Shown here in pieces: positions 1 through 64,000 of a stretch of 64,000 nt of DNA; position 1 is the stretch's first letter; every line of letters begins with the position of its first letter. The notes below the pieces were generated by a model that did no database searches, was not told the DNA's origin, and saw only the letters and a list, made by a program, of their open reading frames with translations. The stretch is taken from the NCBI RefSeq assembly GCF_022267555.1, contig NZ_CP073586.1:3266501-3330500 (forward strand). Direction: 5' to 3'. The translations under genes and the position numbers were made by a program. The DNA is from Proteiniphilum propionicum. GTDB lineage: Bacteria; Bacteroidota; Bacteroidia; Bacteroidales; Dysgonomonadaceae.

Positions 1-1484
1 GTACTGGTGGCCCGTATGAGGTATCACGTGAATGGGGTGTCTTCGACGATGTGCTATGCCCCGGAAAAGAAGAGACTTTCGCCTTCCTTGAGGCGGTGCT
101 GGCAGAGGTAATGGAGATCTTCCCATCAAAGTATATTCATATAGGTGGTGACGAAGCACCAAAAGTACGCTGGGAAAAATGCCCCGACTGTCAGACACGT
201 ATCAGAGAGCTGGGTTTGAAAGACCGTGACGGACATACTGCCGAACACTACCTACAGAGTTATGTTACTGCTCGCGTGGAGAAATTCCTTAACGATCACG
301 GCCGCAGCATTATCGGCTGGGATGAGATACTTGAGGGTGAGCTTGCTCCCAACGCCACCGTTATGTCGTGGCGCGGAATGGGAGGAGGAATACAGGCAGC
401 ACAGATGGGTCACGATGTGATCATGACCCCCACCACTTACTGTTATTTCGACTATTATCAGACACAGGACACTAGTGATGAGCCTCTTGCTATCGGCGGT
501 TTCCTGCCTCTTGAACAGGTTTATAGCTTTGAGCCTGCGCCCAACACGTTGACAGATGATCAGAAAATGCATATATTAGGACCACAGGCCAACTTGTGGA
601 CGGAATATATCAGAGAACCATCGCATGTTGAGTATATGACTCTGCCGCGACTGGCTGCAATGTGTGAAGTACAGTGGATGCAGCCCGGACAAAAGAACTA
701 TGAACAGTTCCTTACAAGGCTGCCTCAGCTGTTGTCGCTATACGAAAAGCTTGGTTATAACTATGCTACTCATGTTTACGATGTACAGGCATCGCTCACT
801 CCCAACTTCGACAATAACGCCCTTGACGTTGAGTTCTCCACCATTGACAATGCTCCGGTATTCTACACGCTTGATGGCAGCGACCCTACCGTCTCTTCCA
901 CGAAGTACGAAGATAAATTCTCCATCAGGGAAAATGCGGAACTTAGAGCAGTAGCCATTCGTGAAGGAGTAAAAGACAGCAAGGTATTCAAAGAAAACAT
1001 CACCCTCAGCAAGTCGAGCTTTAAACCGGCCCAGTTGCTTACTACCCCTGCAGGAAGTTACGAGTACTCGGGCGCCGGGATGCTTGTCGACGGGCTTAAC
1101 GGTAACAGCACTAACTATCGTACCGGAAGGTGGATAGGTTTCCAGGGAGAGGATCTGATTGCTGTAATTGACATGCTGGAGCCTACAGAAGTCTCATCGC
1201 TTGAGGTATGCAACGCTGTAGTAACAGGCGACTGGATTTTTGATGCTTCTGAGATCATCATTGAATCTTCAGATGATAACAAAATCTTTGCAGAGGTGTC
1301 GGCTCTTAAGATTGCAGATGAGAAAGACGGACACTGGTCAGATATCTCTACCCACAACCTTTCATTTGAGCCGGTGACGGCACGCTACTTTAAGGTAACG
1401 GTGAGACCTTCGGTTATGCCGGACTGGCATCCGGGAAAAGGGAACAGAGCCTTTATTTTCGTGGATGAGATAAAACTGAATTAA
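1..1484 (+). CDS. Beta-N-acetylhexosaminidase, GH20 (5' partial)
   Basis: C-terminal part of a GH20 exo-hexosaminidase; the frame is open to the window edge (first full codon at base 3), so the N-terminal domain and signal peptide are missing. The catalytic Asp-Glu pair is visible in HIGGDEAPK (GAC at 150-152, GAA at 153-155). The barrel continues through NLWTEYI and PRLAAMCEVQW, which fit the substrate pocket in this family. After the barrel comes a chitobiase C-terminal-like beta domain (YTLDGSDPT) and then an F5/8 type C-like beta-sandwich that probably binds carbohydrate. Family members release terminal GlcNAc or GalNAc from glycans in the periplasm or at the cell surface; the exact substrate cannot be read here. 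A terminator-like hairpin follows within 50 bases. Confidence 0.93.
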   Translation, partial: TGGPYEVSREWGVFDDVLCPGKEETFAFLEAVLAEVMEIFPSKYIHIGGDEAPKVRWEKCPDCQTRIRELGLKDRDGHTAEHYLQSYVTARVEKFLNDHGRSIIGWDEILEGELAPNATVMSWRGMGGGIQAAQMGHDVIMTPTTYCYFDYYQTQDTSDEPLAIGGFLPLEQVYSFEPAPNTLTDDQKMHILGPQANLWTEYIREPSHVEYMTLPRLAAMCEVQWMQPGQKNYEQFLTRLPQLLSLYEKLGYNYATHVYDVQASLTPNFDNNALDVEFSTIDNAPVFYTLDGSDPTVSSTKYEDKFSIRENAELRAVAIREGVKDSKVFKENITLSKSSFKPAQLLTTPAGSYEYSGAGMLVDGLNGNSTNYRTGRWIGFQGEDLIAVIDMLEPTEVSSLEVCNAVVTGDWIFDASEIIIESSDDNKIFAEVSALKIADEKDGHWSDISTHNLSFEPVTARYFKVTVRPSVMPDWHPGKGNRAFIFVDEIKLN

Positions 1485-1532
1485 AACAGATGTACCTGAT
1501 CAGATGATATTGGTACAGATTAGTAATAAAGT

Positions 1533-1569
1533 AAAGCGCCACCTCCTTCGGGAAGTAGCGCTTTTTTTT
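1533..1569 (+). terminator. Intrinsic terminator after the GH20 gene
   Basis: AAAGCGC pairs with GCGCTTT around a partly paired inner stem and a TTCG tetraloop, followed by an unbroken T run. It lies about 50 bases past the GH20 stop. Confidence 0.8.
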
Positions 1570-1591
1570 GATGATTATACTATTTTATCGG

Positions 1592-1646
1592 GGTTCTTCC
1601 TGCTTTATCTGGTTCTTCCTGCTTTATCTGGTTTTTTCCTGCTTTT
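1592..1646. repeat. 2.9 tandem copies of a 19-bp unit resembling the nfo 3' end
   Basis: The unit GGTTCTTCCTGCTTTATCT occurs at 1592-1610 and 1611-1629, with a degenerate partial copy from 1630. The same sequence with two differences occurs at 1784-1801, inside the last codons of nfo, so the array looks like duplications of that gene's 3' end. Confidence 0.75.
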
Positions 1647-1773
1647 AAAGGATTGAGCCCTCTCCGAAAACCTCAAAACCCAATTTTATCGGTTTGTAAC
1701 TTATTGATAATCAATGTTCATCTTGTGAAATTTTCAAGAAAAAAGACTTATCGGACGAGACTCAAGGATTCTA

Positions 1774-2637
1774 TTATTTTTGAGGGTCTTCCTGTTTTAT
1801 CAAGCTATATAGCGTCTTAATCTCTTCCGCCCAAATGGTATCATCGGGAGTTTCAAGAATTAAAGGCATGTCGTCAAATCGCGGGTCATTTACAATAAAT
1901 GAGAACAGATTCATGTTCATCACCCCCTTTCCGAGGCTGTCGTGACGATCAACCCTTGAAGCTAGCTCTTTCTTGGAATCGTTGATATGTAAGCCTTTTA
2001 AATAATTAAATCCGACAATTTCATCAAATTTTTTAAAAGTATCATCAAAACTCTCCTTGGTCCTTATTTCGTAGCCGGCAGCCAATGTGTGCGCCGTATC
2101 GAGGCAGACACCCACCCTGCTTTTATCTTCCACCCTGTCAATAATATGCGCAATCTGCTCAAAAGTGTGTCCCAGATTAGTCCCCTGACCAGCCGTATTT
2201 TCAATCACTGCGGTTACTCCATTGGTCTTCTCAAGTGAGATATTAATTGATTCGGCTATCCTGTTAAGACATTCATCAATAGGTATCTGATTCAGATGGC
2301 TCCCGGGATGGAAGTTGAACCGGTTCAATCCCAACTGTTCACAACGTTTCATCTCATCATTAAAAGCAGAGCGGGATTTTTTCACACCCTCCTCTTCGGG
2401 ATGTCCCAAGTTAATAAGATAGCTGGCGTGCGGCAGAATATGATCAGGAGAGAATCCCAGTTCATAACAGCGCGATTTGAACAGTTCGATATTTTGCTCA
2501 GTGTACTCTGCCGCAAACCACTGGCGTTGATTTTTTGTAAAAAAAGCAAATGCTTTAGCTCCTATTGCCTGTGCGTTGAGTGGTGCATTTTCCACACCTC
2601 CAGAAGCACTAACATGGGCACCAATAAATTTTTTCAT
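1774..2637 (-). CDS. nfo: Deoxyribonuclease IV (AP endonuclease)
   Basis: 287-residue endonuclease IV, a TIM-barrel trinuclear zinc enzyme of base excision repair that cuts 5' of abasic sites. It starts [13 protein letters not shown], typical of the family. Metal-binding segments are visible: FHPGSHL (about residue 110), VIENTAGQG (about 145), [13 protein letters not shown] (about 180), [17 protein letters not shown] (about 218-234) and LILETPDD (about 265). Length is normal and no key residue appears missing. It is transcribed alone toward the GH20 gene; the last codons (KQEDPQK) are echoed by the 19-bp repeats downstream. Confidence 0.96.
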
Positions 2638-2860
2638 TCAATCTTATTATATTAATAGTACGGTAAAAAAGTTTCTAGACACCTTTTAATGAATCAATTA
2701 TCATTAAAATAGTTTTTTGCTGAAATTTAAAGGCCTTTCTTTAGGAATATCAGGTGTTTAAAAAAATATTTACCGAAGTGTTGTTATATTATTCTGATTC
2801 TTTTCCCTTTTTTATGAATCGGTTGTAAGGTAAAAGGTATGTTCCTCCTGCCCTTGAAAG

Positions 2861-4642
2861 TCATTTTCCACTTGCATCGGGAATGTTGTCCCTCTCCTGC
2901 TTAGGGAATGTTATAAGAAACATAAGCCCTCCTTCAGCCCTGTTTTTAGCCACTATACTCCCTTTATGAAATAGTACGGCATTCTTCACAATAGACAACC
3001 CCAATCCTGATCCTCCTGTTATACGTGTCCTTCCTTCATTCACACGATAAAACCGTTCAAAAATACGCACCAGATGCTTCTCTTCCACTCCGGTTCCGGT
3101 ATCGTAAAATTCAAAATAATAAACATCGCTGCTTTCACTGTAACAGCTGATCACAATCTCAATATTTTCTCCGGCGTATGCGACAGAGTTCTCAGTCAGA
3201 TTCCGGAAGATTGAGTACAAGAGAGTACGGTTTCCGTGAATTACCACATTATCCCCAACATCAACTATAAACCTGTCACTCTTTTCGCTCAGCTTATCAG
3301 CCATATCGGAGGCCAGCTCTTTCAACAAAAGGTTCATTTGAACCGGCTCCTGTTCAAAACATTCGGCAGCATCCTCTATTTTGGTCAGCATACTTATATC
3401 TCTCATCAGTTCTGAAAGACGGATAGTTTGTACATATGCCCTATCCAGGAAATTGAGAATCTTTTCGTCTTTCTCTCCCTCTTTTTCATAAAGGCTCAAT
3501 ATGGTTTCAAGATATCCCCGAATGCTTGTAACAGGGGTACGTAGCTCATGAGCAATATTGTTCGTCATCTCCTGCTTGAGCAGGCGGGTTTTTTCGGACT
3601 TGGTGATATCGCTGATATAAAGTTCAAAGCTGTTATCATCGAAGATAATTACCCGGGCATTAAACTGTTTGCCGCTTTTAAAAATCCGTATTGATAACAC
3701 ATTGCCATCTCTCGATCTATTATCGATGAAGGCCACAATATCTGTAAAATTGGGGTCTGAAAACAGCTGCTCTGTTTCCAGAGTTGGCTTATCAAGGATC
3801 AGGTTAAGAAATTGCAGGAAACGTGAGTTGGCATAGATTTTTCTTTTATCCTTCGAGAAAATTGCAATCCCCTCATCGGAATATTGAAAATGCTTCAACA
3901 GCTTTTCCCGTTCAGCCACAAGCTTGCGCTTATTCTGTTGCAGGAGGTTGTAACTCTCCACAATATCGGCGCTCAACTCCCCCACCTCGTCATCGGCAAA
4001 CAATAAAGAGGATGGTATAGGCAGGCCTTTTTTTACTTTCAGCGAGAACTCTCTCAGTTCCTTTATAGATTTTGTAAATCGGCTCGTAAAATAGAGCATC
4101 ATCAGCACGCAAACTATAAAAAACAGTAGTACAATAAATGTGAAAGAGTTGCCTGTATCTGTAAAAGTACCCATTTCAACATTATAGGGAAGGGCCATCC
4201 GTATAAAAAAGCCCTCATTGTATTTTTTTGAATAGTAGAGATATTTGATATTATTGCTGCCAGAGAGACGGATGTGCGTGCCTTCTCCAAATCCGAGGGA
4301 TTTTTTTACTTCAGGCCTGTTCAGGTGATTCTCCATCAAGCTTGCGTCCATAAGGTTGTCATACATCACGTCACCCTGCCAGTCAATAATCGTGAACCGC
4401 AGACTGGTTGGCAAATACCTTATAAGTTCCTTCACCTTTCTGGCATCTGAAACAGTAATATTGTTTTCATTCATATATCTGTAAACAATATCAGCATTAT
4501 TTTCGAGATTACGTTCCAGACATTTTGTACGTTCTTCTTTATACTGTTGTTGACCGAAAAAAATTATCCCCACAGTAAATACAGCGATAATAATTGAAAA
4601 GTAGAACAAGATCCTCTTTTTAAAAGATACTTTTCGCCTCAT
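2861..4642 (-). CDS. phoR: PhoR-like sensor histidine kinase
   Basis: 593-residue membrane histidine kinase. There is one transmembrane segment near residues 10-30, an extracytoplasmic sensor region of about 130 residues, a second segment at about 165-187, a HAMP-like linker and a PAS domain (about 245-350). The HisKA box is NNIAHELRTPVTS, with phospho-acceptor His365. The HATPase_c domain shows NLTENSVAYA and GGSGLGLSIVKN. It is last in the phosphate cluster, 26 bases after the response regulator, so it is the likely partner that reads phosphate status through PstSCAB and PhoU. The name rests on this context plus the architecture; the sensed ligand is not visible. Confidence 0.88.
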   Translation of the reverse strand: MRRKVSFKKRILFYFSIIIAVFTVGIIFFGQQQYKEERTKCLERNLENNADIVYRYMNENNITVSDARKVKELIRYLPTSLRFTIIDWQGDVMYDNLMDASLMENHLNRPEVKKSLGFGEGTHIRLSGSNNIKYLYYSKKYNEGFFIRMALPYNVEMGTFTDTGNSFTFIVLLFFIVCVLMMLYFTSRFTKSIKELREFSLKVKKGLPIPSSLLFADDEVGELSADIVESYNLLQQNKRKLVAEREKLLKHFQYSDEGIAIFSKDKRKIYANSRFLQFLNLILDKPTLETEQLFSDPNFTDIVAFIDNRSRDGNVLSIRIFKSGKQFNARVIIFDDNSFELYISDITKSEKTRLLKQEMTNNIAHELRTPVTSIRGYLETILSLYEKEGEKDEKILNFLDRAYVQTIRLSELMRDISMLTKIEDAAECFEQEPVQMNLLLKELASDMADKLSEKSDRFIVDVGDNVVIHGNRTLLYSIFRNLTENSVAYAGENIEIVISCYSESSDVYYFEFYDTGTGVEEKHLVRIFERFYRVNEGRTRITGGSGLGLSIVKNAVLFHKGSIVAKNRAEGGLMFLITFPKQERDNIPDASGK

Positions 4643-4668
4643 AAGATAAAAAATTATTATTCCACCTT

Positions 4669-5367
4669 TTAAACTTCGTTCTTAGTATCCGGATTGAGGC
4701 AGTAGCCGAATCCTGATCTGTTTACAATAATATTTCCGTATGTGCCCAGTTTTTTCCTCAATCGTGTAATATGTACATCTACAGTACGATCAAGTACAAA
4801 TTCATTATCTCCCCAGACACTATCGAGAATTTCAGCACGCGTAAGTACATTGGGTAATGCCTGAGACATAAGCGAAAGTATCTCAAACTCTTTTTTGGTA
4901 AGCTGCACTTCATTATCATCAATTGTTACCCTGTTAGCCCGGATATCAATGGTGAGTCCACGGTATGTCCATTTGGCCACTGCGGGCATTTTGACAGGTG
5001 AAGTACGTTTGAGAAGAGCTTTTACACGGGCAAGTACCTCCTTTACCGAAAAAGGCTTTGCAATATAATCATCGCACCCCAGGGAGAAACCTGTAAGCAT
5101 GTCATTTTCGGTATTTTTGGCTGTAAGGAATATAATAGGCACAAAATTTTCGGATTTCCTAAGCATATCTGCAATCTTAAATCCCGACACTCCTCCCATC
5201 ATAACATCCAGGATAATAAGATTGTGAACATCGTTAATCTTATCCAGTGCCTCTTCGCCGGAATAAGCCACGTCCACCCTATATCCCTCATTCTCCAAAT
5301 TAAATTTCAGAATATCGCAGATATCTTTTTCATCGTCGACTACAAGAATTCTCTCTTCCATAATCAA
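4669..5367 (-). CDS. phoB: PhoB/PhoP-like response regulator (OmpR family)
   Basis: 232-residue regulator with a receiver domain (acidic pair in VVDDEKD, phospho-acceptor Asp54 in ILDVMMGG, Lys in IAKPFSVKE) and a C-terminal winged helix (residues about 130-228, ending RLRKKLG...NRSGFGYCL). The start could equally be the third codon (MEERILVV). It lies between phoU and the kinase gene on the same strand. In this family the phosphorylated protein binds direct repeats at 11-bp spacing, and such repeats occur upstream of pstS (10073-10111). PhoP would be an equally good name. Confidence 0.9.
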   Translation of the reverse strand: MIMEERILVVDDEKDICDILKFNLENEGYRVDVAYSGEEALDKINDVHNLIILDVMMGGVSGFKIADMLRKSENFVPIIFLTAKNTENDMLTGFSLGCDDYIAKPFSVKEVLARVKALLKRTSPVKMPAVAKWTYRGLTIDIRANRVTIDDNEVQLTKKEFEILSLMSQALPNVLTRAEILDSVWGDNEFVLDRTVDVHITRLRKKLGTYGNIIVNRSGFGYCLNPDTKNEV

Positions 5368-5418
5368 TTAAAACAGCAGATCAGCTATAATTGTTTTCTT
5401 TTACCATTTATATATATA

Positions 5419-6165
5419 CTACTTCACTTTCTCTCCCTCTTCAGCAGGTTTTTTGCTTACATTCACGTGGCGGATATCCCTTCCCTCTATGAGATATACT
5501 GCCGATTCGGCTATATCAACTGCTTTATCTCCAATTCTCTCCAGAAAATAGGAGATGCTGTTAAGGCTCATTATATTAACCAGCGACTGTGTACTATGCA
5601 CTTCGTTGTGGAAGTCTTCCGCCAGCTTCCTGTCAATTTTACGTTCCATCCTGTCTACTTTGTCGTCCATCTGTATTGTATCGTAAGCCATCTCGTTGCT
5701 CACGCCTGAAAAGGCAAAGAGAGCACTTTTCAGCATCTTGTCTGTATGGAAAAACATCTTATAGATGGGTTTCTTGTATTTGTCGAAACCGGGAAGAGAG
5801 AAATCCATCTCTTGCAGAGAGTTGGTAATATTCTCTATGAGGTCGCCCACGCGCTCCATTGAGATTGTCATATCGTGATATGACATCAACCTTCGCAGAT
5901 CGGATGCCCTGGGGGTAAAAAGCATGATAGCATTTATCACCTTCTCTTTAATGGTTACATCAAGCGAGTTGATTATCTTCTCATTTCGCTTCAACTCTAT
6001 GAGGATCTCTTCGTTATATTTGTCGTTCACCAGATCTGAAGCTAATTTCAACTGTGTAAGTACAATTTCTGAGATCAACTGAAAATCGCTATGCAGTTGT
6101 TCAAGATAGCGATCTTTGATTCCCGTTACTTTTGAGTCATTGCTATTTTCGTTTCCGCTGTTCAT
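5419..6165 (-). CDS. phoU: Phosphate signalling protein PhoU
   Basis: 248-residue all-helical PhoU-like protein. Two three-helix repeats can be followed, with the metal-site type motif YHDMTISMERVGDLIENI (about residue 100-117) and its second-half counterpart SISYFLERIGDKAVDIAE (about 202-219). PhoU links the Pst transporter to the sensor kinase and damps the Pho response when phosphate is ample. The N-terminus has a short polar extension. It lies 103 bases after pstB and 51 bases before the response regulator gene. Confidence 0.92.
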   Translation of the reverse strand: MNSGNENSNDSKVTGIKDRYLEQLHSDFQLISEIVLTQLKLASDLVNDKYNEEILIELKRNEKIINSLDVTIKEKVINAIMLFTPRASDLRRLMSYHDMTISMERVGDLIENITNSLQEMDFSLPGFDKYKKPIYKMFFHTDKMLKSALFAFSGVSNEMAYDTIQMDDKVDRMERKIDRKLAEDFHNEVHSTQSLVNIMSLNSISYFLERIGDKAVDIAESAVYLIEGRDIRHVNVSKKPAEEGEKVK

Positions 6166-6268
6166 AGTTTCTCAATATTAATTGGACCGCCAACGGGTGA
6201 TGGACGGTAATCCGGTTTATGTTACGCAAAAATAATCATTTTTTCTTTCTGTATACCTATCATTTCCA

Positions 6269-7054
6269 TTAACCAAAAACGCCTGTCAGATACTCTTCGG
6301 TGCGCCTATTTTTCGGCTTGGTAAACATCTGGGTGGTATTGCCATGTTCCACCATCTCACCAAGGTACATAAACATTGAGTTGTCTGAAATACGTGCAGC
6401 CTGCGACATATTGTGTGTAACAATGACAATGGTAAAATCATTTTTTAATTGCAACAACAGCTCCTCAATCCTGTTTGTCGAGATAGGATCGAGAGCCGAT
6501 GTAGGCTCATCCATCAGCAACACCTCGGGGTTAAGAGCAAGCGTACGTGCAATACATAAGCGCTGCTGCTGCCCTCCCGAAAGGAACGACCCCCTCTTTG
6601 TCATTACATCTTTCACCTCGTTCCACAACCCCACGCTCATTAGGCTTTTTGCTACAATCTCATCTTTATCTCCCCGGTTTAAACGGATACCGTTTAGTCT
6701 GTATCCGGCAAGAACATTGTCATATATACTCATTGTGGGGAAAGGGTTGGGCTGCTGAAAAACCATTCCGGCCATACGGCGCACCTCCATAGGGTCTGTC
6801 TCAAGCACATTCTTTCCTTTAAGGATTATCTCTCCTGTGGTTTTGATATGTGCATAGAGGTCGTGCATCCGGTTAATGGCACGCAAGAGCGTACTTTTCC
6901 CACATCCCGAAGGTCCCATAATGGCAGTAATGGTATTGGGGTAAATATCGGTAGTAACCTTGTTCACAGCATACTTTCCCGGTGTGTAGGAGACCGATAC
7001 CTCTTTCAATTGAAGGATCGGACCTTTTCCGTTCGTTATTTTTATACTTTCCAT
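6269..7054 (-). CDS. pstB: Phosphate ABC transporter ATP-binding protein
   Basis: 261-residue ABC ATPase of the high-affinity phosphate importer. Walker A is GPSGCGKST, the Q-loop region is VFQQPNPFPTMSIYDNV, the signature is LSGGQQQRL, Walker B is VLLMDEPTSALD and the switch His is in IVTHN. The FQQPNPFP segment is characteristic of PstB. The start overlaps the end of pstA by 13 bases, which suggests translational coupling. Confidence 0.97.
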   Translation of the reverse strand: MESIKITNGKGPILQLKEVSVSYTPGKYAVNKVTTDIYPNTITAIMGPSGCGKSTLLRAINRMHDLYAHIKTTGEIILKGKNVLETDPMEVRRMAGMVFQQPNPFPTMSIYDNVLAGYRLNGIRLNRGDKDEIVAKSLMSVGLWNEVKDVMTKRGSFLSGGQQQRLCIARTLALNPEVLLMDEPTSALDPISTNRIEELLLQLKNDFTIVIVTHNMSQAARISDNSMFMYLGEMVEHGNTTQMFTKPKNRRTEEYLTGVFG

Positions 7055-7917
7055 TTACTCGCTACAATTTTGGCTATCCAGTTTAACAGAAATATTACAA
7101 TCAACAACAACAGCGATGTTGACCAGATGAGGCCGATAAGGTTCGGGTCGTTATAAAAATCCCATATCAGCAGCGGTATTGCACTGGTAGGTTCAAGCAC
7201 ATCCCAGTTAACCACGGAGGCACCCAGTGCCGTGAGCATAAGTGGCGCCGTTTCTCCCGTAACACGCGATATGGCGAGAAGTATTCCGGTGAAAATACCA
7301 CCGAAGCCCGAGGGAAGCAATATCTTAAATACTACGTTCGTATATGATGATCCAAGGGCAAGCCCGGCTTCCTTATATGCCGCCGGAAGCATTTTTAGCG
7401 TCTCTTCGGTTGAACGGACTATCATTGGCAGCATCATGATTGTAAGGGCCACACTACCAGCCAGTGCAGAGTAGCTGCTCAGCGGTTTTACCACCCAAGA
7501 ATATGCAATAATACCGATAACAATGGATGGCATGCCCTGCAACAGGTCAGTAAGATAGCTTATCACTTTAGCAAAATGCCTGTCACGATTATCAGCCAGA
7601 TAAATACCAATAAACAACCCTATGGGAACAGAAATAAGAATGGCAAGTCCCACGATAAGCAACGTACCGGTTATACCATTCAATATACCACCCGGAATGG
7701 GATCATTATTCATTCTTGCCATAAGCGCGTCCATCGATGAAGGCGTTACCTCTGTAAAAAGACGCAGATTAAAATTTTCATATCCTTTTGAAACTACATC
7801 CCATATAATCAGGAAAAGCGGCACCATAGTGAGAAAAGCAAAGAAACAGACCATCCAAAAAACCAGTTTGTTTTTTCCTTTACGTGCCCGGGGCAACACT
7901 ATCTGATTTTGATTCAT
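7042..7917 (-). CDS. pstA: Phosphate ABC transporter permease PstA
   Basis: 291-residue inner-membrane permease with about six hydrophobic segments and a soluble loop after the first one. The coupling-helix region that contacts PstB is EAGLALGSS (about residue 188). It forms the channel with PstC. It overlaps pstC by 4 bases (ATGA) and pstB by 13 bases. Confidence 0.95.
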   Translation of the reverse strand: MNQNQIVLPRARKGKNKLVFWMVCFFAFLTMVPLFLIIWDVVSKGYENFNLRLFTEVTPSSMDALMARMNNDPIPGGILNGITGTLLIVGLAILISVPIGLFIGIYLADNRDRHFAKVISYLTDLLQGMPSIVIGIIAYSWVVKPLSSYSALAGSVALTIMMLPMIVRSTEETLKMLPAAYKEAGLALGSSYTNVVFKILLPSGFGGIFTGILLAISRVTGETAPLMLTALGASVVNWDVLEPTSAIPLLIWDFYNDPNLIGLIWSTSLLLLIVIFLLNWIAKIVASKWKV

Positions 7918-8771
7918 AGTTGTGACAATTTTTTCATTACTATCTTGGCAATCAAATTAATGACTGCTGTAATGATAAACAATAACAGTCCGATGGCAAT
8001 CAACGCACTTAATTTTAACCCATCGGCCTCTCCAAACTGATTGGCTATTACGCTGGCCATTGTATTGCCCGTATCACGCAAACCAAGCGGAATTCTGTTG
8101 GTGTTCCCTATAAGCATGGTAACAGCCATCGTTTCGCCTAGAGCCCGGCCCAGAGCAAGGATGTAGGCAGCTACAATGCCCGATGCAGCGGTTGGAAGGC
8201 TGATATGCCTTATCACTTCTATCTGTGTGGCACCCAGGCTATAAGCTCCCTCTTTAAGGTTGTCTGGCACCATCGATAAAAATTCGCTGCTCAATGATGA
8301 CGCGTAGGGAATAATCATTATAGCCAGTACTATCGACGAGAGAAAAATACCAAATCCCTGCGCATTCACACCCATTTCAATAATTACCGGGCGTACGGTA
8401 TAAAAGCCCCACAATCCGTAAAGGATGGAAGGAATACCCGCCAGCAGATCTACAATGGAACTAAGGGCAGAAGATATTTTCTTCCCTTTGAAATACTCCC
8501 CGTTGAATAATGCCACAGACAGTGAGAAAGGAATACAGATAAACAAGGCAAAAAACGCCGTATAAAGTGTGCCCATAATAAACGAAAGTGCTCCGTACTC
8601 TTCGGTGGCAGAACGGGGATCCCACTCACCATTGGCAATAAACCCCCATACGCCATACTCTCCGAATGCTTCCATTGATCTACCCACCAACGCATATATA
8701 ATTCCTGCTGTAAGCAACAGGATAATCAATGATGCCAGGAAGAGAAAAAAACCGAATATTTTATCCTTCAT
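7914..8771 (-). CDS. pstC: Phosphate ABC transporter permease PstC
   Basis: 285-residue permease with an N-terminal transmembrane helix, a short periplasmic loop and the six-helix permease core. The coupling segment is EGAYSLGAT (about residue 180), followed by GRALGETMAV, which is highly typical of PstC. Its start lies 16 bases after the pstS stop and its end overlaps pstA by 4 bases. Confidence 0.95.
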   Translation of the reverse strand: MKDKIFGFFLFLASLIILLLTAGIIYALVGRSMEAFGEYGVWGFIANGEWDPRSATEEYGALSFIMGTLYTAFFALFICIPFSLSVALFNGEYFKGKKISSALSSIVDLLAGIPSILYGLWGFYTVRPVIIEMGVNAQGFGIFLSSIVLAIMIIPYASSLSSEFLSMVPDNLKEGAYSLGATQIEVIRHISLPTAASGIVAAYILALGRALGETMAVTMLIGNTNRIPLGLRDTGNTMASVIANQFGEADGLKLSALIAIGLLLFIITAVINLIAKIVMKKLSQL

Positions 8772-8787
8772 AATGATGAATAGTGGT

Positions 8788-10017
8788 TTATTGTTCTGCA
8801 GGAATAATTTTTGAAGTCACGTTTAGCACGTTTTTGGAATTTTGTAAGCTTTGACCATTTTGTAAGTCTTTAACGCTTTGTGGGGCGCTTTGGGCGCTTT
8901 GACCGTTTTCTGGGCTTTGCGCAACACTATCAGACTTTGAATTTAATTGCTTGTAAGGCGAAATAATTTCACCCCCGTAATTTATCTCACCTATCAGCCT
9001 CCTTGTTTTCTCCACAGCCTGCTCAGGGAGCGGAGCATAATTGATCTGCGCGGCTACCTTCTGTCCCCCGGGGCTAATTATATAATTGAGTAGATCGACC
9101 AGCATCCGGGCTTCACTTTTTGTACGGTTATTATATTGCTGGTCCCTGAAGATAAGAATCCAAGTAAAAAGGCTGATAGGATATGCATTGGGATCGCCAG
9201 AATCGGTGACGGTGGCACGCATATCGACGGGAAGTTCCACATTGGCCGCAGCCGAGATGGTTTCGAGCGTTGCATCCACATAGTTTCCGGCTCTATTTTT
9301 CAGCTTGGCAACAGGCAACTCTAGCGTAAGAGCATATTCCGACCCTATATATCCAATTGCTCCTTCCGTTTTAAGAACAATACCGGCCACCCCGGGATTA
9401 CCTTTGGCTGCGATACCTGCTTCCCATTTAAGCGCTTTCCCTTTTCCCATAACCGACTTCCATCCGGGACTCACAACCGACAAATATTCTGAGAAATTAT
9501 AAGTTGTGCCACTGCCGTCAGACCGGTAAACAGGCGTAATATCCAAATCGGGCAACTGCACACCGGGATTTTCCCTCACCAGCTTTGGGTCGTTCCATTT
9601 TTTTATCTTTCCCATATAGATATCAGCAATAAGGGAACCTGTCAACCGGAGGCTGTCAATGCCTTTAAGCGTATATGCCATAACCACTCCCCCCATGCAG
9701 GTTGCCACGTGTATAACCTCACCATTCATAGAGGCTATCTCCTTGTTGTTAAGAAAGGCATCGCTCGCTCCAAAATCTACCGAACGGTCCCGCAGGCTGC
9801 GAATTCCTCCTCCGCTGCCTATTGCACCATAATTCACGGTTATTCCTTCGTGCAATCTCATATAGTCGCGAAAAACAATGTTATAGAAAGGATAGGGAAA
9901 GGTTGCTCCTGCACCCGAAATGGTACCACCGGAACTCGTCCCGCCAGAATTAGTGGAAGCGTTATTACATGAGAATAATAAAACGGACAGTGATAAAAAC
10001 AGAAATAATCTTCGCAT
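8788..10017 (-). CDS. pstS: Phosphate-binding lipoprotein PstS with a Q/S/N-rich C-terminal tail
   Basis: Periplasmic phosphate-binding protein of about 409 residues. I chose the ATG at 10017 because the signal peptide begins directly there (MRRLFLFLSLSVLLFSC, lipobox Cys) and because the -7 element at 10056-10063 is too close to the upstream ATG (10053). Phosphate-site motifs are GAGATFPYP, GSGGGIR, FGASDAFL and RSDGSGTTYNFSEYL. Odd: after the binding domain, about 55 residues rich in Q, S and N follow (for example AQSPENGQSAQSAPQSV), encoded by degenerate DNA repeats at about 8820-8940. This tail is not part of the PstS fold. First gene of the phosphate cluster. Confidence 0.94.
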   Translation of the reverse strand: MRRLFLFLSLSVLLFSCNNASTNSGGTSSGGTISGAGATFPYPFYNIVFRDYMRLHEGITVNYGAIGSGGGIRSLRDRSVDFGASDAFLNNKEIASMNGEVIHVATCMGGVVMAYTLKGIDSLRLTGSLIADIYMGKIKKWNDPKLVRENPGVQLPDLDITPVYRSDGSGTTYNFSEYLSVVSPGWKSVMGKGKALKWEAGIAAKGNPGVAGIVLKTEGAIGYIGSEYALTLELPVAKLKNRAGNYVDATLETISAAANVELPVDMRATVTDSGDPNAYPISLFTWILIFRDQQYNNRTKSEARMLVDLLNYIISPGGQKVAAQINYAPLPEQAVEKTRRLIGEINYGGEIISPYKQLNSKSDSVAQSPENGQSAQSAPQSVKDLQNGQSLQNSKNVLNVTSKIIPAEQ

Positions 10018-10055
10018 TTTATTGAACTGAGTTGTCCTGTTTATAAATTTCATTA

Positions 10056-10063
10056 CAAAATTA
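10056..10063 (-). promoter_or_regulatory. -7 element of the pst promoter
   Basis: On the minus strand this reads TAATTTTG, a full match to the Bacteroidetes -7 consensus TAnnTTTG. No good -33 TTG is present at the usual spacing, which fits an activator-dependent promoter. Transcription would begin near 10050, leaving a leader of about 35 bases before the ATG at 10017. Confidence 0.6.
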
Positions 10064-10072
10064 CAATATCAT

Positions 10073-10111
10073 TGTTACAAAACAGTTACAAAAATGTTAC
10101 AGATTTGTTAA
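10073..10111 (-). promoter_or_regulatory. Probable Pho box: four 6-bp repeats at 11-bp spacing
   Basis: On the plus strand TGTTAC, AGTTAC, TGTTAC and TGTTAA start at 10073, 10084, 10095 and 10106, exactly 11 bases apart. On the pst coding strand these read TTAACA/GTAACA, like the PhoP box of Gram-positives. The array ends 10 bases upstream of the -7 element, where an OmpR-family activator would sit. Confidence 0.75.
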
Positions 10112-10125
10112 GATTATAAAGGACG

Positions 10126-10144
10126 AGTCCACTTTAATAAGTCG
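10126..10144 (+). repeat. Solo IS-end-like sequence
   Basis: AGTCCACTTTAATAAGTCG resembles the two IS-end sequences at 21758-21776 (plus strand) and 34215-34233 (minus strand), sharing the AGTCCACT core and nearby bases. No transposase lies next to it, so it is at most a relic. Confidence 0.45.
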
Positions 10145-10341
10145 TTTTGTTAAACAATGACATTTGATTCTTAAGTGATTACGATGATAAATCTTCTAAT
10201 TTGAGACTTTTTCAAGCAGACTCAAGGACGGATTATCAAAGTTCGATAACAGGGTAAACAAATCTCATATGCCAAAAGCAGTGAGAGAGAGGTAAAAGAT
10301 ATACTTGCGCAACAGATTGGAAATAAAACCAATTAAACGGA

Positions 10342-10370
10342 TTGAATCTCCTGGAAAATTCGTAATTTTG
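10342..10370 (+). promoter_or_regulatory. queC promoter
   Basis: TTG at 10342-10344, an 18-base spacer and TAATTTTG at 10363-10370 match the -33/-7 pattern. Transcription would start near 10375, just ahead of a leader able to fold. Confidence 0.6.
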
Positions 10371-10393
10371 TAGGTGGAAAGCAACAGCTTTTC

Positions 10394-10426
10394 TGTGTAG
10401 CTTAGGGAACCACATAAAAAACAAAG
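10394..10426 (+). promoter_or_regulatory. Possible preQ1-I-like riboswitch in the queC leader
   Basis: TGTG (10394-10397) can pair with CACA (10411-10414), followed at once by ATAAAAAACAAAG, very like the A-rich tail of preQ1-I aptamers. Loop bases CTT (10401-10403) could pair with AAG (10424-10426) as the pseudoknot. The size (33 nt) and position just before queC fit, but stems are short and a competing GGTGG/CCAC pairing (10373-10377 with 10409-10412) exists. Confidence 0.3.
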
Positions 10427-10430
10427 AATA

Positions 10431-11099
10431 ATGAAAGATTATAAAGATCAGGATGCGCTGGTACTTTTTTCTGGCGGTCAGGATTCCACCACCTGCCTCT
10501 ATTGGGCAAAGCAGCATTTCAAAAATGTTTACACACTCTGCTTCAGCTACGGCCAGCGTCATTCGCGGGAAGTGGAGAACGCACGGCGCATTGCTGCCAT
10601 GGCAAATACCCCTTTTCAGCTTCTGGATGCTTCGGTAATCTCATTTCTGGCACCTAACTCACTTACAGACCTCTCCATGCATATGGATGAGGAGAAACCT
10701 GCCGGATCATACCCCAACACCTTTGTACCCGGCAGGAACCTTCTTTTTCTCACCTTCGGGGCGACTATCGCCTATGCACACGGGATACGTCATCTTATAA
10801 CCGGTGTGTCTGAAGCCGACTACAGCGGTTATCCGGACTGCAGAGATACGTTTATCCGCTCAGCAAACACCACTCTCAACCTGGCCATGGACAAGCAGTT
10901 CGTGGTTCATACTCCACTCATGTGGCGTAACAAAAAAGAGGTATGGCAGCTAGCCGATGAACTGGGGGTTTTCGATATAGTGAGGAATGAGACTCTTACC
11001 TGCTACAACGGCATTCTTGCCGAAGGGTGCGGACACTGCCCGGCTTGTCTGCTCCGCAACAAGGGGCTGGAGGAGTATCTGAAGGAAAAAGCTCTTTAA
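10431..11099 (+). CDS. queC: 7-cyano-7-deazaguanine synthase
   Basis: 222-residue QueC, the ATP-dependent enzyme that turns 7-carboxy-7-deazaguanine and ammonia into preQ0 in queuosine synthesis. The PP-loop is [17 protein letters not shown] (residues about 11-27). The C-terminal zinc-binding cysteines are in [14 protein letters not shown], and the conserved [10 protein letters not shown] segment is present. queF follows after 140 bases on the same strand, so the two probably form a unit. A possible preQ1-type leader precedes it. Confidence 0.96.
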
Positions 11100-11239
11100 C
11101 AATTAACTATTAACCGAACTTTCGCAAGTGTTATTATTACAGACATACCTTTAAGCTTAAGCTGGATGTTTGAATACTTTCACAATAGACAGACAGATGC
11201 GAAAGTTGAAAAATTAACAGCAAACAAACTTTTCAGAAT

Positions 11240-11701
11240 ATGCAAAACAAAGGACTCACCCACCTGGGCAGTAAAACAGAGTACAAACAGGATTATGCAC
11301 CAAAGGTGCTGGAAGCATTCGAGAACAAACATCAGGGTAACGACTACTGGGTATCGTTCGACTGCCCTGAATTCACCAGCCTATGTCCCATAACGGGCCA
11401 GCCCGACTTTGCAACAATACGGATCGACTATATCCCCGGCGTGAAGATGGTAGAGAGCAAAAGTCTTAAACTCTATCTGTTTAGCTTCCGGAATCACGGC
11501 GCCTTCCATGAGGATTGTGTAAACATAATAATGAAAGATCTGATACAGCTTATGGATCCCAAATATATTGAGGTGACCGGTATCTTCACCCCACGCGGTG
11601 GTATCAGTATCTACCCCTACTCCAACTACGGACGGAAGGGGACCAAGTATGAGAAACTGGCCGAAGAGAGGCTTTTCAACCACTCATTCCCCATAAAATA
11701 A
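11240..11701 (+). CDS. queF: NADPH-dependent 7-cyano-7-deazaguanine reductase
   Basis: 153-residue short-form QueF, which reduces preQ0 to preQ1. The catalytic cysteine is in [13 protein letters not shown], the NADPH-binding motif is [20 protein letters not shown], and the C-terminal [10 protein letters not shown] is conserved. It lies downstream of queC and ends just before a hairpin shared with the convergent GH16 gene. Confidence 0.96.
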
Positions 11702-11703
11702 AA

Positions 11704-11750
11704 ACGGGGACATCCTGCCGTTGGTAAAAACCGGTCTGTGGATGTCCCGT
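11704..11750. terminator. Hairpin between queF and the convergent GH16-like gene
   Basis: ACGGGGACATCC pairs with GGATGTCCCGT (one bulge) around a 24-base loop that has its own short CCG/CGG pairing. It starts 3 bases after the queF stop and lies 22 bases from the end of the convergent gene. A strong T run is lacking, so it may act as a 3' end stabiliser. Confidence 0.5.
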
Positions 11751-11772
11751 AATATACTTTTAATAGCTACTG

Positions 11773-12573
11773 CTATTTGGCGACAGCTGATTCTGGTTCG
11801 TAATAACGTACCCAGTCTATAAACATATCTGCGGGTAGGGCCGCGGGATCGGTCTCCTTGTTTAGTCTAATACCGATAAAGATATTAAACTCCATGTCAT
11901 CAAACGGGAACTGCCCTGGAATATGGGTGAGGATACGAGGATACTTTTTTGTACGGATATTATCCACGAAAAAAACCAGGCTGTCGGGATATTTTTCCAC
12001 TCCGTAAATATGATATTCATTGGGGTTTACACCTACCAATGCACTGGAGGGGGGATTATCAGGCATTCCTTCTGTGGTGGTGTATTCAGATGTTACCGAC
12101 TGATAGACGAACTCATCAAGGCTATACCGCTCCATAACATCAATTGCAATATTCTTCGTTCCATCGGCAGGCAGTAAAGTGACAAAGGGTGTTGCTCCTT
12201 CAACGGGATTCATGCGGGCTTTTACCTCTATTCTGCTCACACTGCCCTTCTTAACACCTTCCCGGGTGATCCCCCCGGTGAGAAACGGAATTGCTTCTGT
12301 ATCTGCGTTATTAGCCACTCCGCGCAGCACAAGGTTCCCTTCCTGCATGACATAGAGAGCATCGTTGCTACTCATATACAAGCTCATATGTGTCTTTCCC
12401 CTGGGCGATTTTGACCATTCGTCTTCATTCAGCTTACCGTTAAAATCATCTTCCCAGGCAAGTGCCCACCCCTTTCTGAACTTCTCATCTTCATTACCTT
12501 TCTGTTCAGAGCAGGATATCAGTCCCGTCACAAATACAAGAGCCGCTACCAGGATTGTGTTTGATTTGTTCAT
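11773..12573 (-). CDS. GH16-like lipoprotein, probably without glycosidase activity
   Basis: 266-residue lipoprotein (signal ending FVTGLISC) with a GH16 laminarinase-type beta-jelly-roll: WALAWEDDFNGKLNEDEWSKSPRG, then VSRIEVKARMNPVEG, then FIDWVRYYEPE at the end. It is a diverged paralogue of the gene at 12902-13699. The catalytic motif there, GGEIDIME, here reads NIAIDVME, so the first Glu (nucleophile) is replaced by Ala, and the surrounding AFWMLP is FVTLLP. The later QLGGNWVG segment is also lost. It may bind glycan without cutting it, or have some other role. It has its own promoter-like element at 12665-12672. Confidence 0.75.
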   Translation of the reverse strand: MNKSNTILVAALVFVTGLISCSEQKGNEDEKFRKGWALAWEDDFNGKLNEDEWSKSPRGKTHMSLYMSSNDALYVMQEGNLVLRGVANNADTEAIPFLTGGITREGVKKGSVSRIEVKARMNPVEGATPFVTLLPADGTKNIAIDVMERYSLDEFVYQSVTSEYTTTEGMPDNPPSSALVGVNPNEYHIYGVEKYPDSLVFFVDNIRTKKYPRILTHIPGQFPFDDMEFNIFIGIRLNKETDPAALPADMFIDWVRYYEPESAVAK

Positions 12574-12582
12574 CTTTTTTCT

Positions 12583-12665
12583 TTTTTTTAATTATACTGC
12601 TTGCAATGCTTTTTAATTGTACAGCTTGTACTGTTTTAAAATGCAATGTTTTTTAATTTCACTGC
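12583..12665 (-). repeat. Three direct repeats in the leader of the GH16-like gene
   Basis: A motif of the form TTTTTAATTnnACnGC occurs three times, ending at 12600, 12625 and 12665; the last two are also preceded by TGCAATG. All lie between the -7 element and the start codon, so they are in the predicted mRNA leader. Confidence 0.55.
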
Positions 12666-12672
12666 AAAATTA
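12665..12672 (-). promoter_or_regulatory. -7 element for the GH16-like gene
   Basis: The minus strand reads TAATTTTG, a full match to TAnnTTTG, about 90 bases before the start codon at 12573. No clear -33 element. Confidence 0.5.
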
Positions 12673-12901
12673 GGTATAATCCTTATTTTACAATCCAACG
12701 CCTCCACAATAAGTGTTAATCATTCAAAAAGCCTGTAAATAGAAACTTTTACGTGCGTAATTTGCCCATAACGATATTTCTAGCTTACACCATTAATAAA
12801 CATTCAGGCATTGCGAATGTTAGCACAATTATAACCCGTTATTACTCCTTCAACGTGTAGAACCTTGCCATTGCTATCTATTCTGCTTTTTCAACAACAT
12901 A

Positions 12902-13699
12902 TCATTCCTTTATCCCGTAGAACCGTACCCAGTCTATATACATCTCCACAGGCAAACCGTTGGGGTCAACCTCTCCTACCCAATTACCGCCAAGCTGCAT
13001 ATCCAGCAGCAGATAGAATTCCTGATCGTTGAACGGGAACTGCCCATCTTTATCGGTCTCGATACGTGGATATGAGAATGTGCGCCTGTCGTTCACGAAG
13101 AAGACAAGGCTGTCGGCATGTTTTTCAACGGCATATAAATTATACCCTTCTGGATCTATTGGTGCTGTACCGCTGTTAACGGGATCCTTAATCTTAAGGT
13201 TGAATGTATAATTTGTGTGAACTGTCTGATAAACAAAATCTTCGTGGCTCAGTCGTTCCATAATATCTATCTCACCGCCATTGGGCCATTTTGTATTTGC
13301 CGGCAGCATCCAGAATGCAGGCCATGCCCCTGTGGCACCATTAAGCCTGGCTTTTATCTCTAACCGTCCGGAGCCAAACGTTTTTTTGCCTTTCGTGAAA
13401 ACGCCACCGGTTATAAAAGGGGCTGTATCGTTGGGAAGCACATTGTTAACTATACCTCTGAGAATAAGGTTGCCACCGGCCACACTATACAGGGAATCAT
13501 AATCGCTCATATAGTTATTCCAGTCGCTTTTTCCACGGGGAATCTTGGACCATACTCCATAATCTATACTTTCACCGTCGAAATTTTCCTCCCATATAAG
13601 CTTCCATTCAGCTGCTTTATCCGAAGTCTGTTGTCCGGTACATGCCATTAATGCAAGACATGCGGCTGAGACCAAAAAAATAACAATAGTTCTGTTCAT
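12902..13699 (-). CDS. GH16 family glycoside hydrolase, laminarinase-like lipoprotein
   Basis: 265-residue lipoprotein (signal ending AACLALMAC) with an intact GH16 fold: WKLIWEENFDGESIDYGVW, SGRLEIKARLNGATGAWPA, FWMLPANTKWPNGG, catalytic EIDIMER with both Glu residues, and QLGGNWVG near the C-terminus. Members cut beta-1,3 or mixed beta-1,3-1,4 glucans or related polymers; the substrate here cannot be told. It sits upstream of, and in the same direction as, its catalytically altered paralogue at 11773-12573, with 328 bases between them, so they look like a duplicated pair with separate promoters. Confidence 0.9.
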   Translation of the reverse strand: MNRTIVIFLVSAACLALMACTGQQTSDKAAEWKLIWEENFDGESIDYGVWSKIPRGKSDWNNYMSDYDSLYSVAGGNLILRGIVNNVLPNDTAPFITGGVFTKGKKTFGSGRLEIKARLNGATGAWPAFWMLPANTKWPNGGEIDIMERLSHEDFVYQTVHTNYTFNLKIKDPVNSGTAPIDPEGYNLYAVEKHADSLVFFVNDRRTFSYPRIETDKDGQFPFNDQEFYLLLDMQLGGNWVGEVDPNGLPVEMYIDWVRFYGIKE

Positions 13700-13780
13700 T
13701 TGCGTTTTATACTTGAAATTTAATACTTACTATTGAATTTAATTTTCTTTTCGATACTATTCATTCATAACAACATTCCA

Positions 13781-13788
13781 CAAAGATA
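13781..13788 (-). promoter_or_regulatory. -7 element for the GH16 hydrolase gene
   Basis: The minus strand reads TATCTTTG, a full consensus match, about 80 bases before the start codon at 13699. It is arranged back to back with the promoter at 13821-13828. Confidence 0.5.
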
Positions 13789-13820
13789 TGTAAAAGCAGA
13801 AGAATAGTAAACTTTTTTAT

Positions 13821-13828
13821 TACCTTTG
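13821..13828 (+). promoter_or_regulatory. -7 element for the aminotransferase operon
   Basis: TACCTTTG is a full match to TAnnTTTG, 52 bases upstream of the start codon at 13881. No clear -33 TTG. Confidence 0.55.
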
Positions 13829-13880
13829 CCTCCTACAATCAAAGAAAAAGATTTATAAGGTTTCAATCAACGCGATCGCT

Positions 13881-15077
13881 ATGCCCGAGATTTCCCGGCG
13901 CGGCATTCAGATGCCCGCTTCACCCATACGCAAACTTGCTCCACTGTCAGATGCAGCTAAAGCCAGGGGAGTAAAAGTATATCACCTCAACATCGGCCAG
14001 CCCGATCTTCCCTCTCCCGTTTCGGCACTTGATGCAATCAGGGAGATAGATCGCACCACACTGGAATATAGTCCCAGCGACGGTTACAGGTTTTACAGAG
14101 AGAATCTGGTTACCTATTATAAAAAGTTCGATATCGATCTCTTGCCCGAAGAGATAATTGTCACGGCAGGAGGCTCTGAGGCGGTACTGTACGCATTTAT
14201 GGCCTGTCTGAATCCTGGTGACGAGATCATCGTCCCCGAACCGGCCTATGCCAACTATATGGCTTTTGCCATCTCTGCCGGTGCAGTTATCCGCACAATT
14301 CCCTCTACTATGGAAACTGGGTTTGCCCTTCCTCCCATACCTGAGTTCGAGAAGCTGATAAACGAACGTACCAAGGGAATACTTATTTGCAATCCCAACA
14401 ATCCAACCGGTTACGTATACACAACGCACGAGATGATGCAGATAAGGGACCTGGTGAAGAAATACAACCTCTATCTCTTTTCGGATGAGGTGTACAGGGA
14501 GTTCATATATAATGACACACCTTACATATCGGCATGCCATCTTGAGGGACTGGAAGAGAATGTGGTGCTGATAGATTCAGTATCGAAGAGATACAGCGAG
14601 TGTGGCATTCGTATAGGAGCACTTATAACAAAAAACCGCAAGGTGCACGACACCGTGATGAAGTTCTGCCAGGCACGGCTGAGCCCTCCGCTTATAGGGC
14701 AGATAGCAGCTAACGCGTCTCTCAAGGAGAATGGATTGTATATGCAAAAGAACTTCGATGAGTACAAGAGTCGCCGCGACTTCCTTATCGAACGTCTTAA
14801 CAACATTCCCGGAGTCTACTCGCCCATGCCGCAGGGTGCTTTTTACACTTTGGCAAAGCTACCAATTGACGATGCCGACGCCTTCTGTGCATGGTGCCTG
14901 TCCGATTTCCAGTATGAAGGACAGACTGTATTCATGGCGCCCGCAACTGGATTTTATGTGACTCCCGGACTGGGTAAAAACGAAGTACGTATTGCCTATG
15001 TCCTGAACAAGGAATATTTAGAAAAAGCCCTTACTGTACTGGAAAAAGCACTGGAGGCATACCAAAATACCCGATAA
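13881..15077 (+). CDS. PLP-dependent aminotransferase, class I/II (aspartate aminotransferase-like)
   Basis: 398-residue fold-type I aminotransferase. Visible landmarks: NIGQPDLPSP near the N-terminus, TAGGSEAVLYAFMA (phosphate-binding loop region), CNPNNPTGYVYT, FSDEVYREF (Asp that contacts the pyridine nitrogen), and the PLP lysine in SVSKRYSECGIRIG (about residue 236) with the Arg that holds the substrate carboxylate near NEVRIAYVL. The sequence suggests transfer between an amino acid and 2-oxoglutarate, but the preferred donor cannot be read. It is followed after 5 bases by the permease gene and probably forms an operon with it, although no functional link is evident. Confidence 0.88.
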   Translation: MPEISRRGIQMPASPIRKLAPLSDAAKARGVKVYHLNIGQPDLPSPVSALDAIREIDRTTLEYSPSDGYRFYRENLVTYYKKFDIDLLPEEIIVTAGGSEAVLYAFMACLNPGDEIIVPEPAYANYMAFAISAGAVIRTIPSTMETGFALPPIPEFEKLINERTKGILICNPNNPTGYVYTTHEMMQIRDLVKKYNLYLFSDEVYREFIYNDTPYISACHLEGLEENVVLIDSVSKRYSECGIRIGALITKNRKVHDTVMKFCQARLSPPLIGQIAANASLKENGLYMQKNFDEYKSRRDFLIERLNNIPGVYSPMPQGAFYTLAKLPIDDADAFCAWCLSDFQYEGQTVFMAPATGFYVTPGLGKNEVRIAYVLNKEYLEKALTVLEKALEAYQNTR

Positions 15078-15082
15078 TATTT

Positions 15083-16330
15083 ATGAATGCGGAGCTGTTC
15101 ATAGCGAGACGGATATACAAAGGAGACAAGAAGAACGACAAGCGTGTCTCGTCACCTGCCATAAAGATAGCCATTGCGGGCATAGCGCTGGGACTGGCAG
15201 TGATGATTGTATCGGTCTGCATTATAGTAGGCTTCAAAAAAGAGGTTCGCGCCAAGGTGATAGGCTTCGGTTCTCACATTCAGATCACAGCTTTCGACAA
15301 CAACTCCTCATATGAGCATGTGCCTATAGCTTTCTCCGATACGCTTGCGGCTACACTGGCTGCCAATCCCGATATCCGCCACATTCAAGAGTTTATCACC
15401 AAGCCGGCCATTATCAAAACCGATAAAGACTTCATGGGGGTGGTGCTGAAAGGGGTTTCCGAAAACTATGACTGGAGCTTTTTTCACAAAAACCTGCTGG
15501 AAGGCGACATCATTAATAAAAACGACACCGCCGCCGGCAACCAGGCTATCATATCAAAAGATATTGCAGACAAGCTGCAATTAAATATGGGGGACAACTT
15601 CACCTGTTATTTTGTCCAGGAACCTGTCCGGGCACGCAGGTTTAACATTATCGGCATCTATCAGACCAATTTCGAGGATTATGACAAGCTTTATGTCATC
15701 ACAGAAAAGAATATACTCTCAACTATTAATGGATGGGACAATGATATGGTGAGCGGTATTGAACTGTTGGTGAAAGACTACAACAACCTGGACAAGACCT
15801 CCAGGGATCTTTTTTTCGACATGGCCTCATACAAAGACCGTCTAGGCAACAATCTCTACACACGATCAATTAAGGATATCAATCCCATGATTTTCAACTG
15901 GCTTAACCTACTGGATATGAATGTGTGGGTCATAGTAATACTCATGTTGGTGGTCTCCGGGTTTACAATGATCTCCGGCCTGCTTATTATCATTCTGGAA
16001 CGGGCCAACATGATAGGCATGCTGAAATCGATGGGTGCAAGAGATTTCAGTATTCGCAAAGTATTTCTCTACCTCTCGGCCTTCTTGATAGGACAGGGCA
16101 TGTTGTGGGGAAACCTGTTTGCTCTTCTCTTCTGCTTAGTTCAGGACCGGTTTCAGCTGCTGCGGCTCGACCCCTCTACCTACTATCTATCGGCGGTGCC
16201 GATAGATATAAACCCGTTATATATTATCCTTCTAAATATTGGTACCCTGATAGCTTCCCTGCTGATGATGACAGGCCCCTCCTATCTGGTGGCCAGGATT
16301 ACTCCCGCAAAATCCATCCGGTTTGAGTAA
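15083..16330 (+). CDS. FtsX/LolC-E-type ABC transporter permease
   Basis: 415-residue inner-membrane protein: an N-terminal helix (about residues 26-50, IAIAGIALGLAVMIVSVCII), a large periplasmic domain of about 220 residues, then three helices (about 275-305, 320-350, 375-400) as in the MacB/FtsX permease family. N-terminal FIARRIYKG and late GMLKSMGARDFSIRKVFLY match LolC/LolE-type lipoprotein-release permeases. No ATPase or second permease is adjacent, so its partner must be elsewhere. It could work in lipoprotein sorting, which is inference from the family. Confidence 0.82.
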   Translation: MNAELFIARRIYKGDKKNDKRVSSPAIKIAIAGIALGLAVMIVSVCIIVGFKKEVRAKVIGFGSHIQITAFDNNSSYEHVPIAFSDTLAATLAANPDIRHIQEFITKPAIIKTDKDFMGVVLKGVSENYDWSFFHKNLLEGDIINKNDTAAGNQAIISKDIADKLQLNMGDNFTCYFVQEPVRARRFNIIGIYQTNFEDYDKLYVITEKNILSTINGWDNDMVSGIELLVKDYNNLDKTSRDLFFDMASYKDRLGNNLYTRSIKDINPMIFNWLNLLDMNVWVIVILMLVVSGFTMISGLLIIILERANMIGMLKSMGARDFSIRKVFLYLSAFLIGQGMLWGNLFALLFCLVQDRFQLLRLDPSTYYLSAVPIDINPLYIILLNIGTLIASLLMMTGPSYLVARITPAKSIRFE

Positions 16331-16508
16331 ATAAAATCTTTCCACCACGCGCGGATATCAGAGGGAAGAAGTAATCTGGCCGGATTTATCGGGGACGATT
16401 TAAATTTGTATCTTTACAACAATAAAAAATTACATATGCATGCGTTCTCTTATTTATATGAGACATAGGATGCATTATTAATCATGATGATAAAAATACA
16501 GATCAGGA

Positions 16509-17732
16509 ATGAGAATACTTCATACATCGGACTGGCATCTGGGGAAGAGGCTTGAAGATTTTCCACGCCTCGAAGAGCAGCAGGCGGTGATGCATGAGAT
16601 CTGCGAAATAGCGGAACGGGAAAAGGTTGATGTTGTGGTGGTGTCGGGCGACCTGTTCGACACCTTCAATCCTTCCACCGAGGCGATAGAGCTGTTCTAC
16701 AAAACCCTGAAGCGGCTGACAGCAGGCGGGCACCGCCCAGTGATTGCCATCGCAGGTAACCACGACTCTCCCGACCGTATTGAAGCCCCCGACCCATTGG
16801 CCCGCGAGTGCGGCATTATCTTTGCTGGCTATCCCCATTCGGAGGCTACCCCGTTCGCACTCGACAGCGGCCTTACGTTGCTGCAAAGCGAGCAGGGTTT
16901 TCTAGAGTTGCAACTCCCCGAAACAAATATTCCCCTGAGAGTTTTGCATACCCCTTACGCTAACGAGTATAGGTTGAAAACCTTTCTCGGACACGAGGAT
17001 AGCGACGAGGAGCTACGCACCCTCCTTCAGGAGAGATGGGAAAGCCTTGCCCAGCGCTACTGCGATACAAGAGGGGTAAACATACTTGTTTCGCATCTCT
17101 TTATGGTGAAGAGAGGCGATGAGCTGCCGGAAGAGCCGGAAGATGAAAAGCCAATACTGCATGTGGGTGGTGCCCAGGCAGTCTATACCGAAAATATTCC
17201 TCGGCAGATACAATACACAGCACTGGGGCACCTGCACCGCATGCATCAAGTGTCATCATCACCTTCGCCCGTATTTTACAGTGGTAGCCCCCTCTCCTAC
17301 AGCTTTGCCGAGGCAAATCAAAAGAAATACGTACTACTGACCGATGTTATGCCGGGTAATCCCGCCGTCATCCGCGAGGTGGAGCTCACCCGCGTGAAAC
17401 CATTGCTACGTAAACGAGCCATGGGAGTGGAGGCGGCACTACAGTGGCTGGCAGAGAATCCTAACGCACTAGTAGAGCTTACGCTGGCCACCGACACCTT
17501 TCTGACCGCTGTGGACAGAAAAAACCTGCATGCCGCTCATCCGGGTATCGTTGCTATTATCCCGGAGGTTGCAAACGCTGAAAACCTGTTCACCACCCAT
17601 CATAAGCAGATCGACCTGAGCCGGAGTGTGGAAGCGCTGTTTCGCGACTACTTCTTCCATGAGAAAGGGCAGGAGCCCAATGAGGAGATCATGCAGTTAT
17701 TCACCGAAATAATGGCAGAAGAAAAACAATGA
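16509..17732 (+). CDS. sbcD: Exonuclease subunit SbcD
   Basis: 407-residue Mre11-like nuclease subunit. The metal-binding motifs are in order: HTSDWHLGKRL (residues about 5-15), VVSGDLFDTFNPS, IAGNHDSPDRIEAP, VSHLFM and LGHLHRMHQ. With SbcC it degrades DNA ends and cuts hairpins, helping to remove palindromes and DNA-protein crosslinks. The stop overlaps the sbcC start by 4 bases (ATGA). Confidence 0.96.
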   Translation: MRILHTSDWHLGKRLEDFPRLEEQQAVMHEICEIAEREKVDVVVVSGDLFDTFNPSTEAIELFYKTLKRLTAGGHRPVIAIAGNHDSPDRIEAPDPLARECGIIFAGYPHSEATPFALDSGLTLLQSEQGFLELQLPETNIPLRVLHTPYANEYRLKTFLGHEDSDEELRTLLQERWESLAQRYCDTRGVNILVSHLFMVKRGDELPEEPEDEKPILHVGGAQAVYTENIPRQIQYTALGHLHRMHQVSSSPSPVFYSGSPLSYSFAEANQKKYVLLTDVMPGNPAVIREVELTRVKPLLRKRAMGVEAALQWLAENPNALVELTLATDTFLTAVDRKNLHAAHPGIVAIIPEVANAENLFTTHHKQIDLSRSVEALFRDYFFHEKGQEPNEEIMQLFTEIMAEEKQ

Positions 17733-20700
17733 TACCCATACAACTAACCATAGAGGGCCTCTACTCCTACCGTGAGAAGCAGACCATCGATTTCGGAAAG
17801 CTGACTTCCTCGAGCCTTTTCGGCATCTTTGGGACAGTAGGTAGCGGCAAATCCTCCATCCTCGAAGCCATCACCTTTGCACTCTACGGACGTACCGACC
17901 GGCTCAACCTGTCGGGCGATAACCGCTACTACAACATGATGAACCTAAGGTCGGATACTCTGCTCATAGATTTCATTTTCGAGAACGGCAGCGATCAGTG
18001 CGCTTACCGGGCAACAGTTAGAAGCAAGCGCAACAGCAAGCGCTTCGAGGATGTGAAAACGCCCGAGCATACCGCCTATAAAAAGATCGGCGGCCGGTGG
18101 GTACCGATTGGAGTCAACACTCTCGAAGAGGTTATCGGGTTGAGTTACGATAACTTCAAGCGCACCATCATCATTCCGCAAGGACAGTTTCAAGAGTTCC
18201 TGCAACTGGGCAACAGAGACCGCACACAGATGATGAAAGAGCTTTTTAACCTTCATAAGTTCGAGTTCTACTACCAGGTAGTTTCATTAGAAAGTAAAAA
18301 CAACGACAGGAAGAAGTATGTTGAAGGTCAGCTTCAGCAACTGGAGTATGCCTGTCCCGAACAAGCAGTTAGGTACGAGTCGGAATTAAACGACCTGTCG
18401 GAAGCGATAGAAGAGCTTGATCGTAAACTGGGCGAAAGCATAAAGAATGAAGAGTCACTCCGAAATTTGCAGGAGTTGACCCAGAAAAAGGGAGAAGCAG
18501 AGATGGAGCACAAGCGCCTGTCGGATCAGGAACCCCTGTTTGTGGAGCTCGAAAAAAGAATCAACAGTTATGAACAGTGTGTTATACAGTTCAAATATTT
18601 GCTAGATTCACTTCGTGATTACCGGAAGAAAAAAGAGGATAGGAAAAAACAGATTAATGCTGACACTCAAAAGTTTAACGGAATAACCTCCGGTATTGAT
18701 CTGCTGGAAAAACAGATTGGAAAGCTCCAGCCTGCCTACGAAAAGAGGGAACAGCTGAAAAAAAAGACAGAAGATTTAGTGCGCCTTCTACAGATGAAAG
18801 AGCTTGAGAAGAGCGTTGCGAATGAGGAATCCCGTTTAGAAAAAGGAACAAATATATTCGATGAGACAACCCGTAATGTTGAAAATCTGAGAACAGCAAA
18901 ACAGCAGTTGGAGGTGGTCATTAAGGAAGGGCGAAACGCCCTTCCCGACCTTGCCCTCCTATCGGAAATAAGAGCATGGTATAACGAAAGAAACAGCCTC
19001 GGCAAACAAATGTCCGTAATTGATAAAGAGATTGAAAAATACGAAGAACAGGAAAAAGAGATCCGGGAGTCCAGAGCAAAGCTGCTGGCAGACCCACTGT
19101 TTGAACTGCTCCCGTCTGATGCCGGTTATACCGAATGCAGCTACCACCTTAAGGAGGCGACAGAGAAAGTTAAAGGGAAGCAGTACCTCCTGGGAGAACA
19201 GGAATCACATCTGCGGGTAAAGGAGCAGCTGAAGAGTTATGCCGAAGCCCTGAAGGAGGGATCCCCCTGCCCTATTTGCGGATCGCTCCATCACCCCGGA
19301 AAGTACAAGAGCGGGGATATAGACGAACAGTTCAAACAGATCACGGTAGAAAAACAACTGCTGGAGCAACAACTCAACCGGATTGCCTCGTTTGGCAAGC
19401 AGTTTGATCTGCTGGAAAGCAGGTATAAGCAGTCCAAGAGAGATCAGGAGGAGTGGCAAGGTAAAAGAGAGATCCTGCAGCAAACCGTTACCAACCATAA
19501 CAGGCAGTTTGTGTGGGAGAAATACAAAGAAGAAGAAACGCTGGATACCGCTTTCAAGCGGGCAAAGCAACTTCGGGAGGAGCTCTCAAAGCATGAAGCA
19601 GCTCTGGCAGAGAAGGCCGCACAACTGGAAAAAGAGGAGAGCAACAGGGATCGTTTCAGGGAAGAACTTGAAAAGATAAGAACCTCTCTCACCATTCACC
19701 GCACAGAGCTAACCACCATCGGGCAGCAGTTAACACAGATCCGCCCCGGCGATTGGCGTGAAAGCTCTTCGGGAAGCATAGAGCGGGAGAAAGATGAATT
19801 ACTGAAGGAGTACGTTCGGATAGAAAAAGAGTACACCGAAAGTAGCCTCCTTCTACAGGAACAGAAGCAGCGGAAAGAGGCACTGAGAGGGAGTATGGAG
19901 ATCAATCTCAAGGAGCTGGCACAGGAGCAGTCGGTACTCACCAAGCTGCAGCACCAGCTGGATGAACAGCTTGAAAAATCGACTTTCGGATCCCTCGATG
20001 AAGTAGTTCAGATTCTGTCGGAACAGATAGATACTGAAGCTGAGAAGTTAAGGCTCAGCAACTTCAAAGATCATCTCCTGCGAAGCAATTCAGCGTTAGT
20101 ACAACTTTTGAAAGATATTGGCGACAGGGAGTATAATCCAGATAGCCACCAAGCCATTCTGGCAGAGATCGTTACTCAACGGGATCAGATCAGGGAAAAA
20201 ACCCAACTGAAAGGAGAAACCGCCCAGCAGCTCAAAAAGCTTCTGCAAGATTTAGAAAGTCAGGTGTTGCTCCGTGAAGAGTTAAACAAGCTCGAAGCAA
20301 GGGCTGAGAACGTTAAAACCATGAAGTCGCTTTTCAAGGCAAGCGGATTTGTTAACTACATCTCGTCTGTCTATCTGCAGAATCTCTGTAACGCAGCCAA
20401 CGACCGTTTCTTTCGGCTCACCCGCCAGAGGCTGAGTCTTGAGATCACCCCCGACAACAATTTCCAGGTGCGCGACTTCATGAACGGCGGTAAGGTAAGG
20501 AATGTAAAGACTCTTTCCGGCGGCCAAACATTCCAGGCCTCCTTGTCGCTTGCGCTGGCATTGGCCGACAATATCCAGGAGATTACCCGGTCAAGCCAGA
20601 ATTTTTTCTTTTTGGATGAAGGCTTTGGCTCATTAGACAAAGAGTCACTCGACATTGTGTTCGACACACTTAAGTCGCTACGAAGTGAGAACCGCATCGT

Positions 20701-20812
20701 AGGTGTTATCTCACACGTGGAAGAGATGCAACAGGAGATAGATGTACACCTTTACATTGAGAATCACCCAGATAAGGGCAGCGTCATTCATTCCAGCTGG
20801 GATCATGCATAG
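17729..20812 (+). CDS. sbcC: Exonuclease subunit SbcC (Rad50-like ATPase)
   Basis: 1027-residue SMC-like ATPase. The Walker A motif is FGTVGSGKSSILEAI near residue 35; two long coiled coils flank the zinc hook CPICG at about residue 514; the C-terminal half holds the signature TLSGGQTFQASLSLALALA and Walker B FFFLDEGFGSLD. It pairs with SbcD in DNA end processing and hairpin cleavage. Length and domain order are normal. Its end faces the WYL regulator gene, 24 bases away. Confidence 0.96.
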   Translation: MIPIQLTIEGLYSYREKQTIDFGKLTSSSLFGIFGTVGSGKSSILEAITFALYGRTDRLNLSGDNRYYNMMNLRSDTLLIDFIFENGSDQCAYRATVRSKRNSKRFEDVKTPEHTAYKKIGGRWVPIGVNTLEEVIGLSYDNFKRTIIIPQGQFQEFLQLGNRDRTQMMKELFNLHKFEFYYQVVSLESKNNDRKKYVEGQLQQLEYACPEQAVRYESELNDLSEAIEELDRKLGESIKNEESLRNLQELTQKKGEAEMEHKRLSDQEPLFVELEKRINSYEQCVIQFKYLLDSLRDYRKKKEDRKKQINADTQKFNGITSGIDLLEKQIGKLQPAYEKREQLKKKTEDLVRLLQMKELEKSVANEESRLEKGTNIFDETTRNVENLRTAKQQLEVVIKEGRNALPDLALLSEIRAWYNERNSLGKQMSVIDKEIEKYEEQEKEIRESRAKLLADPLFELLPSDAGYTECSYHLKEATEKVKGKQYLLGEQESHLRVKEQLKSYAEALKEGSPCPICGSLHHPGKYKSGDIDEQFKQITVEKQLLEQQLNRIASFGKQFDLLESRYKQSKRDQEEWQGKREILQQTVTNHNRQFVWEKYKEEETLDTAFKRAKQLREELSKHEAALAEKAAQLEKEESNRDRFREELEKIRTSLTIHRTELTTIGQQLTQIRPGDWRESSSGSIEREKDELLKEYVRIEKEYTESSLLLQEQKQRKEALRGSMEINLKELAQEQSVLTKLQHQLDEQLEKSTFGSLDEVVQILSEQIDTEAEKLRLSNFKDHLLRSNSALVQLLKDIGDREYNPDSHQAILAEIVTQRDQIREKTQLKGETAQQLKKLLQDLESQVLLREELNKLEARAENVKTMKSLFKASGFVNYISSVYLQNLCNAANDRFFRLTRQRLSLEITPDNNFQVRDFMNGGKVRNVKTLSGGQTFQASLSLALALADNIQEITRSSQNFFFLDEGFGSLDKESLDIVFDTLKSLRSENRIVGVISHVEEMQQEIDVHLYIENHPDKGSVIHSSWDHA

Positions 20813-20836
20813 ACGTAATAGCAAGTTTTAGGTGAC

Positions 20837-21724
20837 TCATTTTTTTATTCGCGAGTCAATATATTTTTGAAATTCTGGTGAGTCCATGATCTCAATATCA
20901 TCAATCAGTCCGATCACAAAACGTCCTACTCCTTCGAAGGAGCACACCTCCGTATCCAGCAGCCACTCATTGTCAGACACTTTTTGAAGCACTTTCGATG
21001 CAAGCGGAAACTCTTCCATGAGCAGGTTCGCCGACCGCAGTCCCAGTTTCAGTATCACCCGCATCTTTTCGCTGCTGTGCATCCTGAAAACGTCCATATA
21101 GCCGCTCTTATGCTGCAGCTCATGCCCCCACGGCTCTGGTGATATCTCAACGCTCCCTATCCTGGATAACCTGAACAGTTTGTTTTCATTGTCCTCCAGG
21201 CAGTAGCACCACACCTGCTCATAGTTGGTAGTAAACGAGAACGGTTCAACTACCCTGTCGCGAATATCACTCCCATGCGAAGAAGAGTATTTCTTCAGTA
21301 CCACGCACTGATGGTTCTCTATAGCCTGTACCAATCGTTTTACATTGCGGCTGTTTTTACCATCCACAATGGTTTCTGCAAGGATCTTATAATCATACAC
21401 GGTATAGAGTTTCTTCTTCAGGTTCTGCTTAAGCAGGTTATTATCATCGATGCTCTCGATGGCCGATTTCAGGATATAAGCCTCCTCTTCTGTGAAATGG
21501 ATTAGTTCGCTGATATCCCTGAAGTATTGTGATGAGCTATCCAGTTTAATGTAGTTGTTCACTTTCTTCACTACAAATCCCGCCTGCCGGAATGTATCTA
21601 TATAGCGATATACAGATCGAATAGAAACAGATAACCTATCGGCAATCTCTTCAACAGTTAATGAATTGTTGGCGGTAAGCATTTTCATCAGTCTTAGAAT
21701 ACGCTCGATTTTAGGCTGATCCAT
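20837..21724 (-). CDS. WYL-domain transcriptional regulator
   Basis: 295-residue regulator with an N-terminal winged helix (IERILRLMKMLTANNSLTVE through LSVSIRSVYRYIDTFRQAGF, about residues 5-50) and a C-terminal WYL-type domain (about 130-290), including VVEPFSFTTNYEQVWCYCLE and FRLSRIGSVEIS. WYL proteins often sense nucleic acid or nucleotide ligands and control DNA repair or defence genes. This one is convergent with sbcC and its upstream side faces the mobile-element region, so its target genes are not clear. Confidence 0.85.
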   Translation of the reverse strand: MDQPKIERILRLMKMLTANNSLTVEEIADRLSVSIRSVYRYIDTFRQAGFVVKKVNNYIKLDSSSQYFRDISELIHFTEEEAYILKSAIESIDDNNLLKQNLKKKLYTVYDYKILAETIVDGKNSRNVKRLVQAIENHQCVVLKKYSSSHGSDIRDRVVEPFSFTTNYEQVWCYCLEDNENKLFRLSRIGSVEISPEPWGHELQHKSGYMDVFRMHSSEKMRVILKLGLRSANLLMEEFPLASKVLQKVSDNEWLLDTEVCSFEGVGRFVIGLIDDIEIMDSPEFQKYIDSRIKK

Positions 21725-21757
21725 GGTTCAATTTTTTTAGGAAATTATTCAATATTG

Positions 21758-22861
21758 AGTCCACTTTAAATAGTGGCAATTTTAAGTTTAAAAAAGTAAT
21801 TCGTCTATTTTTCATTTCCAGTTTTTGAAAAGCGAGGAAGTAAAAAATCGAACACGTTGAATAGTTTCTCCATTATGGAGGTCTTTATATAGCGAAAACT
21901 GGTTATTAAACCATTTTCATGCGCTCTTTGACTTATTGTTATCAGATAATTTCCAAGGCGGACATGGTCTATCCATAAACATCTGGCGAAAGTAAATCAT
22001 TTGTGCCTGAGCAATCCTCTTTATCGTGTTTTGTTATTCCTCGTATGAAAGCAATACTGAAAGATGGTTGCCTCCACGTTGTTTCTTTTCATCTACTCCT
22101 GCCCGGGGATAGCCGCGAGTTGGTGCTTACCTTCTCCCGAATGTTGGTGACGGCATCCTTCAGGTAGCCGCTGTCTGCGGCATTTGCCAGTTTCACCTGA
22201 ACGTTTAGTTTATCTTTCTCTTGGTCCGTGTCATCACAGGTATCGGTGATGTTCACACTATAGCTCTTTACCTTTTGGTCTCTTTTTTTCGATAATCGGC
22301 ATAGGAGTCATTGTGATTTTGTACGCTCCCGGCCGTGATATCCTCTTTGGAACGAAGGATGGTCTGTTCCTTGACTACCTCGTATTGTTTGTGGAAGACA
22401 CGGTGAAGAAGATCTTAGCCGGCGGTGCTTTCTGAAAGGCGTTTAAGAACCTGATAAATGAGCTCACCCAGGGAAGAGATTTTCTCACCGAGAGTTTCAC
22501 TGTTTAAGCGGTAAACCATCTTCCGAGCATCTTCTTCTAAAAATTGAAGGACCTGTTTCCTGAGCCCGGGGTTTAAAAGAAGCATTCCGCTATCGCCCAG
22601 GTCCTTTGATAAATCCGCGGAAAGTGTTGTGAATAATCTCGAAACGGGAGTACCAGGCGATGTTACTGCCTATTAGCTTACTATCCATGCGGACAGACTT
22701 ACCGGATATCTTGAAATGGATTGAAGATGTGGAAAACATGTCATTTTACGGATTTACAGATGTCTTCTTGAATATGATTTTTGTCTTTTACGTGATGCAA
22801 AATACGATTTTTTTATCTGATAACAATGGATTTTTAGAGCATTTTATCAAAAAAACGAAAT
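21758..22861 (-). mobile_element. Decayed insertion sequence (IS1182-like), inner end missing
   Basis: The left terminal sequence AGTCCACTTTAAATAGTGG lies at 21758-21776. The element then holds a broken minus-strand transposase and ends at 22861, where a 34-base sub-terminal block (22828-22861) is joined directly to the speA remnant. The same block, continued to a complete end, occurs at 34157-34233 in the same orientation. The terminal ~45 bases on the right are therefore lost here. Confidence 0.65.
21900..22745 (-). pseudogene. IS1182-like transposase remnant
   Basis: On the minus strand, pieces of a DDE transposase can be read in different frames: SVRMDSKLIGSNIAWYSRFE, then after a frameshift LSADLSKDLGDSG and RKQVLQFLEEDARKMVYRL, then KLNVQVKLANAADSGYLKDA, then VEATIFQYCFHTRNNKTR and ARCLWIDHVRLGNYL. 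Several frameshifts and stops (for example after NNKTR) interrupt it. The N-terminal third is absent. Family assignment is from recall of similar Bacteroidetes transposases. Confidence 0.7.
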
Positions 22862-23192
22862 TCCCTACCCCAAGATCATCACCGAGTCGGGACGTGCCCT
22901 TACGGCACGCCATTCGATACTTATCTTTAAAATGCTGGAAACAACAACGTTACCCGAATGAGGAGAGGAGGTGGAAATTCAGGAAAACGACCATGAACTG
23001 GTAAAAGAGCTGTTCAAGATCTGGGACAACCTGCATAACTTGTTTGGCGACACCAACGTGGTACACGTTGTAACGAGGGACGAAAACACAGGATATAAAA
23101 TAGAGCAGGTAATTGATGGGGAGACGGTTGCCGGAGTATTGGAGTATGCGCAGTATAACGCCAAGAAGTTAGTTTACTTTCATACATCGTAG
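22860..23192 (+). pseudogene. Biosynthetic arginine decarboxylase (speA) remnant with internal deletion
   Basis: In one continuous frame: IPYPKIITESGRALTARHS and LIFKMLETTTLPE, then a TGA where family members have Trp, then ELVKELFKIWDNL joined directly to HNLFGDTNVVHVV and YKIEQVIDGETVAGVLEY, ending KKLVYFHTS and a stop. In intact Bacteroidetes SpeA the two parts are separated by roughly 150 residues, so there is an in-frame internal deletion at the WDNL/HNLF join. The N-terminal half and the last residues are absent. Both truncated ends abut mobile-island DNA. It cannot encode an active decarboxylase; SpeA normally makes agmatine from arginine. Confidence 0.8.
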
Positions 23193-23420
23193 ATTAAGGT
23201 TCCTTTTCTTTGTTTTTACATCTTGTCGTGAGTGCTCACTCAAGAATAAGGTTCTCTAATTCTCTGAAAAAATATCAATAATGAAATAAATTTTAGTAAC
23301 TTTATACTCGTGAATCAAAGTGGATTCACAATTAAAACATTATTGATAAGCATTTTAAGCCTACAGATCTTTTCTCTATATTTCTATTTTTAAATCAATT
23401 TTAAACACTATACACTATTC

Positions 23421-24626
23421 ATGGCTTCAATTAAGTTCAAGTTGAATAAATCCACACAAACGGTAAAAAATGACTATCCATTAACGATACAGATCCTTCA
23501 TGCGCGAAGCAAAAGTATCATGTTCACTCCGTACCATTTGCGGAAAGAAGATTATAATGAACAAGCAGAACTTGCACTTCTCTCCTGCAAACAATCCAAG
23601 GCAGAAGAAATTAACAGTTACATAGCAAAGCAACGGGACCGATTGCGTATAATTATAAGCGATCTGGAAAAAAGAAATCAGCCGTATACTGCCAAAGATA
23701 TTCTTTCTATATACAAGTGTGGAGATAAAGGAATGTTTTTGTCTTTTATTCATCGCCTTTCCAATGAATTAACAGCCTGTAACAGGCAAAGTACAGCACA
23801 GCTTTACATGGCCGTATCTTCCCATCTAACCCAATTTACCCAAAGAAGTTTCGTTATTTTTTCGGGCATCACGGAAGGCTTCGTAAATTCTTTTCGGTTT
23901 TATTTACAGAATCAACAGTTGAAGCCCAACAGTATCCAGTTGTATCTTCGTGTTTTCCAAACGCTTTATCAAAAAGCGCTGAAAGAAGGTTTTCAAACAC
24001 AAGCGCCCGATCCTTTCGGAGATATCAAATTAAGCAAACACCGCACATTAAAAAAAGCGATATCTGCACATACGTTGCGTAAAATAGCCACAGCCGATTT
24101 GCCGGGGCATCCCTGCCTTGTAAAGAGCAGGGATACGTTTCTTCTGAGTTTCTACATGCGTGGAATGCCCTTTGTAGACATGGCATACCTTCAGGAGAAA
24201 AATATTTCACACAACTATGTATGTTACAACCGCAACAAAACGCAGCAACCGTTACAGGTATATATCGAAAAAGAGATGAAAGTGATTCTTGAAAGGTACC
24301 GCACCCCGGGGAATCCCTATTTAATGAGTTATATTGATCCGCAAAAATCCAACTCTTATTACACCCAATATAGAAATGCATTGAGGCGGTATAATCGTCA
24401 TTTGAAAAAAATAGGAGAAATTCTGCACTTGGATACGGTACTTACCTCCTATGTGGCTCGCCATTCCTGGGCAACATTTGCTCGTGACAACAACATTCCT
24501 GTTTCCATTATCAGCGAAAGCCTGGGGCATGCCAGCGAAGAGATTACCTATACGTATCTAGCCTCCATCGGACAGGAAAAAATAGATAAGTCGAATCGGA
24601 AACTAATTAAACTGCTCGGAACCTGA
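23421..24626 (+). CDS. Tyrosine recombinase, probable invertase of the fimbrial switch
   Basis: 401-residue phage-integrase-family protein with an arm-type N-terminal domain (about 1-85), a SAM-like core-binding domain (about 105-205) and a catalytic domain. Likely catalytic residues: Arg247 in FYMRGMPFVDMAYL, a Lys near 273, Arg347 in YVARHSWATFAR, His370 in SLGHASEE and nucleophile Tyr379 in ITYTYLA. As in many Bacteroidetes relatives, the usual HxxR first His is not obvious. It ends 31 bases before the left 20-bp inverted repeat, which makes it the obvious candidate for flipping the 24658-25794 segment. A palindromic GTGAATC/GATTCAC pair lies about 90 bases upstream of the start. Confidence 0.9.
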   Translation: MASIKFKLNKSTQTVKNDYPLTIQILHARSKSIMFTPYHLRKEDYNEQAELALLSCKQSKAEEINSYIAKQRDRLRIIISDLEKRNQPYTAKDILSIYKCGDKGMFLSFIHRLSNELTACNRQSTAQLYMAVSSHLTQFTQRSFVIFSGITEGFVNSFRFYLQNQQLKPNSIQLYLRVFQTLYQKALKEGFQTQAPDPFGDIKLSKHRTLKKAISAHTLRKIATADLPGHPCLVKSRDTFLLSFYMRGMPFVDMAYLQEKNISHNYVCYNRNKTQQPLQVYIEKEMKVILERYRTPGNPYLMSYIDPQKSNSYYTQYRNALRRYNRHLKKIGEILHLDTVLTSYVARHSWATFARDNNIPVSIISESLGHASEEITYTYLASIGQEKIDKSNRKLIKLLGT

Positions 24627-24648
24627 TTCTCTATTTAACACAATTTGT

Positions 24649-24656
24649 TATCTTTG
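24649..24656 (+). promoter_or_regulatory. -7 element just outside the left inverted repeat
   Basis: TATCTTTG, a full match to TAnnTTTG, points rightward and ends one base before the left repeat. In the present orientation it runs antisense to the araC-type gene; after inversion it would lie upstream of that gene in the sense direction. No clear -33 element. Confidence 0.45.
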
Positions 24657-24657
24657 T

Positions 24658-24677
24658 GCTTTAGTTGTAGGAAAGAG
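24658..24677 (+). repeat. Left 20-bp inverted repeat of the invertible segment
   Basis: GCTTTAGTTGTAGGAAAGAG, identical to the reverse complement of 25775-25794. Identity stops sharply on the inner side, while outer flanks keep weak similarity (TTTGT). Confidence 0.9.
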
Positions 24678-24708
24678 CTAATAGATAAATAAATTCATAA
24701 AAACACCG

Positions 24709-24716
24709 CAAAGGTA
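24709..24716 (-). promoter_or_regulatory. Candidate switchable fimbrial promoter, -7 element
   Basis: The minus strand reads TACCTTTG, a full match to the -7 consensus, 31 bases inside the left repeat. Now it points away from the fimbrial genes. If the segment flips, it would lie about 60 bases upstream of the first fimbrial ATG (25808). A -33 TTG at the usual distance is not evident. Confidence 0.5.
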
Positions 24717-24813
24717 AGAAAACCAGTCTAATAAATTGTTATACATTTTACCCAACTTGTTTCACTTTTTCACGCTTAACATATTTTTACTTGTTTTTAT
24801 TACACTTCATTTT

Positions 24814-25656
24814 TTAACAGATCCCTTTTCGGCAATTTTCTGCAGGACAACAATGGCCCTCAATTTTTTTATGCCTAATTTCAGAAGCAGAATGGCCAAA
24901 GTTCTCTTTACAAAACCTGGCAAAATGGGCAGGGGATGAAAAATGAAAGGTAAAAGCAATGGATTTCAAAGGAACTGTAGGATCTTCTAAATTCTGTAGT
25001 ATTCTTTTTTTTCTTTCATTTATCATCCACTTGTAGGGGCTCGAGCCAAACTGTTTCATAAATTCGCGATTAAACGTATTATACGTATACCCACATAACT
25101 TGGCCAGCTCTTGCACATTTTTTGCTTTGAGATGATGAAGCAACACCTTGTTTTTAAACTTGTAGTCACTACATATCAATGGAGAGAAAAAAAGTGAATT
25201 CTCTTCTGGAGAATAATTAGCTGAATATAAATAGAATATTAAGTTCAGCATTCGTTTTAGTATTTCAGGATTCGTCAACCCTTTGGAATCATGAATAAGG
25301 TTTATTATTTCGAGAAATTGATTCAGTTCCGGTTTTATATTCAGCAGATACGGCTTACAGCATTTTTGATGTTTTTCGTTGAGAACATTTTTCAACGAAT
25401 TAATAAAGAGCCCATACGACGGATCTGTCATCTCAAAAAAACTGATGAACATCATTTCTGAATCCCGTAGAAGTTTACAGGAAAAAGTAGTGGAAATTGG
25501 ACACAAAACCATTTGTTTTTCCATCAGGTTATATTTTTCTGTTACGTGGCTTTCGCATTTTCCACATCCTTTTCGCATAAAAACTATGCAATGTGTGGTT
25601 TCAAAATTTTCGTGTACAACTTGATTTTTTGTTAACTTTAAACAATTTAACTTCAT
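24814..25656 (-). CDS. AraC-family regulator encoded inside the invertible segment
   Basis: 280 residues from the ATG at 25656 (an upstream in-frame ATG at 25710 would add 18 residues; I prefer MKLNCLKLTKNQ). The N-terminal part (about 1-170) is a cupin-like sensor region with a Cys pair in RKGCGKCE; the C-terminus holds the two AraC helix-turn-helix units: NVQELAKLCGYTYNTFNREF and PLKSIAFTFHFSSPAHFARF, with FGSSPYKWMINERKKR between them. It is divergent from the fimbrial operon in the present orientation and would become co-directional with it after inversion. Likely target: the fimbrial operon or its own promoter, which is inference. Confidence 0.88.
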   Translation of the reverse strand: MKLNCLKLTKNQVVHENFETTHCIVFMRKGCGKCESHVTEKYNLMEKQMVLCPISTTFSCKLLRDSEMMFISFFEMTDPSYGLFINSLKNVLNEKHQKCCKPYLLNIKPELNQFLEIINLIHDSKGLTNPEILKRMLNLIFYLYSANYSPEENSLFFSPLICSDYKFKNKVLLHHLKAKNVQELAKLCGYTYNTFNREFMKQFGSSPYKWMINERKKRILQNLEDPTVPLKSIAFTFHFSSPAHFARFCKENFGHSASEIRHKKIEGHCCPAENCRKGIC

Positions 25657-25774
25657 ATATATAAGCATTTTAGTTGAACAGGTAGAGGACGGACATATCG
25701 TGTATTTCAACTATCTGTTCCCTCTGAAACGCTGTCTCTTTTATCTTATTACAAATCAGTATATTATTTTTCGT

Positions 25775-25794
25775 CTCTTTCCTACAACTAAAGC
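25775..25794 (-). repeat. Right 20-bp inverted repeat of the invertible segment
   Basis: CTCTTTCCTACAACTAAAGC, the exact reverse complement of 24658-24677. It lies in the leader of the first fimbrial gene, 13 bases before its ATG. Confidence 0.9.
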
Positions 25795-25796
25795 GA

Positions 25797-25804
25797 CAAA
25801 TTTA
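25797..25804 (-). promoter_or_regulatory. -7-like element just outside the right inverted repeat
   Basis: The minus strand reads TAAATTTG, matching TAnnTTTG, and points leftward into the segment, mirroring the element at 24649-24656. In the present orientation it could start transcription of the araC-type gene. It overlaps the start region of the fimbrial gene, has no -33 match and may be chance. Confidence 0.3.
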
Positions 25805-25807
25805 GAG

Positions 25808-26350
25808 ATGAAAAAAATGGCATGTATCCTCTTGTTTATGGGGGTTGTTGCTGCTTTAACCGCCCAGCAAACCGGGATCAAAACGAATACGGTATTCTTA
25901 GTAACGGCTTCACCCAATATGGGGATTGAATTTGGGCTGGGTGAAAAATTCTCGTTGAGTATTGAAGGTGGTTACAACCCATTTCAACTTAAACCGGAGT
26001 TGTTTTGGAAGCACTGGTTTGTTCAACCCGAGTTACGCCGATGGTACTGCCACCGCTATGCAGGATCTTTTTGGGGCATACACACGTTTTATGCAGGGTA
26101 CAACGTGGATGTACCTAAAATAACCAGGTCACGTTTTGAAGGAAGCTTGTACGGTGCCGGCGTATCCTACGGATACAGTTGGATGCTGAATAACAAATGG
26201 AACCTCGAAGCAACAATAGGAGCCGGGTATGCCCGCATGCTATACGACAAGTACGAATGCGGGGATTGCGGTGAGAAGCTCGGCTCGTACAGCCGTAATT
26301 ATTACGGCCCCTCCAAAGCGGCGGTATCCCTTATTTATTTTATTCACTAA
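25808..26350 (+). CDS. DUF3575 outer-membrane beta-barrel-like protein of the fimbrial operon
   Basis: 180 residues from the ATG at 25808, chosen because a signal peptide begins exactly there (MKKMACILLFMGVVAALTA) and because codons upstream run through the inverted repeat. The mature part is a short beta-rich protein (KTNTVFLVTASPNMGIEFGL, then FSLSIEGGYNPFQ and repeated aromatic-glycine strands), typical of DUF3575, which accompanies Bacteroidales type V fimbrial genes. It holds a CGDCG pair near the C-terminus. First gene of the operon; 11 bases before the DUF3868 gene. Probable role: outer-membrane assembly or anchoring of fimbriae. Confidence 0.82.
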   Translation: MKKMACILLFMGVVAALTAQQTGIKTNTVFLVTASPNMGIEFGLGEKFSLSIEGGYNPFQLKPELFWKHWFVQPELRRWYCHRYAGSFWGIHTFYAGYNVDVPKITRSRFEGSLYGAGVSYGYSWMLNNKWNLEATIGAGYARMLYDKYECGDCGEKLGSYSRNYYGPSKAAVSLIYFIH

Positions 26351-26361
26351 CTCGTATAAGT

Positions 26362-27912
26362 ATGAAAAATAGATCCTTGCCAGTTTCACTATTTACCTTT
26401 CTGATTTCTTGTATGCTGCCTTTTCAGACAAAAGCGCAACAAAACAAAGGACAACTTTATATTCAAGAAAAAGAAATTATTCAAAAGGATAACACGCTGC
26501 GTATTCATTTATTGATAGATGCGCGAGAGATTAAGGTGAATAGTGCCACTGCCCTGGAACTTATTCCTGAACTTTTCGATGAAGAGTTGCATACTTTAGC
26601 GTTACCGAAAATTGTTCTTAACGGCCGAAAAAGACACAGAATAGAAAAAAGAAAGCAAGTATTCGACGTGTCCCATAGCAGCGGGCAGGACGTATATACC
26701 ATTATACAACCCGAAACAGATCCTGCAATAATTGACTATGACGTAACAACGCCTTACGAAGGATGGATGAATGCCTCCTCATTGCGTGTGCGCCAAGCCC
26801 TTTGCGGTTGTCCTGGCGAAAGAGAAGTGTTGGCTGATAATCTGCTGATTGAAAATCTACTGGGAGAGGGAAAACCCGATATTGCTCAACGGGAAGCGCC
26901 CCAAGAGGAAAATGTCACGCTATACCTCCATTTTATGGAGCCTGGCAAAGAAGAAAAAAAAGCGCGATCGGAGTACGGCGAAGCCTACCTTAATTTTATT
27001 GTCAACAAATGGGACATACTTTACGATTATAAAGACAATGCCAAAAAGCTTAATCAGGTACAAGATTTTTTCAAGCGGGCACAAGAAGACAAAGACATTG
27101 TGATGGACGGCATTTCCATCATCGGTTATGCATCTCCCGAAGGCACGTATGAACACAACATGATGCTCTCGCAAAAAAGAGCCAGCTCCTTTGCCAACTG
27201 GATACAATCGCGATTCAGTTTCCCATACAGTCTGTATAGTGTGGAATGGTACGGTGAAGACTGGGAGAAACTGATAGAGTTAGTAGAGAAAAGTTACATG
27301 CCCGAAAAATATCAGGTGGTGGATATCATTCGTAACATTGGCGTGTACGAAGGAAGGGAAACCAGATTGATGAATCTCAACGGCGGACGCACCTATAATT
27401 ATATGCTGGAAAACATGTTTCCACAGTTACGCCGTGTGTATTACCGCATCGATTATACGGTACGCCCGTTTACAGTGGAAGAAGGCAAAGAGATTATGAA
27501 AACCAAACCGCAGCAAATGAGCGTATTCGAATTATACTCAGTGGCCAACACCTATCGGCGGGGATCAAAAGAATACAACCGGGCCATGCAAGAAGCAGTT
27601 GAGCAGTTTCCGCAAGATCCGGCAGCGATAAATAATGCCTCGGCAGTGGCGTTGCAGGAAGGGCGTTTGGGTGAAGCGAAAGCACTGTTGGATAGAACCC
27701 CCGAGTCGGCATCCAGACAAAACAACTTGGGAGTATATTATATGCTCACGGGTGATTGGGCACGTGCGCAGGCCGCTTTTACCAAAGCGCTTAACGGAGG
27801 TATATCGGATGCACGGCACAATCTGGATATTGTGGCACGCCAGCTATCGCTCAAGAAGCAGCGTGAACGCGAAGAAACCGAACGAAAAGCCATTCCCTAT
27901 AGAATAAGGTAA
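26362..27912 (+). CDS. DUF3868-domain protein with OmpA-like and TPR regions
   Basis: 516-residue secreted protein (signal ending PFQTKAQ). The N-terminal third is a DUF3868-type beta domain (REIKVNSATALELIPEL, SSLRVRQALCGCPGE). Residues about 240-310 resemble an OmpA-like peptidoglycan-binding domain (ISIIGYASPEGTYEHN, LSQKRASSFANWIQSRF). The last 130 residues form TPR-like helices (DPAAINNASAVALQEGRLGE, NNLGVYYMLTGDWARAQAAF) and a charged tail. Such proteins sit beside FimA/Mfa genes; a role in holding the assembly system to the cell wall is plausible inference. It lies between DUF3575 and the major fimbrillin gene. Confidence 0.82.
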   Translation: MKNRSLPVSLFTFLISCMLPFQTKAQQNKGQLYIQEKEIIQKDNTLRIHLLIDAREIKVNSATALELIPELFDEELHTLALPKIVLNGRKRHRIEKRKQVFDVSHSSGQDVYTIIQPETDPAIIDYDVTTPYEGWMNASSLRVRQALCGCPGEREVLADNLLIENLLGEGKPDIAQREAPQEENVTLYLHFMEPGKEEKKARSEYGEAYLNFIVNKWDILYDYKDNAKKLNQVQDFFKRAQEDKDIVMDGISIIGYASPEGTYEHNMMLSQKRASSFANWIQSRFSFPYSLYSVEWYGEDWEKLIELVEKSYMPEKYQVVDIIRNIGVYEGRETRLMNLNGGRTYNYMLENMFPQLRRVYYRIDYTVRPFTVEEGKEIMKTKPQQMSVFELYSVANTYRRGSKEYNRAMQEAVEQFPQDPAAINNASAVALQEGRLGEAKALLDRTPESASRQNNLGVYYMLTGDWARAQAAFTKALNGGISDARHNLDIVARQLSLKKQREREETERKAIPYRIR

Positions 27913-27994
27913 GATGATAAAAGAGACTTGTAAGGCAACGAAACAACTATACAACCAATCAACTCAAAATTAATAATTAAATAGCAAGAAAAAA

Positions 27995-29047
27995 ATGAAA
28001 AAATTATTATTAAGTATTGTGGCATTATGCCTGCTTTTCACATCCTGCGATAAAGAAACGGAGGTGACAAAAAAAAGAACAGCGATGTCCATTTCACTGG
28101 TGGCCGAGGCAGGGACAAGAGCTTCCACGGATGTAACCCAAGAAGAAGAAAACAAGGTAACCTCCATGACGGTATTAATTTTTTCTGCTACATCAGATGT
28201 ACTTGAGAGAAAAGCCGAAATTCATGGCATTACCGGCAAGATTACCGATCTTACGGTAGGCAACAAAAAAATTGTAGTCATAGCCAACCCCTCATCGGCA
28301 TTGAAAACTCAACTTGCCTCTGTTACCAGCTATGCCGATTTAAACGATGGTACGAAAGTAAATCTTGAATTGTCTTCACAATTTCAAGGCCCGGCTGACG
28401 GGTCCATGAACCAGACAGTAGGATTAACCATGACCGGTGAAGCCACAGCTTCGTTGTCGGCCGGAGATGAAAACAAAGTAGGGGTAACCGTGAAACGCGT
28501 GGTAGCAAAAGTGAAACTGGGTACGGTAACCATTACTCCCGATGTAGGCTATGACAAAACAAAATTCCAATTGCTGGGTGTGTCCGTACAAAAGGCTCGC
28601 AGCAAATCGATGCTCGGCTTTACCAGTCATTTGCTACCCGAAGTATCTCCCTCGTTGTTTAATTATTTATGCGGCACCATAATCTCAGCTAGCCCCAACG
28701 TGGATTATCGCTTAACAGGCTCGGCAGTAGAAGGTCAAAATACGGAATACTTTTACGTGATGCCCAACAACAACGATACCGGCAATTGCACTTTGCTGGT
28801 TATTAAAGGAAAGTACGACGGAAATCAACAATACTTTGTATTCCGCATAAATGATGTATATGACAATGTTAATCCGCTTACAGGTAGATTCATTGAAGCC
28901 AACCATCAATATACGTTGAATGTAACGTTAAAACGCTTGGGCGACGGCAGCACCGACCCGAATGTACCCAGCGATCCCACTTCACTGGACGTAACGGTTA
29001 CTCCTGAAAACTGGGTGGTGGTTCCTACACAAGACGTGACGTGGTAA
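27995..29047 (+). CDS. Major fimbrillin, FimA/Mfa1-like type V pilin
   Basis: 350-residue lipoprotein precursor (MKKLLLSIVALCLLFTSC lipobox). An Arg site in EAGTRASTDV (about residue 45) fits the propeptide cleavage by an Arg-specific protease that frees a groove for strand exchange in this pilin class. The N-terminal domain shows VTSMTVLIFSATSDVLE and KIVVIANPSSALK; the C-terminus ends in the strand LDVTVTPENWVVVP, the likely donor strand. This is the first fimbrillin in the operon and the best candidate for the shaft subunit. The 82-base gap to the preceding gene is the largest in the first half of the operon. Confidence 0.85.
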   Translation: MKKLLLSIVALCLLFTSCDKETEVTKKRTAMSISLVAEAGTRASTDVTQEEENKVTSMTVLIFSATSDVLERKAEIHGITGKITDLTVGNKKIVVIANPSSALKTQLASVTSYADLNDGTKVNLELSSQFQGPADGSMNQTVGLTMTGEATASLSAGDENKVGVTVKRVVAKVKLGTVTITPDVGYDKTKFQLLGVSVQKARSKSMLGFTSHLLPEVSPSLFNYLCGTIISASPNVDYRLTGSAVEGQNTEYFYVMPNNNDTGNCTLLVIKGKYDGNQQYFVFRINDVYDNVNPLTGRFIEANHQYTLNVTLKRLGDGSTDPNVPSDPTSLDVTVTPENWVVVPTQDVTW

Positions 29048-29108
29048 TTTCCCGCTAATCATTACAGGACGGCTTCTAATGACACAACAAAGCCGGGAGC
29101 GCATTGAG

Positions 29109-30020
29109 ATGAACAAAAACAGTACATACACACTCGTTGTGGCCATCGTTACCTTGCTGAGCGGTTGCATTAATAGCGATTTGTCGCATTGTGGCAAACA
29201 GGCCCAATTGGTAATAAAGGCAGTCAACAAGTACGGAGACGACATTACCCCCAGCGGAGCAACGGGGGATGTTATGTTATTTGTTTTCGATGACGAAAAT
29301 AGATTTTTATCCCACCAATATTTGCCGGTTCAAGATATCAGGGACAGAAGAAATATTGAGGTAAAGCTGCGTAGTGGCGAAGCCTTTAGGTATGTGGCTT
29401 GGAGTAACATATCCGATACTGTAAAGATGTTTGACTTCGATCCCAATTGGTTATTGAGCCAAAACAAAGTAAAGCCCCTGGCGCTGTCTGACAATATTGT
29501 ATCTATCCCGGCAGATATATTTTATGGCAGAAAAAGAATGTCTTGTGCCGATGACGAATATTCGCCTGTGACTGAATTGGTGATAAAACGCTCTGTTGCA
29601 CAGATTCATGTAGCCGTTGTGGGAATGCCTGCCGGTGATAGTCCCGGCCAGTATTTGGTTGTACTGAGTGATAAGGAAGACAAACTTAATTTTGAAAATC
29701 AGATATTGCTACTGGGAGGCAACGGCATTTATGTAAAAAAAGCCATGTGGTTCCAAAAAGGGGTGATGATGGGAATTGAAGACGCATTCCGAGCTTTGCC
29801 TTCTTTGGGAGGAGCTAAGACTGTGTCGCTCTACAAAGGGCAACAAGTGGTGGCTGCCGTTACACACGACATAGAAAATAAACCCATTGCCCCAAGAGCC
29901 GACGAAAGAATAAACGTACTTATTAATTTGAACCAAGACAACCCTTCGGAAACAGCCGGTGTGGAGATGCGGATGGTTGTATCTGACTGGGATGAGGTGG
30001 TGGAATGGAAAGAATGGTAA
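29109..30020 (+). CDS. FimB/Mfa2-family fimbrial anchor lipoprotein
   Basis: 303 residues from the ATG at 29109, chosen because the lipoprotein signal starts there (MNKNSTYTLVVAIVTLLSGC); an in-frame ATG lies 30 bases upstream. The mature start, DLSHCGKQAQLVIKAVNKYG, and DVMLFVFDDENRFL are typical of the FimB/Mfa2 family. These proteins cap the fimbria at the outer membrane and limit its length. Unlike the neighbouring pilin it shows no obvious Arg cleavage site after the lipobox, which fits an anchor that stays lipidated. It lies between the major and accessory fimbrillins. Confidence 0.82.
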   Translation: MNKNSTYTLVVAIVTLLSGCINSDLSHCGKQAQLVIKAVNKYGDDITPSGATGDVMLFVFDDENRFLSHQYLPVQDIRDRRNIEVKLRSGEAFRYVAWSNISDTVKMFDFDPNWLLSQNKVKPLALSDNIVSIPADIFYGRKRMSCADDEYSPVTELVIKRSVAQIHVAVVGMPAGDSPGQYLVVLSDKEDKLNFENQILLLGGNGIYVKKAMWFQKGVMMGIEDAFRALPSLGGAKTVSLYKGQQVVAAVTHDIENKPIAPRADERINVLINLNQDNPSETAGVEMRMVVSDWDEVVEWKEW

Positions 30021-30044
30021 GACGATAATGATAAGATAAGACAG

Positions 30045-31295
30045 ATGAGAAACAATTCTTTCAACAAATATTTATTGTCACCGGTTGTTTTCATTGTTGC
30101 GATGCTCGTGTTGTTGGAGTATTCCTGCAGCAATGAACAACAAATATCTGCTCACGGCAACACCCCGGTTTCAGTAACATTTACTCTTGCCAATACACGG
30201 TCGAAAGCACAAAGTGAGGTTGAAGGAGATGAAACACAGATACAAGAAATGCTGCTGTTGCTCTTCCGCAACGAAAAACTGGTACAAATACAGCCCATAA
30301 CTACCCTGCAACCGGTAGACGGTATGGCAAACAATTACAAGTTCAACGTGCTGGTACTCTCTACTTCACGTCCGTTGCGGTTTGTTTTTTTAGCCAATAC
30401 GGGATGGCAATCTTCTCAACTGGAAGAGTTAATGGGTAAAACTTACTCAGAGGTAATTGCCGCGCTTCCTCCTTTCCAGCCGGAAATGAACGCCACAGGA
30501 GTGCAAAACCCGTTCCCCATGTGGGGTGAACTGGTACGTGAGCAAGGTGTACCGCCTGCCACAGACGAGGAGCCAACAATAATGGCAAACATCCGGCTAA
30601 TGCGTGCTGTGGCTAAAGTGGAAATCACAAAAGACCCTGCTCTGACAGAGCAGGTGTTTAGGTTAAATTCTGTACGGCTGTTTCGATGTCGGGACATGTC
30701 GGTAGTCCCTTTATTGGAAAATATGAGTGAAAACATCTCGGAGTTCCAGGTGGTAAAACCAACCTTACCCCCTAACCCAGACATGGCTTCCATACCCACG
30801 GTCATAGAAAGCAGTACCCTGCCCATCAGGATGTATGCTCCGGAAAGCAAAGGCATAGCTGTTACGGAACCCGGCTGGGCTACAGCAACAACAGTAATAG
30901 TGGTAGGAGGATTTTTCAACGCAATGCAGCAAGAAACCTATTATCGCATCGACTTTATAAAAAATGGGCCGGCGGAAGGGGGTGCCCAACAAGTCTCTTA
31001 TGGTGAAATATTACGCAACCATCATTATTTATTCAATATAACGGAAGTGAAAAGTGCAGGGTGCTATACTCCCGAAGATGCTGCCGAAAACGCTACCTGT
31101 GGCATATCGCTCAAAGTAGCCGGGTGGATAGACCGTCCTTGTGATTTTCCCGATGTGGGAGCAGGATCCGGCGGAATACTAAAAGTAGCACCCTGGATTA
31201 CAGCTTCTTCAGAGCAATATATTGGAAGCGGATGGTCGCTGGCCGTACCGTGGACAGAGGGTGGATATAATCCGGATGTGGGCGATGCGGAATAA
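30045..31295 (+). CDS. Accessory fimbrillin-like lipoprotein
   Basis: 416-residue lipoprotein (hydrophobic N-terminus ending VLLEYSC). The mature part shows the fimbrillin pattern VSVTFTLANTRSKAQSEVEG (Arg site near residue 52), IQEMLLLLFRNEKLVQ, RPLRFVFLANTGWQSS and a late IRLMRAVAKVEIT strand. It ends in a poorly conserved segment, APWITASSEQYIG. Probably a minor or adaptor subunit comparable in position to FimC or Mfa3; exact orthology cannot be set. It starts 24 bases after the anchor gene. Confidence 0.75.
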   Translation: MRNNSFNKYLLSPVVFIVAMLVLLEYSCSNEQQISAHGNTPVSVTFTLANTRSKAQSEVEGDETQIQEMLLLLFRNEKLVQIQPITTLQPVDGMANNYKFNVLVLSTSRPLRFVFLANTGWQSSQLEELMGKTYSEVIAALPPFQPEMNATGVQNPFPMWGELVREQGVPPATDEEPTIMANIRLMRAVAKVEITKDPALTEQVFRLNSVRLFRCRDMSVVPLLENMSENISEFQVVKPTLPPNPDMASIPTVIESSTLPIRMYAPESKGIAVTEPGWATATTVIVVGGFFNAMQQETYYRIDFIKNGPAEGGAQQVSYGEILRNHHYLFNITEVKSAGCYTPEDAAENATCGISLKVAGWIDRPCDFPDVGAGSGGILKVAPWITASSEQYIGSGWSLAVPWTEGGYNPDVGDAE

Positions 31296-31365
31296 CGCAA
31301 TTCTCAATTAACAATACACAATTGAAAATCAGGATGAATAGTAAAAGATAAAATAAACAATATAT

Positions 31366-33366
31366 ATGATGAAGTTTCTTTTTCAACAATGGCTATTTGC
31401 TGTCCTGTTGCTTACCGGTTTTGTGGCATGTAGTAAAGAAATGCCGGTCTCCGGTAATGAAACGGATGCAACCGTGCAGGCAGCTTTCAAGCTGCAGGTG
31501 AAGCCCGTGGAGGAATACTTCACACGCGGGGCTGCCGTTGCGGCTTGTGAGGTACCGGAAACGGATGACGCCATGACTGTAACCTTTACTCGCGACAAGC
31601 GTGAACTTCAAACTCGCGCGTCAGGCGATATTTCGGAAAATAACGAAGAACGCGTAAGCAACGTGTGGGTATTGCAGTTCGATGGCACCAACCCGGAAGC
31701 TAAACTGGTGTTAAGGCAGTTTTTCTCCGATTTGGGAAGTGATTACATCGTCCGTCCGTCACTGCTACACAACAGTACCGAGCAAACCATCTATTTTTTG
31801 GTAAACACCAATAACTCGTCACTTTTTAGTGATCTTCAACTCAACAAATACACGCTGGCCAATTTTGAGGAAACACCCTCGCGTCAGTATGCAGACCAAT
31901 TGGAGGTTACCTCCAATGGAACAACATTGCCCATGGCAGCCAAATACACGGGCATACCGGGGGAGGCCCTTAAGAACATCACAGTAACGCGCATGGTATC
32001 CAAGATAACCTTTAGCTACACTACTCTCCTCCCGGCGGGGCATAGCTTTGTAGCCAAAAGTGTGCAGTTGCAGGATATTCCCCGTACAGCACTTTATGCC
32101 GGGCAACTCACCGGAGGCGTTTTCCCTACCGAAGAGGGTGTGAATTTTACGGACTACGACATGGTGAACCTTGCCCCCGGCGCTTCATGTACCTGGTACA
32201 TGCCCGAGAGCATGAGGGGAGAGGTGCCGGCCGTAACTCAACCGGGGATGAAAGGAGCGCACAACGCGCCCAAATTTGCCACCAACATTGTTATTACGGG
32301 CGACTACACCAAGCCGGGAGCACAGGGCGAAGAAACACAAACAGTTTTGTACCGCATCTTTCTGGGCGAAAACGACACCTACAGCTTCAACACCAGGCGC
32401 AACCATCACTACACCCTGAACGTGGTAATAAGGAATATGATGGAAAGCGATAAACGCGTGTTGGTTGCCAACAATGCGCTGGCCCGTTTTGCCACCCATG
32501 ATTTGGCGGCTTTGAACACATTTGCTGAGGGCCCGGAGTGGCAGGCCCCGGTAGCTTATTGGCAGTGGGGACGCAACAAAGCCTTTCCAAACGCTGTTCC
32601 AAAGGCGAATGTCGAACGTTTCATTAGTTGTACCGACCCTTTATTGTGGGAAACTGACGCAATGATCTGGAGAAAATCAATTTCTAGCACCTCCATTACC
32701 TCAATTTTCAATAATATAAATGCCAGCTATACATGGAGTGATGTAGTGAAATCCGCCATAGGTACGGCTCCCGAAAGCTATATCGGCAACAATACCGACT
32801 ACCTGGGAAACCTTTCGGGAGACCCTTGCCCGCAGGGATGGCACGTGCCGGATGACGCAGAGTATCAAGCAATAACAATACAAACCAACGACGCAACCAT
32901 AAGGGTGGGCGGTAAAACGGGGGTATACAGTGGACAAAAAACCACCAATGCCGGGGTAACGTACGGACTTAAATTCATTCAAGACAACAACTGGGATATG
33001 CTTACCGCTTACCGGTGGGAGAAAGTAACGATTGAGGGGGTGGATTGTCTTAAAATCACCTCCCGATACTTGGGATTGGCAGGACGCAAAACAACTGTTG
33101 CCGACTTGGTGCCACACACGTATTGGAGCAAAAACAACGCGCAAGACGTTGTGCGTTATTTCCCGGTAAGCGGAATATATACTTATATTAAAAAAGAAAA
33201 TGCCTCGAGTGTTTATCGTTTTGCTTCTGATTATATAAAGTACTTATCAATGGGTGCAGATTATTCCGCACTTAATGTTTTTGCAGCTAAGGCTGGTTTC
33301 TCTTCACAAAGCAATGAGCAGTCTGTGGCATCAAGTATGATGCCTGTTCGTTGCGTCCGAAATTAA
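31366..33366 (+). CDS. Large accessory or tip fimbrillin with C-terminal FISUMP-like domain
   Basis: 666-residue lipoprotein (MMKFLFQQWLFAVLLLTGFVAC). The N-terminal about 400 residues follow the fimbrillin fold, with possible Arg cleavage sites in EEYFTRGAA and LQTRASGD and a VSKITFSYT strand. The C-terminal about 250 residues carry a C-type-lectin-like module of the Fibrobacter paralogous (FISUMP) sort: VAYWQWGRNKAFPN, DPCPQGWHVPDDAEYQ, GVTYGLKF, and a closing MPVRCVRN. Last and largest fimbrial gene, so it probably encodes the tip adhesin; ligand unknown. Confidence 0.78.
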   Translation: MMKFLFQQWLFAVLLLTGFVACSKEMPVSGNETDATVQAAFKLQVKPVEEYFTRGAAVAACEVPETDDAMTVTFTRDKRELQTRASGDISENNEERVSNVWVLQFDGTNPEAKLVLRQFFSDLGSDYIVRPSLLHNSTEQTIYFLVNTNNSSLFSDLQLNKYTLANFEETPSRQYADQLEVTSNGTTLPMAAKYTGIPGEALKNITVTRMVSKITFSYTTLLPAGHSFVAKSVQLQDIPRTALYAGQLTGGVFPTEEGVNFTDYDMVNLAPGASCTWYMPESMRGEVPAVTQPGMKGAHNAPKFATNIVITGDYTKPGAQGEETQTVLYRIFLGENDTYSFNTRRNHHYTLNVVIRNMMESDKRVLVANNALARFATHDLAALNTFAEGPEWQAPVAYWQWGRNKAFPNAVPKANVERFISCTDPLLWETDAMIWRKSISSTSITSIFNNINASYTWSDVVKSAIGTAPESYIGNNTDYLGNLSGDPCPQGWHVPDDAEYQAITIQTNDATIRVGGKTGVYSGQKTTNAGVTYGLKFIQDNNWDMLTAYRWEKVTIEGVDCLKITSRYLGLAGRKTTVADLVPHTYWSKNNAQDVVRYFPVSGIYTYIKKENASSVYRFASDYIKYLSMGADYSALNVFAAKAGFSSQSNEQSVASSMMPVRCVRN

Positions 33367-33683
33367 GAGGAGAGTTCCACCGTCGCCTATCCGCTCTTTT
33401 TGATGATAGAAGTCGCCCACGAAAGGCTCGCAAGGCGACAGAAAGCCTGTGTAAGGTATCGGCGTATTTCTCCATTGCTTCAGTGGCAATTCAGACGGAC
33501 AAGTGTTTCGTTCATCCAACAGTACATAAACTTACTTGCGAAGACGAGAAGCAACAGACATTACAACAAGAAATCAGCATGCTGTATGCTAAGTTATGGA
33601 AAAAGAAGATATAAAGTATTTGTTGGAGGTTGGGGAGTAACAATCTACGAATCACCATTAAACACCAAACATCATTAACTTGT
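33367..33683 (+). other. Gene-poor gap after the fimbrial operon
   Basis: 317 bases between the tip fimbrillin and the small AraC-type gene. An open frame (encoding DDRSRPRKARKATESL) runs through it but has no recognisable product, no good start and no homologue I know. It may be a remnant of a lost gene. No clear terminator was seen. Confidence 0.4.
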
Positions 33684-34166
33684 ATGTCAAACCAAAAAGA
33701 GATATCTTATTTATATTCGAACGTAGTTTCGTGTTCGCTTGAGTTTGCCGACGGTAGCAGGAAAACTATTGAGTTGCCAAAAACGAAGAACTATATGAAA
33801 TTGCAATATTTGGATGTGGAAGCGAAGAATCGTTTTTTTGCCGATGCAGTGAACGTTAAGATGAATACGTTGATGAACAAACCTGCCACAGTATCGATGC
33901 TTGCGAAAAAATGCGGATACAATTCTCTGAAAACATTCACACGCCACTTTAAGAAATATTTAGGCATAACACCTTATCAGTGGATGATGGGCAAAAAAAT
34001 GGACTATGCGCGCTCAAAACTATTAACCACCACCCTTTCTATAGACTCGGTATCTAAATTATCCGGCTTTGTCAATACCTCTCATTTTTATAAATGTTAT
34101 TTGAACCGATTCGGTAATTCTCCCGCTCAGGACCGAAAAATGCGTCGGCCGGGGAAGGATTTTTAG
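33684..34166 (+). CDS. Short AraC-type DNA-binding protein at the end of the fimbrial island
   Basis: 160 residues from the ATG at 33684 (MSNQKEISYLYSNVV). The C-terminal two thirds form the double AraC helix-turn-helix: TVSMLAKKCGYNSLKTFTRH, LGITPYQWMMGKKMDYAR and SIDSVSKLSGFVNTSHFYKC. The N-terminal sensor domain is reduced to about 60 residues. The last codons and the stop lie inside the IS-derived block (34157-34191), so the 3' end was probably replaced by IS sequence. Similar in design to the regulator in the invertible segment. It may regulate the fimbrial genes, by context only. Confidence 0.75.
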   Translation: MSNQKEISYLYSNVVSCSLEFADGSRKTIELPKTKNYMKLQYLDVEAKNRFFADAVNVKMNTLMNKPATVSMLAKKCGYNSLKTFTRHFKKYLGITPYQWMMGKKMDYARSKLLTTTLSIDSVSKLSGFVNTSHFYKCYLNRFGNSPAQDRKMRRPGKDF

Positions 34167-34233
34167 AGCATTCTATCAACAAAAACGAAATAAAAACAAT
34201 AAAATTTAAGTCGGCGACTTTTTATAGTGGACT
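34157..34233 (-). mobile_element. Solo IS end, same type as the decayed IS at 21.8-22.9 kb
   Basis: 34157-34191 repeats the block at 22828-22861 with a few differences, and the sequence continues to a terminus whose minus strand reads AGTCCACTATAAAAAGTCG (34233-34215), an imperfect inverted match to the left end at 21758-21776. No transposase remains, so only the upstream end of an IS copy survives. Confidence 0.65.
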
Positions 34234-35708
34234 GTACCTTACCAAAATAAAAATAAACGTACGAAATGATTTTATTTCAACGAGAGCCCTATCGTTTTCA
34301 GTAGTCTGATATCCTATTATGTAAGCCCATAAGGAAAATCAGTGGAGATCGAGAATGAATTCTATATATCTGAGATCTCTAACTACCCTGAAAAAGAGGC
34401 CACCTAATCTGGCTATACTTAGTTCTGCGGTAAAAAAAGCAAAGCAAAGTAAAAACAAAGCATTTCAATAATGCCTCACCTGACAAATTCTATATTTCAT
34501 ACGTTAAAGGAAACAATACAAGGAAACATTAACTCATAAAATTATCTTCAAAGTCGGCCAAAATATATAAAATACTCCCTTTTGAGTATACTATTTACTT
34601 TTCCTGTCATGTAACTTCGCACTAGAAATGCCCTGAAAATATTGAGTTCACTATCGGCCTATCGATCATTAAAGAAAGGGATCTATAACTGACACAATTG
34701 CTTATAACAAAAATCGCCATGGAACAGGCGATTTGCAAAAGCTGTTCAAAACCTGTTGATAATGTATTCATAAGTTGTTTATAATAACAGCCTGAAATAT
34801 TTGCTTTTTTCCTTGTAAGGTTATTATATTTGCAAACAGCGATAAAGTTTATCAGTACGATTATCGTACACAAGATACTAGGAGTTCATTGACATTTTGT
34901 ACACAACCCGGAAGGATTTCATTCAAAAGAAGAACAGATTCGTTTGTAACTCTTGAAACTAAGGAAGACAATAGCTTAGCCGCTTTTATCAGAATCAGTT
35001 GAATGATTATCCTGTTGCACATTGAGATTTTGCAAAAGTTGTTGTTATCCATTTCGGTTGAATGGCACTCCTTAACCGGTTTGTTATCTCCGAAAGCCGA
35101 TGCAATAATTTGCAACAATTGTAAGGATTTTCGGAATGCCGTAATTACCATATTAAAAGTATGGCAATATACTCCCCTTTCCGAATCTAATGGAAATTGC
35201 ATTGAGAGAAAAAATTTCACGAGCCAACGCAAGAGAGAAGATTTCTTTTACAGTAATTATCCTGTTTCAGAAAAAGATTTTCTACTACATCGGTTTTCCG
35301 TTTGCGGAAACACACGGATGGTAAGAAATTCCGAGGTTGAATAAGTTACATAATCCTGCGTATTCCCGCAGCGACAGAAGCAGGTAAAGCTGCAATATGT
35401 CAATAACGGAATCGTTGAGGTTGTATATTCTGCTTCACAGTCCGGAAAAATTAGTATCAAACGATTTCCTGTTATCGAATAGGATGGTATATAAGACTTC
35501 TCATAATTGCTTAAACAGCTTCAAACACTGTATTGGAAATTATTTGAAGTATCCGTATTCTGAAGTACAAACCTGGCAAAGAAACAAAAAAGAACTTAAT
35601 CGTTACTTTTCTGATTCTCACGTTTTTTTGAAATATTCCAAACAAAAATTGCATGCACTGTCAAAATGGCACCGAGTGTGCAGAACGATTTGAACTCCTA
35701 CCCTATAC
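34234..35708. other. AT-rich stretch with no recognised gene
   Basis: About 1.5 kb without a convincing coding sequence. Frames of 80-123 codons exist on both strands, none with a known motif, signal peptide or good start. Details seen: a hairpin AAATCGCC/GGCGATTT at 34711-34734, a -7-like TATATTTG at 34825-34832, and a palindrome GTACGATTATCGTAC at 34855-34869 just downstream of it. It may contain decayed genes or a non-coding RNA starting near 34838. Confidence 0.4.
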
Positions 35709-35737
35709 AAAAAGCCGACTATCCAGCCGGCTTTTTT
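35709..35737. terminator. Bidirectional intrinsic terminator
   Basis: A-rich flank, GCCG (35714-35717) paired with CGGC (35728-35731) and extended by A/T pairs, then a T run on both strands. It lies 70 bases past the end of the minus-strand sigma factor gene and could also end any transcript arriving from the left. Confidence 0.75.
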
Positions 35738-35807
35738 GTTTTGTTGACAATGTAATAGACAGATGGTTACAAAAAGATGATTTATCTCTAACCTGAATAT
35801 CTTATTT

Positions 35808-36401
35808 CTAACTTAGCGTCAAAATCATTCTGTTATCAATTGCCAGTTTGCGCATGTTGAGGATGGCATAACGCATGCGCCCGAGGGCAGTATTGATGCT
35901 CACACCGGTTGCATCGGCTATTTCCCGGAAACTTAAATCCTTATAATATCTCATCTCTAGCACTTCACGCTGTGTTTCAGGCAGGAACCCAATCAGCTTC
36001 CTTACATCACTTAGTACCTGTGTCTTCACCATCTCCCTTTCCACATTGTCATTGCAGAGGGAAGGGTTATTCAGCAGGTCCACCTCGTAATCGTCATTGG
36101 AAACAGTGTTTTCGTTTTTTTTCTGACGGAAATAGTCGATCATCAGATTATGAGCAATACGCATAATCCATGCTCTGAATTTGCCTGTCTCGGTGTATCG
36201 CCCCTGTTTTATGGTAACGATTGCTTTAATAAAGGTATCCTGAAAAATGTCTTCCGCTAGGCCACTGTCGCGTACGGTAAAGAAAATATATGCATAAAGA
36301 GGTTGCTTGTGCCTGTTGAGTAACTCATCAAACGCAGCATCATTGCCCCCGGCATACGAAACAACCAACTCCTCATCGGTCATCGTGCAGAAAGTATCCA
36401 T
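35808..36401 (-). CDS. ECF RNA polymerase sigma factor
   Basis: 197-residue extracytoplasmic-function sigma factor. Region 2 includes YAYIFFTVRDSGLAEDIFQ, DTFIKAI and FRAWIMRIAHNLMIDYFR; region 4 shows LPETQREVLEMRYYKDLSF and REIADATGVSINTALGRMRY, the promoter-recognition helix-turn-helix. No anti-sigma gene is adjacent on either side, so its control is not visible. It stands alone on the minus strand with a terminator downstream. The genes it directs cannot be inferred from this window. Confidence 0.92.
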   Translation of the reverse strand: MDTFCTMTDEELVVSYAGGNDAAFDELLNRHKQPLYAYIFFTVRDSGLAEDIFQDTFIKAIVTIKQGRYTETGKFRAWIMRIAHNLMIDYFRQKKNENTVSNDDYEVDLLNNPSLCNDNVEREMVKTQVLSDVRKLIGFLPETQREVLEMRYYKDLSFREIADATGVSINTALGRMRYAILNMRKLAIDNRMILTLS

Positions 36402-36693
36402 TGCTTTACTTCTTAAACTATTATGTTAATCAAGTGGAGTAAAGAGGACTTATAGGCGAATGATTTTAGTGTTTGTTATTATTCAGTAACAAAGAAAAAT
36501 AAAAAACACATAACTGCCAAACAATAAAGGATAAAAATTCTCTGCAAACTATTTGTTCTTTGTCGGCGCTCAAAACATAATACCTGTGGTTGACGTTAGA
36601 CACTCAAAATAGCAACGTATCAAATCTTTGTTAATCTCGTTTATGAGTTGCCCGTAGTGACAAAGCTGTTGAATCTTGAATATTGCCTCAGGC
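36402..36693. other. Gap between the sigma factor and acyl-CoA dehydrogenase genes
   Basis: About 290 AT-rich bases holding the upstream side of the sigma factor gene. No consensus -7 element, tRNA or gene was recognised here. Confidence 0.4.
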
Positions 36694-36723
36694 ACAAAAA
36701 AAGGGATCCGTGATAGACCCCTT
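36694..36723 (-). terminator. Intrinsic terminator of the etfBA-acyl-CoA dehydrogenase operon
   Basis: On the minus strand AAGGGGTC pairs with GATCCCTT (one G-U) around a 7-base loop and runs into a T tract (plus-strand A run 36694-36702). It lies just past the dehydrogenase stop at 36751. Confidence 0.75.
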
Positions 36724-36750
36724 GTAAAGTGAATATGCTTTTTAATAGGA

Positions 36751-38472
36751 TTACTCTTCGGCGAGAGCCGGTTTATAGTAAGCCATATCTTCGATACGCG
36801 ACTTGGTAACAAAATTGTAGTTCTTCACCACCTCTATCTGTCCATAATGGATATATACCTCTGCACTTCGGCGGAACAGCTCCGGATCTTTATTGGCATC
36901 CTGCAGAAGCAGGTGTCCCATGATTATATGTCCGGCACTCTCCACAAGCCGGCGAGAGTGAAAATCGAGATAATCCTCATCTTTGGGTGCGGTAACCAAA
37001 TCGACCAACTTTTCATACATCTGTGTCATCTTCGACAGTACCCGCTTCAGCGGCTCTAGCTCGGGCGCAACCGGCATATCGGCATACTCTTTGATCCTTT
37101 GAAGATAGGTTCCTGTAGTGACATGACGGATGGCAGCCACCACCTGCAACTGCGTGGTACCTTCATAGATATTGGTAATACGTGCATCGCGATAGAGCCG
37201 CTCACACTTGTAGTCTTTCATATAACCCGATCCGCCATGTATCTGGATGGCATCGTAGGCATTCTGGTTGGCATACTCGCTACTCATACCCTTACCGAGG
37301 GGTGTGAAGGCATCGGCCAGGCGAGAGTAGTACTTCATCTCATTCCGTTCTTCAGGTGTAAGCTTGCGTTCTCTTGCAATATCTTCCAGTGTTTTGTACA
37401 TATCTACAAAACGGCAGGTCTCATAGAGCATGGTACGTGATGCATCGGTCCTGGCACGCATGTTGGCCAGCATCTCGTAAACCGGAGGAAACTCTATGAT
37501 GGCTTTTCCAAACTGACGGCGCTCGATAGCATAGTTGTATGCTTCGCGGGTGGCGGCTTCGGAAAGGCCTACCGACTGGGCAATAATTCCCAGGCGTGCA
37601 CCATTCATAAGCGACATAACATATTTAATCAATCCCATCCGGCGTGTACCTACTAACTCAGCTTTTGCATTTTTGAAAACCAGCTCGCAAGTAGGTGCTC
37701 CCTTGATCCCCATCTTGTTCTCAATGCGGCGCACGTTGACACCTCCGTTTTTCTTATCATAAACAAACATCGACAGGCCCCTGGCATCTTTAGTGCCTTC
37801 TTCAGAACGGGCAAGCACAAGGTGAATATCGGCATCGCCGTTAGTAATAAAGCGCTTCACTCCGTTCAGGTACCACTGATTTTCTTTTTCGTTGAAAGTG
37901 GCCTTCAGCATCACTGCCTGCAGGTCTGATCCAGCATCGGGCTCTGTGAGGTCCATCGACATGGTCTCGCCCTTCACGATACGGGGCAGATATTTTTCCT
38001 TCTGCGCTTCATCGGCAAATTCATAGATAGTTTCGCCACAATCCTGCAACATCCAGATATTCTGAAAGCTGGCATCGGCACGGCTCACAATATCGGCACT
38101 CATCATATAGGGTACCATGGGAAAGTTAAGACCGCCATACCTGCGGGCCAAACCCATTCCCATCAACTCTGCCTTATTAAGCGCATTGAGGTTCTCCTGC
38201 GTGGGGCCGGCATAAGTCACACGCCCGTCTTTAACGGTAGGGCCACACTGATCAACACTTTCGGAGTTGGGTTCAATGATGTCACCGCAGATCTCGCCCA
38301 CCACTTCCAGCACTTTATTGTAACTGTCCATTGCATCTTCGAAGTCCATTGGGGCATAGTCGTAAGTATCCTTGTCAGAGTAGTTTCTCTCTTTCAATTC
38401 CACAATTCGTTTCATCAGTGGATGATGAATATAATGACGAAATTGTGGTGTATCTGTGTAAAAGTTTGCCAT
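36751..38472 (-). CDS. Acyl-CoA dehydrogenase with C-terminal extension
   Basis: 573-residue flavoprotein of the acyl-CoA dehydrogenase family. Motifs: MSMDLTEPDAGSDLQAV (FAD/substrate region, about residue 165), RFITNGDADIHLVLAR, GLSMFVYDK, ARLGIIAQSVGLSEAA, RRQFGKAI and QIHGGSGYMKDYKCERLYRD followed by TNIYEGTTQLQ, where the Glu is the probable catalytic base. The last ~130 residues extend beyond the classic 380-400-residue core. Third gene of an operon after etfB and etfA, so electrons from acyl-CoA oxidation, or a reverse or bifurcating reaction, pass through that ETF. Chain-length specificity is unknown. Confidence 0.92.
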   Translation of the reverse strand: MANFYTDTPQFRHYIHHPLMKRIVELKERNYSDKDTYDYAPMDFEDAMDSYNKVLEVVGEICGDIIEPNSESVDQCGPTVKDGRVTYAGPTQENLNALNKAELMGMGLARRYGGLNFPMVPYMMSADIVSRADASFQNIWMLQDCGETIYEFADEAQKEKYLPRIVKGETMSMDLTEPDAGSDLQAVMLKATFNEKENQWYLNGVKRFITNGDADIHLVLARSEEGTKDARGLSMFVYDKKNGGVNVRRIENKMGIKGAPTCELVFKNAKAELVGTRRMGLIKYVMSLMNGARLGIIAQSVGLSEAATREAYNYAIERRQFGKAIIEFPPVYEMLANMRARTDASRTMLYETCRFVDMYKTLEDIARERKLTPEERNEMKYYSRLADAFTPLGKGMSSEYANQNAYDAIQIHGGSGYMKDYKCERLYRDARITNIYEGTTQLQVVAAIRHVTTGTYLQRIKEYADMPVAPELEPLKRVLSKMTQMYEKLVDLVTAPKDEDYLDFHSRRLVESAGHIIMGHLLLQDANKDPELFRRSAEVYIHYGQIEVVKNYNFVTKSRIEDMAYYKPALAEE

Positions 38473-38542
38473 TTCTTTTTCGGTATATTTTTGTTATTGT
38501 CTTTTATATCAAAGAGCTTTGCTGTCACTCTTCAATTTTCAT

Positions 38543-39562
38543 TTATTTCGTGTTTTTCTTATAATATTTAATCATCTTCGGTATCACCTGCTCAATTTCT
38601 CCGGTAATTACATAGTCGGCAATAGCATTGATGGGCGCATTGGGATCGTTGTTAATAGAAATGATGATAGAACTATCTTGCATACCGGCAATATGCTGTA
38701 TCTGTCCCGAGATGCCACAGGCGATATACACTTTAGGGCGGACGGTTACACCCGTTTGTCCCACCTGACGTTCATGTTCTACAAATCCGGCATCTACAGC
38801 TGCACGTGATGCGCCCACTTCAGCACCCAGCACGTCGGCAAGCTGGTAGAGCATCTGGAAGTTTTCTTTCGACCCCACGCCATAACCTCCTGATACAATG
38901 ATGGGTGAATTTTTAATATTTACCTTTGATTTCTCAACGTGACGATCGATAATGGAAACAATGAAGTCTTCTTCTTTCACAAAATCTTTCACATTGTATT
39001 CCACTTTTTCACCTTTATAGTTAAGATCGTAAATCTCCTTTTTCATAACCCCTTCGCGTACCGTAGCCATCTGCGGACGATGATCGGGGTTAATGATCCA
39101 TGCCACAATATTTCCACCAAAAGCGGGACGTATTTGATAGAGAAGGTTCTCATAATTTTTTCCAGCTTTTTTATCCTCGTGGTCGCCTATCTCTAACGAG
39201 GTACAGTCGGCGGTTAACCCGCTTCCCAATGCCGATGATACGCGTGGGCCAAGGTCGCGCCCTATAATGGTAGCCCCCATAAGACAGATTTGCGGCTTTT
39301 CTTTTTTGAAGAGTTCCACCATGATGGATGTATGAGGCAGTGTGGTATAAGGCGACAATCTGTTATCTTTGAAGATATGCAACACATCTACTCCATAGGG
39401 AAAAACCTGTTGATCAACATTATCGAGTTTTGATGCAGCAGCCACAGCCTCAAGCTTGCATCCCAGCTGGCTAGCAAGCGATCGCCCTTTGGTCAGCAGT
39501 TCCAGACTCACATCAGCTACCGTTCCCTCTTCTATTTCCAAATATACAAATAAGTTGTTCAT
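38543..39562 (-). CDS. etfA: Electron transfer flavoprotein alpha subunit
   Basis: 339-residue ETF alpha subunit. The N-terminal domain begins NNLFVYLEIEEGTVADVSLE; the C-terminal FAD domain has PIVVSGGYGVGSKENF, GASRAAVDAGFV, RQVGQTGVTVRPKVYIACG and ISGQIQHIAGMQ, all typical FAD-binding segments. It carries electrons between the acyl-CoA dehydrogenase encoded next and another carrier. It follows etfB by 99 bases. Confidence 0.95.
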   Translation of the reverse strand: MNNLFVYLEIEEGTVADVSLELLTKGRSLASQLGCKLEAVAAASKLDNVDQQVFPYGVDVLHIFKDNRLSPYTTLPHTSIMVELFKKEKPQICLMGATIIGRDLGPRVSSALGSGLTADCTSLEIGDHEDKKAGKNYENLLYQIRPAFGGNIVAWIINPDHRPQMATVREGVMKKEIYDLNYKGEKVEYNVKDFVKEEDFIVSIIDRHVEKSKVNIKNSPIIVSGGYGVGSKENFQMLYQLADVLGAEVGASRAAVDAGFVEHERQVGQTGVTVRPKVYIACGISGQIQHIAGMQDSSIIISINNDPNAPINAIADYVITGEIEQVIPKMIKYYKKNTK

Positions 39563-39661
39563 TTATTCTTAATAAATTAGACTATTTCCTACCATAACAG
39601 ATTTCAAACATACTTCTATTCTGTTCATATAGCTTAGCAAAATAGTTCATTGTAATTTTTA

Positions 39662-40534
39662 TTATCCAATCGTATGACTTTCTATTAGCTCCCTCATCAG
39701 CTCGTCAATCTCCATATCACTGCCGCTGAGTCTTTTGCTCTCTTTGGCCTGAAAGACAACGTTCTCAATCTTTTTCACTTTCGTAGGAGAACCGGAGAGG
39801 CCGCACTGAACTATGTCCGCATCTACATCGGCCACACTCCATTCGGTTAAGTTCAGATAGGGGCGACTGCTATATATATCTATGTAGTCGATATTTTCAG
39901 TCTGACGCTCGGTGATGGTTCTGGCGTGTTTATACTTTTGCAGCAGCTTCGCATTGCGGGGCCTGCATGTTCGAGCCGATCCGTTAACGGTAATCAACAC
40001 CGGAAGGGGGCACTCCACCACTTCTACACCGTTATCAAGGCGCCGTTTAACAGTTACCTTATTTTTTTCTATTCTTTCGATGTCCTCGGCATAGGTAATT
40101 TGGGGTATTCCCAGTTTTTCGGCCACCTGGGGACCTACCTGGGCGGTATCACCATCGATAGCCTGTCGTCCGGAAATGATGATATCGAATTTTCCAAGTT
40201 TCCTGACAGCCATGGCCAAAGCATACGATGTAGCCAGCGTATCGGCACCGGCAAAAGCCCTGTCGGTCAATAACACTCCGTCATCTGCACCACGGAAAAG
40301 CCCTTCGCGAAGGATTTCGGCAGCACGTCCCGGTCCCATAGTCAGCACCGTAATTGTAGATCCCGGATAGCTCTCTTTGATTCCAAGGGCCTGCTCCAAA
40401 GCATTCAGATCTTCGGGATTGAATATAGCGGGAAGTGCCGCTCTGTTTACAGTTCCATCGGCTTTCATCGCATCTTTCCCAACATTGCGTGTATCAGGTA
40501 CCTGCTTCGCCAACACAATAATGTTAAATGTCAT
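39662..40534 (-). CDS. etfB: Electron transfer flavoprotein beta subunit
   Basis: 290 residues from the ATG at 40534 (MTFNIIVLAKQVPDTRN), preferred over a frame extension to 40588, which would overlap the -7 element. Typical segments: FNPEDLNALEQALGIKE, GSTITVLTMGPGRAAEIL, LLTDRAFAGADTLATSYALA, DIIISGRQAIDGDTAQVGPQ (nucleotide-binding) and VLITVNGSARTCRPRN. Together with etfA it forms the ETF heterodimer. First gene of the three-gene operon. Confidence 0.94.
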   Translation of the reverse strand: MTFNIIVLAKQVPDTRNVGKDAMKADGTVNRAALPAIFNPEDLNALEQALGIKESYPGSTITVLTMGPGRAAEILREGLFRGADDGVLLTDRAFAGADTLATSYALAMAVRKLGKFDIIISGRQAIDGDTAQVGPQVAEKLGIPQITYAEDIERIEKNKVTVKRRLDNGVEVVECPLPVLITVNGSARTCRPRNAKLLQKYKHARTITERQTENIDYIDIYSSRPYLNLTEWSVADVDADIVQCGLSGSPTKVKKIENVVFQAKESKRLSGSDMEIDELMRELIESHTIG

Positions 40535-40587
40535 ACTTCTGTTAGTTTCTTTTTTTATGTTTCTGTTGTGTATTTTTAAGAGTGCCA

Positions 40588-40616
40588 CAAATATACATAA
40601 AAAATTGCCAAGCCAA
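40588..40616 (-). promoter_or_regulatory. etfBA operon promoter
   Basis: On the minus strand TTG (40616-40614), an 18-base spacer and TATATTTG (40595-40588) give the same -33/-7 layout as the queC promoter. The start codon at 40534 lies about 53 bases downstream. Confidence 0.6.
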
Positions 40617-40738
40617 TCATAGGGAAACGAACTTTCTAAAAAAAGAAATAATCGTATAATAGCTTACACTCAAAAAAAACAAAACCCACATTAAACCAAA
40701 TCCGTTGAAATGCATCTTTAATAAGGGTTCGATCTTTG

Positions 40739-40818
40739 GTGTTCTGAAAACTTTTTCGGACATAGAATTGAGCACCATGTCATCTTCAGTTTATATTTTT
40801 AGTGTTCTGAAAACTTTT
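40739..40818. repeat. 17-bp direct repeats upstream of the DUF6340-like gene
   Basis: GTGTTCTGAAAACTTTT occurs at 40739-40755 and again, identical, at 40802-40818, 63 bases apart. Function unknown; could be regulator sites or a mobile remnant. Confidence 0.7.
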
Positions 40819-40880
40819 GCGCTACCGTAAATGTTAATAATGTACGAGAATAAGTTCTATATGATATCCTCAATAATAAA

Positions 40881-40907
40881 TAGGTTAAATAGGTTAAATA
40901 GTTTAAA
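40881..40907 (+). repeat. Three tandem 9-bp repeats just before a lipoprotein gene
   Basis: TAGGTTAAA, TAGGTTAAA and TAGTTTAAA follow each other directly, ending 4 bases before the ATG at 40912. If translation began at upstream in-frame ATGs they would encode NRLNRLNSL. Confidence 0.75.
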
Positions 40908-40911
40908 CCGT

Positions 40912-41964
40912 ATGAATCAAGCATACAAGCCATTCCTGTCTGTTCTTTTTGCAGGAATGCTTCTGAGCAGTTGTGCAGGAATAAAATATCTGTCAGTGGA
41001 AACACGTGAGCCAGCCCAGGTAGCATTACCATCGAATGTGCTGAATATAGCAGTAGTAAATAATGTAGTACAGCAACCCGACGAGATTGGGCATTACATA
41101 AAACAACTGGGCCGCTCAGCCGCACAGAGGACGAAAGCCTCGTCCGACAGTATTGCCATATACTACACCGAAGCCCTTTCACAATTTTTGAATGAGGAGG
41201 ATTATTTCCAGCGGGTTGTGTTCTATAACAAACCTTTGAGAAGCGACAAAGACTTCTTCAGGGAAGAGCTTATTGCCCCCGAAACAATGAACGAAATTAG
41301 AAGGATGACCGGCGCTGACGCTATTGTTTCGCTCGATAAACTGATAATAGAGACCAATAAAAGGGAGCATTTCAGGCAGCAAGGCTACACATACAGCGAT
41401 TTGACAGGAAAGATAAACTCAGTTATACGTGTGTACCTTCCCACCATGGAGGGGAAAATTCCTGCAGTACAATATACCGACAGCATTCGTTGGGAAGGCT
41501 TTGATATTCAGGATGGGATGGCTTATGCGGAAGTAATGATTCCGTCAACCGAAGAGGCTATGAAGTTATTGGCTGTAAAGGCAGCCGAAAAGATGACATA
41601 TGTGTTTGCACCTCACTGGGAGATGCAAGACAGATGGTATTACACACTCCCCAACTCTTTGATGCGAGAGGGAGAGACATTTGCAAAGGGAGCCAGATGG
41701 GAAGAAGCAATAGAGAAATGGCAAACTTTTTATAATTCCCTCTCAAACAAAACTGATAAAGCCAAGGCAGCAAATAATATTGCACTTGCCTATGAGATGA
41801 TGGACGATATGGATAAAGCATCTGAGTGGGCGGAAGTGTCAAACAATCTGTTTGTTCAATCCACATCTCCAAACTCGCTGGAAAGAAGAAGGTCTTTGTT
41901 GTATAAGAATGAAATAGAGAGGCGCCGCAACAACTCAAACAGAGTGAATCAGGAGGATTTCTGA
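40912..41964 (+). CDS. Lipoprotein of DUF6340 type with a TPR-like C-terminus
   Basis: 350 residues from the ATG at 40912, chosen because the lipoprotein signal starts there (MNQAYKPFLSVLFAGMLLSSC). The mature protein shows YLSVETREPAQVALPSN and LNIAVVNNVV, then alpha/beta segments, and ends in TPR-like helices (GETFAKGARWEEAIEKWQTF, AKAANNIALAYEMMDDMDKA). This matches DUF6340 proteins, which are common in Bacteroidales and of unknown function. It stands alone between the ETF operon and rho. Two kinds of repeats lie just upstream. Confidence 0.75.
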   Translation: MNQAYKPFLSVLFAGMLLSSCAGIKYLSVETREPAQVALPSNVLNIAVVNNVVQQPDEIGHYIKQLGRSAAQRTKASSDSIAIYYTEALSQFLNEEDYFQRVVFYNKPLRSDKDFFREELIAPETMNEIRRMTGADAIVSLDKLIIETNKREHFRQQGYTYSDLTGKINSVIRVYLPTMEGKIPAVQYTDSIRWEGFDIQDGMAYAEVMIPSTEEAMKLLAVKAAEKMTYVFAPHWEMQDRWYYTLPNSLMREGETFAKGARWEEAIEKWQTFYNSLSNKTDKAKAANNIALAYEMMDDMDKASEWAEVSNNLFVQSTSPNSLERRRSLLYKNEIERRRNNSNRVNQEDF

Positions 41965-42087
41965 TTAGTTTGAATTATTTTGGCTAAACTTTGCCAATAA
42001 AATGGCTAAATATTGCAACTTTTTTGGTTAAATTCCGCATTTTACAAAAAAAAACGCGAAGTTATTCAGTGTTATCAAAAAAAACAC

Positions 42088-42095
42088 TACCTTTG
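42088..42095 (+). promoter_or_regulatory. -7 element for rho, with a long leader
   Basis: TACCTTTG is a full match to TAnnTTTG. Transcription from it would leave a leader of about 180 bases before the rho ATG, longer than the others in this window; rho leaders are used for autoregulation in some other bacteria. Confidence 0.5.
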
Positions 42096-42281
42096 TGATT
42101 GAATCTTCAACAGTACACATTCTCAATTTTTACTGTTATTATTTGTTTATTCATTTCAAATTCAATTATATCCGCCTTTTTTAGAATATTTGTATGCTAA
42201 ATCATACATCCGTTGCTGAAACCGGAAATAATTTATTAACAATATTTATTCAAAAACCATAACGAAATTCAATAGATCTAC

Positions 42282-44273
42282 ATGGCTTATAACATTATTG
42301 AGCTTAATGAAAAGCTTACAACCGAATTACGGGTACTTGCCAAAGAAATGGGAATAAGACGCCCGGACGCATATAAGAAAGAAGAACTCATCTATAAAAT
42401 TCTTGACGAACAGGCAATTGCAGAGACAAAAAAAATGAGCGCCGAATCAGCAACCAGACAGGCTAGCTATGGGAAAAACCGATCCAATGCCAACGCTAAG
42501 AAGGGTGGTTCTGATAAAAAAAAGGTGGAGCCGGAAAAGAAAGCTGTTAAAAACGAACCGCAAAAGAAAGAACAGGATACATCAAAAAATCAATCGAAAC
42601 CTGCCGTTGCTGAAACAGAAAAACCAAAAAAAGTAGTTAAAGAAGATGCAATGCCGGAAAAGAGTGCTGCGAAAACTTCTTCTCAATCTCAAACCCAGAC
42701 AAAATCAGAGTCGGCAAGCCAAAAAAAATCAGAGGCAGCAAAAGACACGACTACAACCACAAAAGGGACAACTGCCTCTACAAAAGAGGCAACTACAGCT
42801 ACAAAAGAGGCAACTGCAGCACCAGAAACTCCAAAATCTCCCGGAAGGCCTATTCAATTGGTATTCCGCTCATCAAAGCACCGAAACGATGAAAAGAAGA
42901 GTGCGCCTGCTCCAGTAACCTTACCACCGGTAGTTGCAGAAGAAACATCTGAAGTAAAAGATACAGCTATTGAGAAAGAAACTCCCGTTTTGGGCAGTAA
43001 AGTATCGATGATGGATCTTATTTCACCTTCACCGCTACAACCCAAGCAGCAGCCACAGGCTCAACAATCGAAAAGTCATGGGCAGTCACAGGCTCAACCC
43101 CAGGGGCAACAGCAACAGCAACAGAAAGAGAAAGAGAAAGATCCCGGTTACGATTTCGATGGTATACTCACGGCATCGGGCGTTCTGGAGATTATGTCTG
43201 ACGGTTACGGATTTCTGCGCTCTTCGGACTACAACTACATGTCTTCGCCAGACGATATCTACGTTTCACAATCGCAGATCCGTCTTTTCGGACTTAAAAC
43301 GGGTGATGTGGTGGAAGGGCCTATTCGTCCTCCCAAAGAAGGTGAGAAATTTTTTCCTCTGGTAAAGGTAGATCTAATCAACGGTCGCAAACCTGACGAT
43401 GTGCGTGACCGTGTTCCATTCGATCACCTGAAACCACTATTCCCAAATGAAAAATTCAACCTTACCAAAGGTCATAACGATAACCTTTCATGCCGTGTGG
43501 TAGATATGTTCTCACCCATTGGTAAAGGACAACGCGGACTGATTGTAGCGCAGCCGAAGACTGGTAAAACCATGCTGCTAAAAGATATTGCAAATGCAAT
43601 TGCAGATAATCATCCTGACGTATATATGATTATTCTGCTTATAGATGAGCGCCCTGAAGAGGTGACAGATATGGAGCGTAGCGTTAATGCCGAGGTGATA
43701 TCTTCTACCTTTGATGAGCCTGCAGACCGTCATGTGAAAATTGCAGAAATTGTATTGAACAAAGCCCGCAGGCTGGTGGAATGTGGTCACGATGTGGTGA
43801 TACTTCTAGACTCAATCACTCGTCTGGCACGTGCTTACAACACAGTACAGCCTGCATCGGGGAAGGTACTTTCTGGTGGTGTGGATGCCAACGCACTGCA
43901 TAAGCCCAAACGTTTCTTCGGTGCTGCCCGTAATATAGAAAACGGGGGTTCTCTAACAATTATAGCGACTGCCCTCACAGATACCGGCTCCAAAATGGAT
44001 GATGTGATCTTTGAAGAGTTCAAGGGAACAGGCAACATGGAACTTCAGCTCGACCGTAAGCTATCAAACAAACGTATTTTCCCGTCGGTGGATATTATTG
44101 CATCGAGCACACGTCGCGATGATCTTCTTCTTTCTCAGGAGACGCTCAACCGCATGTGGGTGCTCCGAAATTTCCTTTCGGATATGAATTCAGTAGAAGC
44201 CATGGAGTTTCTGCTTAACAGGATGAGACGCACATCGAGTAACGAAGAGTTTCTTATTTCAATGAATGACTAA
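42282..44273 (+). CDS. rho: Transcription termination factor Rho with a long disordered insert
   Basis: 663-residue hexameric RNA helicase; the usual length is about 420. An N-terminal Rho_N helical domain (about 1-45, [20 protein letters not shown]) is followed by about 240 residues rich in K, S, Q, T, E and A, including a 21-bp DNA repeat (42757-42819) that encodes [20 protein letters not shown]. Then come the cold-shock-like RNA-binding domain ([20 protein letters not shown]) and the ATPase core with Walker [10 protein letters not shown] near residue 428, Walker [12 protein letters not shown] and the Q-loop SGGVDANAL. Long inserts are known in Bacteroidetes Rho, where an intrinsically disordered region can drive condensate formation. 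Confidence 0.96.
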
Positions 44274-44325
44274 TTATTTCAATTAATCATTGATAACAGA
44301 AAATATAAATGTCTGAAAAGACGAA

Positions 44326-44369
44326 AAAATTCAACGCAGCGGCTTCACAGTCCCGCTGCGTTAATTTTT
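44326..44369. terminator. Bidirectional terminator between rho and truA
   Basis: Perfect 10-bp stem AACGCAGCGG (44333-44342) / CCGCTGCGTT (44353-44362) with a 10-base loop, an A run on the left and a T-rich tract on the right. It serves the convergent rho and truA genes. Confidence 0.85.
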
Positions 44370-44383
44370 CACCCATATACCTG

Positions 44384-45133
44384 TCATAACCAAATATTAT
44401 CGGGATAGGAAACATCTTCCAGGAAAAGGGCATTTCCCGGAACAGAGTCACCAGCCACACTTCGGTTTTTAGCTTCAATAACACGTCGCAGGCCACGCTC
44501 ATCAAGCCTCCCCCTGCCTGCTTCGAGCAGTGTTCCCACTATAGCACGAACCATATTCCTGAGAAATCTGTCGGCCTTGATTGTAAAGACATACTCTTCT
44601 CCCACCCTCTCCCATCCGGCATATTCAATCTTGCAATTGTTGGTTTTCACATCTGTATGCAGTTTGCTGAAGCTTGTAAAATCTCTGTACTGCTGTATTA
44701 CTGAGCATAAAGCGTTCATCATCTGGATATTGAGGTGATAACGAACCCTGTATGTAAATTCATGGCGAAAAGGATCCTTTACAGTTGTAACATAGTATCT
44801 GTAAGTACGTGAAATTGCACTGAACCGGGCATGCGCATCTGGGCGCACCTCACGTATTGAGGAGATAGATATATCTTTCGGAAGAAAATTATTAAGTTTC
44901 CGCAACAGATTGTCTGAAGAAAAATCGGCTTCTTCCCAATCGAAATGGGCAATCATTTTCCGGGCATGAACGCCCGAATCGGTTCTCCCAGCCCCCACAA
45001 CTTCCACCTTATCTCGCAGAATAGTTGACAACGCACCCTGAAGAACTTCCTGCACACCAGTCCCGTTGGGTTGGACTTGCCATCCAACGTAGTTCTTACC
45101 ATTGTATGCAAGGGTTATGAAGTAACGGGGCAT
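44384..45133 (-). CDS. truA: tRNA pseudouridine synthase A
   Basis: 249-residue TruA, which makes pseudouridine at tRNA positions 38-40. The catalytic Asp is in GAGRTDSGVHARKMIAHF, preceded by NYVGWQVQPNGTGVQEVLQ; later ADRFLRNMVRAIVGTLLEAG is conserved. The start is 6 bases after the dnaQ-like stop, so it is the last gene of a dnaN / exonuclease / truA run. Confidence 0.95.
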   Translation of the reverse strand: MPRYFITLAYNGKNYVGWQVQPNGTGVQEVLQGALSTILRDKVEVVGAGRTDSGVHARKMIAHFDWEEADFSSDNLLRKLNNFLPKDISISSIREVRPDAHARFSAISRTYRYYVTTVKDPFRHEFTYRVRYHLNIQMMNALCSVIQQYRDFTSFSKLHTDVKTNNCKIEYAGWERVGEEYVFTIKADRFLRNMVRAIVGTLLEAGRGRLDERGLRRVIEAKNRSVAGDSVPGNALFLEDVSYPDNIWL

Positions 45134-45139
45134 GAAGAA

Positions 45140-45910
45140 TTATCCGTTAAGTTCTTTTAATCGTATTTTGGTGAGTACCTGTTTGGTATTCATCGGGAAA
45201 TCACCATCCATCATCCAGGAATAATAGCTTGGCTCGTTTTTAAGTACCTCACTGACCGGCTTCCCCTTATGTTTTCCGAAGTTGAACACCTCTACACCCT
45301 CTTCATTATAGATGAAACGTCCTGCAAAATCGACATTATTATTGAAGCTTGAGTACTCCTTAGATAATACATCTATATCATTTACCAAATCGGGATAGCG
45401 GTCGAGTTGCGACTTGAGCACTTCATAGGTCGCCATTGCATCTGCCTCAGCAGAGTGAGCATTATCCAGTTTTTTATCGCAGTAGAAAGCATATGCTGCC
45501 TCCAACGTACGCTGTTCTTTCTTGTGAAAGATGATTTGCACATCCACAAATTTACGTTTGCTCATATCGAAATCAACACCAGCACGAAGAAACTCCTCTG
45601 CCAGCATAGGCACATCGAACCTGCTGGAGTTGAACCCTGCCAGGTCGCACCCCTCCAACTGGTCGGCAAGTGATCTAGCTACCTGCCTAAAGGTGGGGCA
45701 ATCTTTCACATCTTCGTCAGTGATACCATGTATTGCCGTTGACTGCGGCGGAATGGGCATCTCGGGGTTTATACGTCTCGATTTGATTTCTTCCTTACCG
45801 TTTGGATATACTTTAAGAAACGATATTTCAACAATTCGATCGTGTGTGATATTTATTCCGGTAGTTTCCAGATCGAAAAAAACCAGCGGATTTTTAAGAT
45901 TCAATTCCAT
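45140..45910 (-). CDS. DnaQ-like 3'-5' exonuclease
   Basis: 256-residue DEDDh-type exonuclease related to the DNA polymerase III epsilon subunit. Exo I is FFDLETTGINITHDRIVE, exo II is LAGFNSSRFDVPMLAEEF and exo III is NAHSAEADAMATYEVL. The C-terminal ~75 residues include FNFGKHKGKPVSEVLKNEPS and YYSWMMDGDFP, a small extra domain often found in Bacteroidetes versions. It could proofread in the replicative polymerase or act in repair. It lies between dnaN and truA with gaps of 10 and 6 bases. Confidence 0.9.
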   Translation of the reverse strand: MELNLKNPLVFFDLETTGINITHDRIVEISFLKVYPNGKEEIKSRRINPEMPIPPQSTAIHGITDEDVKDCPTFRQVARSLADQLEGCDLAGFNSSRFDVPMLAEEFLRAGVDFDMSKRKFVDVQIIFHKKEQRTLEAAYAFYCDKKLDNAHSAEADAMATYEVLKSQLDRYPDLVNDIDVLSKEYSSFNNNVDFAGRFIYNEEGVEVFNFGKHKGKPVSEVLKNEPSYYSWMMDGDFPMNTKQVLTKIRLKELNG

Positions 45911-45920
45911 TTTATTCCCT

Positions 45921-47045
45921 TTAATCGTTCAGCATCATCGGCATAAGTAGCGTTAGCATATCCTCGTTATCCTCTTTCTCCACCGGCAGTATTAATCCGG
46001 CACGTGAAGGATCGGAAAGTTCTACTCGCACATCAGCAGAGGGAATATTATTAAGAATATCTATAAGGAACAACGCTTTAAACCCAATATTCATCACGTT
46101 GCCTTCATAAGTGCAGGGTATCGTCTCTTCTGCAGCAGTAAGAAAATCAATATCCTGCGCGGAAACAACAATTCTGTCTTCGGAGAGTTGCAACTTTACA
46201 AGGCTGCTTGAAGGATTTGAAAAGACAGCTACTCGCTTAAGTGCGTTCAAAAATGCCAGCCTGTCCAATGTAAACGTGTTGGGGTTATTTTGCGGAATTA
46301 CAGAGTTATAATTTGGATATCTACCCTCAACAAAGCGGCATACCATTTTGTATGTAGGCAGGGTAAAATATGCGTTGTTCTCATCAAATTTGACATCAAC
46401 TTTTCCCGTTTCCCTGGGAAGGAGAGATTTTAACAGGTTAGCCGGCTTTTTGGGAAGAATAAACGATGAGCGCCCCTCACCCTGGGCTTCAGAGGTAGTC
46501 ACTCGTACTAATTTGTGACCGTCGGAAGCTACAAAAGTGAGATCATCGGCTGTAATATCAAAATATATTCCGTTCATCACCGGACGAAGTTCATCATCGG
46601 CAGTAGCAAAAAAAGTCCGGTTGATTCCTGTGAAAAGGGTTTCTGCATCAATCTCAAGTGACATAGCAGAGTCATTAAGTGGTTTCGGTTCCGGATATTC
46701 ATCACCCTTCGATCCCACAAAATTGTATTTACCATTGTGGTAGTAGATAAACACCTCAAGGGTTTCATCATTGATATCGAAAGTGAGTGGCTGATCGGGA
46801 AGCTCACGCAGAGGATCGAGCAGATTTCTGGCATTAATAGCCAAAAATCCTTCACCTGTTGCACTGTTAACCTCAACCCATGTCTCCAATCGCGTTTCAC
46901 TATCGGCAGCCGTTAGTGTGAGCATATTATCTTTTAAATCCAAAAGGAAGCAATCCAGAATTGGTAATGTATTTTTGGTATTTATGACCCTGCTTATGGC
47001 CTGTAAATGATTCAACAATGTGGCGCTTGATACTACAAACTTCAT
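45921..47045 (-). CDS. dnaN: DNA polymerase III sliding clamp (beta subunit)
   Basis: 374-residue beta clamp with the three clamp domains in order. Visible landmarks: KFVVSSATLLNHLQAISRVI at the start, TLPILDCFLLDL, FVGSKGDEYPEPKP, MNGIYFDITADDLTFVASDG, KPANLLKSLLPRE and FVEGRYPNYNSVIPQ; the C-terminus ends LLMPMMLND. It is the processivity factor of the replicative polymerase. It is not next to dnaA or recF as in many genomes; here it leads a small operon with the exonuclease and truA. Confidence 0.96.
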   Translation of the reverse strand: MKFVVSSATLLNHLQAISRVINTKNTLPILDCFLLDLKDNMLTLTAADSETRLETWVEVNSATGEGFLAINARNLLDPLRELPDQPLTFDINDETLEVFIYYHNGKYNFVGSKGDEYPEPKPLNDSAMSLEIDAETLFTGINRTFFATADDELRPVMNGIYFDITADDLTFVASDGHKLVRVTTSEAQGEGRSSFILPKKPANLLKSLLPRETGKVDVKFDENNAYFTLPTYKMVCRFVEGRYPNYNSVIPQNNPNTFTLDRLAFLNALKRVAVFSNPSSSLVKLQLSEDRIVVSAQDIDFLTAAEETIPCTYEGNVMNIGFKALFLIDILNNIPSADVRVELSDPSRAGLILPVEKEDNEDMLTLLMPMMLND

Positions 47046-47220
47046 GATGATATATCTGTTTAATAAGTTTTAATGAGCAAATATATAAAATAATCCCGGA
47101 GGTTCTATCTATTTCAATATAATTTTATCAACACGCTCAACATGCTCCTCTCTTTGATGTCTTTTACTTTTAGGAGTATCCATTACACCATTTCTTGTTT
47201 CTGACTATTGAGCTCTAGCC

Positions 47221-48123
47221 TTACTTATTGCTTTTCCTGTTTCTGGGATGATGATTTATTATCTCCTGCCGCAAAAAGCTACGGTCTATATGGGTATATA
47301 TCTCTGTTGTAGTTATTTTCTCATGTCCCAGCATCTCCTGGATTACACGGATATTAGCACCTCTTTCGAGCAGATGCGTAGCAAACGAATGACGAAAAAC
47401 ATGCGGGCTGATCTCTTTTTGTATACCTGCCGCTTCGGCATACTGCCTTATGTAGTGAAAAACTGTTACACGCGAAATCGCCTTACCGCGTGAACTGACA
47501 AAAAGTACATCTTCGCTTCCTTTCCGAATATTAATCTGATTACGGTATGGTATCCAGTTCCTGATTTTCTGCACAGCCGTTTCGGAAATGGGGACTAACC
47601 GCTGTTTACTCCCTTTACCTTCCACACGGATAAAACCTTCCTCAAAAAAAAGATCTGAAAAACGCAGGTTTGTCAACTCCGATATACGCAGGCCACAACT
47701 ATAGAGCGTTTCGATAATTGCATAGTTACGTGTTCCCTCAGCTGTAGACAGATCTATTACGCTAAGAAGAGAATCAATCTCATTTAAGGATAATACCACG
47801 GGAAGTTTTAATCCGATCTTGGGCGATTCAAGCATTTCGCCGGGATTATCATCCCTGTAGTTATCAAGCAGAAGAAAGCGGAAAAAGGATTTTATCCCCG
47901 AGATAACGCGGGACATGGATCGGGGAGAAATTTTTTTATCGTGCAAATCGGCCACGAACTCCTCCAGATGATTCTGCCCTATGGAATTAAAAGTGAGTTG
48001 CCGCGACTCAGCGAAATTAATCAGTTTCTGCAGATCAGACATATAGGCTTCAATGGTGTTAGAAGAGAGCCCCTTTTCCAGCAGAAGATACCTTTTGTAT
48101 TTTTCAATCACCGGATTACTCAT
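47221..48123 (-). CDS. xerD: Tyrosine recombinase XerD
   Basis: 300-residue XerC/D-type recombinase. The N-terminal SAM-like domain begins YKRYLLLEKGLSSNTIEAY; catalytic residues lie in LYSCGLRISELTNL (Arg), GKGSKQRLVPI (Lys), SPHVFRHSFATHLLERGA (HxxR), MLGHEKITTTEIYTHID (His/Tyr). It resolves chromosome dimers at dif with a partner. Its start overlaps the end of the hybrid kinase gene by 8 bases, an unusual association. Confidence 0.93.
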   Translation of the reverse strand: MSNPVIEKYKRYLLLEKGLSSNTIEAYMSDLQKLINFAESRQLTFNSIGQNHLEEFVADLHDKKISPRSMSRVISGIKSFFRFLLLDNYRDDNPGEMLESPKIGLKLPVVLSLNEIDSLLSVIDLSTAEGTRNYAIIETLYSCGLRISELTNLRFSDLFFEEGFIRVEGKGSKQRLVPISETAVQKIRNWIPYRNQINIRKGSEDVLFVSSRGKAISRVTVFHYIRQYAEAAGIQKEISPHVFRHSFATHLLERGANIRVIQEMLGHEKITTTEIYTHIDRSFLRQEIINHHPRNRKSNK

Positions 48124-50635
48124 CGTCTTTGTTTTCAGACAGTTCTCTTATAAAAACATGTGCCTCGTCCACACTTTTTCTAATAGCATTAAACAAATAC
48201 TCCTCTTCCCCGGCAAATATAGGTTGCTCTCTCTCCAGTTGTTCCAGAAGAGTAATAACCTGCTTATCACCAATCATCCGGAAAAGCGGAAGCATTTTAT
48301 GAGAGAGATTGCCTGCTGATTTGTAATCTTGCCTATCAAAAAACTCTTTCAATGAGCCCAAATCTCTAACCATCTCATCAGAAAATGATTGCAGTATTTC
48401 CAAAGATATTTTCCTGTCTGTCCTCACAAAATTGATAAGTGCTCCAACACCTTTTTTTATTTCAGGCTTAGACTCAACGCGAAAGACAGGTTTCTTGTTA
48501 TTTTTTTGGGTCACATAGCGCAAAATAATACGATATAGCTGATCCTGAGTAAATGGTTTGATCAGAAAATCGGTAAACCCGTAACCTTTTACATCTGATG
48601 CTGAAAGATCTGAACGTGCCGACAAAGCTATGACTGGAATATCATCAATATTAATATTTTTGGTCTTTCTTAACTCCTGAATAACCTCAAAACCATTTGC
48701 TCCGGGCATCTGAAGATCAAGGAACATTAAATCGAACTTTGTTTTCTGAATGAGTGATGGCAAATTAAAAGTATTTACCTCTGAAATGCATTTCACCTTC
48801 ATATTCTCAAGCATCCCTGATATCATTTTTAATTGAATTGGATCGTCGTCAACTGCCAGAACAGAAATATCATTCAGATCATGCCTTTCAGAAAATTCAA
48901 CCGGTGCAGCTGCCTTTTCGGATAGTACCGGTTTCAGGGGAATTTTCACAATAAATTCAGAACCTGCTCCTTTTTTAGATTTAAGTATTATTTCACCCTT
49001 TAATATTTCAACAAATCTTTTTGTAATAGACAACCCAAGACCACTTCCATCTAAATTTCCGCTCTGGTCAGCACCTTCATCCAGCTGCTGAAACTCCCCG
49101 AAAATAAGCTGTTGTTCGTCAATATCAATTCCTATACCTGTATCGATAACTGAAAATATTAACCATTTGGCTGACTCCCACACCTCTTCTCCTGTGACAA
49201 TTAATATTCTCCCATTTAAAGTATATTTTACTGCGTTAGAGATAATGTTTCCCATAATTTGTCTGATCACATAAGGATCGCCATGACATTCAGAATCTAC
49301 CGACAGACAATTCTCTACTATATACTCCAGCCCTTTTTGTTCAGCAAGCGGCTTAAAGCTCGACACAGTTTCGTTCACCAGGCTGTAAAGATTAAAATCG
49401 GACTCCTTAGGCTGCCACGTACCCGATTCAAGCTTATGGTAATCGAGCAGCGTGGATACAAGTTGCAGCACGTGTTCTGCTGACTTTCTCATATTGCCGA
49501 GATAGGTGCTGCTTTTACGGTAGGCACCAGAATTCATCAAGTCAATAAATCCAATGATGGAACTCATAGGCGCCTTAATGTCGTGAGAGATGGTTAGCAT
49601 CAGTTTCTCACGTGAGAACAGCAATTCCGATATGCGCTTGTTGGATTCTTCAAGCTGTTTTCTGTAACGCTGGCTTCTGTTGATATCAACCAGAAATAGA
49701 ATACCGAATATGATAACAATCAGTATTGCCAGACATAGCGCAAAAAACATAGTGCGCTGCGATGATGAAAGTGCACGCTCCTTATCAATGATAAGCTGAA
49801 GAGATTTTTTTATCTCCTCCTGTTCTATTCCTTTCAACATTTCATCGATGCGATTTGTAAGCATTCGGTTGGTATGATTAAGCTCCTCCTGCCGTTCCAA
49901 AAAAGCCTTTTTAAACTGATTTTGCCGTTGCAGGTCGAGTGTTTCCGAATAGCGTACCTTGTTAATGAGGGTGTCGACAATCTTACTAAGGCTATTTTCT
50001 TCTACAACAGACCTGTTCTCAATTACGAGAGTTGAGTCGTTTGAGGGGACAAACACATCGCGGACCCGGTTCAAAAAGGTTCTACGTCCTTTCATTACTA
50101 CAGTAGTATCGCTTTGAGACTTGTCGCGATCCTTTATTTTACTATCTTCCAGATAATCTGAAATTTCCCTGTTAAGCTTTTTAGGTACATAGCTGCTCTC
50201 GGTTATACGGATAATCTCCGGCGCTTTCCCGATAGAATCCAGCAGTACAGCAACAGTTTTCAAATTCTCCTTTTTTTTGACTATAAGAAGTTTGATGGTG
50301 TCGAGCTCTTCCTCTCGGTAGGAATCTCTGGCAAGAATTTTTAATGAATCAAGACTAGAGTGGATTTCTGGAACAATAGAGTCGTATTTGGAGAAATATT
50401 GTTGCGCACCCTCGGCTGTGAATAGATTCTGCTCGCTCTCAATTTCATAAAGTTTAGACAGTACATTACCCACAAGCAGCAGTTCCGACATATCTTCGTT
50501 TTTAATTTTCTTATTGGAAAAATCGACAAGATAATTATAAATGGCAAGCAGCCCAATGGCCATGATAAATACTACCAGCAGATATCCGGCAATAACGGTT
50601 AATTTTATCTTTGAAAATCCTTTTTTTTTCATCAT
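48116..50635 (-). CDS. Hybrid histidine kinase with receiver and HPt domains
   Basis: 839-residue membrane kinase. Transmembrane segments at about 12-34 and 296-318 bound a 260-residue periplasmic helical sensor region. HisKA has TISHDIKAPMSSIIGF (His351); HATPase_c has NIISNAVKYTLNG and DGSGLGLSITKRF. A receiver domain (about 588-710) has VLAVDDDP, Asp640 in LMFLDLQMPG and Lys in LIKPFT. The C-terminal HPt domain has His779 in AGNLSHKMLPLF. This forms an internal His-Asp-His relay whose likely output is the NtrC-like regulator encoded 22 bases upstream. It ends overlapping xerD. Confidence 0.92.
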   Translation of the reverse strand: MMKKKGFSKIKLTVIAGYLLVVFIMAIGLLAIYNYLVDFSNKKIKNEDMSELLLVGNVLSKLYEIESEQNLFTAEGAQQYFSKYDSIVPEIHSSLDSLKILARDSYREEELDTIKLLIVKKKENLKTVAVLLDSIGKAPEIIRITESSYVPKKLNREISDYLEDSKIKDRDKSQSDTTVVMKGRRTFLNRVRDVFVPSNDSTLVIENRSVVEENSLSKIVDTLINKVRYSETLDLQRQNQFKKAFLERQEELNHTNRMLTNRIDEMLKGIEQEEIKKSLQLIIDKERALSSSQRTMFFALCLAILIVIIFGILFLVDINRSQRYRKQLEESNKRISELLFSREKLMLTISHDIKAPMSSIIGFIDLMNSGAYRKSSTYLGNMRKSAEHVLQLVSTLLDYHKLESGTWQPKESDFNLYSLVNETVSSFKPLAEQKGLEYIVENCLSVDSECHGDPYVIRQIMGNIISNAVKYTLNGRILIVTGEEVWESAKWLIFSVIDTGIGIDIDEQQLIFGEFQQLDEGADQSGNLDGSGLGLSITKRFVEILKGEIILKSKKGAGSEFIVKIPLKPVLSEKAAAPVEFSERHDLNDISVLAVDDDPIQLKMISGMLENMKVKCISEVNTFNLPSLIQKTKFDLMFLDLQMPGANGFEVIQELRKTKNINIDDIPVIALSARSDLSASDVKGYGFTDFLIKPFTQDQLYRIILRYVTQKNNKKPVFRVESKPEIKKGVGALINFVRTDRKISLEILQSFSDEMVRDLGSLKEFFDRQDYKSAGNLSHKMLPLFRMIGDKQVITLLEQLEREQPIFAGEEEYLFNAIRKSVDEAHVFIRELSENKDDE

Positions 50636-50657
50636 TGGTAATATATATAGTTATTTA

Positions 50658-51959
50658 TCAACCGCTTGTTGTAACATTATAGAGCTTGATCTTGTTGTAC
50701 AATGTTTTCCTGTCAATATTCAGTATAGTTGCTGCCATAGTCTTATTTCCTTTGGCCAGTTCAAGAGCCTCAAGTATTTTCTCTTTTTCATAGTTTTCCT
50801 TGCGAAGGCCCTCTATTGTTTTCACAGATATGTTGCGATCTCTTTTTTTCGGCATATTCCCGAACAGGCCAGAAACAACAGAAATATTAATATTTGTCCC
50901 TTCGGTAAGCAAAGCTGCTTTAATAATACAATTTTTCAGTTCCTGAATATTTCCGGGCCATTCATATCCGATGAGTGTATCCTGGAAGGCTGGATCGATA
51001 CTCTCAATTTTTTTGTCAAGGGTGATATTGGCGAACCTGAGAAAATAGGATGCGAGATACATTATTGCCTCTTTTTTCCCTTTCAGTGAGGGAAGGGTCA
51101 AACAATCCTTTTCGAGCAGGTAGTAAAGTTTTGGAATCAGATTTTTCTGTAAATTTCTTTTGCTCATCTCTGTGCTCATGACTACTTGTGTAAAATCATC
51201 GTCCCTTTTCTGTTTGGTTAAAATAGTCAGTAATTCGTCCTGCAGGTTGATGTTGAGCTTATCTACTTTCCGGATGTACAAAAGGCCACCCTTTGCCAAC
51301 TTGAATTTTTCCATTAAAATAGACCCTTTCTCATCAGTCTCATTAAACCGGCTATTTAAGCTGGCGGCATCTGTATATTGGTCAAAATCAAGCACAACAA
51401 GCGGTTTGGATAAATGAAGGCCTCTCTCGTATATGTATTTTACGGTAGATGCTTTCCCCGTTCCCCTGCCACCGATAATAAGCAGATGTCTGTTATTTTC
51501 GGTAACCTTGCTGAGTTTATAGAAAACCTGTTCATACTCACTGCCGGGAAGTTTTATGAAATCATTGGAAAAACGTTTTCTTTTAAGCCTGTTTTCCTGA
51601 ATATTAAACGCCTCGTCGATTTTCAGATAAAGCTGTTCAGGATCAATTGGTTTGGAAATATAATCCGCAGCACCTGATTTCATGGAAGCAACAGCAGTTT
51701 CAATATCGGCATATCCAGTCATCATGATTACAAGTATTTCAGAATCATATTTTGTAATCCATGATAAAAAGGCAAAACCATCGGTTTCAGGCATTCTTAT
51801 ATCACTTAGAATTAAATCAAACGGCTGTTCTTTCACCATCTGTTTTGCCTCTTTAACGCTTAAAGCCGTTTCGACATTGAAATTTTTCTTTACCAACCAC
51901 GATTTCAACATCAGACAGACTGTTACATTGTCGTCGATTATTAGTATGCTCTTATTCAT
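50658..51959 (-). CDS. NtrC-like response regulator with degenerate AAA+ domain
   Basis: 433-residue protein with the NtrC plan: receiver (about 1-115, Asp53 in LILSDIRMPETDG, Lys in ISKPIDPE), AAA+ domain (about 135-360) and Fis-type helix-turn-helix (about 390-430, KGNKTMAATILNIDRKTLYN). Walker A is kept as GGRGTGKAST, and WPGNIQELKN is present. But the GAFTGA loop that contacts sigma-54 is absent (the segment reads NETDEKGSILMEKFK), and Walker B, normally GTLFLDEI, reads GGLLYIRKV. It is therefore unlikely to remodel sigma-54 holoenzyme and may regulate by DNA binding alone. Upstream of the hybrid kinase gene on the same strand. Confidence 0.86.
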   Translation of the reverse strand: MNKSILIIDDNVTVCLMLKSWLVKKNFNVETALSVKEAKQMVKEQPFDLILSDIRMPETDGFAFLSWITKYDSEILVIMMTGYADIETAVASMKSGAADYISKPIDPEQLYLKIDEAFNIQENRLKRKRFSNDFIKLPGSEYEQVFYKLSKVTENNRHLLIIGGRGTGKASTVKYIYERGLHLSKPLVVLDFDQYTDAASLNSRFNETDEKGSILMEKFKLAKGGLLYIRKVDKLNINLQDELLTILTKQKRDDDFTQVVMSTEMSKRNLQKNLIPKLYYLLEKDCLTLPSLKGKKEAIMYLASYFLRFANITLDKKIESIDPAFQDTLIGYEWPGNIQELKNCIIKAALLTEGTNINISVVSGLFGNMPKKRDRNISVKTIEGLRKENYEKEKILEALELAKGNKTMAATILNIDRKTLYNKIKLYNVTTSG

Positions 51960-51999
51960 TCATTTTTTTTAAAGAATTACGTGCGTGTTGCTGTAGTTC

Positions 52000-52362
52000 T
52001 TATGATTCGCTGATATTTTCCTTTTCCAGTTCTCTGGGTATTGTAATTGCGGCATAAAGGAGAAAAACTGCGCCTGCTATCATTGACAATGCCCATTCGT
52101 TACGCTGCCTGAACATAAGGTATGTGGCAACTATCATCAGTGCACATGAAAAAATCTGGAAATTAAACAGCCTTTTACCCCGGATACTTTTCCCGGGATA
52201 GGGTTTTGTAACAGTCAGTGCAGAAAAGATTAACACTGACAGAGCCATTATCCATGGTGCTACAAACGGAGCAAACAGATAAAGGAGCGCTGAAAATAAT
52301 ATGCCTGAAGCGGCAATTCGAAATAATATATCTTTCATCTCACAGATATTATATTTACTCAA
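52000..52362 (-). CDS. Small membrane protein of unknown function
   Basis: 120 residues with four likely transmembrane segments (DILFRIAASGILFSALLYLF, APWIMALSVLIFSALTV, FQIFSCALMIVATYLMFR, ALSMIAGAVFLLYAAITI) and a charged tail ERELEKENISES-like. I recognise no function. It lies between the FtsB-like gene, which its start overlaps by 8 bases, and the NtrC-like gene, all on the minus strand. Confidence 0.75.
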   Translation of the reverse strand: MSKYNICEMKDILFRIAASGILFSALLYLFAPFVAPWIMALSVLIFSALTVTKPYPGKSIRGKRLFNFQIFSCALMIVATYLMFRQRNEWALSMIAGAVFLLYAAITIPRELEKENISES

Positions 52363-52660
52363 TAATGAAAATTTCTTCGTTTTCCTTTTTCATGAGATAA
52401 TTTTCTCGTGCGAATTTTTCCAGATCATCTCTATTTGATTTGAGTTCATTCAACTTTTCTTTATCAGCATCTGCCTGCTGCCGGTAAAAATCAATCTGGG
52501 ATTCAAGATCTTTGATCTGCGTTTCATATTTTATCCTTTTGGTTATGCTGCTGTCACTAAAGAAAAAAAGCATCACAATCAGTATCAGAAGGAAAATTAT
52601 CTGATAAGATGTAATGCCAAGTATTCTTTTTGATCCGAATTCTGTTATTTTAACTTTCAT
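52355..52660 (-). CDS. FtsB/DivIC-like septum formation protein
   Basis: 101 residues from the ATG at 52660 (MKVKITEFGSKRIL), preferred over a longer frame to 52714 without a signal. One transmembrane helix (about 18-36, IIFLLILIVMLFFF) is followed by a coiled coil (YETQIKDLESQIDFYRQQA, LNELKSNRDDLEKF) and the C-terminal ARENYLMKKENEEIFIIE, the typical end of Bacteroidetes FtsB-like proteins. These act in the divisome with FtsL and FtsQ. Confidence 0.82.
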   Translation of the reverse strand: MKVKITEFGSKRILGITSYQIIFLLILIVMLFFFSDSSITKRIKYETQIKDLESQIDFYRQQADADKEKLNELKSNRDDLEKFARENYLMKKENEEIFIIE

Positions 52661-52832
52661 ATAGTCCACACAGTGAGGTTTATTATCTTCACAAATATAA
52701 CCTGTTTTTTTCAAATATGCGAACCATTTATGCGAAATAAAATAAATATCCAGGCTACTATTTGGACAGATTGAACAAAATAAATTATCTTTACACTGTT
52801 GTAGAAAATTTTGTGATAATCTTTAAATATAT

Positions 52833-54476
52833 ATGATACGATTCTTTCTGACTACGCTCGCGGTAATATTTACCACCTTTTTATCACTTCCGTGCACTAA
52901 CCTACTCGTTGGGAAAAAAGCATCTGCCGACGGTTCGGTGCTTATCTCGTATGCTGCCGATTCATACTCCCTGTATGGAGAATTGTACCATTGGCCTGCA
53001 AGACAATACCGGCCCGGAGAAATGCTCAAGGTGCATGAATGGGATACCGGAAAATATCTGGGTGAAATACCACAAGTGCTTCAAACATATAATGTGACAG
53101 GGAATATGAACGAATATCAGCTTGCCATTGGAGAAACCACCTTTGGTGGGCGCGGAGAATTATCCGATTCCACCGGTATTATGGATTACGGAAGCCTTAT
53201 TTATATTACACTCCAACGTGCCAAAAATGCGCGTGAAGCCATTAGAATAATAACCGGCCTGGTAAAAGAACACGGTTATTACAGTTCCGGCGAATCGTTC
53301 TCTATTGCCGATCCTGATGAAGCATGGATAATGGAGATGATTGGGAAGGGCACCGGAAATAAAGGTGCTGTATGGGTGGCCGTGCGTATTCCCGACGACT
53401 GCGTGTCAGCACACGCTAACCAGGCTCGCATACAGCAGTTTCCGTTGAATGATCCGGAGAACTGCCTTTACTCACCCGATGTCATCTCTTTTGCCCGGGA
53501 GAAAGGTTATTTCAACGGTGATGATGCCGATTTCAGCTTTGCCAAGGCCTATGCCCCATTGGACTTCGGTGCACTCCGTTTTTGTGAAGCCCGTGTATGG
53601 TCGTTCTTCAATCGGGTGAACAGGGAAATGGGCAGGTATCTGCCTTATGCGCAGGGAAAGACAACCGACCCAATGCCGCTTTATATCAAACCTGACAGGA
53701 AACTGAGCGTTCATGATATTCAGGAAATGATGCGCGACCATTATGAAGGCACCGAACTGGACTGGCGCTTTGATGCGGGTGCAGGGCCTTTCAACTCTCC
53801 TTACCGCTGGTCGCCTCTCACATTTGAGGTTGACTCCGTTCAATACTGCAATGAACGTCCCATATCTACACAGCAGACGGCATTCTCTTTTGTAGCGCAG
53901 ATGCGTTCATGGTTGCCCAATGAAATTGGAGGTATTCTCTGGTTCGGTATTGACAACGCTGCCCAGACAGTATATTACCCGTTCTATTGTGGACATAACG
54001 AGATACCTCACGAAATGGCTGAGGGTAATGGTGATCTGCTGAGCTTCTCGTGGACATCAGCATTCTGGGTGCATAACTGGGTCTCCAACATGGTTTATAC
54101 ACGGTATAGAGATATGAGTGCCGACATGAAAAAGGTACAAACTAAGTTAGAAGATCAATATAGAGAATCTCAGCCCGGGGTAGAAAAACATGCTGCCGAA
54201 CTCCACAAGCAGTCGCCCTCTGAAGCAGTTCACTACCTTACTCAGTATACAAACAATCTGGTTAAAGAGGGTGTAGCGGAATGGAAAAAACTGGGTGAAT
54301 ACCTTATGGTTAAATATGTTGACGGTGTTATTAAAAGAGAGGAGGACGGCCAGTTTAAACGCAATGCCTATGGACAACCTGCATCTCCAATACGGCCGGG
54401 TTATCCAGATGAATACTACAGAAAGATAGTAGAACAGACCGGCGATAAATATAAAGTAAACACAATTGAAAAATAG
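52833..54476 (+). CDS. C69 (U34) family dipeptidase
   Basis: 547-residue secreted peptidase of the N-terminal nucleophile class. The signal region MIRFFLTTLAVIFTTFLSLP is followed by Cys21 in PCTNLLVGKKASADGS, which becomes the nucleophile after processing. Other family segments: NEYQLAIGETTFGGRGEL, YITLQRAKNAREAIRI, DPDEAWIMEMIG and SAHANQARI. Related enzymes hydrolyse dipeptides from protein digestion. It stands 19 bases before the phosphoglucomutase gene on the same strand; a shared transcript is possible. Confidence 0.9.
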   Translation: MIRFFLTTLAVIFTTFLSLPCTNLLVGKKASADGSVLISYAADSYSLYGELYHWPARQYRPGEMLKVHEWDTGKYLGEIPQVLQTYNVTGNMNEYQLAIGETTFGGRGELSDSTGIMDYGSLIYITLQRAKNAREAIRIITGLVKEHGYYSSGESFSIADPDEAWIMEMIGKGTGNKGAVWVAVRIPDDCVSAHANQARIQQFPLNDPENCLYSPDVISFAREKGYFNGDDADFSFAKAYAPLDFGALRFCEARVWSFFNRVNREMGRYLPYAQGKTTDPMPLYIKPDRKLSVHDIQEMMRDHYEGTELDWRFDAGAGPFNSPYRWSPLTFEVDSVQYCNERPISTQQTAFSFVAQMRSWLPNEIGGILWFGIDNAAQTVYYPFYCGHNEIPHEMAEGNGDLLSFSWTSAFWVHNWVSNMVYTRYRDMSADMKKVQTKLEDQYRESQPGVEKHAAELHKQSPSEAVHYLTQYTNNLVKEGVAEWKKLGEYLMVKYVDGVIKREEDGQFKRNAYGQPASPIRPGYPDEYYRKIVEQTGDKYKVNTIEK

Positions 54477-54495
54477 ATAAATTCATTGCTTGAAT

Positions 54496-56244
54496 ATGGA
54501 AGAAGAAACATTATTAGCACAAGTCACAAACAAAGCCATATTATGGCTCAAAGGAAACTACGATTCTGAAACGAAGGAAGAGGTCCAGAAGATGCTCGAC
54601 AGCGAAGATAAGTCGAAACTTATTGATGCATTCTACAAAGATCTTGAGTTCGGGACGGGCGGATTGCGAGGCATCATGGGTGCCGGAAGCAACCGGATGA
54701 ATATTTACACGGTTGGCTCGGCAACACAGGGCCTCTCCAACTACCTGAAGAAAGAGTTTTCAGAGCTGGATGAGATAAAGGTGGTGATAGGACATGATTG
54801 TCGCAACAACAGCAGAAAATTTGCTGAAATCTCGGCCGACATCTTCAGTGCAAATGGTATTAAGGTGTTTCTTTTTGAAGATCTGCGTCCAACCCCCGAA
54901 GTATCTTACGCCATCAGAAAGCTTGGCTGCCAGAGCGGAATAATGATCACCGCCTCGCATAACCCGAAAGAGTATAACGGGTACAAGGCATACTGGAATG
55001 ATGGGGCACAGGTGTTGGGGCCTCACGACAAAAATATCATTGCTGAGGTTAACCGCATTAAATGTGTTGACGATATCCTCTTCAAGGGAAACAAAAAACT
55101 GATAGAGATCATTGGAAAAGATATGGACAAAGCGTTCATTGAGGAGGTCAAAAGGCTTGTACTCTCACCTGAGTCAATTAAGCGGCACAATGACATTAAA
55201 ATTGTTTATACACCAATCCACGGCACAGGCATCACCCTGGTACCCGATGCACTAAAAGCCATAGGCTTTACCAATATCATTCATGTACCCGAACAGGATG
55301 TGATCAGCGGTAATTTCCCCACAGTGATATCTCCCAATCCCGAAGAACCCGCTGCATTGGATATGGCTATTAAAAAGGCAGAGGAGACAGGTGCAGAACT
55401 GGTTATGGGGACCGATCCCGATGGTGACCGTTTTGGGACAGCTATTCGCGATGATGAGGGCAATTTCATACTGGTTAACGGTAACCAGACAATGCTACTA
55501 TGCCTTTATTACCTTATGAATAAACGCGGAGAGCTGGGCTTGCTCACAGGAAAAGAGTATGTGGTAAAGACCATTGTTTCCTCAGAGTTGCTGAAGAATA
55601 TCGCTGTTAAAAAAGGTGTTGATATGTATGATTGTTACACCGGTTTCAAATGGATAGCAGATGTTATCCGAAAAAATGAGGGAGTAAAAAACTATATCGG
55701 CGGCGGTGAGGAGAGCTATGGCTTTCTGGCAGGCGACTTCGTGCGCGACAAGGATTCTGTATCGGCATGTGCTCTTTTTGCAGAGATAGCAGCCTGGGCT
55801 AAAGATAATGGGAAAACCATGTACCAGCTGCTCCAGGATATCTATGTAGAGTATGGTTACTCAAAGGAGACAGGTATCTCTCTTGTGCGCAAAGGAAAAG
55901 CAGGTGCGGACGAGATTGAAAATATGATGAAAAACTTCCGTACCAATCCTCTGAAGTCATTGGGTGGTTCACCCGTTGTACTGATTAAAGATTTCGCGAA
56001 GCTGGAAGCAGTGGATTTTGTCAGAAACGAAAATGTTGCCCTTGAGATGCCTACCACCTCAAACGTTATACAATATTTCACCGAAGAGGGCACAAAACTC
56101 TCTATCCGCCCTTCAGGAACAGAACCCAAGATAAAGTTCTACATAGAAGTGAAGGGAAAAGTTAAGTCGCGTGAAGATATTAAACAGGCAGAGTACGCTG
56201 CCAGCGAAAAAATAAATGCAATCAGAGAGGAGCTGGGAATTTAA
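54496..56244 (+). CDS. Phosphoglucomutase/phosphomannomutase
   Basis: 582 residues from the ATG at 54496; a TTG two codons upstream is a poorer choice. Motifs of the alpha-D-phosphohexomutase family: GTGGLRGIMGAGSNRMN (substrate-entry), phosphoserine loop ITASHNPKEYNGYKAYWNDG, metal-binding GTDPDGDRFG, sugar-binding GGGEESYGFLAGD and C-terminal phosphate-binding RPSGTEPKIKFYIE. It interconverts hexose 1- and 6-phosphates, feeding glycogen and sugar-nucleotide synthesis. The preferred sugar cannot be read. Confidence 0.95.
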   Translation: MEEETLLAQVTNKAILWLKGNYDSETKEEVQKMLDSEDKSKLIDAFYKDLEFGTGGLRGIMGAGSNRMNIYTVGSATQGLSNYLKKEFSELDEIKVVIGHDCRNNSRKFAEISADIFSANGIKVFLFEDLRPTPEVSYAIRKLGCQSGIMITASHNPKEYNGYKAYWNDGAQVLGPHDKNIIAEVNRIKCVDDILFKGNKKLIEIIGKDMDKAFIEEVKRLVLSPESIKRHNDIKIVYTPIHGTGITLVPDALKAIGFTNIIHVPEQDVISGNFPTVISPNPEEPAALDMAIKKAEETGAELVMGTDPDGDRFGTAIRDDEGNFILVNGNQTMLLCLYYLMNKRGELGLLTGKEYVVKTIVSSELLKNIAVKKGVDMYDCYTGFKWIADVIRKNEGVKNYIGGGEESYGFLAGDFVRDKDSVSACALFAEIAAWAKDNGKTMYQLLQDIYVEYGYSKETGISLVRKGKAGADEIENMMKNFRTNPLKSLGGSPVVLIKDFAKLEAVDFVRNENVALEMPTTSNVIQYFTEEGTKLSIRPSGTEPKIKFYIEVKGKVKSREDIKQAEYAASEKINAIREELGI

Positions 56245-56552
56245 TGAATGAGCCTGCCACGAAAACCCTGAACATCTAAAACAATCATTCGTAATACACT
56301 GAATATCTACGTGTATGGTAATTCGAATGCAATGGAATAGGCTTTTCGAAAGGGTTCCATGAATCAATATTTCGGTAATTTTTTTAAAATAATTCTTATA
56401 ATTCACTAAATATCAATAGAGTATACCCCCTTTGAGGATTCGACATAACTTATTGACTGCCAGTGTTATAAATGAGGATTTATCGAAACATTAATAAATA
56501 AAAATAATATTAAAATGAGAAATCATAAAAACAAATTTTAAAAACAAACCAG
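56245..56552. other. Gap upstream of mgsA
   Basis: 308 AT-rich bases between the phosphoglucomutase and mgsA. No gene, terminator hairpin or full -7 consensus was seen; the last 60 bases are nearly all A and T, which may help translation start at mgsA. Confidence 0.4.
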
Positions 56553-57011
56553 ATGAATAAAAAACTTACGATAGCTCTTGTTGCGCACGATCACCGCAAA
56601 GCAGACATGGTTGACTGGGTAATTTACAATTCCGACTTTCTGTCGGAGCATCATCTTGTTTGCACAGGCACGACAGGTAAGCTGGTGCGTGAAGCACTCC
56701 ATAACAACGGCGTTTATCCCGATATAACTATCATGAACTCGGGGCCAATGGGAGGTGATGCCGAAATTGCGGCCATGGTTGTCCGCAAGGAGGTTAATCT
56801 AGCAGTCTTTCTTATCGATGATCTCAATCCACAGCCTCACGAGGCGGATATAATGATGTTGTTACGCCAGTGCAGGGTACACAACGTACCTATTGCCTGC
56901 AACCGTTACAGTGCAGACCTTATGATCACCAGTTCTCTATGGGACGACAAAGAATATGTGCCCCTGCCACCACGGTATGAGGAGTTTGACAGGAAAGAGT
57001 TTAACCTGTAA
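56553..57011 (+). CDS. mgsA: Methylglyoxal synthase
   Basis: 152-residue MgsA, which converts dihydroxyacetone phosphate to methylglyoxal plus phosphate. Motifs: ALVAHDHRKADMVDWV (His/Lys at the phosphate site), CTGTTGKLV, NSGPMGGDAEIAAMV (catalytic Asp) and FLIDDLNPQPHEADIMMLLR. The usual length. In this pathway it acts as an overflow valve of glycolysis when phosphate is short; it lies 309 bases after the phosphoglucomutase gene on the same strand. A long perfect hairpin follows. Confidence 0.96.
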   Translation: MNKKLTIALVAHDHRKADMVDWVIYNSDFLSEHHLVCTGTTGKLVREALHNNGVYPDITIMNSGPMGGDAEIAAMVVRKEVNLAVFLIDDLNPQPHEADIMMLLRQCRVHNVPIACNRYSADLMITSSLWDDKEYVPLPPRYEEFDRKEFNL

Positions 57012-57084
57012 CATTAATTTTTCTAATCCGGACATAGGCATACGGTCAGTTCGACATGAAAAAATTTCACCTGCAACCTCATAT

Positions 57085-57136
57085 GAACGAAACAGCCTCT
57101 CATTAGCTAAAAAGCTAATGAGAGGCTGTTTCGTTC
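57085..57136. terminator. 24-bp perfect hairpin between mgsA and the S46 peptidase gene
   Basis: Perfect inverted repeat, arms 57085-57108 and 57113-57136, with an AAAA loop; the left arm begins GAACGAAACAGCC. It lies between the convergent genes. It lacks a clear T run after the stem, so it may be a bidirectional transcript end or an RNase target. Confidence 0.65.
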
Positions 57137-57151
57137 GTTGAAAGACTACTT

Positions 57152-59278
57152 CTATTTAACTATCTTCAACTCTTTTATAATATTTGGCGCTTCCATCACC
57201 CTATCTATTATATACAAAACATAACGAATATCGACACTGATCATGCGCTGCATCGAGGGTTCGAAGAGGATATCACCACTCAGCGACTCCCAGTTACCAT
57301 CGAATGCCAGGCCTATAAGCTCCGCTTTACCATTCAGCACGGGGCTGCCGGAGTTGCCGCCAGTAATATCGTTATCGGACAAAAAATTCACCCTCATGCA
57401 GCCATCTTTATCACCATACATTCCAAAATCCTTTGAGCGGATGGCATCGAGGATATATCTCTGTACATCAAACTCCGGGTCACCCGGTTTCTGTTTCTCC
57501 AATACTCCCTCTGTTGTTGTATAGTAATCGTACCAGACAGCATCACGCGGTTTGTAACCTTTCACCGTTCCGTAGCTCATCCGCTGCGTGAAATTGGCAT
57601 CGGGATAGAAAGTTCTATGGGAATCCATTTCCATCAAGGCTGCCATGAACTCCCTTTCGCCACGAAGTATTTTCTCATAGGCCGGCATCATCTTTCCCGA
57701 CAGTTCATACCCCATATCGGTCGCGGACAGCGCCAGCTCCATAGCCGGATCGTTTGTCAGCTCCTGCATATCGGCAGACTGCAACAGCTGCAGTAACTCT
57801 TCCAGAGAGGTAAACTGTGTATTGCAAAACAGCCAGTCGGCATATTTTTCATAATCGCCTCCGAACTCCTCCCTTATTTTATTGTAAATATCGGGATGAT
57901 ATTGTTCAGGCACACGTTCTGCATAAAGCTTCATTAAAATGGGAAGCACCTTTTTATCCAGTCCGGGATCATAATTTTTATACGACTCTATAAGACGGTC
58001 GTTAATAAACGCCTGCTTGTCCTCTTCGGTTCCACCGGAATCGAACTGAAGGATGGTGTTGGCAAACCTTATCAGCTCTATACCGTTATTGAATGTCTCT
58101 AGAAAGTAGGTAGTATAACGAGCCATTTCATCTGAGCCGGTATAGGCCTCTTTAAGAGTTGTGAGAGTGCTATCGTATTTTGCTTTGTTGTTGGGATTGC
58201 TGTTGATCCATTTAAGCAACCTTGCTTCCAGTAACTCTTTCCGGGGTAATACTTCAAGATTGACAATTGCCTTGTTCATTCCCATTGAGTTTTTCCAGTA
58301 GTTGGAGCTTCCGGCGTACTTATTGGAGTATTTGATGCGGATTGTGTCGTTTTTTTTCATGGCATCCCACCATACATCCTGCTTTGCGCCCCTCACCTCA
58401 ACACGGGGAGTGTTTTCAGACTCCATTGTCTGGTGTATTCCCCAAGACGACAAATATCGTTGCGTACTCCCAGGATATCCTACCGTCATCGAATAATCGC
58501 CCTGCGTAACACCTGCAATCGAAACGGGAACTACATGTTTGGGTTTGTACGGAACGTTGCTTTTACTGTAATTTGCAGGCTTGTTGTTCTTTCCGGCATA
58601 GACACGAAAGACAGAGAAATCACCTGTATGCCTCGGCCACATCCAGTTATCGGTATCACCCCCGAACTTCCCCACCGACGAGGGAGGAGCAACCACCAAT
58701 CGTACATCACGGAAAACATCATAAATAGCCATATAGTACTTGTTGCGGGAGTAAAAAGGGACTACACGAACATGAGTAAACGGATCATCCTCATACTCCC
58801 TGATCAACTCGTTAGAGATGGAGTCAATAGCCAGCTCCCGCTGTATTTCACTGAGCACTAATGGCACATTGGGCACAATACGGCTGGTTACATCTGTCAT
58901 CGACCTGAGGAACGAAACGGTAAGGCCATCTGCATACAATTCATCATCTCTTTTGTTTGCAGCAAAACCGTTCTTCAAATAGTCATGCTCAACATCGCTT
59001 AGTTTTTGTATAGCTCCATATCCACAGTGATGGTTAGTGAAAATCAATCCTTTTTTTGATACCGCAACACCACTGCATCCTCCGCCAAAGATGACAACAG
59101 CATCTTTCAGCGATGGGCTGTTTTCACTATAAAGTTTATCCGCTGGAAATGTAAAGCCCAACTCCTGCATACGTGCAACGCTCTCGCTATTAAGCTCCTT
59201 TAGAAGCCACATGCCCTCATCGGCTCTCGACAAGAATGTTACGAGCAATATAGCAAGAGATAAAAATGGTTTCTTCAT
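57152..59278 (-). CDS. S46 dipeptidyl-peptidase, DPP7-like
   Basis: 708-residue secreted serine peptidase (signal ending LVTFLSRADEG). Catalytic His lies in FTNHHCGYGAIQ (about 83-84), Ser in ITGGNSGSPVLNGKAELIGL (about 643). The S1 pocket segment is FDGNWES, with Gly where DPP11 has Arg, so a DPP7-type preference for hydrophobic P1 residues is likely rather than Asp/Glu. These periplasmic enzymes release dipeptides from oligopeptides and support growth on peptides. Single gene, transcribed toward mgsA. Confidence 0.93.
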   Translation of the reverse strand: MKKPFLSLAILLVTFLSRADEGMWLLKELNSESVARMQELGFTFPADKLYSENSPSLKDAVVIFGGGCSGVAVSKKGLIFTNHHCGYGAIQKLSDVEHDYLKNGFAANKRDDELYADGLTVSFLRSMTDVTSRIVPNVPLVLSEIQRELAIDSISNELIREYEDDPFTHVRVVPFYSRNKYYMAIYDVFRDVRLVVAPPSSVGKFGGDTDNWMWPRHTGDFSVFRVYAGKNNKPANYSKSNVPYKPKHVVPVSIAGVTQGDYSMTVGYPGSTQRYLSSWGIHQTMESENTPRVEVRGAKQDVWWDAMKKNDTIRIKYSNKYAGSSNYWKNSMGMNKAIVNLEVLPRKELLEARLLKWINSNPNNKAKYDSTLTTLKEAYTGSDEMARYTTYFLETFNNGIELIRFANTILQFDSGGTEEDKQAFINDRLIESYKNYDPGLDKKVLPILMKLYAERVPEQYHPDIYNKIREEFGGDYEKYADWLFCNTQFTSLEELLQLLQSADMQELTNDPAMELALSATDMGYELSGKMMPAYEKILRGEREFMAALMEMDSHRTFYPDANFTQRMSYGTVKGYKPRDAVWYDYYTTTEGVLEKQKPGDPEFDVQRYILDAIRSKDFGMYGDKDGCMRVNFLSDNDITGGNSGSPVLNGKAELIGLAFDGNWESLSGDILFEPSMQRMISVDIRYVLYIIDRVMEAPNIIKELKIVK

Positions 59279-59547
59279 AAAGAATAAAGTTTCTATATTG
59301 ATTATTGATTATTGATTCCCAATTTTCTGATATTACATATCATCAAAATTGTTTACAATCTTAAATTTTTCTGATGTATCATCAAAAATTCTGAAATCTG
59401 AGCTCAAAATTCATAGTTGCAATTTCCAAATTACAAAATCCAAATTATGAGTTAATGATTCTATTTTAATGATCACTAAGTTTTTTTCTTCCCAATTAAT
59501 TTTCTTTGAGTGCATCTTTTAGTGGCCCGTACTGAACTTATTGGGTT

Positions 59548-61044
59548 TTATGCCTTAAAATATTTCCCTATAAACGGCCATTCTCTCAAAGGGAATTCCC
59601 TCTTCACAACCACAAATATATACGCCACTATAAAAGCGGTGTTTAACAACAATCTGCTCCACAGATTTGGAACATAGTTATATGTTGACACAATTCCTGC
59701 AAAAAGGATTATTGACAGCAGAAAAAAGAATCCGGCTGATTTTAAATTGTATGGAATAGGATAATTTTTTTGCCCCAGGAAATAAGATATTAGCATCATA
59801 GATAGATTGGCAATGAATGACGCCCAGGCACATGCCATATAACCAAAGTGCGGAATAAACAGCACATTTATTAATATGGTGATAATAAAGCCAAATATTG
59901 AAATATATGCTCCCCATTTTGTCTGATCGGTAAGTTTGTACCAGAGAGAGAGATTGAAATAAATCCCGAAAAACAGCTCACCCATAAGGACAATTGGCAC
60001 CACTTTCAATCCAACGTGATATTTAACGGGTATCAGATATTTGATAATATCAATGTAACCTACGGTCACTAGAAAGATTAACAATCCGAAGATGATGAAA
60101 TATTTAGTAGCATCACTGAACGATTGCCTGTCGCCTGAAGCCTCTTTATTCCGGGCAAAGATAAATGGTTCAAAGGCATAGCGGAATGCCTGGGTAAACA
60201 TCACCATAATAATGGCTATCTTGAAGTTCTGTCCATAGATACCCAACTCCGTATAAGCATTTATCTTATCAGGATAAACCCAGGGAAAGACAATCTTATC
60301 GACTGTCTGATTCAAAATGCCCGCAACACCAAGAATAAGAATGGGGAAAGAATACTGCAACATTTTGCGGAGCAGCTGCATGTCGAAAGTCAATCTGATT
60401 CTCAGCTCCGGCGATACCATCAGAAACTGAATAACAGAAGCAGCAAGATTTGATATAAGTATGTAATCTACACCTTTACTGATATCGAACCAAGAAAATA
60501 TGTCTGGGTAAACGGCTTGAAGCCGTGGACAAGCCAGAAAGAAGAAGAGGTTGAACAGGATGGTGAGTACTACGTTCGCTATCTTGATAGTCGCAAAACG
60601 TATGGGCCGCTTTTTAAACCTGAGATTGGCAAAAGGAATTGAACCAAGTACGTCAAAGCATAGGATTACAACCATGATTAACAGGTAGTGAGGTCTCATT
60701 GCCGTGCCACCCAATGCTAATGCTGCCGGCTTCAGAAATAATAATGCCAGGATAAAGAATATCGATGTTGTTGCAGCGATGCTGATAAATGTGGTTGAAA
60801 AAACCCTTACAGGGTTATCCTCCTTATTGGCAAAACGGAAAAAGCCGGTCTCCATCCCGTATGTAAGAATCACCTGTAGAAGAGCCACCCAGGCATAGAA
60901 ATTGGTGAGCACCCCTATATCGGAGACCCTTGGCAGTGCAAAAGCCCAATAAAGCGATAAAAGCCAGCTAAGGAGTTTTGGCAGGACGCTTCCCAAACCG
61001 TAAAAAAAGGTCTCCTTTGCCAACGTTTTCATTCCATTCGCCAT
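59548..61044 (-). CDS. Wzx-like polysaccharide flippase
   Basis: 498-residue integral membrane protein with about 14 hydrophobic segments, of the MATE-like polysaccharide exporter group: TLAKETFFYGLGSVLPKLL at the start, GVLTNFYAWVALLQVI, FSFPILILGVAGILNQ-like central helices and a C-terminal series of helices. Such proteins move lipid-linked oligosaccharides across the inner membrane. No glycosyltransferase genes are adjacent, so the pathway (O-antigen, capsule or other) is not known. It is divergent from glyS. Confidence 0.85.
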   Translation of the reverse strand: MANGMKTLAKETFFYGLGSVLPKLLSWLLSLYWAFALPRVSDIGVLTNFYAWVALLQVILTYGMETGFFRFANKEDNPVRVFSTTFISIAATTSIFFILALLFLKPAALALGGTAMRPHYLLIMVVILCFDVLGSIPFANLRFKKRPIRFATIKIANVVLTILFNLFFFLACPRLQAVYPDIFSWFDISKGVDYILISNLAASVIQFLMVSPELRIRLTFDMQLLRKMLQYSFPILILGVAGILNQTVDKIVFPWVYPDKINAYTELGIYGQNFKIAIIMVMFTQAFRYAFEPFIFARNKEASGDRQSFSDATKYFIIFGLLIFLVTVGYIDIIKYLIPVKYHVGLKVVPIVLMGELFFGIYFNLSLWYKLTDQTKWGAYISIFGFIITILINVLFIPHFGYMACAWASFIANLSMMLISYFLGQKNYPIPYNLKSAGFFFLLSIILFAGIVSTYNYVPNLWSRLLLNTAFIVAYIFVVVKREFPLREWPFIGKYFKA

Positions 61045-61283
61045 ATTTATCTGAAAATTTTCATCGTTTCAAGTGATACGGTCACAAAAGTACAATTTTT
61101 CGTCAAGCTCTCCCAAAAAGGGGGTCATTATTTATCTTTAAGAATAATGGTAACCAAAAATTCAAAAAAAACCACTTACTTTGCAGGTTGAAACAAATAT
61201 AAAGATAGAAATATGAAATAAAAGCATGTAATCAGCCTGTAACCTGAAGAAAAAGGTACTGGTAAAACATGCACTACAAAATT

Positions 61284-62831
61284 ATGGCACAACAGGACGA
61301 CGTTTTTAAGAAACTGGTATCGCATTGCAAAGAGTACGGGTTTGTATTCCCTTCAAGTGAGATCTATGATGGATTGGCAGCTGTGTATGATTACGGACAG
61401 ATGGGTGTGGAACTAAAGAACAACCTTAAGAAATATTGGTGGGACAGCATGGTGCTACTGCATGAGAATGTGGTAGGAATAGATTCCGCCATCTTCATGC
61501 ACCCTACCATCTGGAAAGCATCGGGACACGTGGAAGCTTTTAACGACCCGCTTATAGATAACAGGGACAGCAAGAAACGGTATCGTGCCGATGTACTGAT
61601 AGAGGAGTATCTGGCAAAGCAGGATGACAAGATAGAGAAAGAGGTAAAAAAGGCTGAAAAACGTTTTGGAGACAGGTTTGATGAAAAAATGTTCCGTGAG
61701 ACCAACCCTCGAGTATTGGAATACTGTGAGAAAAGGGATGAGATTCACAGCCGCTTTGTTAAGGCGCTTAACGATAACAATCTGGAGGAGCTACGCCAGA
61801 TTATAATTGACTGCGAGATTGTTTGTCCAGTTAGCGGAACACGTAACTGGACAGAGGTGCGTCAGTTCAACCTGATGTTTGCCACAGAAATGGGATCTAC
61901 ATCCGACGGTGCCATGAAGGTTTATCTTCGACCCGAGACAGCACAGGGTATCTTTGTCAATTTCTTAAACGTCCAGAAAACAGGACGTATGAAGATACCT
62001 TTCGGCATTGCACAGATAGGGAAAGCATTCCGCAATGAGATCGTTGCCCGTCAGTTCATCTTCCGAATGCGTGAATTTGAACAGATGGAGATGCAGTTTT
62101 TTGTTGCCCCGGGAGAAGAACTGAAATGGTTTGAGCACTGGAAGCAATTCCGTATGAAATGGCACCAGGCTCTGGGTTTTGGGTCCGCAAAATATCGTTT
62201 TCACGACCACGATAAGCTGGCGCACTATGCTAACGCTGCTACAGACATAGAGTTTGAAATGCCGTTTGGATTTAAGGAGGTGGAAGGAATTCACTCCCGT
62301 ACCGATTTCGATCTGAGCCAGCACGAGAAATATTCTGGCAAGAAGATGCAATACTTTGATCCGGAACTGAACAAATCTTATGTACCGTATGTGGTTGAGA
62401 CCTCAATAGGTGTGGACAGGATGTTTCTATCGATACTGGCCGCTACCTACCACGAAGAGAGATTGGAAGACGGAGAGACACGGGTATTGCTGAAGCTGCC
62501 CCCAGCACTTGCACCCGTTAAACTGGCCATCCTCCCGCTTGTTAAAAAAGACGGGTTGCCAGAGAAAGCACGTGAAATTATGGACGAACTTAAATTTTGC
62601 TTTACCTGCCAGTACGACGAGAAAGATAGCATCGGCAAACGATATCGCCGACAAGATGCCATAGGCACACCTTTCTGTGCCACCATAGACCATCAGACGC
62701 TCGAAGACAATACGGTAACAATTCGTTATCGCGACACCATGGAACAAGAAAGGGTATCCATAGATTCACTGCAACACACCATTGCCGACAAGACCGATAT
62801 GAAATATTTACTGAAACAATTATCAGAATAG
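61284..62831 (+). CDS. glyS: Glycyl-tRNA synthetase
   Basis: 515 residues from the ATG at 61284 (MAQQDDVFKKLVSHCKEYGF), preferred to an ATG 15 bases upstream. Class II alpha2-type enzyme: YDYGQMGVELKNNLK and DSAIFMHPTIWKASGH (motif 1 region), YLRPETAQGIFVNFLNV, FRNEIVARQFIFRMREFEQM (motif 2), ETSIGVDRMFLSILAATY (motif 3), then an anticodon-binding domain (APVKLAILPLVKKDG, RYRRQDAIGTPFC). It attaches glycine to tRNA-Gly. This eukaryote/archaea-like single-chain form is normal in Bacteroidetes. An FKBP gene follows after 4 bases. Confidence 0.96.
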   Translation: MAQQDDVFKKLVSHCKEYGFVFPSSEIYDGLAAVYDYGQMGVELKNNLKKYWWDSMVLLHENVVGIDSAIFMHPTIWKASGHVEAFNDPLIDNRDSKKRYRADVLIEEYLAKQDDKIEKEVKKAEKRFGDRFDEKMFRETNPRVLEYCEKRDEIHSRFVKALNDNNLEELRQIIIDCEIVCPVSGTRNWTEVRQFNLMFATEMGSTSDGAMKVYLRPETAQGIFVNFLNVQKTGRMKIPFGIAQIGKAFRNEIVARQFIFRMREFEQMEMQFFVAPGEELKWFEHWKQFRMKWHQALGFGSAKYRFHDHDKLAHYANAATDIEFEMPFGFKEVEGIHSRTDFDLSQHEKYSGKKMQYFDPELNKSYVPYVVETSIGVDRMFLSILAATYHEERLEDGETRVLLKLPPALAPVKLAILPLVKKDGLPEKAREIMDELKFCFTCQYDEKDSIGKRYRRQDAIGTPFCATIDHQTLEDNTVTIRYRDTMEQERVSIDSLQHTIADKTDMKYLLKQLSE

Positions 62832-62835
62832 AATT

Positions 62836-63375
62836 ATGAAGATGTATTCAACCATATTCATCATTTTAAGTGCTGCCATTCTGTTTACATCATGTGATAA
62901 AACAGAGACATTTGATGACAAGTGGAAGCTCGACAACGAAGCACAGTTTGCCCTCATCACTAACGATGCCAGGTATAAAAAGATAAATTCTCAATCAGGA
63001 AAAGGGTTTATCATGCAAAAGGAGATTGAGTCTGGTGACGGCGCAACCCCGTATTTCACCGACAGGGTTGAAGTGCTTTATACCGGATGGTATAAGCGCG
63101 ACTGGTCGAAATCGGACACCTACAAAGATGATAAGGGTAACATCATCTACAATAAAGTAATTTTCGATTCAACTGCAAACAGAAATAATATCCCCAGTAA
63201 ATTCCAGATAAAAGAGCTTGTAGATGGTTTTTCCACTGCACTGCAGCATATGAAGGTGGGTGACAAGTGGGAAATTTGGATCCCATGGTATATGGGATAC
63301 GGAGAAATTTCATCAGGGACTATCCCCGCTTACACCACTCTGGTTTTTGAAATTGAATTGGTCAGCATCCTTTAG
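62836..63375 (+). CDS. FKBP-type peptidyl-prolyl isomerase lipoprotein
   Basis: 179-residue lipoprotein (IFIILSAAILFTSC lipobox). The C-terminal ~110 residues carry an FKBP-like domain: DRVEVLYTGWYKRDW, IFDSTANRNNIPSKFQIKEL, VDGFSTALQHMKVGDKWEIW and IPWYMGYGEISSGTIPAYTT, LVFEIEL. It probably helps folding of outer-membrane or periplasmic proteins. A few consensus catalytic positions differ, so activity is likely but not sure. Probable operon with glyS. Confidence 0.9.
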   Translation: MKMYSTIFIILSAAILFTSCDKTETFDDKWKLDNEAQFALITNDARYKKINSQSGKGFIMQKEIESGDGATPYFTDRVEVLYTGWYKRDWSKSDTYKDDKGNIIYNKVIFDSTANRNNIPSKFQIKELVDGFSTALQHMKVGDKWEIWIPWYMGYGEISSGTIPAYTTLVFEIELVSIL

Positions 63376-63410
63376 AAATCACGTTAATAAACGAACAAAC
63401 ACCTGTTTTT

Positions 63411-64000
63411 TCACAAACTAAGCAAAAACTGTTCAATGGCACCTTTTACCTGAATACGGGCTCCATTGAATTTATTGACCATCACGGTAAAAGCCAACTT
63501 CTTGTTGCCATCGACCAGATATCCTGCGTAACACTGTACTCCGCCAATGCTGCCGCTCTTTGCCGAAACTTTACCACTTAGCCGGGTATTTTGGAGGAAG
63601 TTCTGAAGTGTTCCGTCCTGCCCTGCCTTCGGAAGTGAATCGAAGAAAGGAATTGAATAATTGCTTTTATTATACATATAAACCAGTAGATCATCTAAAA
63701 ACAAGGCGCTCACCGCATCCTGAGGTGCCAGGCCACATCCGTCGTACATTTGCAGCGATGAGACGTCAACCCCTTTTCTCTTCCAGAACTCCTTAACATA
63801 CTCTATACCTGCTTCAAGCGGATCGGCATAGATATCTTTATTGCTGTATCTTCCAATGGTACGGATAAGATGTTCGGTATAGTGATTGTTGCTCTCTACG
63901 TTTATCTCATGTATAATCTCCTTCAATGTGCGGGAAAGCTGTGTAAAGATAACCCTGCCGATATGGTACGGTTGGCTTCTGTCTGATGAGCAGTTCAGTG
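63411..64000 (-). CDS. D-alanyl-D-alanine carboxypeptidase, DacB/PBP4 type (5' partial)
   Basis: C-terminal part of a PBP4-type enzyme; the frame is open past the window edge, reading LNCSSDRSQPYHIGRVIFTQ at the edge, so the catalytic SxxK motif lies outside. Seen here: the SxN motif in NVESNNHYTEHLIRTIG, the conserved MYDGCGLAPQDAVSALFLDD, and the KSG triad in SAKSGSIGGVQCYAGYL. These enzymes trim or cut peptidoglycan peptides in the periplasm. The last frame codons are FLLSL and a TGA at 63411-63413. It is convergent with the FKBP gene. Confidence 0.9.
   Translation of the reverse strand, partial: LNCSSDRSQPYHIGRVIFTQLSRTLKEIIHEINVESNNHYTEHLIRTIGRYSNKDIYADPLEAGIEYVKEFWKRKGVDVSSLQMYDGCGLAPQDAVSALFLDDLLVYMYNKSNYSIPFFDSLPKAGQDGTLQNFLQNTRLSGKVSAKSGSIGGVQCYAGYLVDGNKKLAFTVMVNKFNGARIQVKGAIEQFLLSL

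Follow-up and report, generated by a model that had tools for sequence, protein, structure and literature searches.

A 1,137-bp segment bounded by 20-bp repeats lies between a tyrosine recombinase gene and a fimbrial operon of the Mfa/FimA type in Proteiniphilum propionicum (contig NZ_CP073586.1), which raises the question of whether this segment is a phase-variation switch and, if so, what the AraC-type regulator gene that it encloses contributes to the switching. The locus was analysed within a stretch of 64,000 nucleotides (hereafter the window) from a complete genome of 3.9 Mb, in which the following features were recognised (positions are those of the window):

23421–24626, + strand: tyrosine recombinase of 401 aa, presumed segment invertase (Pfam Phage_int_SAM_5, Arm-DNA-bind_5 and Phage_integrase)
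24649–24656, + strand: candidate fixed outer –7 box TATCTTTG, perfect, outside the left repeat on the recombinase side and reading inward (motif only)
24658–24677, no strand: left inverted repeat GCTTTAGTTGTAGGAAAGAG, presumed crossover site with its own short dyad CTTT...AAAG
24709–24716, – strand: candidate inner –7 box TACCTTTG (motif and recurrent placement)
24737–24755, – strand: downstream half TTGGGTAAAATGTATAACA of a tandem direct repeat, predicted AraC half-site (21-nt period, fixed register to the –7 box)
24758–24776, – strand: upstream half AGCGTGAAAAAGTGAAACA of the same repeat, predicted AraC half-site (period, register and model rank)
24814–25668, – strand: AraC-type regulator within the segment, predicted activator of the inner promoter (Pfam HTH_18, HTH_AraC)
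25765–25772, + strand: weak –7-like element TATTTTTC, currently facing the operon (sequence)
25775–25794, no strand: right inverted repeat, complement of the left one, presumed crossover site (sequence, genome uniqueness and resampling)
25797–25804, – strand: box TAAATTTG outside the right repeat, currently reading into the AraC gene (motif, placement at chance)
25808–26350, + strand: DUF3575 outer-membrane protein, first gene of the operon (Pfam PF12099, E = 1.9e-63)
26362–27912, + strand: DUF3868 / OmpA / TPR protein (domain search)
27995–29047, + strand: major pilin of the FimA/Mfa1 type with a lipoprotein signal (Pfam P_gingi_FimA, PDB 4gpv; NCBIfam Mfa1 below cut-off)
29079–30020, + strand: anchor protein Mfa2 (Pfam Mfa2)
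30045–31295, + strand: second Mfa2/Mfa1-like pilin (domain search)
31366–33366, + strand: DUF4906 / Fib_succ_major protein, probable tip pilin (domain search)

An original prediction, made from the letters of the window, had placed a perfect 20-bp inverted repeat around this segment, with the recombinase gene ending 31 nt to its left (at 24626) and the first ATG of the operon (25808) 13 nt to its right. All of this was found as described, so that the locus reads, from left to right, as recombinase, 31 nt, repeat, segment with the AraC gene on the – strand, repeat, 13 nt, and a co-directional operon. The pair at 24658/25775 is the longest perfect inverted repeat in the window (arms up to 4 kb apart), and its 20 bp lie beyond the 13–16 bp reached in 60 Markov-resampled windows, as expected of the bounding repeats of an inverton. 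Moreover, the 17-bp repeat core had no other site in the genome even with up to two mismatches allowed. A match of this length beyond chance, with a core present at two places only, points to a dedicated local pair, and a chance repeat was rejected on these grounds. Elsewhere in the window, a 17-bp perfect inverted repeat (38460–38476 / 41714–41730, with 3.2 kb between its arms) was observed, against a resampled-window maximum of 16.

The adjoining recombinase is intact, carrying the Pfam domains listed above and the usual catalytic set (R247, K273, R347, H370 and Y379), which is shared by no fewer than 23 of 24 relatives, the window included. In 12 recombinase relatives an inverted repeat begins 16–85 nt past the stop codon, with 111–695 nt between the arms, so that standing beside a repeat-bounded segment is a property of this recombinase family. 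Among them are those at L082 and L084, whose invertible segments before fimbrial operons carry a promoter only, and at L079, with a 695-nt segment before a fimbrial operon.

On the other side of the segment, the operon is, judged from its genes, a type V pilus (Mfa/FimA) operon, encoding P_gingi_FimA, Mfa2 (twice), DUF4906, DUF3575 and DUF3868 domains. Just 3′ of it lies a second, small AraC-type regulator of 178 aa (33630–34166, + strand), which possibly adds another level of regulation. At L207 (5017–5553), a relative as long as this one, 31% identical over 143 aa, is located directly 5′ of the AraC-DUF3575 operon.

The regulator gene within the segment likely starts at the ATG at 25668, a position that the original prediction had not given, and its product carries the C-terminal double helix-turn-helix of AraC proteins (HTH_18, E = 2.9e-14; HTH_AraC, E = 1.3e-8). 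The gene currently points at the recombinase and away from the operon. Regulators of the same AraC family were found inside 15 other repeat-bounded segments and beside 17 fimbrial operons lacking a perfect repeat. Separately, one genome of the same family (G482) encodes 24 or more of these AraC regulators, far more than its relatives do.

The 15 other loci (L077, L078, L083, L119, L132, L164, L169, L172, L173, L180, L181, L183, L188, L189 and L200) stem from Proteiniphilum, Parabacteroides and relatives within the Bacteroidales, and each has its AraC gene within a perfect repeat of 15–39 bp that bounds a segment of 1.2–1.35 kb. A recombinase adjoins the segment in 14 of them (none was present in the stretch read for L200), and fimbrial genes adjoin the opposite end of the segment in most. 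Counting the window, the AraC gene points toward the recombinase in 13 of 16 loci and is flipped in three, L200 being scored as pointing away from the operon. Three comparisons place homologous segments in opposite orientations, with the breakpoints at the repeats. Specifically, L077 and L190, from two genomes of one genus, align at 76–83% with the AraC segment on opposite strands; L189 and L169, which are paralogous loci of a single genome and both retain an intact recombinase and repeats, are oppositely oriented; and so are L173 and L177/L178. The inversion of AraC-carrying segments is thus supported by evolutionary evidence, and the claim that the segment in the window is invertible and served by its neighbouring recombinase gains comparative backing from these flipped homologues. 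We infer that inversion in the window strain itself would be carried out by the adjacent recombinase at the two 20-bp repeats. A search of 36 congeneric species with the segment DNA returned no match beyond its own genome, and no strain-level flipped copy.

Some of these loci deserve mention in their own right. Genome G442 (L172, L169, L189, L170) holds three AraC invertible segments, each with its own recombinase and with both orientations represented, next to further regulator copies without repeats; it might be a multi-locus surface switchboard. The AraC segments of L132 (8186–9409, with a ribosomal protein L20 gene nearby) and L119 (6193–7392, beside Fib_succ_major and Ig-like surface proteins) have no recognised adjacent pilin gene, suggesting that some flipped regulators control other genes or genes located far away.

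Relatives in which switching appears to have ended bear on whether the window holds a fossil, i.e., a locus whose repeats and recombinase persist but whose inversion has ceased, leaving it locked OFF. Locked relatives do exist: L190 retains only 71 recombinase codons and has its AraC gene toward the operon, and no recombinase was found at L177 and L178. However, the repeats of L190 have decayed with the loss of its recombinase, while in the window the recombinase has an unbroken frame and its catalytic residues, and the repeats match perfectly over 20 bp, making a fossil switch very improbable.

The present orientation can be read from the loci without an enclosing perfect repeat (L127, L131, L133, L135, L142, L174–L178, L185, L186, L190, L198, L202, L206 and L207), in all 17 of which the AraC gene beside the fimbrial genes is co-directional with the operon. 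Since flipping the segment in the window would recreate this co-directional layout, the current orientation is probably the OFF state, as had been proposed originally. The promoter motifs agree with this assignment. Promoters of Bacteroidota carry a –7 box of the form TAnnTTTG, and no full box of this kind faces the operon now, which points to the same state. The TACCTTTG box on the – strand and the weaker TATTTTTC element on the + strand are both present as first described, the latter not fitting TAnnTTTG; the boxes TATCTTTG and TAAATTTG and the tandem repeat at 24737–24776 had been overlooked.

All promoter and operator assignments made here are sequence motifs. Eight placements of the –7 box around the 16 segments were compared with shuffled sequences, the P values being optimistic because the loci are related and their independence is overstated. 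Two placements stood out: an outward box inside the segment behind the AraC stop codon (12/16 loci; 0.9 expected) and an inward box outside the segment on the recombinase side (9/16 loci; 1.1 expected). The remaining six were near chance, including an inward box outside the right repeat, as for TAAATTTG (1/16; 1.2 expected). The first placement corresponds to the inner box at 24709–24716, which after inversion would lie at 25736–25743 on the + strand, facing the operon and ending 64 nt before its ATG. This motif would thus supply a promoter directed at the operon in just one of the two orientations, as in an inverton, and its recurrence lends weight to the proposal that it serves as the operon promoter after inversion. 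Scans for E. coli-type sigma-70 promoters and terminators gave no more promoters than in shuffled sequences.

The second placement, which in the window is taken by the box at 24649–24656, bears on the promoter of the regulator. A –7 box for the AraC gene is not enriched inside the segments (3/16; 1.4 expected), whereas in 11 of 16 fixed loci (3.1 expected) such a box precedes the AraC gene by no more than 350 nt, often by 248–308 nt, i.e., at the distance that would separate the outer promoter from the AraC gene after inversion in most related loci. Together, these observations suggest that the promoter of the AraC gene has been left outside the segment. One caveat to the regulator being off at present is the box at 25797–25804, which could transcribe the AraC gene in its current orientation. 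As a side observation, a TTTGTnAAACA motif occurs in the leader between the repeat and the AraC start at L078, L083, L119 and others, in up to eight locus groups (at most six in the shuffled control, there with A-rich words only).

The same placements weigh on the view that the repeats are the ends of a mobile AraC-carrying element rather than of a switch. A recombinase adjoining a repeat-bounded gene would suit such a cassette, yet the repeat occurs at a single locus in the genome, relatives show in-place inversion of the segment between matching flanks, and the enriched –7 boxes sit where an orientation switch needs them. We regard a mobile cassette as scarcely tenable, and rejected it on the single-locus repeat and the in-place inversion.

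Further evidence on the role of the regulator comes from the DNA next to the inner box. The inner promoters share an element in a fixed register, –60 to –19 from the –7 box, which consists of a tandem direct repeat with a 21-nt period. Its identity at a lag of 21 nt amounted to 0.505 across a non-redundant set of 10 inverting loci and to 0.500 across 11 fixed ones chosen without close relatives in the inverting set, values reached in 0/1000 shuffles in either case. The window taken alone has 12/22 matches at this lag (shuffle P of 0.016), and a repeat model built without it placed 24735–24776 (– strand) first within 3 kb and fourth among 127,918 window positions. At several loci, the final codons of the AraC gene run into the upstream repeat, in reading frames that differ from one locus to another, which argues that this repeat is kept as DNA. 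At araI1-I2 of E. coli, AraC occupies direct half-sites spaced 21 bp apart beside the –35 region. The predicted sites described here show the corresponding arrangement (in tandem, about two helical turns apart, by the –35/–33 region), and the 21-nt direct repeat is therefore predicted to be an AraC operator with the geometry typical of the AraC family. Moreover, a –33 TTTG element was absent from the inner promoters, being rarer there than in shuffled sequences.

A simpler account would have the inner promoter drive the operon by plain inversion, with the AraC gene as incidental cargo or as a controller of something else. The inner –7 box alone could suffice for this, the promoter-only segments of L082 and L084 stand before fimbrial operons beside relatives of the window recombinase, and the regulators of L132 and L119 lack a recognised neighbouring pilin gene. 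Against it stand the co-directional position of this AraC family before fimbrial operons at every locus without a perfect repeat, the direct repeat at the inner promoters of both inverting and fixed loci, and the lack of a –33 box, on the strength of which we consider plain promoter inversion unlikely.

We therefore favour, with a probability of about 0.72, the view that the locus is a phase-variation switch and that what flips is an activator module complete in itself. The parts, their placements and the flipped homologues can be read directly from the genomes; the working of the module would be as follows. Crossover between the two 20-bp repeats, carried out by the adjacent recombinase, would invert 24658–25794. 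With the segment lying as it does now (OFF), the inner promoter at 24709–24716 would fire in the direction opposite to the operon, and the AraC gene would be silent, pointing away from the fixed promoter at 24649–24656. Upon inversion, this fixed outer promoter would read the AraC gene in sense, and the AraC protein would bind the tandem 21-nt direct repeat and activate the inner promoter with which it travels, now located at 25736–25743, about 65 nt before the fimbrial operon (ON). The original prediction is thus supported on inversion, on the operon promoter and on the OFF state, and was incomplete on the AraC promoter, which appears to lie outside the segment, and on the role of the regulator, which is probably an activator of the promoter that it travels with.

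The history of this arrangement was approached through the recombinases and regulators. In a recombinase tree (from which L164 was omitted, its sequence having been read in part), the 13 other lineages with AraC segments form one clade (support 100/99), which includes one row without repeats. The window recombinase falls outside this clade and pairs with L049 (99/92), whose 695-nt segment contains no AraC gene. The crossover sequences differ likewise, being CACTT-n-AAGTG with variants in the main clade and CTTT-n-AAAG in the window. A separate recombinase lineage with a different crossover sequence suggests that the AraC-in-segment arrangement arose at least twice. The window AraC is itself divergent, sharing at most about 30% identity with those of the other loci, and its tree sets it apart from the large group to which the other 15 belong, on a long branch that makes its place not firm. 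With a divergent regulator and a recombinase outside the main clade, conclusions transferred from the other loci to the window are indirect. Scanning the genome contigs with the window AraC gave no match, scanning them with a two-sequence alignment returned only L137 and L138 (i.e., the already known L083 and L078), closer recombinase relatives within the family showed no further AraC-containing segment of the window's lineage, and no AraC remnant was found in the 695-nt segment of L079, the closest recombinase relative.

With about even odds, the switch would be a double lock that evolved at least twice, its ON state requiring both the joining of the AraC gene to its outer promoter and the placement of the target promoter before the operon, and its OFF state being tight. 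The accompanying view that two recombinase lineages, one with CACTT-n-AAGTG and one with CTTT-n-AAAG, took up AraC regulators of one wider family in an identical layout is a proposition that could equally well prove right or wrong.

Several known systems resemble parts of this locus. The Salmonella hin flagellar segment encloses the recombinase itself. Like it (966 bp) and the Providencia stuartii fimbrial segment (844 bp, likewise enclosing its recombinase gene), the segment in the window is of gene size, but it encloses the predicted activator of the downstream operon instead of the recombinase (PMC5903667). Enterobacterial fimbrial switches, i.e., E. coli fimS, mrp, fot and mad, similarly turn fimbriae on and off through promoter inversion by tyrosine recombinases; in contrast to the window, they flip promoter-only segments of about 250–315 bp (PMC5903667), and their fimbriae are of the chaperone-usher type. 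Judged on segment and operon type, the window, with 1,137 bp, an AraC gene and a Mfa/FimA operon, falls outside the fimS type. Closer in make-up are the Tsr-controlled invertible promoters of Bacteroides fragilis, which govern surface proteins; a fimbria-like locus subject to phase variation is among their targets (PMC12632263, citing Weinacht 2004). Shared with that system are an adjoining Bacteroidales tyrosine recombinase, inverted repeats, an inner Bacteroides –7 box and a type V pilus-like operon, whereas the segment length of 1.1 kb, the AraC-type regulator, the predicted operator and the second promoter outside set the window apart from the Tsr promoters as far as that source describes them. 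The fixed Bacteroidales AraC-Mfa/FimA loci (L127, L131, L133, L135, L175, L176, L185 and others) share the regulator family, the operon type and the 21-nt repeat, and differ in having no perfect inverted repeat, no recombinase found beside them and an AraC gene fixed toward the operon. A survey of gut invertons reports surface genes and invertases near invertons, and the word AraC is absent from it (PMC11892184). Among the openly readable papers searched, none paired "AraC family" with inverton.

The AraC-in-segment design seems to be a variant of the invertible-promoter switches of Bacteroidales, found repeatedly in related bacteria of the gut and of the environment. Inverton surveys geared to short promoters between genes may miss repeat-bounded segments longer than 1 kb. 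The reading set out above predicts an operator formed by the 21-nt direct repeat and two orientation-dependent transcripts. In known fimbrial switches a promoter alone is flipped; in this locus an activator, its operator and its target promoter appear to be flipped together as the promoter of the activator stays in place. If true, this would provide a tight, bistable on/off state of the pilus operon, and the regulator could also act on distant genes.
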